Assembly (NCBI GenBank): GCA_017463365.1
Contig: JAFTPH010000049.1
Span: forward strand, 1 to 41,681
Direction: 5' to 3'
DNA from: Bacilli bacterium
Lineage (GTDB): Bacteria > Bacillota_I > Bacilli_A > ML615J-28 > CAG-313
Length of the DNA: 41,681 nt
Shown here: one piece after another, positions 1 through 41,681 of the stretch
Numbering within the stretch: the first letter of the stretch is position 1
Layout: the number at the start of each line of letters is the position of its first letter
Notes under the pieces: generated by a model
Database searches by the model: none
What the model saw: only the letters and a program-made list of their open reading frames with translations
What the model was told of the DNA's origin: nothing
Position numbers and translations under genes: made by a program

Positions 1-74
1 AAAAAAACGGAAACTAACTTTACAAAAGAGGCAATTGTTTAAATTGCTTTATTCTTTTATAAAATCAATTTCCG
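1..74 (-). terminator. Long terminator hairpin of the structured RNA
   Basis: Three stacked stems are visible: CGGAAA with TTTCCG (8-13/69-74), AAAAGA with TCTTTT (24-29/53-58) and GCAATT with AATTGC (31-36/42-47). On minus the hairpin is followed by at least seven U at the window edge. It could also be an attenuator of a downstream gene that is out of view. Confidence 0.6.
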
Positions 75-185
75 CGTAAAGTCTTTTGCGCAATCTAAGG
101 TACCGGTAATCCGGAGTAGCAAATCATCAATATATATATTATCCCAAAAGACTAGATGATATATTTTAAAACTTGACTTTTTACT
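1..185 (-). ncRNA. Putative structured RNA or 5' leader (unidentified)
   Basis: A promoter at 219-191 on minus would start a transcript near 184 that runs to the window edge. The RNA is rich in pairing. GUCUUUUG (152-145) can pair with CAAAAGAC (88-81), and AUCAUC (160-155) with GAUGAU (128-123); these two stems cross, so they form either a pseudoknot or mutually exclusive states. A small CCGG-AUUA-CCGG hairpin lies at 114-103. The 3' end is a long three-tier hairpin (74-8) followed by a U-run. No protein-coding frame of note is present. The size, about 180 nt, fits a stand-alone RNA such as 6S RNA, or a riboswitch/attenuator leader for a gene left of the window. I could not match it to a known class; T-box, SAM, TPP, purine and FMN signatures were looked for and not found. 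Confidence 0.5.
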
Positions 186-190
186 CTTAT

Positions 191-219
191 ATTATACCAT
201 TTTTTATGTGTTTTGTCTA
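191..219 (-). promoter_or_regulatory. Sigma-A-type promoter of the structured RNA
   Basis: On minus, TAGACA (219-214) and a perfect TATAAT (196-191) are separated by 17 bp. It lies downstream of the terminator of the ABC exporter operon, so it begins a new transcription unit. Confidence 0.65.
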
Positions 220-274
220 TAGTTTTTTTAGAATTTTTGTTGAGAAAATAATAAGAAATGAACTTTCCTTATAA

Positions 275-303
275 ATAAAAAAGGCGGGAAACATACCCGC
301 CGT
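275..303 (-). terminator. Terminator of the first ABC exporter operon
   Basis: The hairpin GGCGGG-7 nt-CCCGCC (283-301) is followed on minus by TTTTTT. It is about 75 bases after the stop of the last exporter gene. Confidence 0.85.
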
Positions 304-375
304 AAATGGACCAGTGTTATCTTGACCAGCCCTTTTATTATACTTAAATTATATAATATTTATTTTAATTTTTTG

Positions 376-2247
376 TTAGATTTCTTTTCCCGCAAATTGT
401 GTCATATATAAATCATAATACTTACCTTGTTTTTTAAGTAATTCATAATGATTTCCTTGTTCCACAATTTCTCCTTTATCAATAACAACAATAACATCGG
501 AATCTTGAATTGTTGATAAACGGTGAGCAATAATTAAACTAGTTCTATTATGCATAAGGTTAGCCATAGCATCTTGAATGTTTTTTTCTGTTCTTGTGTC
601 AACACTAGATGTTGCTTCATCTAAAATTAAGATTTTAGGATCTGCTAATACCGCTCTACCAATTGATAATAATTGTCGTTGTCCTTGAGATAGATTAGAT
701 CCGCCTTCTGATAAAACTGTATCGTACTTATCAGTTAAATTTCTAATAAAGTAATTAGAGTTACTTAAAATACCAGCTGCTTTAACTTCTTCATCAGTTG
801 CGTCGGCATTCCCATATTTTAAGTTATTCTTAATAGTGTCCTTGAATAATACTGTATCTTGTAATACAATCGCAATCGTGTTACGAAGATCATATTTAGG
901 TATATCATTAATATTTACACCATCAATTAAAATTTCTCCACTATCAACATCATAAAATCTCATAAGTAAATTAACAACTGTTGTTTTACCTGAACCTGTA
1001 GCTCCAACTAAAGCAATCTTTTGTCCTGGTTTTACACTTAAAGTAAAGTCTTTTAATACAGGTTGTCCTTCAACATAACTAAAGTTAATATGATTAAATT
1101 CAATATTTCCTTTAAATTCTTCATCGTTAATCTTAATAGTTCCTTTATCAACTTCATTTTCACTATCTAAGATTTCAAATACACGTTCAGCACAAGCAGT
1201 AGCTGTTAGAATTTGACCATAAAGATTGGCAATTTCATTAATTGGTCTTGTGAATTGACGACTGCTATTTAAGAATAAGATAATAGTTCCTATTGACAAA
1301 GTCATACCAAATGGATTGTTTACCGCAATATATGCACCAACAGCAGCAACGAGTACATATCCTAAATTTCCAATGAAGTTCATGATTGGTCCCATAGACC
1401 CACCCCAAATTTGAGCTAAAATTGAGGTTCTTGTATATTTATTGCTGATGTTATTAAACTCATTTATAACTTTTTCTTCTTTGTTATAAGCAACTACAGT
1501 TTTATATCCTGTAATCATTTCTTCAGCATGACCATTAAGTTCTCCTAAAATACTTGATTGTGCTTTAAAGTACTTACGCATTTTTCCTGTTAGTATTTTA
1601 GTCAATACTAAAGTTAAGACTACAGTTATCATTGTGACTAATGTTAAAAACCAACTATAGTAAATCATAATTGAAAGGGTTCCAATAATTGTCATAACTC
1701 CTGAAATTAATGACGCAATTGACTGAGAAATAGTATTACTAATATTTTCAACGTCATTTGTCATTCTACTCATTAAGTCTCCATGTGAATGAGTATCTAA
1801 GAATTTAATTGGAAGTTTTACAAACTTTTCAAAAAGATCAGTACGGATTTTTCTAACTGTTTCTTGAGATAATTTTGATGATGCCATTTGTCTTAAATAA
1901 CTAAAAATTGTTACAAAAACATAGACAATTGACAACATAATAATATATTTTAAAGCATTATCCCATCCATAGTTTTTTGATTCAAAATCTAAAGCATCAA
2001 TAATTTCTTTTTGAAGAATTGGTGACAATAAGCTTAGAATAGTCATTACAACCATTATCAACATTAAAGAAATAAATAAACCTTTTCGGTAATTAATATA
2101 TTTAATTAATTTTTTAAATGTTGTTTTAAAATCTTTCGGTTTTTCCACAAAAACACTTCTTGGACCACGTCCTGGTCCTCCCATTGGTCCACCAGGTCTG
2201 CCCATAGGACGATTTTGAGGTGCTTGATTAGGTCTGTTATTTGACAT
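376..2247 (-). CDS. ABC exporter half-transporter, catalytic subunit
   Basis: One half of a heterodimeric type IV ABC exporter (LmrCD/BmrCD/YfiBC-like), predicted to expel drugs or other hydrophobic compounds across the cytoplasmic membrane. The 623 residues begin with an unusual Pro/Gly/Arg-rich tail (about 1-35), then a six-helix transmembrane domain, then a nucleotide-binding domain with Walker A GATGSGKTT (near 414), an LSQGQ-type signature and Walker B ending LILDEATSS. The catalytic Glu and the switch His (IAHR) are present, so this is the consensus subunit. The start codon overlaps the stop of the partner as TAATG. It is third in a marR-ABC-ABC operon, which suggests MarR control. The substrate cannot be told from sequence. 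Confidence 0.93.
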   Translation of the reverse strand: MSNNRPNQAPQNRPMGRPGGPMGGPGRGPRSVFVEKPKDFKTTFKKLIKYINYRKGLFISLMLIMVVMTILSLLSPILQKEIIDALDFESKNYGWDNALKYIIMLSIVYVFVTIFSYLRQMASSKLSQETVRKIRTDLFEKFVKLPIKFLDTHSHGDLMSRMTNDVENISNTISQSIASLISGVMTIIGTLSIMIYYSWFLTLVTMITVVLTLVLTKILTGKMRKYFKAQSSILGELNGHAEEMITGYKTVVAYNKEEKVINEFNNISNKYTRTSILAQIWGGSMGPIMNFIGNLGYVLVAAVGAYIAVNNPFGMTLSIGTIILFLNSSRQFTRPINEIANLYGQILTATACAERVFEILDSENEVDKGTIKINDEEFKGNIEFNHINFSYVEGQPVLKDFTLSVKPGQKIALVGATGSGKTTVVNLLMRFYDVDSGEILIDGVNINDIPKYDLRNTIAIVLQDTVLFKDTIKNNLKYGNADATDEEVKAAGILSNSNYFIRNLTDKYDTVLSEGGSNLSQGQRQLLSIGRAVLADPKILILDEATSSVDTRTEKNIQDAMANLMHNRTSLIIAHRLSTIQDSDVIVVIDKGEIVEQGNHYELLKKQGKYYDLYMTQFAGKEI

Positions 2248-3992
2248 TATTCTTCACCTTCTTTCTTTAATTGTGAATTATAAATATCAATGTAAATAGG
2301 ACTTGATTCCATCAATTCTTCGTGAGTTCCAATTGAAGCAATCTTTCCATCATTTAAAACAACAATTTTATCGGCATTTCTTACGCTTGCTACACGTTGA
2401 GCAATAGTAATGATAGTCATATCACTTAAATCTTTATTAATCGCCTTATATAATTCAGCTTCTGTTTTTAAATCTAGAGCACTAGTTGAATCATCAAAAA
2501 TTAAAATTTCTGGTTTTTTAATCAAAGCTCTAGCAATTGATACACGTTGTTTTTGTCCTCCTGATAAGGACGCACCCTTTTCAGCAACAAATGTATCATA
2601 TCCTTCATTAAAGCTTTCAATAAATGAATCTGCTTGAGCAAGACTTGCTGCGTACTTCACTTCTTCAATTGTCGCATCTTCCTTACCCCAACAAATGTTA
2701 TCTTTAATAGTGCCAGAATATAATTCACTTTTTTGAAGAACCATTGCTACTTTATTTCTTAATGTATTAAATGAATATTCTTTAACATTTTTACCATCTA
2801 CGAATACTTCACCATCTGTTACATCATAAAATCTTGGAATTAGATTAACAAGTGTGCTTTTTCCACATCCAGTTGAACCTAAAATACCAATCTTTTCTCC
2901 TTTATTAACCTTTAAGTTAATATTATCTAAAACTACTTCCCCACTAGAATTAGGATATGAGAAACTTACATTTTTAAATTCAACTGTTCCTGTTTCTTCT
3001 ACTAATTCTTCATCTTCTAATACAACTTCTTCTTGTCCTTCTATCACAACTGGTTTACAATCTAAAACCATATTAAGTCGTTTAATACTAGCAATACCTC
3101 TTACAATACTTTGGAAGAACATCGCAAGCATTAAGAAACCATTAAGAATAGTTGAGATATATGTAATAGCTGAACTTAATTCTCCAATTTTAAGTCCTCC
3201 ACCATTAGTAATGTTGTATCCTCCAATATATAGGATCGCAACCATGGCCCCACAGAAAATAATATTAATGAACGGAGATAGAAGTGCCATTAATTTAAAG
3301 ATTTTCCAGTTAATGTCAAATAAGTTGTCATTAGCTTTTTTAAATCTTTTGCTTTCTTTATATTCAGCAGTATAAGCTTTAACTACACGAGCTCCTGTTA
3401 CATTTTCTTGTACAACCGCATTTACATCATCAACACGTTCTTGTACTTTACCAAATAGTGGCGCAATCTTTATTAAAAAGAAGATCATGATTACTATCAT
3501 AAGTGGTAAAGCGACAAATAAAATTGGTCTAAATTCTTTACTTATTCTTAGTAAGAAATAAATACCCATTGCGAATTGCATAAGTTGTCTAATCATCATA
3601 CGCATTGACATTGAAACAATATTTGTAACTTGGGTAACGTCATTTGTAAGTCTTGTAACAAGAGACCCTGTTGTAAAATTATCAGTTTGTTCAAAACTTA
3701 AATTGATTACGCGGTTAAATAAATCTTTACGCATATCGTTAGAATAATTGAATGCAGCAAGATTTGTAAATACTCCTGATAAAATCCCAAATAATCCACC
3801 TACAAATACCGTACCTATCATTGTTAATCCGATTTTAATAATAAATTCTAAATCACCATTTTCTAATCCAATATCCACAATTTGAGCCATTAAATTTGGT
3901 TGAAGTAAATCCATAAATACTTCTCCCACCATAAATAATGGTGCTAAAATTGCAAAAAACCAATATTTTTTTAAATATTTAAAAATTCTCAT
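2247..3992 (-). CDS. ABC exporter half-transporter, degenerate-site subunit
   Basis: Partner of the downstream half-transporter. The 581 residues have six predicted helices and then a nucleotide-binding domain with Walker A GSTGCGKST (near 377) and signature LSGGQKQR. Walker B reads IFDDSTSALD, with Asp in place of the catalytic Glu, and the switch His is replaced by Gln (IAQR). This combination is the hallmark of the non-catalytic half of heterodimeric exporters such as TM287/288 or BmrCD, where one ATP site is degenerate. Its ATG overlaps the TGA of marR by four bases (ATGA), so translation is probably coupled. Pairing and export role are well supported; the exported compound is unknown. 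Confidence 0.93.
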   Translation of the reverse strand: MRIFKYLKKYWFFAILAPLFMVGEVFMDLLQPNLMAQIVDIGLENGDLEFIIKIGLTMIGTVFVGGLFGILSGVFTNLAAFNYSNDMRKDLFNRVINLSFEQTDNFTTGSLVTRLTNDVTQVTNIVSMSMRMMIRQLMQFAMGIYFLLRISKEFRPILFVALPLMIVIMIFFLIKIAPLFGKVQERVDDVNAVVQENVTGARVVKAYTAEYKESKRFKKANDNLFDINWKIFKLMALLSPFINIIFCGAMVAILYIGGYNITNGGGLKIGELSSAITYISTILNGFLMLAMFFQSIVRGIASIKRLNMVLDCKPVVIEGQEEVVLEDEELVEETGTVEFKNVSFSYPNSSGEVVLDNINLKVNKGEKIGILGSTGCGKSTLVNLIPRFYDVTDGEVFVDGKNVKEYSFNTLRNKVAMVLQKSELYSGTIKDNICWGKEDATIEEVKYAASLAQADSFIESFNEGYDTFVAEKGASLSGGQKQRVSIARALIKKPEILIFDDSTSALDLKTEAELYKAINKDLSDMTIITIAQRVASVRNADKIVVLNDGKIASIGTHEELMESSPIYIDIYNSQLKKEGEE

Positions 3993-4459
3993 TTTTTGCA
4001 GTCCTCCAACATCTTCTTGACTAATTTTCTTAAAACTTCTTTAGTAATTTTTAATTCTTCTTCATCAATTTCACTAGTTAAATTGACATCTAACATTTGA
4101 ACTTGTTTTCTACCTTCTTCACAGATTTTTTTACCAGCCTCTGTGATTTTAACCTTAATACATCTTTGGTCTTCAGCACTTGTAGTTCTTGTTATTAACC
4201 CATCAGCTTCCATCTTTTGTAAAGCAACACTTACTGTTGATGGTCTAACATGAGCTCTTTCAACTAGTTCTACTTGGGTTAAATATTCGTGATGATCTAA
4301 ATGAATTAAAATCGCATGTACCGTATTAGATACTCCTTTATTAACCATTGACTCATGAATTTTGTGACCAAATAAATGATGAACATCTCTTACTAACATC
4401 ATAAGAGTTTTGTTTTCATCTAATATACACTGTTTTTGTTTTTCATCTAATTTATTCAT
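3989..4459 (-). CDS. MarR-family transcriptional regulator of the ABC exporter
   Basis: A 156-residue winged-helix regulator of the MarR family. The middle carries the expected recognition region (about 55-95, with VELVERAHVRPSTVSVALQK) followed by the wing containing the Asp-Gln-Arg element typical of the family (TSAEDQRCIKVKITEAG). The C-terminal helix would complete the dimer interface. It is the first gene of the operon and overlaps the exporter by ATGA. A palindrome lies over the -10 region just upstream, so self-repression released by a ligand exported by the pump is the natural model. Known MarR-exporter pairs in Bacilli behave this way; here it is inferred from arrangement. Confidence 0.9.
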   Translation of the reverse strand: MNKLDEKQKQCILDENKTLMMLVRDVHHLFGHKIHESMVNKGVSNTVHAILIHLDHHEYLTQVELVERAHVRPSTVSVALQKMEADGLITRTTSAEDQRCIKVKITEAGKKICEEGRKQVQMLDVNLTSEIDEEELKITKEVLRKLVKKMLEDCKK

Positions 4460-4481
4460 AAATTATACCTCTATAAAAAAT

Positions 4482-4527
4482 TAATTAGTTACCTAACTAA
4501 TTATACCCAAAATTTCTAAAATTTCAA
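4482..4527 (-). promoter_or_regulatory. Promoter and MarR operator of the exporter operon
   Basis: On minus, TTGAAA (4527-4522) and TATAAT (4505-4500) are spaced by 16 bp. An inverted repeat with 10-bp arms and a 2-nt centre, TAATTAGTTA-CC-TAACTAATTA (4482-4503), overlaps the -10 and the likely start site. Its size and TTAG/CTAA core resemble known MarR operators, so it is probably the binding site of the adjacent regulator. Confidence 0.75.
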
Positions 4528-4542
4528 CTTAAATGCATTAAA

Positions 4543-4569
4543 AAATAACCTAGATTTTCTAGGTTATTT
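4543..4569 (-). terminator. Terminator of the XRE/lipoprotein operon
   Basis: A 10-bp perfect stem AATAACCTAG/CTAGGTTATT with a 5-nt loop, followed on minus by TTTTTT. It overlaps the stop codon of the lipoprotein gene and separates it from the marR promoter. Confidence 0.85.
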
Positions 4570-5721
4570 AACATCACTTTTATTTTCATCAAATATTAAA
4601 AAGGTTCTGTTATTTTCTTCGATAATTTGAAAATATAAATATTTATCATTCCCCACCTTAGCTATTATATAATCCTCTTTTATTTCGAAAGGTCCACCAT
4701 ATTTTTTAATATTTCCGTAACTATTGTCACTAATTTCACAATATAAATATGGACCTTCCGCACTAATTCCTATTTCTACAAAATCATTATCATTCAAATA
4801 ATATATTCCTAAGTAATTGTGATATTTTTCTCCTTTTATGAATTCAGCAAACTTACTTGGATTTTTTAGCGTATACATAGCAATTCCATTATCATAATAT
4901 GTAAGAGATAATACAATGTTATCATAGATATTATCCGAGTAAATTGATAGAATATATTTGTTTCCTATTTTGTAACATTCATGAAGTACACCTGATGCCC
5001 TGATGCACGCTCGACCAGAAATTGCTTGCCAAAATTTTGTTTCTACTAAATCGCTCCAACTTTTATATGTAACCTCTTCAATTGTTTTAGCTGCTTCAAC
5101 AAATTCATCATAAGGCATACTAATATTTTCATCATTTAATACTAATTTTGATTCCAACAAAGGGATAAATTCTTCCATTAAATATATTGTTGATACGGAA
5201 AACATACTAAATTCAAAATTTTCATCTATCACTCTATCTATATAATATAATCTGCTATCTTCATCAACTAATAATAAGAAATCATATATACATTCACTTT
5301 CTAAAAACTTCTTTTTTACACCAATACAATTAACTATCTTACTAAAATCAACATAATTAACTAAAGAAAAATTAAACATTTCTTTTTTATGTTCTAAAAA
5401 CTCATTATACAAAGAAAATTCATATTGACTATCATAGAAATGAAACACTTTGCCTTCTGCTAGATCATTATTACTAGGAGCATGTGGAATAAAAGACATA
5501 TGTGCTGCCGCGTAAACTTGTGATTTAATAACATAATCACCGTAGTAAAAACCAAGTTTGTCAAAATATCCTGCCTTTTGATACATTTTTATCGCTTCTT
5601 TATCTTGGTAATAATCTCTATTTTCTCTATCTTCAAATGGATTAGAATTACCACATGAAATTAAGCATAAACTAAGTAAACACAACATAACAATTAATAA
5701 AATTTTTTGATTTTTTTTCAT
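4564..5721 (-). CDS. Predicted lipoprotein of unknown function
   Basis: 385 residues beginning with a lysine-rich start, a hydrophobic helix and the lipobox LISC (Cys near 23), so the mature protein should be lipid-anchored on the outer face of the membrane. The rest is soluble-looking, rich in aromatic and acidic residues, with no domain I recognise. It follows the membrane-anchored XRE regulator by only 3 bases; the ribosome site GGAGG is embedded in the end of that gene (its TAG stop), so the two are translationally coupled. A partnership in which the lipoprotein senses or modulates something for the transmembrane regulator is possible but is inference. Confidence 0.75.
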   Translation of the reverse strand: MKKNQKILLIVMLCLLSLCLISCGNSNPFEDRENRDYYQDKEAIKMYQKAGYFDKLGFYYGDYVIKSQVYAAAHMSFIPHAPSNNDLAEGKVFHFYDSQYEFSLYNEFLEHKKEMFNFSLVNYVDFSKIVNCIGVKKKFLESECIYDFLLLVDEDSRLYYIDRVIDENFEFSMFSVSTIYLMEEFIPLLESKLVLNDENISMPYDEFVEAAKTIEEVTYKSWSDLVETKFWQAISGRACIRASGVLHECYKIGNKYILSIYSDNIYDNIVLSLTYYDNGIAMYTLKNPSKFAEFIKGEKYHNYLGIYYLNDNDFVEIGISAEGPYLYCEISDNSYGNIKKYGGPFEIKEDYIIAKVGNDKYLYFQIIEENNRTFLIFDENKSDVK

Positions 5722-5724
5722 ATT

Positions 5725-6417
5725 CTACCTCCATTCATACTCACTAATAATTAATCTATTTATTTGTTCTTGATAAGCAAAAAAGATATATTTTTTCTCT
5801 TCTTTTTCTAAAATCCAAAACAAATCACTTGAATCATAAAATACATATAAATAATACGGAAGGCTATTATATATATCTAAAGTTAAATTATTTTTCCACC
5901 TTTTATCATTATGTATCTTTTGTTCAAAACTATCTGCTTGTGAACCATCTTCAAACATAAAATAATATATATTACTTTCTTTTATCTGATCCATATCAGG
6001 CATTGATGAAACATCCACATAATCGAATTTCTTTACATTAGGCAGTCCATATCCAATATAGTTTTCTGTCTTTCTATAAAGTTCTTTTTCTCTTCTTATA
6101 TTCTTAGTTAAAAATAATACAATCGTCAATAAACTCATTAAACACGCTATTAATAATAAAATATAAATTATTTTCTTGTGTTTTTTCTTTTCTTTAATAT
6201 TTTGGGTTGTTTCTACTTTCTTATCTATTCCCATCAACTCATCTACTGTTACATTCAATGTTTCAGCTAGTGTTGGATATAGTGATACATCGGGCATTCC
6301 TCGATCGTTTTCCCACTTGCTTACTGCTTGTTTACTAACAAATAACCTTGATGCAAATTGTTCTTGAGTTAGATTATTATCTTGCCTATATTTTTTAATT
6401 CTTTCTGATAACTTCAT
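5725..6417 (-). CDS. Membrane-anchored XRE-family regulator
   Basis: 230 residues. Residues about 5-62 form a clear Cro/C1-type helix-turn-helix (LTQEQFASRLFVSKQAVSKW, followed by DVSLYPTLAETLNV). A basic stretch and one transmembrane helix follow (about 83-106). The remaining 120 residues would lie outside the cell and match nothing I know. This arrangement, a DNA-binding head tied to an external domain by one helix, is that of a one-component transmembrane sensor-regulator. It has its own promoter and is coupled to the lipoprotein gene. The ribosome site AGGAG precedes the ATG. Target genes are unknown; the lipoprotein gene and its own promoter are the simplest guesses. Confidence 0.8.
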   Translation of the reverse strand: MKLSERIKKYRQDNNLTQEQFASRLFVSKQAVSKWENDRGMPDVSLYPTLAETLNVTVDELMGIDKKVETTQNIKEKKKHKKIIYILLLIACLMSLLTIVLFLTKNIRREKELYRKTENYIGYGLPNVKKFDYVDVSSMPDMDQIKESNIYYFMFEDGSQADSFEQKIHNDKRWKNNLTLDIYNSLPYYLYVFYDSSDLFWILEKEEKKYIFFAYQEQINRLIISEYEWR

Positions 6418-6439
6418 ATGATAACTCCTAGTTACCTAT

Positions 6440-6468
6440 ATTATATATAATTAATTTAACTTTTACAA
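6440..6468 (-). promoter_or_regulatory. Promoter of the XRE/lipoprotein pair
   Basis: On minus, TTGTAA (6468-6463) and TATAAT (6445-6440) with 17 bp between them, about 20 bases before the start codon. Confidence 0.65.
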
Positions 6469-6525
6469 GTAAAAATGGTATACGCATAGTTGACAAAAGA
6501 AAAACATCCTTTAATTTCTTGGTAG

Positions 6526-7392
6526 TTATTTTTGTTCTAATTTTTTTGTTATTTCTCTAAAAAATTCTTCATTCCATAAATCTAATTTATCTTTATCCTT
6601 AACAAATGGCATCACATCATCTATAGCTTGTCTAAAATTTATCTTTGAAAATCTATCATATAGCATCTCTTTCAAACTATCAATTGTTAAATTGTAATTT
6701 TGATCAATAAATTTTGACTGTATCAATTTTTCTTTAAGAGTTTCCATATTAACCTTCGCGCCAATCGACAAAAAGAAAACATAATCATAAAAGTCTCTTC
6801 CTTTCACTCTTGTTTTCCAGTTGCGACACAAGCATGCATGTATTTTTCCTGCAAATAGTGTTTCAAGATCACAAATTTTAACTTTGTACGGAGCTGGCAA
6901 CAGTCCAATTTTTTCTTCATATGTTGCCCCTGATGCTGGAAGAATATCCACTTCAAACTTTATTCTTATTATTTCATCTTTATTTATTAACTCAACATCT
7001 GAATTTTGATTATAAAATGTCATAATATGTTCTTTTGTATTCCCCTTCAAGAAAGCTGATTTAATATTAGAGTCTATTGTTTTTTCTTTTTCTGTAACTT
7101 TGAATGACAAACCCAGACTACTTGTTTCATTTTCAATATAATTAAAGTATTTAGTCAAATCAAAGTTTTTATTTTGATATATCAAAGTAAAATCCAGATC
7201 TTCACTGAATCTATCTAAACCATAAAAAATTCTTAACGCAGTACCACCGTAAAAAGCAGCCTCCTTAAAAAAACCCCCCCTTGATAAACCACATAATATA
7301 ATTTCTTGCACAATTTCTTTAATTGCATTTTTCTTATCTTCAATATTGTCTGTTTGATATTTTGCTAGCATTTGTTCCAATATTTTATTCAT
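6526..7392 (-). CDS. AbiEii/AbiGii-family nucleotidyltransferase toxin
   Basis: 288 residues of the nucleotidyltransferase AbiEii family (type IV toxin-antitoxin systems, also used in abortive phage defence). The signature is near the N-terminus: FYGGTALRIFYG (about 48-59) followed by RFSEDLDF, which supplies the Gly-Gly and Asp-x-Asp metal/nucleotide site. A later block (KICDLETLFAGKIHACLCR, about 170-189) with KGRDFYDY is also typical. Family members are thought to modify tRNA or other targets and stop growth. The gene overlaps the upstream antitoxin gene by ATGA. I see no clear terminator after it, so some read-through toward the XRE gene is possible. Confidence 0.9.
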   Translation of the reverse strand: MNKILEQMLAKYQTDNIEDKKNAIKEIVQEIILCGLSRGGFFKEAAFYGGTALRIFYGLDRFSEDLDFTLIYQNKNFDLTKYFNYIENETSSLGLSFKVTEKEKTIDSNIKSAFLKGNTKEHIMTFYNQNSDVELINKDEIIRIKFEVDILPASGATYEEKIGLLPAPYKVKICDLETLFAGKIHACLCRNWKTRVKGRDFYDYVFFLSIGAKVNMETLKEKLIQSKFIDQNYNLTIDSLKEMLYDRFSKINFRQAIDDVMPFVKDKDKLDLWNEEFFREITKKLEQK

Positions 7393-7979
7393 CTATTTCC
7401 CACCTTTATATATTTCATTAGAAAGTTTAAATTTGTAGAGTGATATAAAGGAGCCATCCTTAATATATCCTCTTTATTTAAATTATTGAATTTTTCTTCG
7501 TCTATTCTTAAATCTTCAAATAATAATTCTTCAAATTCTTTTATGTTTTTAACTGGTGATATAGTATATAATTTATCACATAAAGCTTTTTCTGCTGATG
7601 CAATTTGATATGAATAACCATCTTCAACACATAAAGATACCCCTAAATAATAGACATCTTTGGGAATATCTCGATATGTATAATAACCAAAATGATTTTT
7701 ATATTTTTTTATTTTACGCTTTTTTAAGGTTGCACATGTATATGTTTTATATACAGTTTCAATTATTAGCTGTTCTTTATACAAAACATAATCAAATGAT
7801 AAATATGAAGGTCCATAAATAAACTGTGCAAGTTTTTCTCCATTAGTTCTAGAGTTTGTTTCATATAGGCCTTTAACTAGTGGAAATAAATTACCTCTTT
7901 TTATTTCTCTCGATATTTTTCCCTTTATGTCCGAAAAATTAAAATATTGCTTTTTTAATTGTTCAACTGTAATTACCAT
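7389..7979 (-). CDS. AbiEi-like antitoxin / transcriptional regulator
   Basis: 196 residues placed directly upstream of, and overlapping by four bases, the AbiEii toxin gene. The N-terminus (about 1-45) fits a small winged-helix domain ending in KRGNLFPLVKGLYETN, which resembles the RGxLxRVxRGvY-type wing of AbiEi antitoxins. The middle (SYLSFDYVLYKEQLI and IASAEKALCDKLYTI) matches the C-terminal antitoxin region seen in this class. Known AbiEi proteins repress their own operon by binding inverted repeats and neutralise the toxin without forming a stable complex. A good promoter and a large inverted repeat lie just upstream. Start supported by AGGAGG. Confidence 0.82.
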   Translation of the reverse strand: MVITVEQLKKQYFNFSDIKGKISREIKRGNLFPLVKGLYETNSRTNGEKLAQFIYGPSYLSFDYVLYKEQLIIETVYKTYTCATLKKRKIKKYKNHFGYYTYRDIPKDVYYLGVSLCVEDGYSYQIASAEKALCDKLYTISPVKNIKEFEELLFEDLRIDEEKFNNLNKEDILRMAPLYHSTNLNFLMKYIKVGNR

Positions 7980-8000
7980 AATGTTCCTCCTCTCAATATT

Positions 8001-8029
8001 ATTATATCACTTTTTTAAAAAAATATCAA
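8001..8029 (-). promoter_or_regulatory. Promoter of the AbiE-type operon
   Basis: On minus, TTGATA (8029-8024) and TATAAT (8006-8001) with a 17-bp spacer, followed by the AGGAGG ribosome site of the antitoxin gene. Confidence 0.75.
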
Positions 8030-8040
8030 TACTTTTTTGT

Positions 8041-8089
8041 TTATTTTCTCCAGATAGTTGTATTTTTTACAACTTTTTGGAGAAAATAA
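8041..8089. repeat. Large inverted repeat upstream of the AbiE promoter
   Basis: A 12-bp perfect outer stem (TTATTTTCTCCA, 8041-8052, with TGGAGAAAATAA, 8078-8089) and a 7-bp inner stem (AGTTGTA/TACAACT, 8056-8062/8068-8074) surround a T5 loop. No U-run follows on either strand, so it is not a standard terminator. It ends 12 bp upstream of the -35 box and could be an operator for the antitoxin or a structured element. Confidence 0.6.
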
Positions 8090-8099
8090 CTATAACAAA

Positions 8100-8127
8100 A
8101 AACATTCTTAGAATTCTAAGAATGTTT
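8100..8127 (-). terminator. Terminator of pduL
   Basis: A 28-bp perfect palindrome centred on GAATTC, followed on minus by a run of T. It lies 10 bases after the pduL stop. Confidence 0.8.
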
Positions 8128-8136
8128 CATTAATAA

Positions 8137-8712
8137 CTATTTTACAATTGTTCCAACACAGTTAGGACCAGCTAATACCGCATTTGATTCATCAGTATCA
8201 ATATGCATAGCTAAAGCATATGAATCACTAACACGTGCTACTACATCTCCGAAAATTAAGCTTCTTCCGTTGCTTTCAATTTTTACAGAAACGATATCTT
8301 TATCTTTTACACCTAATTCTTCTGCATCTTTAGTTGTTGCGTGAATGTGACGTTTAGCAACGATAACACCTTCTTTAATTTCTAAAGATCCACAAGGTCC
8401 AACAATAGTACATCCTGGAGTTTCTTTTAAATCTCCTGATTCTCTAACTGCGATTGGTAAACCAATACTTCTTGCGTCTGTTGCGCTTAATTCTACTTGA
8501 GTTGCGTTACGGTAAGGACCTAAAATAGAAACACCTGGTAAGCTTTTCTTAGGACCAACGATTTCAACTCTTTCGTTACAAGCATATTGCCCTGGTTGTG
8601 ATAATTCTTTTTTAATTGTTAATTCAGCATTTTCCCCGAATAACACTTTAAAATCAGCTTCTGATACATGTACGTGACGAGCTGAAGTTTCAACAATAAA
8701 TTCTTTTGCCAT
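8137..8712 (-). CDS. pduL: Phosphate propanoyltransferase / phosphotransacetylase PduL
   Basis: A 191-residue PduL-type phosphotransacylase, which interconverts acyl-CoA and acyl phosphate and is unrelated to classical Pta. The two beta-barrel repeats are visible, with zinc-binding His-rich motifs SARHVHVS (about 9-16) and AKRHIHATT (about 119-127), plus the conserved GPYRNATQVELSATDAR block. No N-terminal encapsulation peptide of the microcompartment type is seen and no shell genes are nearby, so it should act freely in the cytosol, most likely on acetyl-CoA made by the PFOR encoded at 16.3-19.9 kb. It is a single-gene unit with a consensus promoter and its own terminator, which suggests strong expression. 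Confidence 0.95.
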   Translation of the reverse strand: MAKEFIVETSARHVHVSEADFKVLFGENAELTIKKELSQPGQYACNERVEIVGPKKSLPGVSILGPYRNATQVELSATDARSIGLPIAVRESGDLKETPGCTIVGPCGSLEIKEGVIVAKRHIHATTKDAEELGVKDKDIVSVKIESNGRSLIFGDVVARVSDSYALAMHIDTDESNAVLAGPNCVGTIVK

Positions 8713-8745
8713 AATTAATAATTCCTTTCAATGATATACATATAT

Positions 8746-8774
8746 ATTATACCTTATATAACCATTTTTGTCAA
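8746..8774 (-). promoter_or_regulatory. Consensus promoter of pduL
   Basis: On minus, perfect TTGACA (8774-8769) and perfect TATAAT (8751-8746) with 17 bp between them: the best promoter match in the window. Confidence 0.85.
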
Positions 8775-8779
8775 TTTAA

Positions 8780-9733
8780 CTATCTTTCCAAATACTTATT
8801 TATAAATTCTAAAACTTTTTCTTGATACTTTTCTTTTTCTAGAATTCCACTTAAAGCATGACCAATGCCTTCGAATAAAATAATATCTTTTTCAGATGTA
8901 CATGCCTCATAGCATTCTTCACTCATATATGATGGAACAATAGGGTCAGCGGTTCCATGAATAAATAACACTGGATATTTACTTGATTTTAGCGTGATTC
9001 TAGCATCTTTTTCTTTAATGTTAATCCCAAATAATTTAGATACAAATTGAAATAATTTAAAAACAAGCATTCCAAGTTTATATTTTTTTGCGACTGAATA
9101 TTTTAATTCTTCATAAGCTGAACTAAATCCACAATCGGCAATAATCATTTTTACATTTTTCATTGGTTTATCAGCCGTTAACATAACTGTATTTGCTCCC
9201 ATTGAATCACCAAATAAAATAATATTACAATCATCTTGATAAATCTCATTTATTTTATCAACCCATAACAAAATATTATCACTATCTCTTAATCCAAAGG
9301 TTGTATATTTACCAGAACTTGCTCCATGAGCTTCTTGGTCAATTACAAATATATCATATCCTTGATCATAAAGCATTGATGAACCCATACATGTAATATC
9401 ATAACACCCTTCACTTCGGTATCCATGGCTATATAATATAACATTTTTATTTTTATTATTTGGGTTAATTGTATGTCTACCAATAAGTTCTATTCCGCGA
9501 TCATTAGTAATTTTATATATATCTTTAGGTAAAGCGTCATACCATTTATGTCCTTTAATAAGTTCATCTTTATATTTATACATAAAGAACTTTTCAGACA
9601 TATTATAGATACTAGCAGTCTTCATGCGTTTAAATACCACAAAGTATGTTATAACAGCAAGCATTAAACTTATCACAAAAACACCTAAAATTATAGTTCC
9701 AACAATTAGTAAAATTTTTTCATAATCATTCAT
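8780..9733 (-). CDS. Alpha/beta hydrolase, membrane-anchored
   Basis: 317 residues of the serine hydrolase fold. An N-terminal transmembrane helix (about 7-30) anchors it, probably with the catalytic domain outside. The oxyanion region YSHGYRSEG lies near 105, the nucleophile elbow is GDSMGANT (Ser near 177), the Asp is likely in HGTADPIVP and the His in GIGHALSG near the end, a full catalytic triad. Related proteins are annotated as esterases or lipases; the substrate is not evident. A GTG codon lies nine bases upstream in frame, but the AGGTGA site fits the ATG at 9733 better, so the shorter form is given. The gene stands alone between pduL and rimO. Confidence 0.85.
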   Translation of the reverse strand: MNDYEKILLIVGTIILGVFVISLMLAVITYFVVFKRMKTASIYNMSEKFFMYKYKDELIKGHKWYDALPKDIYKITNDRGIELIGRHTINPNNKNKNVILYSHGYRSEGCYDITCMGSSMLYDQGYDIFVIDQEAHGASSGKYTTFGLRDSDNILLWVDKINEIYQDDCNIILFGDSMGANTVMLTADKPMKNVKMIIADCGFSSAYEELKYSVAKKYKLGMLVFKLFQFVSKLFGINIKEKDARITLKSSKYPVLFIHGTADPIVPSYMSEECYEACTSEKDIILFEGIGHALSGILEKEKYQEKVLEFINKYLER

Positions 9734-9796
9734 CTTCATCACCTATATAAATATTACCACAAATTTATTATTTTGTACACTTTCTTGTTTTATTTT

Positions 9797-9825
9797 TTGT
9801 AAAATTATAAAAAATAAGGTATAAT
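9797..9825 (+). promoter_or_regulatory. Promoter of rimO
   Basis: TTGTAA (9797-9802) and TATAAT (9820-9825) with 17 bp spacing; AGGAG precedes the ATG at 9856. Confidence 0.75.
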
Positions 9826-9855
9826 ATTTATAAGTTTATTTATAGGAGTTACTTT

Positions 9856-11139
9856 ATGAATTTAGGTATTATATCTTTAGGTTGTGCTAAAAACCTAGTT
9901 GATACAGAAATGTTTTTAGGACTAGCTAAAGAATTCAATTTAAATATTGTTAATAATTTTAAACAAGCAGATATCTTAGTTGTTAATACTTGTGGTTTTA
10001 TTGAAAGTGCTAAACAAGAAGCAATTGATACAATTTTAGAACTTGTTGAATATAAAAAACAAGGGAAGATTATTATTGCGATGGGATGTTTAGTAGAACG
10101 TTATTTAAATGATTTAAAACAAGAAATCCCAGAAGTTGATTATTATATTCCAATTAAAGATTACCCTAAACTAAATAAGATATTTGAAGAAATTACCAAT
10201 AAGCAGTCAAATACAACTTTTGATTGTGCACCTAGAGTTATTTCTACTAGTCCAAATTACGCTTATTTAAGAATATCTGAAGGATGTAACAATAGATGTA
10301 CATATTGTGCTATTCCTTTAATTAGAGGTAGTTTTAGAAGTAGACCATTTGATGATATTATTATGGAAGCTAAATACTTAAGCAGTAAAGGAATTACTGA
10401 ACTTAATGTTATTTCTCAAGATACATCAAGATACGGAACTGATATCAATAATAGTTTAGCTAACTTACTTGATACTTTAGCTAACTTAAATAAATTTAAG
10501 TTAATTAGAGTATTATACTTATATCCTGATGAAATAACAGATGAATTATTAGAAGTAATGAAAAAACATGATTCAATTGTTAAATATTTTGACATTCCAA
10601 TTCAACATGCCTCAGATAAAGTCTTACAAGCTATGAACCGTAGAGGTAATCAAGAATTAATTACTAATGTCATTAAAAAGATTAGACATATGATGCCTGA
10701 TGCGATTGTTAGAACAACTTTAATTGTTGGGTTCCCTGGTGAAACTGATAATGATTTTCAAATATTAAAAGACTTCGTTAAAGAAACCAAATTTGATCGT
10801 TTAGGTGTCTTTAAATATTCTGATGAAGAAGACACTGTTGCTTATGAAATGGATAACAAAATTGACGACGAAACAAAAGATGTTCGTTTTAATGAAATTA
10901 TGGAAATTCAATATTATGTAACACAAGAATTAAATAACAAACTAATTGGTAAAACATTTGAAGTTTTAGTTGATCATTATGATAACAAAAAACGTGCCTA
11001 TGCATGTCGCAGTTATAGAGAGGCTCCAGATGATGTTGACGGATATATCTATTTAAAAGAGGATGTAACCATTGGACAATATTATAATGTAGAAATCATT
11101 AATATTAAAGATTATGATTTAATCGGAAAGCTAAAATAA
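9856..11139 (+). CDS. rimO: Ribosomal protein S12 methylthiotransferase RimO
   Basis: 427 residues. RimO adds a methylthio group to a conserved Asp of ribosomal protein S12, using S-adenosylmethionine and two 4Fe-4S clusters. The N-terminal MTTase domain opens with LGIISLGCAKNLVDTE and supplies three Cys (near 10, 46 and 79). The radical-SAM motif is SEGCNNRCTYC (Cys near 144, 148, 151). A C-terminal TRAM domain (about 360-427) would contact the substrate. The opening CAKNLVDTE and the overall length favour RimO over the tRNA enzymes MiaB and MtaB. Monocistronic, with its own promoter and a shared terminator. Confidence 0.95.
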   Translation: MNLGIISLGCAKNLVDTEMFLGLAKEFNLNIVNNFKQADILVVNTCGFIESAKQEAIDTILELVEYKKQGKIIIAMGCLVERYLNDLKQEIPEVDYYIPIKDYPKLNKIFEEITNKQSNTTFDCAPRVISTSPNYAYLRISEGCNNRCTYCAIPLIRGSFRSRPFDDIIMEAKYLSSKGITELNVISQDTSRYGTDINNSLANLLDTLANLNKFKLIRVLYLYPDEITDELLEVMKKHDSIVKYFDIPIQHASDKVLQAMNRRGNQELITNVIKKIRHMMPDAIVRTTLIVGFPGETDNDFQILKDFVKETKFDRLGVFKYSDEEDTVAYEMDNKIDDETKDVRFNEIMEIQYYVTQELNNKLIGKTFEVLVDHYDNKKRAYACRSYREAPDDVDGYIYLKEDVTIGQYYNVEIINIKDYDLIGKLK

Positions 11140-11166
11140 AAACAGAAGAAATTCTTCTGTTTTTTA
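11139..11166. terminator. Bidirectional terminator between rimO and the second ABC operon
   Basis: The stem AACAGAAG/CTTCTGTT with a 5-nt loop has a T-run on the plus side and an A-run before it, so it can serve both converging transcripts. Confidence 0.85.
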
Positions 11167-13065
11167 TTCAAGTTCAAAAGCACCTGTATATAATTGATAG
11201 TATGTACCTTTTTGTTCTAATAGTTGTTCATGGCTTCCACGTTCGATAATTCTTCCTTTTTCTAAAACCATAATTACATCTGAATTCATAATTGTTGATA
11301 ATCTGTGAGCAATAACAAATACTGTTCTACCTTCCATTAATTTATCCATCCCACGTTGAACAATTGCTTCAGTTCTAGTATCAATTGAAGATGTTGCTTC
11401 ATCTAAAATCATTACCGGTGGATCAGCTACAGCAGCTCTGGCAATTGCAATTAACTGACGTTGTCCTCCTGAAAGATTAGATCCATTGTTTGTAAGTAGT
11501 GTTTCATAGCCATCAGGAAGTCTTGTAATAAATGTATCTGCTCCTGATAATTTAGCTGCAGCAATACATTCTTCATCAGTTGCCTCTAAATTACCATATC
11601 TAATGTTATCCATTACTGTTCCTGTGAAAAGGTTCGTATCTTGTAATACAATACCAAGTGATTTTCTTAAATCACTCTTTTTTATTTTATTGATATTTAT
11701 TCCATCATATCTAACTTTACCATCAGCGATATCATAGAAACGATTAATAAGGTTCGTAATAGTTGTTTTACCAGCTCCTGTTGCCCCAACGAATGCAACC
11801 TTTTGTCCAGGTTCTGCATAAACTGAAACATCATGTAAAACTGTTTTACCTTCTACATAACCAAAATCTACCTCTGTTAATCTTACATCACCTTCTAGAA
11901 GAGTATAAGTAAGAGTTCCATCTTGGTGTGGGTGTTTCCATGCCCAGTGACCTGTATGTTTATTAGTTTCAATAATTTCACCATTTTCTTTGATTTCTGC
12001 ATTAACAAGCGTTACGTATCCATCATCTACTTCTGGAGTTTCATCCATTAAACTAAATACTCTGCTAGCTCCAGCCATACCCATAACAATTGAATTAATT
12101 TGTTGAGAGAATTGGTTAATATTACCAGTAAATTGTTTTGTCATATTTAAGAATGGTACAACAATACTAATACTGAATGCAGCTCCACTAATACTAAAGT
12201 TTGGAACGTTTGCTGCTAAGAATACTCCTCCTGCTACCGCAATTAACACATATAAAATATTACCAATATTCATGATAATTGGTCCAAGCATATTGGCATA
12301 CGCATTAGCTCGATAACTATCTTGGTATAAAGATTCATTAATTTTATCAAAATCTGATTTAGCTTCTTCTTCATGACAGAACACTTTAACAACTTTTTGT
12401 CCATTCATCATTTCTTGAATGAATCCTTCTGTTGCTCCAATAGCTTTTTGTTGACGAATAAAGTATTTCGCAGAACCTCCACCAATTTTACCAGATACTA
12501 AAAGCATAATTGCGACACCTAATAAAACAATCAATGTCATCCAAATACTGTAATACAACATTATACCTAAAACACACAATACAATAACTGATGATTGAAT
12601 TATTGAAGGTAGTGATTGAGAAACAAGTTGTCTTAATGTATCAATATCATTAGTATAATAACTCATAATATCTCCATGTTTATGAGTATCAAAATATTTA
12701 ATTGGAAGATTTTGCATTCCATCAAACATTTGACGACGCATCTTACATAAGAATCCTTGAGTCATATAAGCCATTAATTGTTCTCTTGTTGTAATCGCAA
12801 TAATTGATAAAACATATAAAGTAGCAAGAAGAATAATTAGAGGTCTTATTTCTAATACAGCTTCTGTCCAATTACTAGTTGGTTGCCATTTATCAATAGC
12901 TTCAATTACTTTTTGTAAAAAGATAGCTGGAAGCGTTGCTGTTACAGATTGGAATAAGATACAAACAATCATTATTGGAGCAAGCACTGGATAAGATTTA
13001 AAGAAATACTTAATTACTCTAAGTAATGTTCCTTTATCTAGTTTTCTTTTAGGCATTTGCTTCAT
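11164..13065 (-). CDS. ABC exporter half-transporter (second pair), catalytic subunit
   Basis: 633 residues: six predicted helices then a nucleotide-binding domain with Walker A GATGAGKTT (near 427), signature LSGGQRQ, Walker B MILDEATSSID with the catalytic Glu, and the switch His (IAHR). It is the consensus half of a heterodimeric multidrug-type exporter. A notable insertion of about 30 residues (near 360-390, rich in Trp and His: HTGHWAWKHPHQDG) interrupts the start of the nucleotide-binding domain; the equivalent segment is short in the first exporter pair. It overlaps the end of its partner by 17 bases, showing tight coupling. Confidence 0.92.
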   Translation of the reverse strand: MKQMPKRKLDKGTLLRVIKYFFKSYPVLAPIMIVCILFQSVTATLPAIFLQKVIEAIDKWQPTSNWTEAVLEIRPLIILLATLYVLSIIAITTREQLMAYMTQGFLCKMRRQMFDGMQNLPIKYFDTHKHGDIMSYYTNDIDTLRQLVSQSLPSIIQSSVIVLCVLGIMLYYSIWMTLIVLLGVAIMLLVSGKIGGGSAKYFIRQQKAIGATEGFIQEMMNGQKVVKVFCHEEEAKSDFDKINESLYQDSYRANAYANMLGPIIMNIGNILYVLIAVAGGVFLAANVPNFSISGAAFSISIVVPFLNMTKQFTGNINQFSQQINSIVMGMAGASRVFSLMDETPEVDDGYVTLVNAEIKENGEIIETNKHTGHWAWKHPHQDGTLTYTLLEGDVRLTEVDFGYVEGKTVLHDVSVYAEPGQKVAFVGATGAGKTTITNLINRFYDIADGKVRYDGININKIKKSDLRKSLGIVLQDTNLFTGTVMDNIRYGNLEATDEECIAAAKLSGADTFITRLPDGYETLLTNNGSNLSGGQRQLIAIARAAVADPPVMILDEATSSIDTRTEAIVQRGMDKLMEGRTVFVIAHRLSTIMNSDVIMVLEKGRIIERGSHEQLLEQKGTYYQLYTGAFELE

Positions 13066-14800
13066 CGCTTACACCTCCATTTGTTTGTTGGTTATATACT
13101 TCTTGATATATCTTACAAGTAACAAGTAATTCTTCGTGTCGACCAACCGCATCAATTTTACCATTTTCCATTACAATAATCATATCTGCTTCTTCAACAG
13201 ATGCAATTCGTTGAGCAATGATAATCTTAGTAGTTTCTGGAATAAACTTCTTAAATCCCGCTCTAATTAAGGCATCAGTTTTCATATCTACTGCACTTGT
13301 TGAGTCATCCAGAATTAAAATCTTTGGTTTTTTAAGTAATGCTCTAGCAATACATAAACGTTGTTTTTGACCACCTGATACATTTGTACCACCTTGTTCA
13401 ATCTTAGTATCATACTTATCAGGGAAACTTTGAATAAAGTCATCTGCTTGAGCAAGGCGACATGCTTCGATTAATTCTTCATCAGTTGCATTTTTATTCC
13501 CCCAACGTAAATTTTCTTTAATCGTTCCTGAGAATAACATGTTCTTTTGTAGAACCATTGACACACTACTTCTTAATGTTTCAATATCATAGTCTTTTAC
13601 ATCTACCCCACCAACACATATATTACCAGTTGTTGTATCATATAATCTTGGTATTAATTGTACAAGTGAAGATTTACTAGAGCCAGTTCCTCCAATAATC
13701 CCCACAGTCATACCAGATTTAATATGTAAATTTATATCTTCTAAAGCATATCGTTTTGCTTTTTCTGAATATTTGAAACTTACATTATTAAAGTCGATTG
13801 AGCCGTCATTAACTTCCATAACAGGATTTACAGGATTTTGTAAATCTGGTAATTCTTGTAATACTTCACAAATACGTTTAGCTGATTCGCTAGACATTGT
13901 TAGCATTACATAGATCATTGATAACATCATTAAAGACATTAATATTTGCATACCATAAGTAAGCATTGCTGAAATTTCTCCAACATTAATTAATGTTCCA
14001 CCTGATGAAATTGATAATTTTGATCCCACAAATAAAACAAATACCATGTTAAAGTATAAACAAAATTGCATTAAAGGGGTATTCATTGCTACAATTCGTT
14101 CAGCTTTAGTAAAGTCTTTACGGATATTTTCTGCAGCTAACCCAAATTTTTCTTTTTCATATTCTTCTCTTGAGAACCCTTTAACTACTCTCATACCACG
14201 AACATTTTCTTCAATTGATTCGTTTAAGTTATCGTACTTTTTAAATACGCTTCTAAATGCTGGCATTGCTTTTTTAGCAATTAATAATAATCCACAAATT
14301 AGAATTGGAACTATAACTACAAATGTTGTACTTAATGCTCCTCCCATTACATATGCCATAATAATTGAAAAAATAAACATTAATGGGCTTCTAACAGCTG
14401 TTCTAATAATCATCATAAATGCCATTTGTACATTTGCAATATCAGTTGTCATTCTTGTAACTAAAGATGTTGCTGAAAATTTATCAATATTTGTGAATGT
14501 AAAATCTTGTACTTTTCTAAAAACATCATGTCGTAAGTTTTTCGCGAATCCTGCTGAAGCTTTTGCACAAGTAAATCCAGCAAGTCCACCACAAGCTAAA
14601 GAACAAATTGCCATTCCGGCAAGTAATGCACCTATCTTGCAGATTTCAACAACTTCTGCTCCAGTTTTTACTTTATTTACTAAATCAGCAGTAATAAAGG
14701 GAATTAAACATTCAATTACTACTTCTAAGATAATAAATAATAAAGTAAAGAGGGCTGGTTTTTTATACTCACGAACACTTTTTGCTAGCTGTCTTATCAT
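13049..14800 (-). CDS. ABC exporter half-transporter (second pair), degenerate-site subunit
   Basis: 583 residues with the same exporter layout. Walker B is ILDDSTSAVD (Asp instead of catalytic Glu) and the switch His is Gln (IAQR), marking the non-catalytic half. Walker A reads GGTGSSKSS, where the last Gly of GxxxxGK is Ser, a further departure sometimes seen in this subfamily. Unlike the first exporter, no regulator gene is next to it. A promoter lies 50-80 bases upstream and AAAGGAAG supplies the ribosome site. It is expected to pair only with the downstream subunit, although cross-pairing with the first exporter cannot be excluded from sequence. Confidence 0.92.
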   Translation of the reverse strand: MIRQLAKSVREYKKPALFTLLFIILEVVIECLIPFITADLVNKVKTGAEVVEICKIGALLAGMAICSLACGGLAGFTCAKASAGFAKNLRHDVFRKVQDFTFTNIDKFSATSLVTRMTTDIANVQMAFMMIIRTAVRSPLMFIFSIIMAYVMGGALSTTFVVIVPILICGLLLIAKKAMPAFRSVFKKYDNLNESIEENVRGMRVVKGFSREEYEKEKFGLAAENIRKDFTKAERIVAMNTPLMQFCLYFNMVFVLFVGSKLSISSGGTLINVGEISAMLTYGMQILMSLMMLSMIYVMLTMSSESAKRICEVLQELPDLQNPVNPVMEVNDGSIDFNNVSFKYSEKAKRYALEDINLHIKSGMTVGIIGGTGSSKSSLVQLIPRLYDTTTGNICVGGVDVKDYDIETLRSSVSMVLQKNMLFSGTIKENLRWGNKNATDEELIEACRLAQADDFIQSFPDKYDTKIEQGGTNVSGGQKQRLCIARALLKKPKILILDDSTSAVDMKTDALIRAGFKKFIPETTKIIIAQRIASVEEADMIIVMENGKIDAVGRHEELLVTCKIYQEVYNQQTNGGVSDEANA

Positions 14801-14850
14801 TACACTCTTCCTTTCCTTTCTATATTATATATACTATTTAACAATTATAT

Positions 14851-14879
14851 ATTATACCACTATCTTCCAAAAAATTCAA
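14851..14879 (-). promoter_or_regulatory. Promoter of the second ABC exporter operon
   Basis: On minus, TTGAAT (14879-14874) and TATAAT (14856-14851) with 17 bp spacing. No clear operator palindrome is seen here. Confidence 0.7.
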
Positions 14880-14909
14880 CTAGCAAAAACTGAAAAATTG
14901 GTGAAACAA

Positions 14910-14940
14910 AAAGAGATCAGTGTATAACACAAATCTCTTT
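14910..14940 (-). terminator. Terminator of the DUF3990/DUF3791 operon
   Basis: AAAGAGAT pairs with ATCTCTTT (14910-14917/14933-14940), with an inner GTGT/ACAC stem, followed on minus by TTTTT. Confidence 0.75.
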
Positions 14941-14970
14941 ATTTCATAAATTCACATATAAATGATTTCA

Positions 14971-15177
14971 TTAACATGTTTGACGTGATTTTATATATAA
15001 ATCTATATCATTAATAATGTATTTAACTCCCGTTGTATGTAATGCTTCATAAAATGATTTAATGTATTCACAAACCGAATATTTATTGAATAGTTCTATC
15101 ACTTCTTTTCCAGTCATATTTTTATGATTTTTATATTCTTCAATACATAATACTATAAATGGCATTTGTTTACTCAT
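14971..15177 (-). CDS. DUF3791-family small protein, candidate antitoxin partner
   Basis: 68 residues that match the DUF3791 pattern: PFIVLCIEEYKNHKNMTGK (about 6-24), then EVIELFNKY and a C-terminal block around LHTTGVKYIINDIDLYI. DUF3791 proteins are short, all-helical and of unknown function, and in Bacillota are commonly next to DUF3990 genes, as here. It is the last gene of a four-gene operon, starting 3 bases after the previous stop with a GGAGGGG ribosome site. Its small size and constant association with the ADP-ribosyltransferase-like gene make it a candidate antitoxin or accessory protein; that role is inference. Confidence 0.75.
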   Translation of the reverse strand: MSKQMPFIVLCIEEYKNHKNMTGKEVIELFNKYSVCEYIKSFYEALHTTGVKYIINDIDLYIKSRQTC

Positions 15178-15180
15178 ATT

Positions 15181-15417
15181 TTACCCCTCCGGAAATATAA
15201 TTTCACCATATTTTTTCTCATCACTATACATCATATAAATAGTTTTATGACTATAGTGCCACAATTTTGTTTCTTCTTTCGACAACAATTCATATACTTT
15301 TGAGTTATAAAAATCTGTGATTGCAGCTAAATCATCTATTTTTTCATTATTCACTATTTCTTCTATTACTTTAGGAATTATACATACACTTAAAATAGCA
15401 TTAAACTTTAAATCCAT
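15181..15417 (-). CDS. Small conserved protein of the DUF3990 operon
   Basis: 78 residues, predicted helical, with a motif FYNSKVYELLSKEETKLWH (about 36-54) and an ending YGEIIFPEG. Proteins of this size with the ETKLWHxS and FPE features occur with DUF3990/DUF3791 genes in gut Clostridia, as far as I recall, but I cannot name a domain. It starts two bases after the stop of the DUF3990 gene and is preceded by GAGGTG. As the gene directly next to the putative toxin it may be the neutralising partner or part of a complex with the DUF3791 protein. Confidence 0.7.
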   Translation of the reverse strand: MDLKFNAILSVCIIPKVIEEIVNNEKIDDLAAITDFYNSKVYELLSKEETKLWHYSHKTIYMMYSDEKKYGEIIFPEG

Positions 15418-15419
15418 AA

Positions 15420-15899
15420 TTACACCTCAATTGCTTCTACAAATTTTAATAACGATAAAGCTTTTTCTGTTGAAAAAACATATTGATTATACAATTTTTT
15501 TATTTTTAAAGCTTCTATTGCTTGATCTTTGGTTAATAAACCTGTTGAATAAACTTGTAATGTTCTATATACATCATCATCCGCAACTGGTCCTATTATC
15601 AAATCAAATGATTCTTTATTATAATTACCATTCCTGTTTTCCGAAACAAAATCTAACCACTCTTCGCTGGGTTCATTAAAGCTTTTAACACTAATTAGGC
15701 CACATAACTTTGTTTCATCAAGTTCATAAACATTTAAAATTCCTTTACCTCCTCTTTTTGTGGCTACTTTTTCCGCAAAACTAATTCCTTGTTCTTTATT
15801 TGTTGTTGTATAAAAACCATAACCAAAATCTAAGAATCTATTTTGAGGTACTAATTTTGGATTTTCAACAACAACATTACTCCCATGATATAGAGTCAT
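15420..15899 (-). CDS. DUF3990 protein, ADP-ribosyltransferase-like, putative toxin
   Basis: 159 residues. The start [16 protein letters not shown], then [16 protein letters not shown] (about 22-37) and the late [11 protein letters not shown] (about 138-148) are the three signature blocks of DUF3990, a family placed in the ADP-ribosyltransferase superfamily. They would supply the H of an H-Y-x triad, the Tyr/Thr-Thr strand and the Gln-x-Val-Phe region that replaces the classical Glu. Such proteins are suspected to modify nucleic acid or protein using NAD and to act as toxins. It overlaps the preceding gene by ATGA and is followed at once by two small genes. The catalytic activity has not been shown by the sequence alone. 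Confidence 0.8.
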
Positions 15900-16195
15900 A
15901 AAATCATCTCCATTTTATTAATTTTATTTTTTTCTTCGTTTAACTTTTTAAGTATGTGTTCTATTTGTTTCCTTCTCAACAGTTGTTCTTTTACTTTTAT
16001 AATATTTTCATTATCTTTCCCTAAATATTTAGTTATTACTTTCGAATTATTACGATATGTCAAATAATAATAATAGTTATTTTTTAGATATTTCTTTGTA
16101 ATACTTCCTTTTGGCAACTCATTTAACTCTTTAGTATATTCTTCTATCATAAATTCGACTCTTTTTTTCTCTTTTAATATTATTGATGTTATCAT
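15896..16195 (-). CDS. Small basic protein, first gene of the DUF3990 operon
   Basis: 99 residues, very rich in Lys, with the core [19 protein letters not shown] then [14 protein letters not shown] (about 27-62) and a C-terminal coiled-coil-like helix (about 65-95). Short proteins with this G-S-I ... YYY ... KYLGK pattern, which suggests a small beta-hairpin nucleic-acid-binding fold, often accompany toxin genes; I cannot assign a family name. As first gene of the operon under a palindrome-containing promoter, it may be an autoregulator. The given ATG has a distant GGAG; a second ATG at 16150 (residue 16) is a possible alternative start. Stop overlaps the next ATG. Confidence 0.65.
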
Positions 16196-16217
16196 ATTTA
16201 TACTTCACTCCAAACAT

Positions 16218-16253
16218 ATTATACCCTACATTTATTAAAATATCAAGATATTT
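16218..16253 (-). promoter_or_regulatory. Promoter and palindrome of the DUF3990 operon
   Basis: On minus, TTGATA (16246-16241) and TATAAT (16223-16218) with 17 bp spacing. A palindrome AAATATC-AA-GATATTT (16238-16253) covers the -35 box and is a plausible autoregulatory operator. Confidence 0.7.
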
Positions 16254-16280
16254 GTTGGTTATTTTTTGTTATATTAAAAT

Positions 16281-16306
16281 AAAGGATGTGATTTCTCACA
16301 TCCTTT
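16281..16306 (-). terminator. Terminator of nifJ
   Basis: An 11-bp perfect stem AAAGGATGTGA/TCACATCCTTT with loop TTTC, directly after the nifJ stop, followed on minus by TATTTTAATATAAC, a modest U-tract. Confidence 0.75.
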
Positions 16307-16313
16307 TAATTTA

Positions 16314-19300
16314 CTATTCAGAATAGTCCATTGATAACATTCTTCTGTAGTTCTTATAACGTTTTTGAGCTTCTTTCTTATTAGTTTCTAATAAGTTAGC
16401 AGCTTCAGCTGGGTTGATAGTCTTTAATTGAGCGTAACGAGTTTCACTCATTAAGTATTCATCATATGCATCCCAGTTTGGTTCTTTAGAGTCGATTTGA
16501 AGAGGGTTCTTACCAGCTTCTGCTAAGCGTGGATCGTAACGTAATAATGTCCAGTATCCGCATTCAACAGCAAGTTTAGCTTGTTCTTGAGATTTACCCA
16601 TACCTCTCTTTAATCCGTGGTTGATACATGGTGAGTAAGCAATAACGATTGATGGTCCATTATAGCTTTCAGCTTCTTTCATAGCTTTTAATAATTGAGC
16701 TTGGCTAGCACCGTGAGCAACGTATGCAACATAAACATGTCCGTAACTCATAGCGATTGCTGCTAAGTCTTTCTTCTTACCATTCTTACCAGCAGCTGTA
16801 AACTTAGCGATTGAAGCTGTTGGAGAAGATTTAGAAGATTGACCACCTGTGTTAGAGTAAACTTCTGTATCTAATACTAAGATGTTAACGTCTTCTTGGT
16901 TAGCAATAACGTGGTCTAATCCACCATAACCAATATCGTATGCCCATCCGTCTCCACCTAGGATCCATTGTGAACGTTTAACTAAATAGTTCTTTAAGTC
17001 TAAGATTTTCTTAGCTGTAGGACAATCTTTAGTTTCTAATAATGGTACTAATTCATCGCGAACTTCTTTAGATACTTGAGAGTTATCGCGGTTAGCTAAC
17101 CATTTTTCGAATAATTCTTTAACTTTTTCATCACAAACACCTTCAGATAATGCTTGTTCCATTAATGAAGCGATTTGGTCACGTAATGCAGAATCAGCAA
17201 CTTTCATACCGAAACCGAATTCAGCGTTATCTTCGAATAAAGAGTTAGCCCAAGCTGGTCCTTTACCTTCTGCGTTAGTAGTGTAAGGAGTTGCAGGATA
17301 GCTTCCTCCGTATATTGAAGAACATCCAGTAGCGTTAGCTACAACCATACGATCACCGAATAATTGAGTGATTAATTTAACATATGGAGTTTCTCCACAT
17401 CCACCACAAGCACCAGAGAATTCGAATAAAGGTTGTGCGAATTGGCTGTTCTTAGTGTTAGAGAATTTATCTACTAAGTTATCTTTATATGTTACTTCAT
17501 TGAAGAAATAATCTGCTTGAACTTGTTGTTTTGCGTTTAATGCTTCTTCAATTGGAGTCATAACTAAAGCTTTACCTTTTGGAGCAGGACATTGGTTAAC
17601 GCACACTTCACATCCAGTACAGTCAAGAGCTGAAATTTGTAAAGAGTATTGTAATCCTTCTAATCCTTTACCGATAGGTTTTAAAGTTTTTGTTCCTTCA
17701 GGAGCGTTAGCCATTTCAGCTTCAGTTGCTAAGAATGGACGAACTACTGCGTGAGGACATACGAATGCACATTGGTTACATTGGATACAGTTATCTGGAT
17801 TCCATACAGGAACGAAGTTAGCTGTTCCACGTTTTTCATATGCAGTTGAACCGTTAGGCATAGTACCATCTTCATATCCAGTGAATGCTGAAACAGGAAG
17901 TGCATATCCGTTGATAGCATTTACTTCATCAGCAATTGTTTTTACGAAATGAGGACGACTTTCATCTACTGCTTTAACAGTTACTTCTAAGTTAGCCCAT
18001 GCTGGATCTACAGCTACTTCAACTAATCCTTCAGCACCTTTATCGATTGCTTGGTAGTTTAATTGAACGATAGCTTCACCTTTTCTACCATAAGTCTTAG
18101 CAGCATATTTTTTCATTAATTCTTGTGCTTTTTCATATGGCATAATTTGTTCATTTAATTTGAAGAACGCAGATTGTAAAATTGTGTTAGTACGATTTCC
18201 AAGTCCGATTTCTCTTGCTAAGTGAACAGCGTCAATGATATAGAATTTAGCGTTCTTTTCAGCTAATGCTTTCTTGAATGCATTTGGTAAGTGTTTAACT
18301 AATTCTTCAGCGTTGTGAACAGTATTTAATAAGAATGTTCCTCCATCTTTTAAGCAGCTTACCATATCATATTTTTCTACATAAGATTCTAAGCTACAGC
18401 TTACGAAGTTAGCTTTATTAACTAAGTAAGGTGATTTGATTGGGTTAGGTCCAAAACGTAAGTGAGAACGAGTTACCCCACCTGATTTCTTAGAGTCATA
18501 TGCAAAGTATGCTTGTGCATATAAATCAGTGTTGTCACCGATAATTTTGATTGTATTTTTGTTAGCACCTACAGTACCATCACTACCTAAACCATAGAAT
18601 ACAAGTTCAGATACTGATTCATCCATTCTTACTTCTGGTCCAACAGGGATACTTAAGTTAGTAACATCATCGTTGATACCAACTGTGAAGTTAGAATGAC
18701 CTTCTTTTGCTAAGTGATCAAATACAGCAATCATTTGAGCAGGAGTAGTATCTCTACTTGATAATCCATAACGTCCACCAATGATTAATGGAGCATTTTC
18801 TTTACCATAGAATGCTGCTTTGATATCTAAGTATAATGGTTCACCTAAAGAACCTGGTTCTTTAGTACGGTCTAATACTGCAATTCTCTTAACTGTTGCA
18901 GGTAAAACCTTCATTAAATATTCAGGAGCAAATGGACGATATAAGTGTACAGTTACACAACCAACTTTTGCACCTTGTTTATTTAAGTAAGCAACTGTTT
19001 CTTTTAAAGTATCTGATACAGAACCCATAGCAACGATTACATCAGTTGCATCTTCAGCCCCGAAGTAAACGAACGGTGCATAGTTACGTCCTGTAACTTT
19101 AGAAATTTCTTCCATGTATTCAGCAACTACTGCTGGAACTTTATCATAATATTTGTTTTGAATTTCACGTGTTTGGAAATAAACGTCATCATTTTGAGCA
19201 GAACCTCTTGTTACAGGGTTTTCGAATGTTAACGCTCTTTCACGGAAATTCTTAACTGCTTCACGGTCTAATAATTTGTCATAAACTTCGTAGTCCATAA

Positions 19301-19856
19301 CTTCAACTTTTTGAATTTCATGAGAAGTTCTGAATCCATCGAAGAAATGTAAGAATGGAACGCTTGTTTTAATAGCTGCTAAGTGAGCAACACCAGCTAA
19401 GTCCATTACTTCTTGTACACTTGATGTAGCAAGCATTGCAAATCCTGTTTGACGGCAAGCCATAACGTCTTGGTGGTCACCAAAGATTGATAATGATTGT
19501 GCAGCAAGAGCACGTGCAGATACGTGAATTACACCTGGTAATAATTCACCTGCGATTTTGTACATGTTAGGAACTTTTAATAATAACCCTTGGCTGGCAG
19601 TAAATGTAGTAGTTAACGCACCAGCTTGTAATGATCCATGTACAGATCCGGCAGCACCAGCTTCAGATTGCATTTCAACAATTTTAACTGGCATTCCAAA
19701 TAAGTTCTTTTTACCTTGAGATGCCCATAATTCAGCATACTCAGCCATTGGAGATGACGGAGTAATAGGGTAAATACCGGCAACTTCAGTAAAAGCATAC
19801 GCAGCATGTGCAGCTGCTTGATTTCCATCCATAGATTGGAAAACTTTTTGAGACAT
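16314..19856 (-). CDS. nifJ: Pyruvate:ferredoxin (flavodoxin) oxidoreductase
   Basis: 1180 residues, the usual length of the single-chain homodimeric enzyme. It oxidises pyruvate with CoA to acetyl-CoA and CO2 and reduces ferredoxin, the hallmark of anaerobic fermentation. Domains in order: the pyruvate-binding N-terminus with GIYPITPSSPMAE (about 28-40), a CoA-binding region, two 4Fe-4S ferredoxin motifs CIQCNQCAFVCP (near 690) and CTGCEVCVNQCP (near 745), and the thiamine-diphosphate domain with GACGGCGE (near 818) and GDGWAYDIGYGGLDHV (near 963), then the NTGGQ loop. AAGGAGG gives a strong ribosome site. Monocistronic. Acetyl-CoA from it can feed PduL at 8.1 kb. Confidence 0.97.
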   Translation of the reverse strand: MSQKVFQSMDGNQAAAHAAYAFTEVAGIYPITPSSPMAEYAELWASQGKKNLFGMPVKIVEMQSEAGAAGSVHGSLQAGALTTTFTASQGLLLKVPNMYKIAGELLPGVIHVSARALAAQSLSIFGDHQDVMACRQTGFAMLATSSVQEVMDLAGVAHLAAIKTSVPFLHFFDGFRTSHEIQKVEVMDYEVYDKLLDREAVKNFRERALTFENPVTRGSAQNDDVYFQTREIQNKYYDKVPAVVAEYMEEISKVTGRNYAPFVYFGAEDATDVIVAMGSVSDTLKETVAYLNKQGAKVGCVTVHLYRPFAPEYLMKVLPATVKRIAVLDRTKEPGSLGEPLYLDIKAAFYGKENAPLIIGGRYGLSSRDTTPAQMIAVFDHLAKEGHSNFTVGINDDVTNLSIPVGPEVRMDESVSELVFYGLGSDGTVGANKNTIKIIGDNTDLYAQAYFAYDSKKSGGVTRSHLRFGPNPIKSPYLVNKANFVSCSLESYVEKYDMVSCLKDGGTFLLNTVHNAEELVKHLPNAFKKALAEKNAKFYIIDAVHLAREIGLGNRTNTILQSAFFKLNEQIMPYEKAQELMKKYAAKTYGRKGEAIVQLNYQAIDKGAEGLVEVAVDPAWANLEVTVKAVDESRPHFVKTIADEVNAINGYALPVSAFTGYEDGTMPNGSTAYEKRGTANFVPVWNPDNCIQCNQCAFVCPHAVVRPFLATEAEMANAPEGTKTLKPIGKGLEGLQYSLQISALDCTGCEVCVNQCPAPKGKALVMTPIEEALNAKQQVQADYFFNEVTYKDNLVDKFSNTKNSQFAQPLFEFSGACGGCGETPYVKLITQLFGDRMVVANATGCSSIYGGSYPATPYTTNAEGKGPAWANSLFEDNAEFGFGMKVADSALRDQIASLMEQALSEGVCDEKVKELFEKWLANRDNSQVSKEVRDELVPLLETKDCPTAKKILDLKNYLVKRSQWILGGDGWAYDIGYGGLDHVIANQEDVNILVLDTEVYSNTGGQSSKSSPTASIAKFTAAGKNGKKKDLAAIAMSYGHVYVAYVAHGASQAQLLKAMKEAESYNGPSIVIAYSPCINHGLKRGMGKSQEQAKLAVECGYWTLLRYDPRLAEAGKNPLQIDSKEPNWDAYDEYLMSETRYAQLKTINPAEAANLLETNKKEAQKRYKNYRRMLSMDYSE

Positions 19857-19890
19857 AGTATAATTCCTCCTTGTTAATACTTACTTGCTT

Positions 19891-19919
19891 ATTATAACAC
19901 ATTTTTGTTTTTTTTGCCA
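19891..19919 (-). promoter_or_regulatory. Possible promoter of nifJ
   Basis: On minus, perfect TATAAT (19896-19891) with a weak -35, TGGCAA (19919-19914), 17 bp upstream. A poor -35 for a gene expected to be highly expressed could mean an activator is involved. Confidence 0.5.
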
Positions 19920-20000
19920 TACATATATCTTACTTTTTTGATTTTCAGCATATTTCCATTAAATAAGCACTCGATTTTTTCCTACATTATATCCTTTTTC

Positions 20001-20029
20001 TTGCAAATTATTCTTTTAACCATTATAAT
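20001..20029 (+). promoter_or_regulatory. Promoter of the B12/radical-SAM gene
   Basis: TTGCAA (20001-20006) and TATAAT (20024-20029) with 17 bp spacing. It fires away from nifJ, about 100 bp from the nifJ promoter. Confidence 0.7.
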
Positions 20030-20047
20030 ATATATGAGGTGCATTTT

Positions 20048-21679
20048 ATGAAAACTTTGTTAATTGGTATTAATTCAAAATATATTCATCCTGCTTTAGC
20101 TATATATCAATTAGCTAAAAATACAACATACGATGTTACTACTAAAGAATTCACTATTAAAGACCAAGTAAGTAATATTTTTGCTTATATTAAAGAAGAA
20201 AATCCAACTCTTGTTGGATTTAGTGTTTATATTTGGAATATTCAAATAGTTAAAGAATTATCGATGTTAATTAAAGAAAACTTACCAAATACAAATATAC
20301 TTTATGGTGGACCAGAAGTATCATATGATGCTGATACATATTTATTAAATAACTATGCTGATTATATTATATATAGTGAAGGAGAAGAAAGTTTTCATTT
20401 ATTATTAGATGCTTTAAATAATAATCGCTTATTAAATGATGTTCCTAACCTTTCCTATTTAGAAAATAATACCGTTATTACTACTCCAAATATTTTACCA
20501 GATCTAAATAAAATTAAACTTGCAACTCTTGATGTAAAAGATTTTGAAAAACGCATTGTTTATTTAGAATCAAGTAGAGGTTGCCCATATCGCTGTAGTT
20601 ATTGTGTCGCATCTACTTCTAATAAGGTAAGAATGTTTCCTCTACCATATATTTTAGATATCTTAAAGATCTTAATGGAAAAAGAGACTAAAACAATTAA
20701 GTTCTTAGATCGTACCTTCAACGCAGATACAAATTACTTAACTTCTATTTTGGATTTTATTGAAGAACATAATATATCTACAACTTTCCAATTTGAAATT
20801 GTGATTGATCGTTTAACTAAAGAATTAATTGAAAAAATTGGTAATTATCAAAATAGTAATTTACGTTTTGAAATTGGTATCCAATCAACTAACGATGTAG
20901 TTAACAAAAGCATTAGACGTCACCAAAATATGGATTTAGTTAAAGAAAATATCCTTTTATTAAATCAATATCCTCATATTACTTTACATGTAGACTTGAT
21001 TGCGGGACTACCATTTGAAGACCTTGCTTCTTTTAGAAAATCTTTTAATGAAACATTTAGTTTGTTCGCTGGTGAACTACAACTTGGTTTTTTAAAGTTT
21101 TTAAAAGGTACACACCTTATGACGATGATTTTAGAACATGGTTATATTTATGATCAAAATCCACCATATGAAATTATAGAAAACAAATATATATCGAAAG
21201 AAGAATTACAAGAAATCCATAAAGTTGAAGCAACTTTAGAAAAATTCTATAACAGTAATAGATTTAAAAATTTATGGGAATATATTAAAAATAATAATCT
21301 AATTACAGATTATTATCAATTCTTCTTAGATTTCTATAATTATTTAGATAAACTAAGCTTTTCATATTTTGACTATCAAGTAATTGATTTGTTTAATCAC
21401 TTCGATGATTTTTTAAAAAGTTCTTTCCTTAATATATATAATGATTTACATGAAATGTTAATTATTGATTATTATAGCTTTTATAAAGTAAAACCAAAAC
21501 TTTGGCGAAGCACAACTTTATCAAAAGAAGAAAAAGCTGAAGTTTATCCAGTGATTGTTTCAAAACTAAATAATTATACTTTAGAAGATTTATATCGTTA
21601 TGCTTTAGTTTTAAAACTTAAAGAAAAATATTTTGTGATCATTTATCAAAATCATCAAAATAAATATTATTTTATATAG
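20048..21679 (+). CDS. B12-binding-domain radical-SAM protein (DUF4080-type)
   Basis: 543 residues. Residues about 1-135 form a Rossmann-like cobalamin-binding domain (TLLIGINSKYIHPALAIYQL at the start, LVGFSVYIWN, and ILYGGPEVSYD). The radical-SAM motif SSRGCPYRCSYC follows (Cys near 177, 181, 184), with the TIM-barrel body to about 370, and a C-terminal alpha-helical region resembling DUF4080. Such proteins use S-adenosylmethionine and often methylcobalamin for methylations or rearrangements of unknown substrates. An in-frame GTG nine bases upstream exists, but GAGGTG serves as the ribosome site for the ATG at 20048. The gene stands alone with its own promoter and terminator. Confidence 0.88.
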   Translation: MKTLLIGINSKYIHPALAIYQLAKNTTYDVTTKEFTIKDQVSNIFAYIKEENPTLVGFSVYIWNIQIVKELSMLIKENLPNTNILYGGPEVSYDADTYLLNNYADYIIYSEGEESFHLLLDALNNNRLLNDVPNLSYLENNTVITTPNILPDLNKIKLATLDVKDFEKRIVYLESSRGCPYRCSYCVASTSNKVRMFPLPYILDILKILMEKETKTIKFLDRTFNADTNYLTSILDFIEEHNISTTFQFEIVIDRLTKELIEKIGNYQNSNLRFEIGIQSTNDVVNKSIRRHQNMDLVKENILLLNQYPHITLHVDLIAGLPFEDLASFRKSFNETFSLFAGELQLGFLKFLKGTHLMTMILEHGYIYDQNPPYEIIENKYISKEELQEIHKVEATLEKFYNSNRFKNLWEYIKNNNLITDYYQFFLDFYNYLDKLSFSYFDYQVIDLFNHFDDFLKSSFLNIYNDLHEMLIIDYYSFYKVKPKLWRSTTLSKEEKAEVYPVIVSKLNNYTLEDLYRYALVLKLKEKYFVIIYQNHQNKYYFI

Positions 21680-21689
21680 AATAATATAA

Positions 21690-21716
21690 GCGAACCCCAC
21701 ATAAGGGTTCGCCTTT
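21690..21716 (+). terminator. Terminator of the B12/radical-SAM gene
   Basis: GCGAACCC/GGGTTCGC (21690-21697/21705-21712) followed by CTTTTATTTT on plus. The hairpin may also stop the LRR transcript coming from the other side, though the T-run is poor on minus. Confidence 0.8.
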
Positions 21717-22810
21717 TATTTTCTATTCTTATTCTTTTTTCTGCTTATTGTTATTACTACTACAGTTGATATAACAACTATTCCGATTATTAAAACAATA
21801 AGCCCTGTTTTATCTTCTGGTAATTCTATTGCATCTTGTGGCATTTCATGACCCCATTCTACATGACTACCAGTCATATTCCATTTTTCATGCCATTCTA
21901 CTGGTTGTGATTCTGCTTCACAATAAATAACTAAATCATAACAAAGACCAAATACACTAACTCCCATATATGTTACACTTTTAGGGATTTCAATGCTAGT
22001 TAGTTTTACACAAGTTGAAAAAGCCATATCTTCAACAGTTGTAACACTTCTTGGTATAGTAACACTTTCTAGGTTGTTACAACAGTTAAAAGCTTCCATT
22101 CCAATAGTTGTTACCCCTTTAGGAATAACTATGCTAGTTAACGAACTACAATTAGTGAAAGTATCTTTTTCAATTGTTTTTAATTTTTTACTTAATGTAA
22201 CACTACTTAAACTTACACAATAAGAAAATGCTCCCTCTCCAAGACTTTCAACAGAATCAGGAATAACAATATTTTTTAAACTACGACATCCTCTAAAGGC
22301 TTCCTTGCCAATGGATTTTATTCCTTCAGGGATTGTTACAGTTTCAAGTTTACTGCACTGATAGAAAAAATACTCACCAATCTCTGTTATTTTGCTTGGT
22401 AGAACAATTTTTGTTAAACTTTCACAACGAGAAAATATTTCATATTGCATACTTGCAACACTATTTGGAATAACTATTTCTTTAAGTTTTGTACAAGAAC
22501 GAAATGCTCCTATTCCTATGCTTTTTATTGTATCTGGAAGGCTTATATTTTCTAAGTATACACATGAATCAAAGGCTCCCTTATAGATACTAGTTACTGT
22601 ATACTCTACACCTTGATTAGTAACCGTACTAGGTATTACTATTGATGTAAGATCTTTTTTAGCAATTCTTACTTCTACTTCTGTTTCACTTGTTTGACTA
22701 TAAGCAACTCCATCAATATTGAAAGTAGTAGTTGCTGCTTTTACATTTGTCATTGAAAATAAGACAAATGTTAATATTAAAACATATATAAAACCAATTA
22801 TTTTTTTCAT
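21716..22810 (-). CDS. Cell-surface leucine-rich-repeat protein (BspA/LRR_5 type)
   Basis: 364 residues: signal peptide (about 1-25, ending NVKA), ten consecutive 23-residue repeats of the BspA type (each with a GAF/EAF...C block and an IxxIVIPxSV strand; about 70-300), and a C-terminal transmembrane helix (about 330-352) with a short Lys/Arg tail. It should be anchored in the membrane with the repeats outside, in a role such as adhesion or binding host or cell-wall ligands. Each repeat keeps a Cys at the same position. The open frame extends 24 codons upstream into rsmI, but AAGGG spacing and the signal peptide favour the ATG at 22810. Last in the tmk-rsmI run, 10 bases after rsmI. Confidence 0.85.
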   Translation of the reverse strand: MKKIIGFIYVLILTFVLFSMTNVKAATTTFNIDGVAYSQTSETEVEVRIAKKDLTSIVIPSTVTNQGVEYTVTSIYKGAFDSCVYLENISLPDTIKSIGIGAFRSCTKLKEIVIPNSVASMQYEIFSRCESLTKIVLPSKITEIGEYFFYQCSKLETVTIPEGIKSIGKEAFRGCRSLKNIVIPDSVESLGEGAFSYCVSLSSVTLSKKLKTIEKDTFTNCSSLTSIVIPKGVTTIGMEAFNCCNNLESVTIPRSVTTVEDMAFSTCVKLTSIEIPKSVTYMGVSVFGLCYDLVIYCEAESQPVEWHEKWNMTGSHVEWGHEMPQDAIELPEDKTGLIVLIIGIVVISTVVVITISRKKNKNRK

Positions 22811-22820
22811 AAACATGCCC

Positions 22821-23672
22821 TTATTTATTTTTAAATAAAACTTGATATATATCTTTTTTAGAAACGTTTTTGTCAACCGCAACTTGTTTTAGCGCTTCTT
22901 TTGAATCTAATCCTAAATCTAAATAATATTGGTAATGTTCTTCAATTGTTAAACTACTTAAATCTTTATCAACCTTTTCATCATTACCACTAATCATAAC
23001 AACCATTTCACCTTTGATAGTATCAACAACTTCAAGCATTTCTTTAGCTGTTCCACGAAGATATTCTTCATGTTTTTTGGTTAATTCTCTCGCGATAACA
23101 ATTTGACGCTCACCATATATCTTATCAATAATTTTTAATGTTTCTTCGATACGGTGAGGTGATTCATATATAACAATTGTTTCTTCTTTACTTGCTAACT
23201 TTTCTAACTCTTTTTCACGTTTAGCTTTTTTGCTGTTTAAGAATCCTCCAAAATAATATTTATAACTATTAAGTCCAGACCCTACTAAAGCAGTAATTCC
23301 AGCACTAACTCCAGGAACAATTACAACTTCAATTTCTTCTTCAATTGCATCTCTTACCGCAACCCATCCTGGATCACTAATTACTGGCATTCCCGCATCA
23401 CTTATAATAGCAACATTCATTCCACTTTTTATATTATGCATAATTTTTTCACTTATTTCATTTTCATTAAATAAATGATAACTATGAAGTGGAGCTTTAA
23501 TTTCAAAGTGATTTAATAATTTAATTGAAGTTCTTGTATCTTCACAATAAATAATGTCAACCATCTTTAAGGTATTTAGGGCTCTTAAGGTAATATCTTC
23601 TAGATTACCAATTGGGGTTGCTACTAAATATAATTTTGGATTGTTATTTTCAAAAGTTTTTTGACGTTTCAT
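22821..23672 (-). CDS. rsmI: 16S rRNA (cytidine1402-2'-O)-methyltransferase RsmI
   Basis: 283 residues of the tetrapyrrole-methylase-fold RsmI family, which adds the 2'-O-methyl group at C1402 of 16S rRNA. The opening LYLVATPIGNLEDITLRAL (about 14-32), CEDTRTSIKLLNHF, ISDAGMPVISDPG (about 89-101) and VSAGITALVGSGL are diagnostic. A C-terminal helical tail (about 240-283) follows. In Bacilli this gene (yabC-like) ends the tmk-holB-yaaT-yabA-yabB-yabC cluster, and here it follows trmN6 by two bases. Confidence 0.95.
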   Translation of the reverse strand: MKRQKTFENNNPKLYLVATPIGNLEDITLRALNTLKMVDIIYCEDTRTSIKLLNHFEIKAPLHSYHLFNENEISEKIMHNIKSGMNVAIISDAGMPVISDPGWVAVRDAIEEEIEVVIVPGVSAGITALVGSGLNSYKYYFGGFLNSKKAKREKELEKLASKEETIVIYESPHRIEETLKIIDKIYGERQIVIARELTKKHEEYLRGTAKEMLEVVDTIKGEMVVMISGNDEKVDKDLSSLTIEEHYQYYLDLGLDSKEALKQVAVDKNVSKKDIYQVLFKNK

Positions 23673-23674
23673 AT

Positions 23675-24418
23675 TTATTTTCCTTGATAATTAAAGATTG
23701 ATAAAATTTCTTTTGTGTATTTTCCTTTAGTATTATATACATAAAGCGGTTTTAAAATCTTTAATGAACCTTTCTTTTTACTTTTTTTACCTTCAATTAA
23801 AATAGCTAATGCTTCAGTGCTATTTTGTTTAGGGTAAACAAATCTAATTCTTTTTGGTTCAATACTGTATTTTCTGAATGTTTCTAAAATATCCATCATA
23901 CGTTCAGCTCGATGTACCATAGCAAGTGTCCCACCATCTTTTAATAATCTACGAGATGTAAGTAGCACTTCATCTAGGTTAAAACATACTTCGTGTCTTG
24001 CGATAGTAAGATAGTCGTTTTTATTAATGTTGCTAGTTTCCACATAAGGAAAATATGGGGGATTTACTGTTACAACATCAAATGAGCTTACACCAAGTAT
24101 TTTATGGATTTCTCTAGCATCAGCATTTATAATAGTAATTTGCTCTTGTAAATTGTTTAATTCAACACTTCTTCTAGCAAGATCATATATTTCTTCTTGT
24201 ATTTCAATTCCATATATCTTTGCTTTTGTTCTAAGAGTAAGAAAAATAGGAATAGGAGCATTTCCTGTTCCTAAATCAATAATTTTTTTATCACTATTAT
24301 TGATAGTAACAAACGCAGCAAGTAATGTTGAATCAAGTGAAAAATTAAAGATATCTGGTCTTTGAATAATCTTTAATCCCTCATAACCTAATAAATCATT
24401 AATTACTTCCGTTTTCAT
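23675..24418 (-). CDS. trmN6: tRNA1(Val) (adenine37-N6)-methyltransferase TrmN6
   Basis: 247 residues, class I SAM-dependent methyltransferase. The SAM loop is IIDLGTGNAPIPIFL (about 44-58), an acidic residue at YGIEIQEE, and the catalytic NPPYFPY (about 118-124) marks adenine-N6 methylation. The family (YabB in Bacillus, YfiC in E. coli) modifies A37 of valine tRNA. The start overlaps the end of ricT by 20 bases. Position in the tmk cluster matches Bacillus yabB, which supports the name. Confidence 0.88.
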   Translation of the reverse strand: MKTEVINDLLGYEGLKIIQRPDIFNFSLDSTLLAAFVTINNSDKKIIDLGTGNAPIPIFLTLRTKAKIYGIEIQEEIYDLARRSVELNNLQEQITIINADAREIHKILGVSSFDVVTVNPPYFPYVETSNINKNDYLTIARHEVCFNLDEVLLTSRRLLKDGGTLAMVHRAERMMDILETFRKYSIEPKRIRFVYPKQNSTEALAILIEGKKSKKKGSLKILKPLYVYNTKGKYTKEILSIFNYQGK

Positions 24419-25238
24419 TAACTTGGTTTTTTCCTCTTACTTCAACAATTTCATCTAAACTACAAGTTATTGGCATTGTATCTGGATTTGGTTGAATTCT
24501 TAAAGTTCTTTTAATATAATCAACTGAGATAACTTTTCCAGAATCACCTTTTTTAGTTTTAACATATGAGTTAATATTTGGAAACTCTTTTTTAAGTTCT
24601 TTATATAGCTCATCTTCGTAAGAAATACAACACATAAGTTTTCCACATACACCACTAATTTTAGATGTATTTAAACTTAAATTTTGATCTTTAGCCATTT
24701 TCATAGTTACAATATCAAAATTCTTTAAGTGGCTTTTACAACAAAGTTCTCTACCACATCCACCAAGCCCTCCGATTGCACGAGCGGCTTCACGTGGTCC
24801 AATTTGACGAAGTTCTACACGAGATTTAAATTCTGGTGTTAAAATCTTTAATAGATTTCTAAAATCTACACGATCATCAGCTGTATAAAAGAAAACAACT
24901 TTAGAACGGTCAATCGTGTATTCCGCATATAATGGTTTCATTTCTAAACCACATTCAACAACACTTTTTTTGAAAAACTTAAAAGCTTCTTTAGCCAATT
25001 CATTATTTCTTTCTTCTTGGCGAAGATCTCTTTCAGTTGCTTTTCTTGATACTGGTTTAAGTTCTGCTTCTAGTTTTTCAGCAGGTACTTCATGGTTACC
25101 TAAAATTACTTTACCAAGTTCAAGTCCACGAACTGTTTCCACAATAGCATATTCGCCTGATTCAAATACAAAATCTAAAGGGTCAAAATAATAAATTCTC
25201 CCTACTCCTTTAAACTGAATTCCTATTACTTTAGGCAT
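24399..25238 (-). CDS. ricT: RicT/YaaT, PSP1-domain regulator with Fe-S cysteines
   Basis: 279 residues with the PSP1 C-terminal domain. The cysteine-rich motifs GGLGGCGRELCCKSH (about 153-167) and VCGKLMCC (about 197-204) are the cluster ligands known in RicT. In Bacillus subtilis RicT works with RicA (YmcA) and RicF (YlbF) in a complex that carries 4Fe-4S clusters and guides RNase Y cleavage of mRNAs, as well as competence, biofilm and sporulation control. No ricA or ricF is in this window. It is in the usual place between holB and the trmN6 homologue. AGGAGG gives the start. Confidence 0.93.
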   Translation of the reverse strand: MPKVIGIQFKGVGRIYYFDPLDFVFESGEYAIVETVRGLELGKVILGNHEVPAEKLEAELKPVSRKATERDLRQEERNNELAKEAFKFFKKSVVECGLEMKPLYAEYTIDRSKVVFFYTADDRVDFRNLLKILTPEFKSRVELRQIGPREAARAIGGLGGCGRELCCKSHLKNFDIVTMKMAKDQNLSLNTSKISGVCGKLMCCISYEDELYKELKKEFPNINSYVKTKKGDSGKVISVDYIKRTLRIQPNPDTMPITCSLDEIVEVRGKNQVNENGSN

Positions 25239-25247
25239 AAATTCCTC

Positions 25248-26213
25248 CTACAATTCTATAAATAAACTAGCATACATTAATTCAGCATTAGGATATGTAT
25301 TTAATCTCTTTTCATAATCACAAATCACATCTAGTTGTTTAATAACATCTTTTACATTTTCTTTGTCTAAATTAAGTCTTGAAAATACTTCAACAAAATG
25401 GTTTTCTAGCGTTGGATTTTCTAAATAATGGATTTTTTCTTCTAAGAATAAACCATATATTTCTAAGAATAAGCGATTAAAATATATATCTTTCTTTGGT
25501 AAATTAGTATTACTAATTAAATAAGTTATATATTTATCATTACCTGATATTTCTGTTAACATAAGTTTTTTAATTGTTTCAATAATAGTTATAACAATTC
25601 CTTCACTTATTAATTCATTAGCTTTATCTACATTTGAAGTTAAATGAGAAAGTACAAAAGCAGTATCACGTTCAACACCATTTTCAATTAACTTGTTTTC
25701 TAATAACTCTTTCTTAATTGGTTTAAAATGAATTAATTGGCAACGAGATATAATAGTGCTTAACATCTTTCCTGAGTTTTTAGTTGTTAAAATTACGTAA
25801 TGATTGGGATATGGTTCTTCAATGAACTTTAATAAAGCATTAGCTGATGCTTGATTTAACTTATCAGCATCTTTAATAATGTGAATTCTGCTTCCTTTTT
25901 CTAATGTTTTCATTGAAGATTCTTTTAAAAGATTCGTAATTTGTTCTTTTTTAATTACTTCGCCATCTGCTTCAACAATATTTACATTGATATGTGTTCC
26001 ATTTAATACCCTTTGACAACTATTACATATGCAACAAGGTTTTGTTTCTTCACGACATAATAGTTTTGATGCTATATATTTAGCAGCTTCCATCTTTCCA
26101 GTTCCTGCTTCACCCTCAAAGATATAAGCATGAACTAGTTTTCTGCGGTTATATGAATTATCAATAATTTTAACAATTTCTGGTTGATTTAATTTTAAAT
26201 CATCAAATGCCAT
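25248..26213 (-). CDS. holB: DNA polymerase III delta' subunit
   Basis: 321 residues, an AAA+ clamp-loader subunit. The P-loop region is GEAGTGKM (about 35-42, lacking the usual Ser/Thr after Lys, so ATP binding may be impaired, as in delta'). A four-Cys zinc element CCICNSC... (about 58-67) and the SRC motif in ISRCQLIHF (about 163-172) follow. It helps load the beta clamp onto DNA. Starts a few bases after the tmk stop with AGGTGA. Confidence 0.9.
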   Translation of the reverse strand: MAFDDLKLNQPEIVKIIDNSYNRRKLVHAYIFEGEAGTGKMEAAKYIASKLLCREETKPCCICNSCQRVLNGTHINVNIVEADGEVIKKEQITNLLKESSMKTLEKGSRIHIIKDADKLNQASANALLKFIEEPYPNHYVILTTKNSGKMLSTIISRCQLIHFKPIKKELLENKLIENGVERDTAFVLSHLTSNVDKANELISEGIVITIIETIKKLMLTEISGNDKYITYLISNTNLPKKDIYFNRLFLEIYGLFLEEKIHYLENPTLENHFVEVFSRLNLDKENVKDVIKQLDVICDYEKRLNTYPNAELMYASLFIEL

Positions 26214-26221
26214 AATATCAC

Positions 26222-26842
26222 CTATTTATTTAAAAATTTATCAATTACCTTTAGTGTTTCACTTAAAACTTCTTCTTTTGTTTTTTCTCCATTTATTAAA
26301 ACAACACGTTCTGGGAATCTTTCCACAAGTTTTAAATACCCTTCATATACTGTTTTATGGAAATTATTAGTTTCTAATTCTAATCTATCAAGTTCTTTTT
26401 GATGAGTTTTACGAGATAATCCTACCTCTGGAGAAACTAAAATATATAATGTTAAATCAGGAAGCATACCTGAGGTTGCGAACATATTCATATCATATAC
26501 TTCTTCAATTCCAATTCCTCTAGCATGACCTTGATAAGCTAAAGAACTATCGATAAAACGGTCACAAATAACAAGTTTACCTTGTTCAAGAGCAGGAAGT
26601 ACCGTTTCCCTTAAATGTTGACGACGACTTGCTGCATAAAGTAAAGCTTCAGTCTTATCATCCATTTCCGTATTTTTAGGATCTAAAATAATTCCTCTTA
26701 TTTGTTCAGCAATAGCACTTCCACCTGGTTCTCTAGTGAATACTACATCTACGCCTCTTTCAGCAAATACTTTCTTTAATCCCTCAATAACTGTTGATTT
26801 CCCTGATCCATCATTTCCTTCAATTGTAATAAATGCTTTCAT
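26222..26842 (-). CDS. tmk: Thymidylate kinase
   Basis: 206 residues, the standard length. It phosphorylates dTMP to dTDP. P-loop GNDGSGKST (about 8-16), FTREPGGSAIAEQIR (DR motif, about 36-50), LID-associated CDRFIDSSLAYQGHARG (about 93-109). First of the tmk-holB-ricT-trmN6-rsmI run, which lacks the yaaQ, yaaR and yabA genes found between these in Bacillus. Confidence 0.97.
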   Translation of the reverse strand: MKAFITIEGNDGSGKSTVIEGLKKVFAERGVDVVFTREPGGSAIAEQIRGIILDPKNTEMDDKTEALLYAASRRQHLRETVLPALEQGKLVICDRFIDSSLAYQGHARGIGIEEVYDMNMFATSGMLPDLTLYILVSPEVGLSRKTHQKELDRLELETNNFHKTVYEGYLKLVERFPERVVLINGEKTKEEVLSETLKVIDKFLNK

Positions 26843-26863
26843 AATTTGATACCTCTTTTATTT

Positions 26864-26869
26864 ATTATA
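26864..26869 (-). promoter_or_regulatory. Probable -10 element of the tmk operon
   Basis: A perfect TATAAT about 20 bases before the start codon. No good -35 could be placed at 16-18 bp, so only the -10 is recorded. Confidence 0.45.
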
Positions 26870-26925
26870 TCACAAAGTTTAAAATTTTCCTATTAATTAA
26901 TTATGGTAATTTTTAATATTTAAAA

Positions 26926-26946
26926 ACACCCCTAAAAAAGGGGTGT
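26926..26946 (-). terminator. Terminator of the repeat-containing membrane protein gene
   Basis: ACACCCC/GGGGTGT (26926-26932/26940-26946) with a 7-nt loop, followed on minus by TTTTT. Confidence 0.85.
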
Positions 26947-26958
26947 CTTATTTCTTAT

Positions 26959-27750
26959 TTACTCCACATTTATAGTTTCCCATTTGGCATATAACTTTGT
27001 TACTTTGTATCTGTATTTTGCAAATTCAAAACATTCTATTTCCGGAACAATATCTGTTTCAAAATCCCATTCGTTTATGCATTCTAGTTCTTTATACCAT
27101 CCTTTAAAGATATATCCTTCTTTAGTTGGTTCATATGGTGCTTTATTTATTATTGTTCCATTGTAAAAATCAAAACTATATACTTCGTTATCCACATAAT
27201 ATACAACATTGGCTGGCCAACAATCATTAAAAGAGCCTTCTACCTCTTCTGTATCAATATACCCATAAATCTTAACTCTTCTTGTGCCTGCTTCATCATT
27301 TATAATTTGATAAACAAAACCATCTAAAAAATCCCTATTTAATATATTAATTTCTCCAATATAAAAGAACTTTTCTAATTTAGGACAGTTTTCAAATATA
27401 GTTTCGCTGCTTATCTTTACGTCGGAAGAAAAATAAACTACTTCTAAATTATCGCTTTCAATTTTTCCTTTTTCTGTCCAAAAGAACTGATAACCTATTT
27501 CTTTTACTTCCATTCCTTTTATTTCTTTCGGTATATATAGTTCTTTCTTTATTTTCCCTTCTTCGGTTAGACCAATGATATCAACATAATAAGTAGGATA
27601 TGTCCCCCAACCATCACATATAAAATCCTGATATTTAAAAGTTCTTTTCATATATGAGTCATACCCCAAAGGTATCCATATCATTAATTGTATAACTGCA
27701 AATATCAAACCAACTATTATTAAGGTGGCTTTTAAATTTATTTTTTTCAT
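26959..27750 (-). CDS. Membrane-anchored protein with one Listeria-Bacteroides (InlB B-type) repeat
   Basis: 263 residues. An N-terminal signal-anchor helix (about 8-28), then a region with a LRR-like edge (YIPKEIKGMEVKEIGYQFF, about 72-90), and a C-terminal block of the Listeria-Bacteroides repeat kind: GYIFKGWYKELECINEWDF (about 213-231) and the ending VTKLYAKWE. These repeats are outside the cell in surface proteins. Function unknown; adhesion or cell-wall interaction is a guess. The gene is single, between its own terminator and that of the MacB-like transporter. I could not find a confident promoter; its AGGAG is about 10 bases before the ATG. Confidence 0.72.
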   Translation of the reverse strand: MKKINLKATLIIVGLIFAVIQLMIWIPLGYDSYMKRTFKYQDFICDGWGTYPTYYVDIIGLTEEGKIKKELYIPKEIKGMEVKEIGYQFFWTEKGKIESDNLEVVYFSSDVKISSETIFENCPKLEKFFYIGEINILNRDFLDGFVYQIINDEAGTRRVKIYGYIDTEEVEGSFNDCWPANVVYYVDNEVYSFDFYNGTIINKAPYEPTKEGYIFKGWYKELECINEWDFETDIVPEIECFEFAKYRYKVTKLYAKWETINVE

Positions 27751-27774
27751 ATCATTTTTACTCCTAATATAACA

Positions 27775-27800
27775 AAAAACTCTTCAAGTGAAGAGTTTTT
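27775..27800 (-). terminator. Terminator of the marR/MacB-like operon
   Basis: Near-perfect hairpin AAAAACTCTTC/GAAGAGTTTTT centred at 27787, followed by T-run on minus; about 70 bases after the stop. Confidence 0.8.
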
Positions 27801-27870
27801 AAGTTTCTTTTCAACTCTCATACATCCATATTTTATCATTTTAATATTTATGTAGTCAAGTTTTTTTATA

Positions 27871-30528
27871 TTATTCTGTTCTTAAAGCCACGACTGGATC
27901 TTTTTTAGATGCAAGTCTAGCTGGAACAAGACCTGAAATTGAAGTTAATAAAATACTAATACAAATCATGATAACCGCAATAGAAATAGGGAGTGTTGCG
28001 ATTGTGTAAATACCTGTTAAACTTCCAACGATTGCGTTTATTAAAGCTGATAATAGATATGTTACACCAATTCCGATTACCCCAGATGATAGTCCAATAA
28101 TAAATGCTTCTGCGTTAAATAATCTTGATACGTCTTTCTTTCTTCCACCAAGGGATCTAATGACACCAATTTCTTTAACCCTTTCAATTACTGATACATA
28201 TGTGATAATCGCAATCATAACCGTTGACACTACAAGTGATAAAGCCGTAAAGGCTACAAGGGCATATGTTACAATATTAATCATATTATTAATTAAGTTA
28301 ATTACCAGTTCTAAGCTATCTGTATAGATTATTTCTGTACGATCTTCTAATTTATATATCTTCCCATTAATGGTAATGTTTCCTTCTTCATTCCAAGCAT
28401 CTAAATAATCTGTTACTTGATCTTTTAAATCAAAGTTTGTTGGGTATATCGCAATTCTATTAGGCATATCAATACCACCTAAATCTCTTAGGGTAAGTGT
28501 AAATACTTCATTTAATTGACCAGTCATAGATCCCATCATTGATGCCATCATTGAAGTATTTCCAACAAAACCTGTAATGTTTTCATGAAGAACATCATTA
28601 ATAGCGAAACTAATTTTATATGTTATACCCATACCAATTCCATTATATGATGTAGAATTAAAACTTTCTTGTTCAGTATCATTTAAATATTTTACTATTT
28701 CTGAATTCACTCCATCATTAATCATCTTTTTAGTGAATGCTGGTGTATAGTATATTCCACTGCTTAAACTTCCATAGCTAATACCTTCTTTTAATCTTAA
28801 AACAGCCGTGATTTTTAAATCCATTCCGGTTTCCCAGTTAGTATCTTCATATGCATTATAAGTAAATGGATTGCTTTTTGACATTGGGTTAGTCGCATCA
28901 GCTTTATTATAGATTGTATCGTTTGGATAATAAGTAAATGTTTTACCTAATAATTCTTCATATGTAAACTTATTTTTATCAAGTGATGGATTATATTTTT
29001 CATCATCTGTTGCGCGATAACAGATATTTAAGAATTCTTCTTGTGTATAATAACCAAGTTGAGCAAGCAATAAATCTGTAAGATCTGTATTTTCTGATAC
29101 AACAATCATTATTTCATTTTCTTTAGTTGGTAAATAGCTCTTATTTGGATCAGAGATAATATCATATTGTTCTAAAATAAAATCAGGGTTATTTGGATAT
29201 TGTGAAAATACATTTGCTACTTGAGATACAAATGATGCATAATCTTTAAATTCTTCTGTTTCTTGTAGCATCTTATAATATAAATATTCTATAGCACTTA
29301 GTGACATTGTTTGTTCACCATATTCTTCTAAAGAAATATTAGTATATAAATTATTTTTTACATCTACATCATAGTAAGTCGCAATTGTTTCATATATATC
29401 TTCTGGCATACCTGCAAGATAATCTAAGTATTCTTGGTTAATATCGTTTGATACAAGCATATTATTTGCCATTTCACTACGTTCAGCTAAGAATTCAATT
29501 AAATATTGAACGTTTACTTTTCCATCTTCAACCGATTCTTTAATGGCTTCATTTTTTGTTGATGCATCCATTCCTGCCATCATCAATTCTAAATTAATTG
29601 TTTCTTCAGCAATAGTTATTGGGTTACCTGATAACATATCATCTTGCATACTATTGACATAACCAGTAATACCTGTTGAGACAGATAGTACGGTAGCAAC
29701 CCCAATAATCCCAATTGACCCCGCAAAACAAACCATTAATGTTCGTTTAAATTTTGAACGAAGATTTCTTGCTGAAAGACGGAAAGCAGTCCAAAATGAA
29801 AGTTTTGGTTTTTTAACTTTTTCAGTTTGATTCTTTTCTTCTTCTTTTGGATTAAATGGATTTGAATCATAGGTTAATTCTCCATCTAATAATTTTACGA
29901 TTCTTGTTGAATATTTTTCCGCAAGTTCAGGATTATGCGTAACCATAATAACTAAACGATCTTTTGATATTTCTTTAATCAAATCCATAATTTGAATTGA
30001 TGTTTGCGTATCTAAGGCTCCTGTTGGTTCATCAGCAAGTAGAATTTCTGGTTCATTAACTAGTGCTCTTGCGATAGCGACTCTTTGACATTGTCCACCA
30101 GATAATTGGTTAGGTTTCTTGTTATATTGATCTTTTAATCCAACTTTATCTAGAGCTTCTTTTGCACGCTTAATACGTTCATCTTTAGATACTCCACCAA
30201 TTGTTAAAGCAAGTTCAACATTTTCTAAAACTGTTTGATGAGGAATTAGATTATAACTTTGGAAAATAAAGCCAATTCGATGATTTCTATATGTATCCCA
30301 GTCGCGATCATCAAACTTTTTTGTTGAAATATCATCAATATATAATGTACCATCTGAGTATTTATCAAGTCCTCCAATAATATTTAAAAGAGTTGTTTTT
30401 CCACATCCAGATGGTCCAAGAATAGATACGAACTCGTTTTCTCGAAAAGAAATACTTATTCCTTTTAGAGCCTCAACCGTTGTATCAGCCATAACATAAT
30501 CTTTTTTAATATTTTTTAATCTTAGCAT
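27871..30528 (-). CDS. MacB-like ABC transporter, fused ATPase and FtsX permease
   Basis: 885 residues in one chain. Residues about 1-230 are an ATPase: Walker A GPSGCGKTT (near 38-46), signature LSGGQCQR (near 141), Walker B LLADEPTGALD, His switch MVTHN. Next a membrane helix (about 263-287), a large extracytoplasmic region (about 290-745) and three closing helices with the FtsX/MacB coupling loop RVKEIGVIRSLGG (near 780). This type VII mechanotransmission design uses ATP hydrolysis to move the periplasm-side domain instead of passing substrate through the membrane; relatives export lipoproteins, peptides or detoxify antimicrobial peptides. It follows a MarR gene by 14 bases with AGGAGG, so it is probably induced by a ligand. 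Confidence 0.88.
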   Translation of the reverse strand: MLRLKNIKKDYVMADTTVEALKGISISFRENEFVSILGPSGCGKTTLLNIIGGLDKYSDGTLYIDDISTKKFDDRDWDTYRNHRIGFIFQSYNLIPHQTVLENVELALTIGGVSKDERIKRAKEALDKVGLKDQYNKKPNQLSGGQCQRVAIARALVNEPEILLADEPTGALDTQTSIQIMDLIKEISKDRLVIMVTHNPELAEKYSTRIVKLLDGELTYDSNPFNPKEEEKNQTEKVKKPKLSFWTAFRLSARNLRSKFKRTLMVCFAGSIGIIGVATVLSVSTGITGYVNSMQDDMLSGNPITIAEETINLELMMAGMDASTKNEAIKESVEDGKVNVQYLIEFLAERSEMANNMLVSNDINQEYLDYLAGMPEDIYETIATYYDVDVKNNLYTNISLEEYGEQTMSLSAIEYLYYKMLQETEEFKDYASFVSQVANVFSQYPNNPDFILEQYDIISDPNKSYLPTKENEIMIVVSENTDLTDLLLAQLGYYTQEEFLNICYRATDDEKYNPSLDKNKFTYEELLGKTFTYYPNDTIYNKADATNPMSKSNPFTYNAYEDTNWETGMDLKITAVLRLKEGISYGSLSSGIYYTPAFTKKMINDGVNSEIVKYLNDTEQESFNSTSYNGIGMGITYKISFAINDVLHENITGFVGNTSMMASMMGSMTGQLNEVFTLTLRDLGGIDMPNRIAIYPTNFDLKDQVTDYLDAWNEEGNITINGKIYKLEDRTEIIYTDSLELVINLINNMINIVTYALVAFTALSLVVSTVMIAIITYVSVIERVKEIGVIRSLGGRKKDVSRLFNAEAFIIGLSSGVIGIGVTYLLSALINAIVGSLTGIYTIATLPISIAVIMICISILLTSISGLVPARLASKKDPVVALRTE

Positions 30529-30542
30529 ATATATCCTCCTGT

Positions 30543-30950
30543 TTAAAGTGTCTTCTTAATAATATTTACAAGTTGCATTACTTCTTCTTCATCTAGTTTA
30601 TCTAAAAATTCTTTCATGATTTGTATTAATTGTTCTTCTTTTTCTTGTAGTTTTGTTTTTCCTAATTCTGTAAGTTCAACAACTGTTTTTCTTGCGTCAA
30701 GCTTTGATTTATGTTTTTTAATCCATTTTTTAGCATCTAATGTTGCAAGTGCAACAGCCATTCTCGCAGTTGAAACATTTAAGGCGCTCGATAAATCGCC
30801 TGCTACTACTTCATTTTCCGATCTATCAATTACCCTTAGAATAACAAATAAACCCTTTGTCCAATCATCTAAGAATTCTGTTAAGTGTTTACAACCTTTT
30901 TTATCAACACTATTTAATATATCTTCTGCTATTTCTCTTCTATCTAACAT
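30543..30950 (-). CDS. MarR-family regulator of the MacB-like transporter
   Basis: 135 residues of winged-helix MarR type: recognition region VVAGDLSSALNVSTARMAVAL (split about 50-70) and a wing with KSKLDARKTVVELTELG (about 83-99). The frame extends eight codons upstream from a GTG, but AGAGG sits at the right distance from the ATG at 30950, and the GTG falls inside the operator palindrome. First gene of a two-gene operon. The operator over its promoter points to autoregulation plus control of the transporter. Confidence 0.85.
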   Translation of the reverse strand: MLDRREIAEDILNSVDKKGCKHLTEFLDDWTKGLFVILRVIDRSENEVVAGDLSSALNVSTARMAVALATLDAKKWIKKHKSKLDARKTVVELTELGKTKLQEKEEQLIQIMKEFLDKLDEEEVMQLVNIIKKTL

Positions 30951-30964
30951 ATTAACCTCTATTT

Positions 30965-31010
30965 TATCTAACACTGTTAGATATTATATCATATATTACT
31001 ATAATGTCAA
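30965..31010 (-). promoter_or_regulatory. Promoter and operator of the marR/MacB-like operon
   Basis: On minus, perfect TTGACA (31010-31005) and TATAAT (30988-30983) with 16 bp between. A perfect palindrome TATCTAACA-C-TGTTAGATA (30965-30983) abuts the -10 and covers the start site. Its sequence differs from the other MarR operator. Confidence 0.8.
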
Positions 31011-31052
31011 TACTTTATATATATATTTCACTTTAATTTCAGATATAAGAAA

Positions 31053-31084
31053 AAAGATAATACTTTATATTAAGTATTATCTTT
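31053..31084 (-). terminator. Terminator of the amidase gene
   Basis: A perfect 13-bp stem (AAAGATAATACTT/AAGTATTATCTTT) with a 6-nt loop, followed on minus by TTTTTC. It lies 10 bases after the stop. Confidence 0.85.
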
Positions 31085-31094
31085 AATTATTAAT

Positions 31095-32666
31095 TTATTC
31101 GTTTGTTGTTGAAATAGTAAATGTTTGTCCAAATACTGTTACTTCAACTTTAACTTCTTCTTTATTAGTTAAATGATATATTCCTGCAAGTTTCCAGTTT
31201 TCAACATTACCACTTACTACATTATATGAAACTTCAACATCTTTTAATAATTCTTGAGATGCATATTCTCTTGTAATCATTCCTAAAAGTTCAAACCATC
31301 TGAAATCATTACGCATATTTTCCGGACAGTTCTTACCATTAGGGTCAAAATTGTAGTGTTGTTTAACGTTCATCATACCTAATTCATAAGTTCTTAAGAA
31401 GTAAGCAATTAAACGAGCATCATTTCTCATAGCCGCATTAAACTCACCATCTGGGTTAACACACATTTCAATACCAATTGAATTTGAGTTACCACGTCTG
31501 CTTGATGCATGCCAACAATATACATCATCACCATAACTTTGGTATACTGCTCCATCATCTACTTGATAGTTCCATGATGCACTTCTTGATGCACCATTAT
31601 ATGCATAATTCCATTGAGCTTTAGCTAAGTATTCCGCATCAACTCCAGTTGTATTCATACCTGATTCGTGAACAACAACCCATACAACTTGTTCTTTATT
31701 CTTTAACTGATATCCTTTATAAATTTCTTCATCTAAGAAACTTTGAGCAACGGTTGGTTTATATCCAGAATGTAAGTGTGATACAATCTTTTCATCTTCA
31801 ATATCAATTAAATATTCAGTGTTAATAATTGGTGTAGAACCTTCATATAAATTGATAAATTCACCTTGTGTTGAAATTAAACTTTGTTTTAAAAAGTTAA
31901 TAACTCTTTCTTCTGTTGAAAGTTTAGTAGGTGTTAAAGTTACTGGATATGCTACTATTTCATATGCATTATAGAAATAGTATTCCGCAAGCAATCTATA
32001 TGTACCTCTTTCAGTTGGTAAATTTAATGTTTTATAGTCAACAATTAATCCTGGTTCTTCACAGACCCAACGAATTCTTCCACCATATTCTGGGTGAGTT
32101 GTTGGTAAAACAGTACCTTCTTTAAGTTCAACTTTTGATAAACGTTCTTCAACCCATGCTTTTACTTTTTCAAGTTTTTCTTCATCAGGAATACCTGTTG
32201 AAACAATATTAATATCAAATGAATATGTTTTTCCTTCCCATTCAACAGTACATGTTAATGTTACATTTTCATCATATTCATGTTCAATATATTTACCTTC
32301 ATTAGTAACAAACTCTGGATGTGATGAAACATAAGACATTGTTGCCCCTGTTGAATAGTATTTAGTTTTTAAATTTAAATTCTTTCTTGTATGGTCTTTG
32401 ATAAAACTACGAACATAGTTTTCTACTTTTTCAAAGAAAACTTTCGCTTCTTCATCACTAACACCAACATTAGTTTCAGTATCTTCCCCACCTGGATTTT
32501 CATTTTGATCTACATCTGAACCATCACCATCTCCTGGTGTTTCATCTCCACCTTGAGTAACTTCTCCAGTATCTGGACCATCTGGTTCATCTATAATATC
32601 ATCCCCACAACTACACATAGTAAATCCCATAAGCAAAACTAAAACAAACAAAATAAATTTTTTCAT
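31095..32666 (-). CDS. N-acetylmuramoyl-L-alanine amidase lipoprotein (amidase_2)
   Basis: 523 residues. A signal peptide with lipobox ending near C19-C21 (FTMCSCGDD) anchors it outside the cell, followed by a Asp/Glu/Gly-rich linker (about 22-75). Two bacterial Ig-like or beta-rich repeats follow (about 75-260). The C-terminal catalytic domain (about 310-480) is amidase_2/PGRP-like with zinc ligands His in VWVVVHESG (near 330), His in QHYNFDP (near 440) and Cys in GKNCPE (near 450), plus YCWHASSRRGNS. It would cut the amide bond between muramic acid and the stem peptide, in wall turnover or remodelling. A catabolite-type cre-like box overlaps its transcription start. Monocistronic with its own terminator. 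Confidence 0.9.
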   Translation of the reverse strand: MKKFILFVLVLLMGFTMCSCGDDIIDEPDGPDTGEVTQGGDETPGDGDGSDVDQNENPGGEDTETNVGVSDEEAKVFFEKVENYVRSFIKDHTRKNLNLKTKYYSTGATMSYVSSHPEFVTNEGKYIEHEYDENVTLTCTVEWEGKTYSFDINIVSTGIPDEEKLEKVKAWVEERLSKVELKEGTVLPTTHPEYGGRIRWVCEEPGLIVDYKTLNLPTERGTYRLLAEYYFYNAYEIVAYPVTLTPTKLSTEERVINFLKQSLISTQGEFINLYEGSTPIINTEYLIDIEDEKIVSHLHSGYKPTVAQSFLDEEIYKGYQLKNKEQVVWVVVHESGMNTTGVDAEYLAKAQWNYAYNGASRSASWNYQVDDGAVYQSYGDDVYCWHASSRRGNSNSIGIEMCVNPDGEFNAAMRNDARLIAYFLRTYELGMMNVKQHYNFDPNGKNCPENMRNDFRWFELLGMITREYASQELLKDVEVSYNVVSGNVENWKLAGIYHLTNKEEVKVEVTVFGQTFTISTTNE

Positions 32667-32680
32667 ATTCTTATTCTCCT

Positions 32681-32694
32681 TGAAAGCGTTTTAA
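32681..32694 (-). promoter_or_regulatory. cre-like site at the amidase promoter
   Basis: On minus TTAAAACGCTTTCA matches the CcpA operator pattern TGWAANCGNTNWCA except for the second base, and sits just downstream of the -10. CcpA itself is not in the window, so this is a candidate only. Confidence 0.4.
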
Positions 32695-32722
32695 TTATAC
32701 CATATTTTTAAAATTTTTTCAA
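32694..32722 (-). promoter_or_regulatory. Promoter of the amidase gene
   Basis: On minus, TTGAAA (32722-32717) and TATAAT (32699-32694) with 17 bp spacing; AAGGAG precedes the start at 32666. Confidence 0.75.
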
Positions 32723-32780
32723 GATATGAGTGTATAAAAATATTAAATAAAGAAATAATATAATTGTAAGTGGAGGAATT

Positions 32781-32957
32781 ATGAAAAAAACAAGTTTTGA
32801 AAAAATTAAAGAAGAACGTATATTTGAAAAAAATAAGAAGTTAAAAACTTCCTACGAACTTGGAAAAGACTATTTTGATGAAACATCAAAGAATCATAAA
32901 AACTTAGTAGAACTAAGTGAAGACTTACTTAAAAAGCACTATTCTAAAAGAAATTAA
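32781..32957 (+). CDS. Short basic-acidic protein of 58 residues, unknown
   Basis: An overlooked short gene: ATG at 32781 preceded by GGAGG at ideal distance, TATAAT at 32759-32764, stop TAA at 32955-32957. The protein begins MKKTSFEKIKEERIF and is highly charged (many Lys and Glu), with no membrane segment; it is predicted to be helical or coiled-coil. Codon choice is like that of its neighbours. It is divergent from the amidase gene. No family is recognised. A clean frame with a strong ribosome site makes it probably real, although chance cannot be excluded at this length. Confidence 0.65.
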   Translation: MKKTSFEKIKEERIFEKNKKLKTSYELGKDYFDETSKNHKNLVELSEDLLKKHYSKRN

Positions 32958-32982
32958 TATTTTATTTATCTTTTTTACTCTT

Positions 32983-33020
32983 GGCTATTACAAGTAATTT
33001 GTTTGCTTACTTGTATAGCT
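32983..33020. repeat. Imperfect inverted repeat after the short gene
   Basis: GGCTATTACAAGTAA (32983-32997) pairs with TTACTTGTATAGCT (33007-33020), leaving one bulge and a 9-nt loop. No U-run follows on either strand, so it is not a clear terminator; it may stabilise the short transcript or bind a protein. Confidence 0.45.
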
Positions 33021-33051
33021 CATATTATTGTTCCCATACGATAACAAAAAG

Positions 33052-33076
33052 TGGCCCTCAAAAGGGGCCATTTTTT
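33052..33076. terminator. Terminator at the end of the ecf-truA-gtrA operon
   Basis: TGGCCC/GGGCCA (33052-33057/33065-33070) with TTTTTT on plus and TTTTTG on minus, so it can end both the minus operon and any plus transcript from the short gene. Confidence 0.85.
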
Positions 33077-33079
33077 GGT

Positions 33080-33490
33080 TTATTTGGTTGCTGTATCACA
33101 AGAATTGTGATAAACAATAAATCGACAATATAAATATTCTAAAATAAAATTAGATAATAACATAATTACTTCAATTACAAAATCATTAACTCCATTTTGT
33201 TCTAGAACATTTCCCAAAAGTGTTGATGCAGGAGTAAATACTACATAAAATAATAATACTAAAAGCATAGCTTTTTTGATGTTATTAGCTGATTTAAAAG
33301 TAATTTTACGATTTATTGTAAAATTCCAAATTACAGATATTATTAAACTTGGTAAATGTGATAACCAATAACTTTTTGTTAAAAGATTAAGAACCGTAAA
33401 AACTAAAGTTTGAATAATTCCAGCACTTATGGAAATAAGTGTAAATTTAATTGCTCTTAAAAGTTCTTTGTTTTTTTCTTTTTTATCCAT
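33080..33490 (-). CDS. GtrA-family membrane protein
   Basis: 136 residues with four hydrophobic helices (about 11-33, 42-60, 70-92, 103-125), the size and layout of the GtrA family. Signatures include SAGIIQTLVFTVLNL and IWNFTINRKITFK (about 52-65). GtrA proteins take part in surface polysaccharide glycosylation, perhaps flipping undecaprenyl-linked sugars. The gene starts one base after the stop of the acetyltransferase gene and is last in the operon. No glycosyltransferase is nearby, so its partner is elsewhere. Confidence 0.85.
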   Translation of the reverse strand: MDKKEKNKELLRAIKFTLISISAGIIQTLVFTVLNLLTKSYWLSHLPSLIISVIWNFTINRKITFKSANNIKKAMLLVLLFYVVFTPASTLLGNVLEQNGVNDFVIEVIMLLSNFILEYLYCRFIVYHNSCDTATK

Positions 33491-33491
33491 A

Positions 33492-34616
33492 TTAGATTTC
33501 CTTTATCCAGCAACGACGACGTCTATGTTGTCTTGTATTGAAAGTTTTCCACATACTTTGAACTGCTTCATTAAGTTCAAGTTCTGGACCTGTTTCACAA
33601 ATTTTAACATTATTATCAATACACATTTGAAGCATTTGATCAATAATAATGGCTGGTAGACCTTTCTTTTGATGTTCAGCATCAACTGCCACAAAGAACA
33701 TTTCTAAAGTATCATTCTTACCTTTTAAAGCTTTTAACATTCTAAAGATTCCAAAAGGGAGCATTCTTCCGTTTGATTTCTTTAACGCTTTCGCAATTGA
33801 TGGCACTAATACCGCAAATCCAACAATTTTATTCTCTTTATCTTTAATTGTACATATATATTTTAAATTAACTAAAGGGATGTAATCAGCAATTGCTTTG
33901 GCGATTACTTTATCAGTTAGTGGCACAGTTCCATAAAGTTTCGCGAATTCCGCATCAATTAATTTAAATGCTTCAAGTGCTTCTTTGTGAAGATTTTTAC
34001 GATCATTATAGAATACTGCGCGGTATCCATTACGTTTTTGGATATGCTCACTAATTTTCTTCATTCTTTCATCACGAGCTTCTGGAACTAATAATTGATA
34101 TTCAACCCAGTCAACATCTTTTCTTAAACCAAGACGTTCCATATGTTCAATATAATACGGATGATTATAGAAAGTAATTGACATATTTAACTCTTCAAAT
34201 CCTTCAATTAACATTCCTTCATGGTCCATATCTGTAAAACCAATTGGTCCCATTGCTTCAACAAATCCTTGTTCTTTTCCCCATTTTACTACTTCATTAA
34301 ATAAAGCAGCTGATACTTCATAATCATCTATAAAGTCAAAACGTGTGAATCTTATAGCGTTTTTACCCCATTTTTTGTTATATGCGTGATTTACTAAAGC
34401 ACCAATTCTTCCGACAATTTTTCCATCTTTATATGCTAAAAATAATTTTGTATCACAAAATTCATATGCTGGATTCTTTTCTTTTGTGAAAGTGTCCATT
34501 TCATCATTAAATAAAAATGGTACATAATATTTATTTCCTTTATAAAGTTTATTAGGAAAATCTACCCATTTCTTTAAATCACTTCTTTTTAATACTTCTT
34601 TTATTACTACGCTCAT
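33492..34616 (-). CDS. GNAT-fold N-acetyltransferase-like protein
   Basis: 374 residues. The first part (about 1-150) carries an LFLAYKDGKIVGRIGAL strand (about 58-74) typical of GNAT beta-4, then FTRFDFIDD and GPIGFTDMDHEGML; the second half (about 260-370) has GFAVLVPSIAKAL and an acetyl-CoA-loop-like AEHQKKGLPAIII (about 314-326). The length suggests two GNAT-like units or a larger family of uncharacterised acetyltransferases (YghO-like). The substrate is unknown. It lies in the operon between truA and gtrA with gaps of 18 and 1 bases. Confidence 0.72.
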   Translation of the reverse strand: MSVVIKEVLKRSDLKKWVDFPNKLYKGNKYYVPFLFNDEMDTFTKEKNPAYEFCDTKLFLAYKDGKIVGRIGALVNHAYNKKWGKNAIRFTRFDFIDDYEVSAALFNEVVKWGKEQGFVEAMGPIGFTDMDHEGMLIEGFEELNMSITFYNHPYYIEHMERLGLRKDVDWVEYQLLVPEARDERMKKISEHIQKRNGYRAVFYNDRKNLHKEALEAFKLIDAEFAKLYGTVPLTDKVIAKAIADYIPLVNLKYICTIKDKENKIVGFAVLVPSIAKALKKSNGRMLPFGIFRMLKALKGKNDTLEMFFVAVDAEHQKKGLPAIIIDQMLQMCIDNNVKICETGPELELNEAVQSMWKTFNTRQHRRRRCWIKEI

Positions 34617-34634
34617 AGTACTCCTATCTAGTAT

Positions 34635-35369
34635 TTATATTTCCTCATAAAATACTTTCATTAAATATAATCCCCTAGCAGGCGCAACCCATGGTACAAG
34701 ACGTCTGTTTTTTGCTTCTAAAATTCTTGGCACATCTTCAACTTCGAGTTTTCCTTCACCAACTTTTAACATTAAAGCAATAATAATCCTAACCATGTTA
34801 TACATAAAACCATTACCAATAATTTTAAATGTTAGTCTTGTTCCTACAACATCTAAATCAAATGATTTAATAGTTCTCACTGTTGTTTTTAATTCTTTAT
34901 TTTTTGACAAACTTTTAAAATCATGGGTTCCAACAATATATGTCATTGCTTTTTTTATTTTTTCAAGATCAATTCGGTTATGATGATATAGAACATAGTT
35001 ATTTTGTAGTGGATCATATTCTCCAATGTCTACAATATAATGATATTCTTTACCTTTCGCACTTTTTCTAGAATGAAAAGTCTCATCAACTAGTTCAATA
35101 TCACTTACATATATATGTGGATAAATCTTTTTGTTCAAAATTTTCTTTAAATTTTTGGGTGGTACTAACTGTGTACTATCAAAATGTACTACTTGTCCAT
35201 AGGCATGAACTAAAGCATCTGTTCTTCCTGAACCATGAATAATAACTTCTGTTTTTAGAATTTCTGTTAAAGTATCTTCTAAAACTGATTGAACACTAAT
35301 TAAATTAGTTTGACGTTGAAATCCATGAAAGAAAGCACCATCATATGCGACTACCATTTTATATCTCAT
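34635..35369 (-). CDS. truA: tRNA pseudouridine synthase A
   Basis: 244 residues. TruA turns uridines 38-40 of the anticodon arm into pseudouridine. The catalytic Asp is in SGRTDALVHAYGQVVHF (Asp near 51), and the family features AYDGAFFHGFQRQ (about 9-21), KSAKGKEYHY and FMYNMVRIIIALM are present. It overlaps ecfT as TAATG. In Bacilli truA frequently follows the ecfA1-ecfA2-ecfT genes, so this order is conserved. Confidence 0.96.
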   Translation of the reverse strand: MRYKMVVAYDGAFFHGFQRQTNLISVQSVLEDTLTEILKTEVIIHGSGRTDALVHAYGQVVHFDSTQLVPPKNLKKILNKKIYPHIYVSDIELVDETFHSRKSAKGKEYHYIVDIGEYDPLQNNYVLYHHNRIDLEKIKKAMTYIVGTHDFKSLSKNKELKTTVRTIKSFDLDVVGTRLTFKIIGNGFMYNMVRIIIALMLKVGEGKLEVEDVPRILEAKNRRLVPWVAPARGLYLMKVFYEEI

Positions 35370-36328
35370 TAGATCACCCTATAGATAATTACAATTGTAA
35401 TTATTAATATTATTGATAAAAGATATATAACATCTTTTAAAGTAAAATTCATTTTTACAAGTTTTGTACGTTTTTCACCGGGAACATATCCTCTTGCTTC
35501 CATCGCATCAGCTAAATCGGCCGCACGTTTAAATGAAATAATAAACATTGGCACAAGAAGAGAAACAATTTGCCCAATTTTATCTTTTAGTTTTCCTTCA
35601 TTAAAATCTACTCCCCGTGATGCTTGTGCTTTTAAGATTTTTTCTGTTTCTAAAAATAGCGTTGGGATAAATCTTAACGCTATTGAAATCATCATAGCTA
35701 AAATACTTGTTTTCTTCCCAAACGGTTTAAGCAACGCTTCTAAACCATTATTTAAATCTGTTGGTTTAGTAGTTAAAGTCAATACCGCCGAAGAGATAAT
35801 TAATATTAATACTCTCGATATTACAAAGGCTCCAGTAATTACGCCCCCAGTATAAACCTTAATATCATAATTTAATAAGACATTCCCATATACTGGATAT
35901 TCTAAGAATTTTACTCCTAATACTAAAACAACTAAGAATAAAATAAAGAATAATGGTATCTTTTTTCTTAATAAGAATAAACAAATTAAAACTACTAAAC
36001 ATATTCCCACATTTACTAATGTTAAATTATGATTAATTGTTAATAGCAATTCACCTTCACTATTAAATAACACTTGGAAGACAAATGAAAATAATAGTAA
36101 GTAGGTTACAAATTTAATACTTTTTAAAAACTTTTTAAGTGGTACTTTTGTTAATAGGATTGTGATAACCATAAATAAAGCGAAAATTCCCATAAACAAA
36201 AAATTATTCTTTGGAATGATAAATAATCCTATCATAAATAGAAGCGATGATAATATCTTCGTTCTTGGATCCATTCTATGAATTACACTATTTGTATGAT
36301 AATATTGTCCAAATGCTAAATTATTCAT
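35369..36328 (-). CDS. ecfT: Energy-coupling factor transporter transmembrane subunit EcfT
   Basis: 319 residues, membrane scaffold of the ECF vitamin/metal transporter. The start FGQYYHTNSVIHRMDPRTKI is typical; the C-terminal coupling helices each carry the Ala-Arg-Gly type motif: AQASRGVDFNEG (about 230-241) and AMEARGYVPGEKR (about 284-296). It is longer than the usual ~265, with extra hydrophobic segments in the middle (about 100-160). Overlap with ecfA2 and the SD GAGGTG favour the ATG at 36328 over a GTG nine bases upstream. No S-component is in the window; one or more are likely encoded elsewhere and share this module. Confidence 0.93.
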   Translation of the reverse strand: MNNLAFGQYYHTNSVIHRMDPRTKILSSLLFMIGLFIIPKNNFLFMGIFALFMVITILLTKVPLKKFLKSIKFVTYLLLFSFVFQVLFNSEGELLLTINHNLTLVNVGICLVVLICLFLLRKKIPLFFILFLVVLVLGVKFLEYPVYGNVLLNYDIKVYTGGVITGAFVISRVLILIISSAVLTLTTKPTDLNNGLEALLKPFGKKTSILAMMISIALRFIPTLFLETEKILKAQASRGVDFNEGKLKDKIGQIVSLLVPMFIISFKRAADLADAMEARGYVPGEKRTKLVKMNFTLKDVIYLLSIILIITIVIIYRVI

Positions 36329-37172
36329 TTTCATCACCTCGCGTGATTACGTTAAATAATTCATCTTTTGTTAAAGGTAACGCCTCAAACGTTATTAAAC
36401 CCTTATTTTTAAGCGAATTTGCGACTTTCGAAATATCTGGCAAATCTAAGTTGTGGTTTTTTAAAAGTTCGCTATTTTCGAACATTTCTCTTTTACCACC
36501 ATCATATACAATTTTACCATCATCTAGTACAATACAACGTTTAGAATATTTTGCGACAACATTCATATCATGAGTAATAATAATTACTGATTTATTTGTT
36601 TCTTTTTGAATTTCAACAAGCATTTCCATTAAATCAGTTTTTCCCTTTGGATCAAGACCAACAGTTGGTTCATCTAATACTAAAATATCAGGATTACTTG
36701 CTAAAATTCCCGCAATCGCAACCCTTCTCATTTGTCCACCACTTAAATTAAAAGGACTTCTTTCATATAAGGATTCATCAAGCGACACCATCTTTAAAGC
36801 TTGCTTTGCGGAAAGCTCAACATCAGCATTATTTTTATCAAAGTTTTTAGGACCAAACATAACATCTTTTAAAACTGTTTCTTCAAATAATTGATATTCC
36901 GGAAATTGAAAAACAAGTCCCACATGACGTCTTACTGGTTTAAGCATTTCTTTATTATTTGGTAAAATCTTAATTCCTGCTACCTCAACTACTCCTTTAT
37001 TTGGTAGATTAAGGGCATTCATCAATTGAACTAAAGTACTCTTACCTGATCCAGTGTGACCAAGAATTGTAATGAATTCATTTTCTTTATTAATTTTTAA
37101 ATTAATGTTTTTAAGAGTTTTGGAAGCTTTAACATCATATGTGAAATCTACATCGTAAAAATTGATTCCCAT
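36321..37172 (-). CDS. ecfA2: ECF transporter ATPase EcfA2
   Basis: 283 residues. Walker A GHTGSGKST (near 36-44), Q-loop VFQFPEYQLFEETV, signature LSGGQMRRVAIAG, Walker B ILVLDEPTVGLDP, His switch IITHDM. The second ATPase of group II ECF modules, which form a dimer with EcfA1. It overlaps ecfA1 by 25 bases and ecfT by a few. The C-terminal extension (about 240-283) is usual for this paralogue. Confidence 0.95.
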   Translation of the reverse strand: MGINFYDVDFTYDVKASKTLKNINLKINKENEFITILGHTGSGKSTLVQLMNALNLPNKGVVEVAGIKILPNNKEMLKPVRRHVGLVFQFPEYQLFEETVLKDVMFGPKNFDKNNADVELSAKQALKMVSLDESLYERSPFNLSGGQMRRVAIAGILASNPDILVLDEPTVGLDPKGKTDLMEMLVEIQKETNKSVIIITHDMNVVAKYSKRCIVLDDGKIVYDGGKREMFENSELLKNHNLDLPDISKVANSLKNKGLITFEALPLTKDELFNVITRGDENE

Positions 37173-37960
37173 ATTGCCTCCAAAATTACATCTTTTGATT
37201 CAAAATCAATCTTTTTCAAATCTTCTATTAAAGAAAGTCCATCTATTACCTTAAGTCCACTAGCTTCCAAAATGTCCTTTTTAGGTAATACATCACTCGG
37301 TGATCCATCAAGTACAATTTTACCACCATTCAACACTAATATACGATCAGCATATAATGCTTCTTCTAATTCATGAGTAATACTAATAATGGTTTTACCA
37401 TTATTCATATTTTTTAAGCTCTTAATTGTTTTGTTTATTTCTTTTGTCCCTTTTGGATCAAGCATTGAAGTTGATTCATCAAAAATAATTAAGTCGCTTT
37501 CCATCGCAAGTACTCCCGCAATCGCAACCCTTTGTTTTTGTCCACCACTTAAATTTTCCGGATTTTTTTCTAAATATTCTTCCATATTTACTAATCGTGA
37601 ATATTTTTCAATTCTTCTAATCATTTCTTCTCGTTCGATTAAACGATTTTCAAGACCAAAAGCAATATCGTCTTTAACAGTCGAACCAACAAATTGATTA
37701 TCCGGATTTTGGAAAATAATTCCCATTTTAGCGCGCATTTCATCTAAATTATCAATTGTTAATAATTCATCATTTAGATATATCTCTCCCGATACTGGTT
37801 CTAATAATCCTATAATTAATTTAGCAATCGTGCTTTTACCACTACCATTATGTCCAATAATAGCAGTCATTGTTCCATCTTCAATAGTAAAAGATAAGTT
37901 ATCTAAAACAACTTCGGATTTTTTATAATAAAATGTAACATTACGAAACTCAATCTTCAT
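37148..37960 (-). CDS. ecfA1: ECF transporter ATPase EcfA1
   Basis: 270 residues. Walker A GHNGSGKST (near 36-44), Q-loop FQNPDNQFVGSTV (typical of EcfA), signature LSGGQKQRVAIAG, Walker B LIIFDESTSMLDP, His switch SITHE. First of the A1-A2-T order usual in Bacillota. Its first 11 bases overlap the NusG-II gene. It powers uptake by vitamin-binding S-components. Confidence 0.95.
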   Translation of the reverse strand: MKIEFRNVTFYYKKSEVVLDNLSFTIEDGTMTAIIGHNGSGKSTIAKLIIGLLEPVSGEIYLNDELLTIDNLDEMRAKMGIIFQNPDNQFVGSTVKDDIAFGLENRLIEREEMIRRIEKYSRLVNMEEYLEKNPENLSGGQKQRVAIAGVLAMESDLIIFDESTSMLDPKGTKEINKTIKSLKNMNNGKTIISITHELEEALYADRILVLNGGKIVLDGSPSDVLPKKDILEASGLKVIDGLSLIEDLKKIDFESKDVILEAIWESIFTM

Positions 37961-38396
37961 TTGTTCTTACCTCCCATCCTATCTGGATCCCATGCTGCAT
38001 ACAACGAATTAATCCTGTTTCTAAAAAATTATTATCATTAGTGATAAAACTCGCCATACAACCATTTAATGAATAAGGATTTGGACAATCAGCATCAACT
38101 ACATATGCTTTACCATTTTCAATAACTACTGTATTGTACCCATACTCTGTTTCTATTCTTTGATAAAAATATAATTCATCAGTGAACGGGGCTTCAAAAA
38201 TTACTTTACCCTCATCACCAATTTTAAAATGTTCATCAACTACTTCGAATTGTTTAATAACAACATATAATGTTCCGTTTATTTTTTTATTTTGATAATT
38301 ATTATATAACCCTAAACCCATAAATACTAAAGATACCATGACAAATAAACCAATAACTAAACAAGTATAAAATACTATTTTTCTTTCTTTCGTCAT
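37950..38396 (-). CDS. NusG domain II-containing membrane protein
   Basis: 148 residues. A single transmembrane helix (about 8-30) anchors an external domain with the NusG domain II fold: YNTVVIENGKAYVVDADCPN (about 82-101) and then a Cys-containing segment NGCMASF, CMQHGIQIGWEV. The family (DUF1312-like) is known in Bacillota near thiamine/FMN or heptaprenyl genes; the function is not established. Cys-Pro and repeated Cys residues suggest disulphide or cofactor contacts. The frame extends 22 codons further upstream, but GGAGGAATT precedes the ATG at 38396. It is first in the seven-gene ecf operon. Confidence 0.8.
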   Translation of the reverse strand: MTKERKIVFYTCLVIGLFVMVSLVFMGLGLYNNYQNKKINGTLYVVIKQFEVVDEHFKIGDEGKVIFEAPFTDELYFYQRIETEYGYNTVVIENGKAYVVDADCPNPYSLNGCMASFITNDNNFLETGLIRCMQHGIQIGWEVRTNED

Positions 38397-38452
38397 AATT
38401 CCTCCAGGTAAATTATTACGTATATATAATTTATTATTTCTTACATTTATAT

Positions 38453-38481
38453 ATTTTACCATTTTTTTGATTTTATTGCAA
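38453..38481 (-). promoter_or_regulatory. Promoter of the NusG-II/ecf/truA operon
   Basis: On minus, TTGCAA (38481-38476) and TAAAAT (38458-38453) with 17 bp spacing, about 57 bases before the start codon. Confidence 0.6.
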
Positions 38482-38516
38482 TAAAAACCTATTAATTACC
38501 GCTATATATAAGAAAA

Positions 38517-38536
38517 AAACTCATATAAATGAGTTT
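38517..38536 (-). terminator. Terminator of the nitroreductase gene
   Basis: AAACTCAT/ATGAGTTT (38517-38524/38529-38536), 4-nt loop, followed on minus by TTTTC. Confidence 0.8.
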
Positions 38537-38537
38537 C

Positions 38538-39047
38538 TTATTCATAAAAATGTACATATTTTTCATTATATTGATCACGAGGAGCAACTGTTTCATCAGG
38601 ATATCCAATATGAATTAAACCAAGAGGAACTATTTTTTCATCTAAACCTAATATTTCTCTAACTTTCTTAGCTGCATTCTTTTGAGGATGAAGTCCACAC
38701 CATACTGCTCCAAGCCCAAGTGATGTTACCCCAAGCAAAATATTTTCAATTGAAGCAGAACAATCTTGAATCCAATATTCAGCAAGCTGTAAAGGCAAGC
38801 TTCTTTTAAGTGATCCACAAACAATAATATTAAGTGGAGAATTGTATCTTGAAAATCTAGATGCATTTTTAAGTTCTAAAAGCATCTCTTCGTTAGTTAC
38901 AACATAAAACTCCCAAGGTTGTTTATTACACGCACTAGGAGCACTCATCGCATAATGTAACAAAGTATCAATATCTTCTTTTGAAACTTTATCTTTTTTA
39001 AACTTTCTAATACTTCTTCTATTTAACATTATATCTTTTAATTCCAT
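38538..39047 (-). CDS. Nitroreductase-family flavoprotein
   Basis: 169 residues of the FMN-dependent nitroreductase family. It begins with the FMN-binding motif LNRRSIRKFK (about 8-17), followed by APSACNKQPWEF (about 36-47) and the late GLGAVWCGLHPQ (about 111-122) and LIHIGYPDE. Reduces nitro groups or quinones with NAD(P)H, or serves as an oxygen/redox defence flavoprotein. The family is broad, so the natural substrate is unclear. Single gene with its own promoter and terminator. Confidence 0.92.
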   Translation of the reverse strand: MELKDIMLNRRSIRKFKKDKVSKEDIDTLLHYAMSAPSACNKQPWEFYVVTNEEMLLELKNASRFSRYNSPLNIIVCGSLKRSLPLQLAEYWIQDCSASIENILLGVTSLGLGAVWCGLHPQKNAAKKVREILGLDEKIVPLGLIHIGYPDETVAPRDQYNEKYVHFYE

Positions 39048-39068
39048 AATGTCCTCCTTATATAATAT

Positions 39069-39097
39069 ATTATATCAAAAAATATATACTTATTCAA
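39069..39097 (-). promoter_or_regulatory. Promoter of the nitroreductase gene
   Basis: On minus, TTGAAT (39097-39092) and TATAAT (39074-39069) with 17 bp spacing; AAGGAGG precedes the ATG. Confidence 0.7.
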
Positions 39098-39122
39098 TTA
39101 GAATGTTTTAAAAGAAAATAAT

Positions 39123-39151
39123 TTGAAATTTTTAATAATTTCTAGTATAAT
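39123..39151 (+). promoter_or_regulatory. Promoter of the Cys-rich membrane-protein gene
   Basis: TTGAAA (39123-39128) and TATAAT (39146-39151) with 17 bp spacing; 30-50 bases from the nitroreductase promoter on the other strand. Confidence 0.75.
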
Positions 39152-39172
39152 AATTATAGAAGGAATGATTAT

Positions 39173-39940
39173 ATGAAAATATCCAAAATATCACTACTAC
39201 ATTATATTAAACTAATCTGTCGTTCAATTCTATTACTTTCAGCAACGGCAGTATACTTATATTTTAAAATAACAAAAAAAGAATTCAGTATTGGTGAACT
39301 AGAACTTACAATTGTTTTTGCGATTATATGGTTTATCTATTTCTTAGAAATGATTATAAGATTCTTCCCATCAAATTTAGAAAGTATGGGTTGTCAAAAA
39401 CAATTTGAAAAAAACTTTATTCCAAATAACAAACAGAAAGAAAATTTCTTCAAAAAGAAACCAAATACTACAATCTTAGTATTTATAAGTTGGATTATTC
39501 TAAATGGAATAATCGGCATACTATATTTCACTAAAGTATTTGATAAAGGTATCTTACTTCTTATAAGCTTTGCTTATGGAGTATGTGATATGATTTGTAT
39601 CTTATTCTTCTGCCCATTCCAAACTTGGATAATGAAAAATAAATGCTGCACAACATGTAGAATTTATAACTGGGATTTCGCAATGATGTTTACTCCACTT
39701 TTATTTATCCCAAGTTTATATACTTATAGTTTAGTTATTTTATCTCTAATGCTTTTATTAAAATGGGAAATTTATTATAAAAAGTACCCCGAGAGATTTA
39801 GTGAAGAAACAAATTGTGCATTGCATTGTGAAAATTGTAAAGAAAAACTTTGTCACCATAAAAAACAATTACGCTCTTTCATGAAAAAACAAATAGCAAA
39901 AGCTAAGAAAATTATTAAAAAAGAAAATATTAAGGACTAA
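39173..39940 (+). CDS. Integral membrane protein with C-terminal Cys/His cluster
   Basis: 255 residues with about five transmembrane helices (near 12-31, 42-62, 97-118, 124-146, 166-196). A cytoplasmic-looking loop carries KNKCCTTCRIYNWDFAMMF (about 154-172) and the tail has CALHCENCKEKLCHHKK (about 218-234), i.e. CxxxCxxCxxxxCHH, which looks like a metal or Fe-S site. The tail ends in a strongly basic helix. No family is recognised with certainty. Its promoter is back to back with that of the nitroreductase gene, and the Cys/His clusters suggest a redox or metal-linked role; that link is inference. Confidence 0.7.
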   Translation: MKISKISLLHYIKLICRSILLLSATAVYLYFKITKKEFSIGELELTIVFAIIWFIYFLEMIIRFFPSNLESMGCQKQFEKNFIPNNKQKENFFKKKPNTTILVFISWIILNGIIGILYFTKVFDKGILLLISFAYGVCDMICILFFCPFQTWIMKNKCCTTCRIYNWDFAMMFTPLLFIPSLYTYSLVILSLMLLLKWEIYYKKYPERFSEETNCALHCENCKEKLCHHKKQLRSFMKKQIAKAKKIIKKENIKD

Positions 39941-39963
39941 CCATTTTGGTTCGTCCTTTTTTT
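39932..39963 (+). terminator. Terminator of the Cys-rich membrane-protein gene
   Basis: AAGGAC-T-AACC pairs with GGTT-C-GTCCTT, loop ATTTT, followed by TTTTTTT. It begins within the last codons. Confidence 0.85.
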
Positions 39964-39965
39964 AC

Positions 39966-40494
39966 TTATGTTTCGGCGTATTCACCTTTTTTACTTTTCT
40001 TCGATACTTTAATAAATTTTCTTAAAACATAAAATATTCCACCAAAGAAAAATGAACAAAATAATATTTTGAAAAATATTCCTCTTACTACCGAATCAGA
40101 AGTTGATACATATATTAATTGACTATCAGTACCGTTTGTAAGAACTTCTAGCTGTGAATACCCTCCACGAATAAATTTCATAATACTTTTATTTTTTAAA
40201 ACATATGTTTTATTTCCAATAGTTTTTTCTTTATTATCACTAAGTTCATTCCAATATTTGTTATTTGCTTTATTATCAATTATCTCTTTTACACTAATAA
40301 TATTAGCATTTTGATCAACTTCTATTTGAAGTGATGATCTTACAGAATAAATTAATATATTATTTTCTTCCCACTCGATATGAATTTCTATCTTTAGTAG
40401 AACTAACCTTTATATTAATATTTATCATTTTTTAGGATCTATAAAATTCTTTGTTTTTAAAATGTTTATTTTTCACAAAATCACTATTAAACAT
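39966..40494 (-). pseudogene. Degraded gene next to the Rhs locus (in-frame stop plus frameshift)
   Basis: The intact remnant is a 71-codon tail (39966-40181) with one transmembrane helix and a basic end. Reading back upstream, the same frame stays open to about 40409 with sensible protein (for example IEIHIEWEENNILIYS and SSLQIEVDQNANIISVKE) but has no start codon. The likely beginning lies in another frame: ATG at 40428 (MININIKVSSTK), or ATG at 40494, four bases after the stop of the gene before it, which meets an in-frame TAA just ahead of 40428. Joining the parts needs a one-base shift between about 40360 and 40409. This looks like a decayed gene of about 175 codons, perhaps a second immunity gene; a sequencing error is the alternative. 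Confidence 0.55.
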
Positions 40495-40498
40495 GTTT

Positions 40499-40966
40499 TT
40501 ATCTGAATATATCAATTATTTCCTGTTTCTTTGGAAAATCTATCATTGTATTTGGTTTATATTTTATAATAATGTGGTTTTTCATTAAATAAATCTTTAT
40601 TATATCTGATTTTTTAAATTCAATTACTTTTCCGTTTTTCTTACATGTTACTTTATATAATTCATCGTTTTTTTCTAAAACATATTTTATTATCCCGTTT
40701 TCAGCATTTTTTTCAAAACTTAATTTTATTGCTTTTTTTGCATTATTATGAACATTAATAATCACACAGATCAAAAAAACACACGCAACCAAACTTGAAA
40801 TACCATGTATAAGATACTTAGAATCTCCAAACAATCCGATCAACATAAAGTAAATTGCTAAAATACCAAACAGTATTAACATAACTATAGCAGGTTTGCT
40901 TTGTGATAAACTTACTTCTTTAATTCTATTTTTCACATCACTAATATTATAACTAAACTCAAACAT
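40499..40966 (-). CDS. Two-helix membrane protein (YcxB-like), candidate Rhs immunity protein
   Basis: 155 residues: a short cytoplasmic start, two transmembrane helices (about 25-45 and 52-73) and a C-terminal soluble domain (about 80-155) whose shape (VLEKNDELYKVTCKKNGKV, then FKKSDIIKIYLMKNHIIIKY) resembles the YcxB/DUF-type domain. The gene begins 26 bases after the Rhs stop with AGAAAGGAG, so it is in the same operon. By position it is the candidate immunity protein that protects against the Rhs C-terminal tip. YcxB-like proteins do occur at such loci, but this role is inference. Confidence 0.65.
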   Translation of the reverse strand: MFEFSYNISDVKNRIKEVSLSQSKPAIVMLILFGILAIYFMLIGLFGDSKYLIHGISSLVACVFLICVIINVHNNAKKAIKLSFEKNAENGIIKYVLEKNDELYKVTCKKNGKVIEFKKSDIIKIYLMKNHIIIKYKPNTMIDFPKKQEIIDIFR

Positions 40967-40992
40967 ATTTTCTCCTTTCTATCTTTTACTTT

Positions 40993-41681
40993 TTAATATG
41001 CGTATGCAAAAGAGGCCATCGCAGGAAGTGCTTGTGGTATAAATGCAGCAACTGTAACTAACGCCAATACAGGAATTGTACGAACATATACCTGTGCATA
41101 ATAAGTAACATCGTTATGGGATTTAGTATAACCAATACCAATTTTATCAATTCCAAGTTGAAAATCAAAACTTAAATTTTCCACTCCTATTGACCAGTTG
41201 GCTTCTCCTATTCCATAACTATATGAGTAACTAAATTCATCAATATTAAATGTTATCCCTACTTGATGTTTATGTATTTCATACCAATTATTTCCAAGTT
41301 CTGTAGAAAAAGAAATTGGTTTGCTATCATCTCCAATAATCAATGTGTCTTTAAAACCTTGTTCATAACCGCAAAAAACAGCATCTTCTCCATCACTTAT
41401 ATCATATTGCGTGCTTTCTACGTAGAAACCAAACGTATCCTTTACCCATTCTCCAATAGAGAGCCAAAAAGATTCCCAATCGTTTCCAGTATAATCAACT
41501 CTATTTACCGGATTACCCTCACAATAAGAGTATAGATTACAACTAAAGATAGTACCTGTTACTCCTAAGTATTCTACTTCATCCATTGTGATGAATCTTC
41601 CAATACTTGAATCGTAATATCTGCTATTTAGATAATACCATGAAGTTTCTGTATCAAAATAATATGAACGATATCTATATG
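40993..41681 (-). CDS. Rhs-repeat protein, C-terminal part with variable tip (partial)
   Basis: Open through the right edge of the window; 228 residues are visible. The first part is the Rhs core ending: YRYRSYYFDTETSWYYLNSR, YYDSSIGRFITMDEVEYLG, then NLYSYCEGNPVNRVDYTGND, the standard end of the conserved cage. After YTGND comes a variable tip of about 160 residues, the usual place of a polymorphic toxin: a beta-rich stretch (repeated YSYSYGIGEANW, LSFDFQLGIDKIGIGYT) ending with a hydrophobic segment VLALVTVAAFIPQALPAM. I cannot assign the tip to a known toxin family. Internal ATG at 41586 is not the true start. Followed closely by a membrane-protein gene. Confidence 0.85.
   Translation of the reverse strand, partial: YRYRSYYFDTETSWYYLNSRYYDSSIGRFITMDEVEYLGVTGTIFSCNLYSYCEGNPVNRVDYTGNDWESFWLSIGEWVKDTFGFYVESTQYDISDGEDAVFCGYEQGFKDTLIIGDDSKPISFSTELGNNWYEIHKHQVGITFNIDEFSYSYSYGIGEANWSIGVENLSFDFQLGIDKIGIGYTKSHNDVTYYAQVYVRTIPVLALVTVAAFIPQALPAMASFAYAY

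What the first reader, a model, noticed from the sequence alone, without database searches (positions are those of the whole stretch)
1..219. Promoter-driven structured RNA with crossing stems at the left edge
Minus strand carries TAGACA-17-TATAAT, then about 180 nt with two stems that cross (160-155 with 128-123; 152-145 with 88-81), a CCGG hairpin and a three-tier terminator. Crossing stems point to a pseudoknot or a two-state switch. No riboswitch class was recognised.
Basis: partly seen in the sequence, partly recalled or inferred. Interest (0 to 1): 0.6.

Follow-up and report, generated by a model that had tools for sequence, protein, structure and literature searches.

The report
Pseudoknot leader RNA before defence genes
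The left edge of this stretch carries a small folded RNA, unknown to the public RNA library searched, that recurs in gut bacteria in front of several unrelated candidate virus-defence genes, where it probably acts as a built-in brake on their expression.

Summary
The feature is real. Window 219-1 (minus) is one of four 97-100% identical 275-bp copies in this genome and one of 29 full-length homologues from gut and rumen Bacilli of one order. The 152-145/88-81 pairing is a true pseudoknot: it survives replacement of its sequence on both strands (97.4% of cells paired, 5 of 8 pairs with two-sided changes). The other crossing stem (160-155/128-123) is not conserved; the real stems are P1, P2, P3 and a GCG/CGC pair, then a 21-bp terminator. 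No Rfam match; not coding. Of 27 copies with visible downstream sequence, 24 precede RhuM, YhcG/DUF1016, Schlafen-AlbA_2, AbiE or TnpB genes. In most, the ribosome site follows the terminator too closely for another promoter, so expression needs read-through. Best reading: a cis-acting leader RNA that throttles defence genes, arranged like AbiF/RCd22 but shared by unrelated proteins. How the core tunes read-through is inferred. Against it: AbiE copies have their own promoter, and most RhuM/YhcG/Schlafen genes in these genomes lack the RNA, so an independent or antitoxin-like RNA remains possible. The gene behind the window's own copy lies off the contig.

The parts
191..219 (-). sigma-A type promoter TAGACA-17-TATAAT, extended -10 (TG)
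   Evidence: the -10 region is conserved in homologues
72..184 (-). RNA core (inferred start at G184) with P1, P2, P3, P4 and the pseudoknot
   Evidence: covariance model R1 match 72-185, 110.9 bits; pair counts
126..177 (-). P1 inner stem, 177-173 with 130-126 (outer 184-181 with 122-119)
   Evidence: helix 1: 94.2% of cells paired, 5 of 6 pairs with two-sided changes
134..164 (-). P2 hairpin, 164-156 with 142-134 (C158 is a mismatch in this copy)
   Evidence: helix 2: 92.7% paired, 5 of 9 pairs with two-sided changes
81..152 (-). pseudoknot helix: P2 loop 152-145 with 88-81
   Evidence: helix 3: 97.4% paired, 5 of 8 pairs with two-sided changes; slid versions of the whole structure 30-50% paired
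103..114 (-). P3 hairpin CCGG-AUUA-CCGG
   Evidence: helix 4: 93.1% paired, 3 of 4 pairs with two-sided changes
74..91 (-). P4, GCG 91-89 with CGC 76-74
   Evidence: helix 5: 96.6% paired, one compensatory G-C to A-U; weak covariation
1..74 (-). intrinsic terminator: 21-bp stem 74-54/28-8, inner hairpin 47-42/36-31, T tract 7-1
   Evidence: A-U to G-C and A-U to U-A changes on both arms
220..275 (-). upstream part of the 275-bp repeat, with the left-end motif ATAAGGAAAGTTCAT (273-259) shared with a TnpB transposable element
283..301 (-). terminator of the preceding ABC-transporter gene (376-2247 minus); the repeat begins in its T tract

Best explanation
A new structured leader RNA of about 180 nt. 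A strong promoter starts a transcript at about 184 (minus), which folds into a pseudoknotted core and then meets an intrinsic terminator. At most loci the ribosome site and start codon of a candidate defence or mobile gene lie within 85 nt past the T tract, with no room for a promoter, so the gene can only be expressed by read-through. The RNA therefore acts in cis as a throttle (transcription attenuator) on costly genes: RhuM, YhcG/DUF1016, Schlafen-AlbA_2, TnpB. Shown: fold, family, terminator, gene association, spacing. Inferred: that termination is efficient, that the core (directly on RNA polymerase, or through a host or phage factor) raises read-through under some condition such as infection, and that this is the selected function.
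For: Covarying pseudoknot and stems. Terminator stem with two-sided changes. 24 of 27 copies with visible downstream sequence precede RhuM 7, YhcG 5, SLFN_AlbA_2 4, AbiE 4, TnpB 4 (PADLOC names RhuM PDC-S05/S23, YhcG PDC-S02, AbiEi/AbiEii). In 18 of the 25 copies with a gene (these 24 plus the unknown gene of L123) the start codon is 14-85 nt after the T tract (for L008 and L065 read from the printed sequence). RNA similarity follows the host genus, not the protein family: between genera, mean identity is 0.646 for same-family pairs (22) and 0.660 for different-family pairs (118). At one chromosomal site with homologous flanks the same leader is followed by AbiE in G010/G011 and RhuM in G012 (L053/L054 versus L057b). 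Pseudoknot mismatches occur in 3 of 5 copies whose gene is broken or absent (L043, L065, L126) and 0 of 21 with a full-length gene (Fisher p 0.0038, post hoc, copies not independent). Published precedent of the same layout: AbiF/RCd22 (abstract and passages of PMC12373285).
Against: All four AbiE copies have a TTGACA-17-TATAAT promoter between the RNA terminator and the gene (read), so the RNA is not their leader. In L058, L061 and L124 the gene starts 132-294 nt downstream. Of 66 RhuM/YhcG/SLFN loci fetched from seven genomes, only 17 carry the RNA, so it is not required for these families. No shared antiterminator pairing was found. Two copies have no gene (L049, L126). No expression data. 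The pseudoknot covariation largely reflects one old switch between two subtypes plus a few further changes. The window's own downstream gene is unseen.
Confidence: 0.5

Rival explanations
1. An RNA antitoxin-like system: the terminated RNA is the abundant product and binds and silences the downstream protein, as in AbiF/RCd22 or type III toxin-antitoxin pairs; the leaky terminator only sets the RNA:protein ratio.
For: Layout promoter-RNA-terminator-RBS-gene is that of RCd22-abiF (passages of PMC12373285). Another leader in the same genomes precedes a ToxN-family gene (119 bits, PF13958) and also YhcG and SLFN genes.
Against: One RNA family serves at least five unrelated protein families, and RNA similarity does not follow the protein. 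No tandem repeats in the window copy. No AbiF or ToxN gene among the representative downstream proteins scanned. The downstream gene differs at one site while the RNA stayed.
Confidence: 0.17
2. A free-standing small RNA gene (trans-acting or housekeeping-like) that is spread next to mobile genes, with no role in their expression.
For: Own promoter and complete terminator; AbiE genes behind it have their own promoter; copies without a gene exist (L049, L126); no shared antiterminator.
Against: 24 of 27 copies precede these gene families. In most, the gene has no room for any other promoter. Loss of pseudoknot pairing was seen only with a broken or missing gene.
Confidence: 0.18
3. A functional part of an IS605/TnpB-type transposable element (left end and leader of tnpB) that is scattered with the element.
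For: In G010 the RNA lies inside 1.7-kb elements 99.2% identical between L051 and L060, with left-end motif, tnpB and right end. All four copies in the window's genome start with that left-end motif behind a terminator T tract.
Against: Most homologues lack the left-end motif and precede non-transposon genes at conserved chromosomal positions in sister species. The right end of L051 was not found behind the genes of L006 or L044.
Confidence: 0.1

Closest known systems
AbiF / RCd22 system of Clostridioides difficile (and Rfam abiF RNA)
   Same: Promoter, structured RNA of about 100-130 nt, intrinsic terminator, no second promoter, RBS, defence gene expressed by read-through (passages of PMC12373285).
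   Different: RCd22 has two abiF motifs and a single partner protein; here one pseudoknotted unit precedes RhuM, YhcG, SLFN_AlbA_2, TnpB and AbiE genes, and no abiF match appears in the Rfam scans.
Type III toxin-antitoxin systems (ToxIN, AbiQ, CptIN, TenpIN)
   Same: RNA pseudoknot upstream of the gene, separated from it by a terminator.
   Different: No tandem repeats; representative downstream proteins are not ToxN-like.
put RNAs of phage HK022 and the EAR element of Bacillus (recalled from memory)
   Same: Structured cis RNAs near or within a transcript that make RNA polymerase ignore terminators; an analogy for how the core might work.
   Different: No Rfam match; antitermination was not tested.
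TnpB omega RNA / IS110 bridge RNA (recalled from memory)
   Same: Structured RNA carried by a transposable element in some copies.
   Different: Lies upstream of tnpB with its own terminator and no 3' guide; most copies are not in a transposon.

Membership tests
Any Rfam 15 family | score at or above the family's gathering threshold | tested here: not met
   0 matches in the window; only weak matches at E-value thresholds for the window copy and two homologues
Type III toxin-antitoxin | tandemly repeated RNA antitoxin units | tested here: not met
   no tandem repeats in window 1-300
Type III toxin-antitoxin | ToxN/AbiQ-family toxin gene downstream | tested here: not met
   Pfam and PADLOC scans of representative downstream proteins; a ToxN gene was found only behind a different leader (L199)
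AbiF ncRNA system | Abi_2 (AbiD/F) gene downstream | tested here: not met
   no Abi_2 match among representative downstream proteins
AbiF-like layout (works like) | promoter, RNA, terminator, RBS-gene without internal promoter | tested here: met
   18 of 25 copies with a gene have the start within 85 nt of the T tract; the AbiE copies fail
Riboswitch / classical attenuator | mutually exclusive antiterminator and terminator | tested here: inconclusive
   pairings of the terminator 5' arm with the core differ between homologues
Riboswitch / classical attenuator | ligand or trigger changes read-through | not testable with these tools
   needs in vitro transcription or reporter assays
put/EAR-type antitermination RNA | RNA makes RNA polymerase resistant to downstream terminators | not testable with these tools
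   experiment needed
TnpB guide (omega) RNA | located at the 3' end of tnpB/right end with a 3' guide | tested here: not met
   the RNA lies 5' of tnpB and ends in a terminator

The most novel reading that the evidence does not exclude
A shared defence regulon built from RNA: one pseudoknotted leader, portable and independent of the protein behind it, keeps many unrelated anti-phage genes in a genome switched off by termination and releases them together when a common signal (for example phage-altered RNA polymerase, translation arrest or a phage factor) raises read-through.
Probability: 0.25. Interest if true: 0.85.

Novelty: new variant of a known kind. Interest (0 to 1): 0.6.

Why it matters
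How bacteria keep costly defence genes quiet yet ready is largely open. Known RNA controls (type III antitoxins, AbiF) are each tied to one protein family. A single covarying RNA in front of RhuM, YhcG, Schlafen-AlbA_2, AbiE and TnpB genes suggests a control independent of the gene it guards, and gives a sequence model to find more. It also offers guilt-by-association support for RhuM and YhcG as defence genes.

Tried and rejected
Known RNA class: rejected. Small protein: rejected; ORFs differ in frame, position and start between homologues. Classical antiterminator switch: folded the core plus terminator 5' arm of 13 copies, no shared pairing; a 4-5 bp pairing of the P3 5' side with the terminator's first bases recurs in some (L051, L122, L123) but not others. 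Wider spread: the class-level search found nothing outside the order (7 of 395 genomes, all in the order; order 8 of 43; family 6 of 15); viral contigs 0, phages 0, plasmids 0. The two hits of the pattern outside these gut Bacilli (L111, L114) match only the short motif (16-20 bits). General enrichment of terminators just before RhuM/YhcG/SLFN genes without this RNA: 7 of 42 versus 18 of 179 control genes, but the detector also missed all 17 R1 terminators, so it says nothing. A guide-like reading of the variable 5' P1 strand was considered and dropped: the variants still mostly pair with P1's 3' strand, often by G-U.

Rows dropped: L062 (promoter-only match) and L064 (degenerate remnant) before the alignment; L052 (core identical to L051), L056 (5' half not alignable) and L059 (cut at contig end) before A2 (24 of 27 aligned copies). 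A3 holds all 29 matches at E <= 1e-8 in 28 sources. L007 and the window (downstream unseen) are left out of the 27; these two and L008 (gene cut by the contig end) are left out of the 26 in the gene-status count.

Literature: the searches (open-licence PMC only) listed no paper describing this RNA or an RNA shared by RhuM/YhcG/Schlafen genes; I saw listings, the abstract and passages of PMC12373285, and passages of PMC9252829.

Full report
What is there. On the minus strand the window begins (219 down to 1) with TAGACA-17-TATAAT, a transcript of about 180 nt and a long intrinsic terminator whose T tract is the very end of the contig; the window is contig C32 of a 1.74-Mb, 65-contig genome. The RNA folds far better than shuffles (z -5.67). 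No Rfam family matches at gathering scores.

It is a multicopy unit. The window's genome holds four copies 97-100% identical over 275 bp, plus one diverged remnant. Each of the four begins in the T tract of the preceding gene's terminator and carries the motif ATAAGGAAAGTTCAT or a one-base variant of it. One copy precedes a TnpB start, one a Schlafen-AlbA_2 gene split by a stop; the other two, including the window's, end at contig edges.

It is a family. BLAST found relatives in 11 of 15 genomes of the taxonomic family, several of them short partial matches. I fetched their surroundings, aligned 24 cores (A2), counted pairs and built model R1. R1 finds the RNA in 6 of 15 genomes of the family, 8 of 43 of the order and, of 395 sampled from the class, only in 7 genomes of that order. 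A pattern scan gives names: goat cecum, goat rumen, water-deer rectum and rumen Bacilli MAGs such as RGIG1779, SIG222, RGIG9028, Tb.RUG.122 and RGIG3506; 20 of 22 hits are of this kind and two are short motif matches elsewhere. There is no match in viral contigs, phages or plasmids.

Structure. On 29 homologues (A3), 94.7% of 869 cells are standard pairs, against 30-50% for slid versions; 19 of 30 pairs have two-sided changes (shuffles 11.0, none of 500 as high). The pseudoknot helix 152-145/88-81 is 97.4% paired; two subtypes replace the sequence on both strands and L048 adds a further G-C to A-U change. A3 is fitted to the nested stems of R1, but the pseudoknot was not in the model, so its count does not lean on the fit. 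Because the main change is shared by groups of related copies, the number of independent events is small. The terminator keeps pairing through changes such as A-U to G-C and A-U to U-A. No reading frame is conserved.

Neighbours. Of 27 copies with visible downstream sequence, 24 precede RhuM (7), YhcG/DUF1016 (5), SLFN_AlbA_2 (4), AbiEi-AbiEii (4) or TnpB (4); one precedes two proteins without any match (L123) and two no such gene (L049, L126) (families by Pfam and PADLOC for representatives; the rest by sequence similarity of the loci). About 15 loci are distinct, since many copies are orthologues in sister species. PADLOC lists RhuM as PDC-S05/S23 and YhcG as PDC-S02. Conversely, of 66 RhuM/YhcG/SLFN loci fetched from seven genomes only 17 carry the RNA.

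Why a leader. In 18 of 25 copies with a gene (the 24 plus L123) the start codon lies 14-85 nt past the T tract behind a ribosome site, so the gene depends on read-through; in L053, L054, L055 and L057 (AbiE) a TTGACA-17-TATAAT lies between, and in L058, L061 and L124 the gene starts 132-294 nt away. RNA similarity follows the host genus and not the protein family, and one site with homologous flanks has AbiE in two species and RhuM in a third behind the same leader. Copies with a mismatch in the pseudoknot are exactly three: L043 (frameshifted rhuM), L065 (tnpB with frameshifts and a deletion) and L126 (no gene); none of 21 copies with a full-length gene has one, while two copies with broken or missing genes (L006, L049) keep it. 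I noticed this pattern after the fact and the copies are related, so the Fisher value 0.0038 is only indicative.

Mechanism. I commit to a cis-acting attenuator leader (0.5). Termination and read-through are expected from the anatomy, and the published AbiF/RCd22 locus has the same layout with mapped read-through transcripts (passages of PMC12373285). What the pseudoknot does is not shown; because no shared antiterminator was found, action on RNA polymerase (put/EAR-like, recalled analogy) or through a bound factor is my inference. An RNA antitoxin, a free-standing small RNA and a transposon part are the rivals.

Side finding. Genes of the same families that lack this RNA sometimes have other leaders with terminators: one precedes ToxN-family, YhcG and SLFN genes, and one contains a short reading frame running into the terminator. 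This suggests that promoter-RNA-terminator leaders may be a general habit of defence genes in these bacteria, but I did not establish enrichment.

Noticed in passing
L199:1501-1605 (+), L195, L196/L149:2461-2576 (-), L189:1374-1491 (+): A second leader RNA (GUAAAAACAAACAC...GUUUGU... terminator) precedes a ToxN-family gene (PF13958, 119 bits), a YhcG gene and a Schlafen-AlbA_2 gene in genomes that carry the main RNA; the 5' ACAAAC could pair with the terminator loop.
   Followed up: partly
L158:855-990 (+), L161:2473-2604 (-), L136:1897-2038 (-), L146:830-972 (+): A third leader before YhcG and RhuM genes contains a short reading frame of about 16-20 codons that runs into the 5' arm of a terminator just before the gene's ribosome site, like a leader-peptide attenuator.
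   Followed up: partly
window 286-333 (-): Sub-threshold match to Rfam DUF3800-XI RNA (28.3 bits, gathering 37.8) just downstream of the ABC-transporter gene and right beside the RNA; no DUF3800 gene was seen.
   Followed up: no
L044, L046, L053, L054, L055, L057, L058, L124, just after the RNA terminator: Where the main gene starts further away, a ribosome site and start codon still follow the terminator but lead into a tiny frame (0-9 codons), as if a former gene start was left behind.
   Followed up: no
window 6526-7979 (-): A gene pair that looks by eye like AbiEii and AbiEi (not scanned with HMMs); the RNA model finds no convincing copy in front of it.
   Followed up: no
L051 and L060 (G010): TnpB-only elements 99.2% identical over 1.7 kb, inserted just after a terminator hairpin's T tract, carrying the RNA between left end and tnpB.
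   Followed up: partly
G000:C56:41322-41407 (-): Degenerate 86-bp remnant of the RNA core in the window's own genome.
   Followed up: no

Follow-up and report, generated by a model that had tools for sequence, protein, structure and literature searches.

Orphan tip and immunity modules of Rhs toxins have been described in terms of C-terminal displacement (Jackson et al. 2009, as cited in PMC8125069), and the displacement of Rhs tips was attributed to homologous or illegitimate recombination (PMC8125069; Poole et al. 2011, PMC3150448). Among predicted pore-forming tips, Tox-WTIP is built of two transmembrane helices and carries RxxR and W-TIP motifs (PMC3482391), and XerC/D-type recombinases were noted beside polyimmunity loci in the same paper. 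TspA and TsaI of the Staphylococcus aureus T7SS are a membrane-depolarising toxin and its immunity protein (PMC9484751).

We analysed a stretch of 41,681 nucleotides (the window), which is the entire contig C32 of a 1.74-Mb genome assembled in 65 contigs. The features at its right end were as follows.

39966..40385, minus strand: 3' remnant of a gene whose product is membrane-anchored and probably extracellular, with the 5' half missing and no start codon at its head (from the paralogue on C10)
40386..40498, minus strand: spacer with a stop and a frame change, without homology to the paralogue (from sequence and alignment)
40499..40966, minus strand: predicted immunity protein of 155 aa with two transmembrane helices and a six-stranded domain (from the homologue in genome G484, hydropathy and a low-confidence model)
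40972..40979, minus strand: Shine-Dalgarno-like stretch AGAAAGGAG, with the start codon (ATG) of the immunity gene 5 nt further on (from sequence)
40993..41484, minus strand: Rhs tip, predicted toxin domain with a helix, nine strands and a hydrophobic C-terminus (from homologues and a model; no family match)
41485..41679, minus strand: 3' end of the conserved Rhs core (TIGR03696, E 4.5e-16), with the remaining gene beyond the contig end
41644..41649, minus strand: intact E-T codons GAAACT of a Y/F-D-x-E-T motif, where displaced tips at other loci join DNA of the recombinase side (from junction alignment with displaced tips)

Rhs end and tip family

The minus-strand frame 40993-41679 was open at the contig end, and its first 65 residues matched TIGR03696 with 59.1 bits against a cut-off of 32.5, ending at DYTGND. 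The first-pass annotation had placed an Rhs end with a beta-rich, C-terminally hydrophobic tip at this edge, and both are real. The missing part of the gene was on no other contig of the source assembly, and besides the window contig near-complete rhs genes were found only on C44 and C43. The core end could be aligned on C44, C43, C5 and C65 of the same genome, where the tips were unlike that of the window. A Mur-ligase-like gene (identified by eye) lay immediately 5' of both intact rhs genes (L008 6159-7529; L009 663-1991).

The window tip has 163 residues, is beta-rich and contains one hydrophobic stretch only, at its end. A search of 395 genomes of the class with the single sequence gave one weak match, which was inside another Rhs protein, and the two sequences combined as a profile gave further family members. 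A scan of a named genome collection with an alignment of five tips put names to carriers of the family, which were an Anaeroplasmataceae MAG, a Haloplasma contractile MAG, an Erysipelotrichales MAG and the type strain Haploplasma modicum ATCC 29102. In total, relatives of the tip were found in five other Bacilli genomes, with a decayed fragment in a sixth, from at least two orders besides that of the window. Since only 5 of the 395 sampled genomes carried the family at E ≤ 0.001 (one of the five as a decayed fragment), the family is rare and patchy. A decayed member with in-frame stops was seen at L053 (G371 C10:25607-25780). Of the weak matches L013, L014, L023 and L024, the first two sit within unrelated genes. 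Each member either forms the end of an Rhs protein or follows a fragment of an Rhs core, and the closest relative (45% identity over 154 aa, E 2e-49) was in G484, which belongs to the same class but to a different order.

The first-pass annotation had not recognised the tip domain, and our searches gave no match for the tip family in Pfam, NCBIfam or PDB sequences. PADLOC and PHROGs held no tip family either, the PHROG match spanning mainly the Rhs core. The window tip missed the cut-off of Ntox25 (PF15530) with 12.8 bits against 25, and the best family member reached E 0.053. It was also not a Tox-WTIP, having no Pfam match and one hydrophobic stretch rather than two transmembrane helices. 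No tip relatives were found in viral contigs, phages or plasmids, the plasmid matches to the Rhs core being ordinary Rhs, and the window tip alone as query gave no match in the genome contig collection. The tip belongs to an undescribed family of predicted toxins of low-GC Bacilli.

Members share W-rich motifs and motifs of the GKPINF...W..FWEYS type, and every complete tip except that of G082 had a strongly hydrophobic C-terminus. An AF2 model from six sequences (pLDDT 76.7, pTM 0.65) gave an N-terminal helix, nine consecutive strands and C-terminal helices. The best Foldseek match of this model was a designed transmembrane beta-barrel, without significance.

Neighbour proteins and possible action at the membrane

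The gene for the 155-residue protein starts 26 bp downstream of the tip and has a strong Shine-Dalgarno stretch. In G484 a 157-aa homologue of this protein (BLASTP E 2e-11) directly follows the closest tip, and the shuffle test between the two gave z 14.6 for the whole proteins and z 8.3 when only the C-terminal domain, past the membrane helices, was compared. G484 was the only other genome with the same tip-immunity pairing as the window. The neighbours of the tips in G388, H. modicum, G499 (two copies) and G082 begin with one or two helices, the rest of the protein being TPR-like. They were alike in most pairwise shuffle tests (z up to 36.8), and that of G388 stood furthest from the others. 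So each of the two branches of the toxin is inherited with its own family of membrane-protein neighbours, as would be expected of toxin-immunity pairs. The effector-immunity reading of the first-pass annotation is strengthened, because the pair turns up again in G484, outside the order to which the window belongs.

YcxB (PF14317) and DUF5381 (PF17353) are families with membrane helices and a small beta domain. The 155-residue protein had been called a two-helix YcxB-like protein, of which the two hydrophobic helices stand while the likeness to YcxB is below threshold: in Pfam the window protein matched neither family, and its G484 homologue stayed below threshold with YcxB (E 0.048, 13.8 bits against a cut-off of 23.3) and below the curated cut-off with DUF5381 (E 0.0028). 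Homology to the proteins with two transmembrane helices on C65 and in H. modicum was not supported by shuffle comparison either, so the plan of two helices and a small domain may be convergent.

From sequence comparison, the case that 40499-41679 encodes a predicted toxin-immunity pair of an undescribed family, within a known kind of system, is solid. By hydropathy every tip neighbour protein had one or two transmembrane helices, and the target of the tip is therefore placed at the membrane. The toxicity of the tip, its membrane target, its neutralisation by the neighbour and the delivery route are what we infer from these comparisons. An Rhs shell would deliver the tip to an adjacent cell, whose cytoplasmic membrane would be entered or damaged by the beta domain with its hydrophobic C-terminus. 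In the producer, the two-helix immunity protein would sit in the membrane and block the tip there. Membrane attack is favoured by the model with a helix and nine strands, the hydrophobic C-terminus and the immunity candidates, which are all membrane proteins. Because Foldseek returned nothing at E ≤ 1e-3, pore formation is argued from the composition of the tip and the location of the immunity proteins.

Membrane-bound immunity proteins would also fit a tip that is an enzyme whose substrate is associated with the membrane (lipid, lipid II or a membrane protein), the immunity protein being at the membrane since the target is. A few polar residues are well conserved, namely the K/R of GKPINF, an R before the C-terminus and the E of a GGE turn. 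But the alignment of eight members had no invariant catalytic-type residue, so no catalytic set runs through the family, and the tip matched no enzyme family or PDB sequence, and we regard an enzyme as unlikely. We give a probability of roughly 0.6 to the joint reading that the locus is an rhs 3' end with its cognate immunity gene, that the tip belongs to an undescribed family and damages membranes, and that the third gene is a bystander.

This third gene had been taken as broken by an in-frame stop and a frameshift. The interruptions are there, but they do not lie in a full gene with two lesions, as only a 3' remnant was found. Its counterpart is an intact paralogue of 223 residues on C10, which it matches over residues 97-223 (55% aa and 69% nt identity), with homology beginning at window position 40383, just past the frame change, and the approximately 115 bp ahead of it had no homology to the paralogue. 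Differences between remnant and paralogue by codon position were 0.34/0.24/0.36, which is too weak for dating the decay. The paralogue starts with a hydrophobic, signal-like segment and has a membrane helix at its C-terminus. It lies in a chromosomal region and adjoins lepB-, rbgA- and rnhB-type genes and a BspA-like lipoprotein gene (by eye from translations).

The first-pass annotation had further suggested a decayed, possibly orphan, immunity gene, in present terms that of an earlier tip. This would suit its transmembrane helix and its position as the next gene after the immunity gene, in the same orientation, but the intact paralogue lies away from Rhs loci, the remnant has no similarity to the window immunity protein (z 0.8), and no homologue at E ≤ 0.001 was found among 42 other genomes of the order. 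We therefore consider an orphan immunity gene very improbable and abandon this part of the annotation. By its alignment with the paralogue, the third gene is a 5'-truncated bystander copy of a surface-protein-like gene. Elsewhere in the window, the minus-strand gene at 15420-15899 encodes a DUF3990 protein (E 1.4e-50).

Recombinase arrays at other rhs loci

At other rhs loci of the source genome and its relatives, rhs, tip and immunity gene were followed by units of a large serine recombinase, a tip and an immunity gene. C5 and C65 carried displaced Rhs tips (arrays at L010, C5, 2-2401, and L011, C65, 2-7484). Each of these tips began directly after a large serine recombinase gene and had a small gene of its own downstream, and the ends of C44 and C43 fell inside recombinase copies downstream of the intact rhs. 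A large serine recombinase ended directly upstream of a displaced tip on C5, C65 (twice), in G010 (twice), G016, G038, G499 and H. modicum (twice), and the recombinases beside displaced tips had the full set of Resolvase, Recombinase, Zn ribbon and DUF4368. Within the window itself there was no large serine recombinase, half-site or approximately 0.9-kb noncoding element, and the intact target motif alone was present. A 546-aa gene at 20039-21679, considered as a recombinase, was ruled out as a radical-SAM/B12 protein.

The Rhs core end was present in 26 of 43 genomes of the order. By hand count in the order, the alignment of short internal frames to the core started no earlier than residue 7-11 in about 20 cases and at residue 1-3 in about nine. 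In most of these frames, DNA homology to intact rhs started at or just before the E-T codons (GA|RAC). Seven junctions from three genera had the 27-nt sequence TGAGGATACTCGTGAGAG(A/C)CCCGTCGA as their left side, differing from it by a few changes at most; these junctions were adjacent to a recombinase on C5, C65 and in G010, and had no adjacent recombinase in G010, G008 (twice) and G007. Recombinase-less cassettes carried an approximately 0.9-kb noncoding stretch, which was also found 5' of the recombinase on C44 and C65 and may mark cassettes that are moved in trans. This stretch precedes displaced tips or the recombinase gene and is roughly 80-92% identical across genera (L094 5127-6600; L096 880-1800 and 7900-8760; L098 1960-3000; L008 223-928; L011 5167-6234). 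Restriction-modification/methyltransferase-like genes, possibly further cargo, were seen between recombinase cassettes (L095 9084-13678; L009 7854-10001), and at L112 724-970 the recombinase-side half-site was followed by DNA unlike Rhs, perhaps an insertion at another target.

Two arrays held the toxin family of the window. In H. modicum (L048, NZ_JHYB01000003, 8910-16813) the rhs end, tip and immunity gene were followed by two units of recombinase, tip and immunity gene, of which the last tip is a member. The joint here was further along the core, at NPVMYSD rather than at the E-T codons, which suggests a second recombinase type with a different core target. In the Erysipelotrichales MAG an intact rhs with a tip of the family was followed by a replication-like gene, a recombinase and a second such tip. 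A beta-rich tip without known toxin match would agree with an Rhs/YD protein that ends in a surface or adhesion domain and is not toxic, with the neighbour as a membrane assembly factor. Yet recombinase arrays (L028, L029/L048) contain tips of the family as displaced modules, each accompanied by a neighbour gene of its own, which is usual for toxin-immunity modules and not for adhesins, so we find an adhesion domain quite improbable.

Because most displaced tips begin at a fixed E-T codon pair, several of them behind a shared half-site, tip exchange appears to be site-specific, and the junctions are most naturally read as places where cassettes of tip and immunity gene entered the rhs core at a specific site. 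Large serine recombinases would insert circular cassettes of tip, immunity gene and optionally recombinase at the conserved E-T codons, which would fuse the new tip in frame to the Rhs core and push the old tip and its immunity gene downstream. Since the window is without recombinase elements, its own rhs is tied to the arrays only through the tip family and the intact motif at 41644-41649, whose E-T codons are separated from the contig end by 32 bases. That the rhs core is a recombination platform including that of the window, the contig breaking 32 bp before the target since the population carries alternative tips, is possible but doubtful.

The recombinase arrays would supply both an enzyme and a target site for the exchange of Rhs tips without breakage of the frame, which is a long-standing question. 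We found no report of Rhs or polymorphic toxins combined with serine recombinases or integrases in the open-licence PMC library searched, which does not by itself prove novelty. The decayed third gene is ordinary, and the interest is raised by the arrays that hold the same toxin family elsewhere. The predicted membrane-acting tip family and two distinct membrane immunity families extend the catalogue of polymorphic toxins into little-studied Bacilli, including relatives of the wall-less Acholeplasmatales.

Comparison with described systems

The locus is like the Rhs systems with orphan modules in its Rhs core, a variable tip past a conserved border, an adjacent immunity gene and displaced modules elsewhere, but the tip and immunity families are new, and in these Bacilli many displaced tips have a fixed codon pair as their start, with a large serine recombinase ahead of several of them. 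With Tox-WTIP and other non-enzymatic predicted pore-forming tips it shares a hydrophobic C-terminal segment and the absence of a catalytic set, while differing in the nine-strand domain before a single hydrophobic stretch. TspA/TsaI is comparable as a membrane-active polymorphic toxin with its own immunity protein, and its carrier is different. YcxB and DUF5381 resemble the 155-residue protein in general layout, without a Pfam match of the window protein to either. The recombinases beside displaced tips have the same domain set as other large serine recombinases, but their apparent target is a conserved motif of the Rhs core and their cargo an in-frame toxin tip with its immunity gene.
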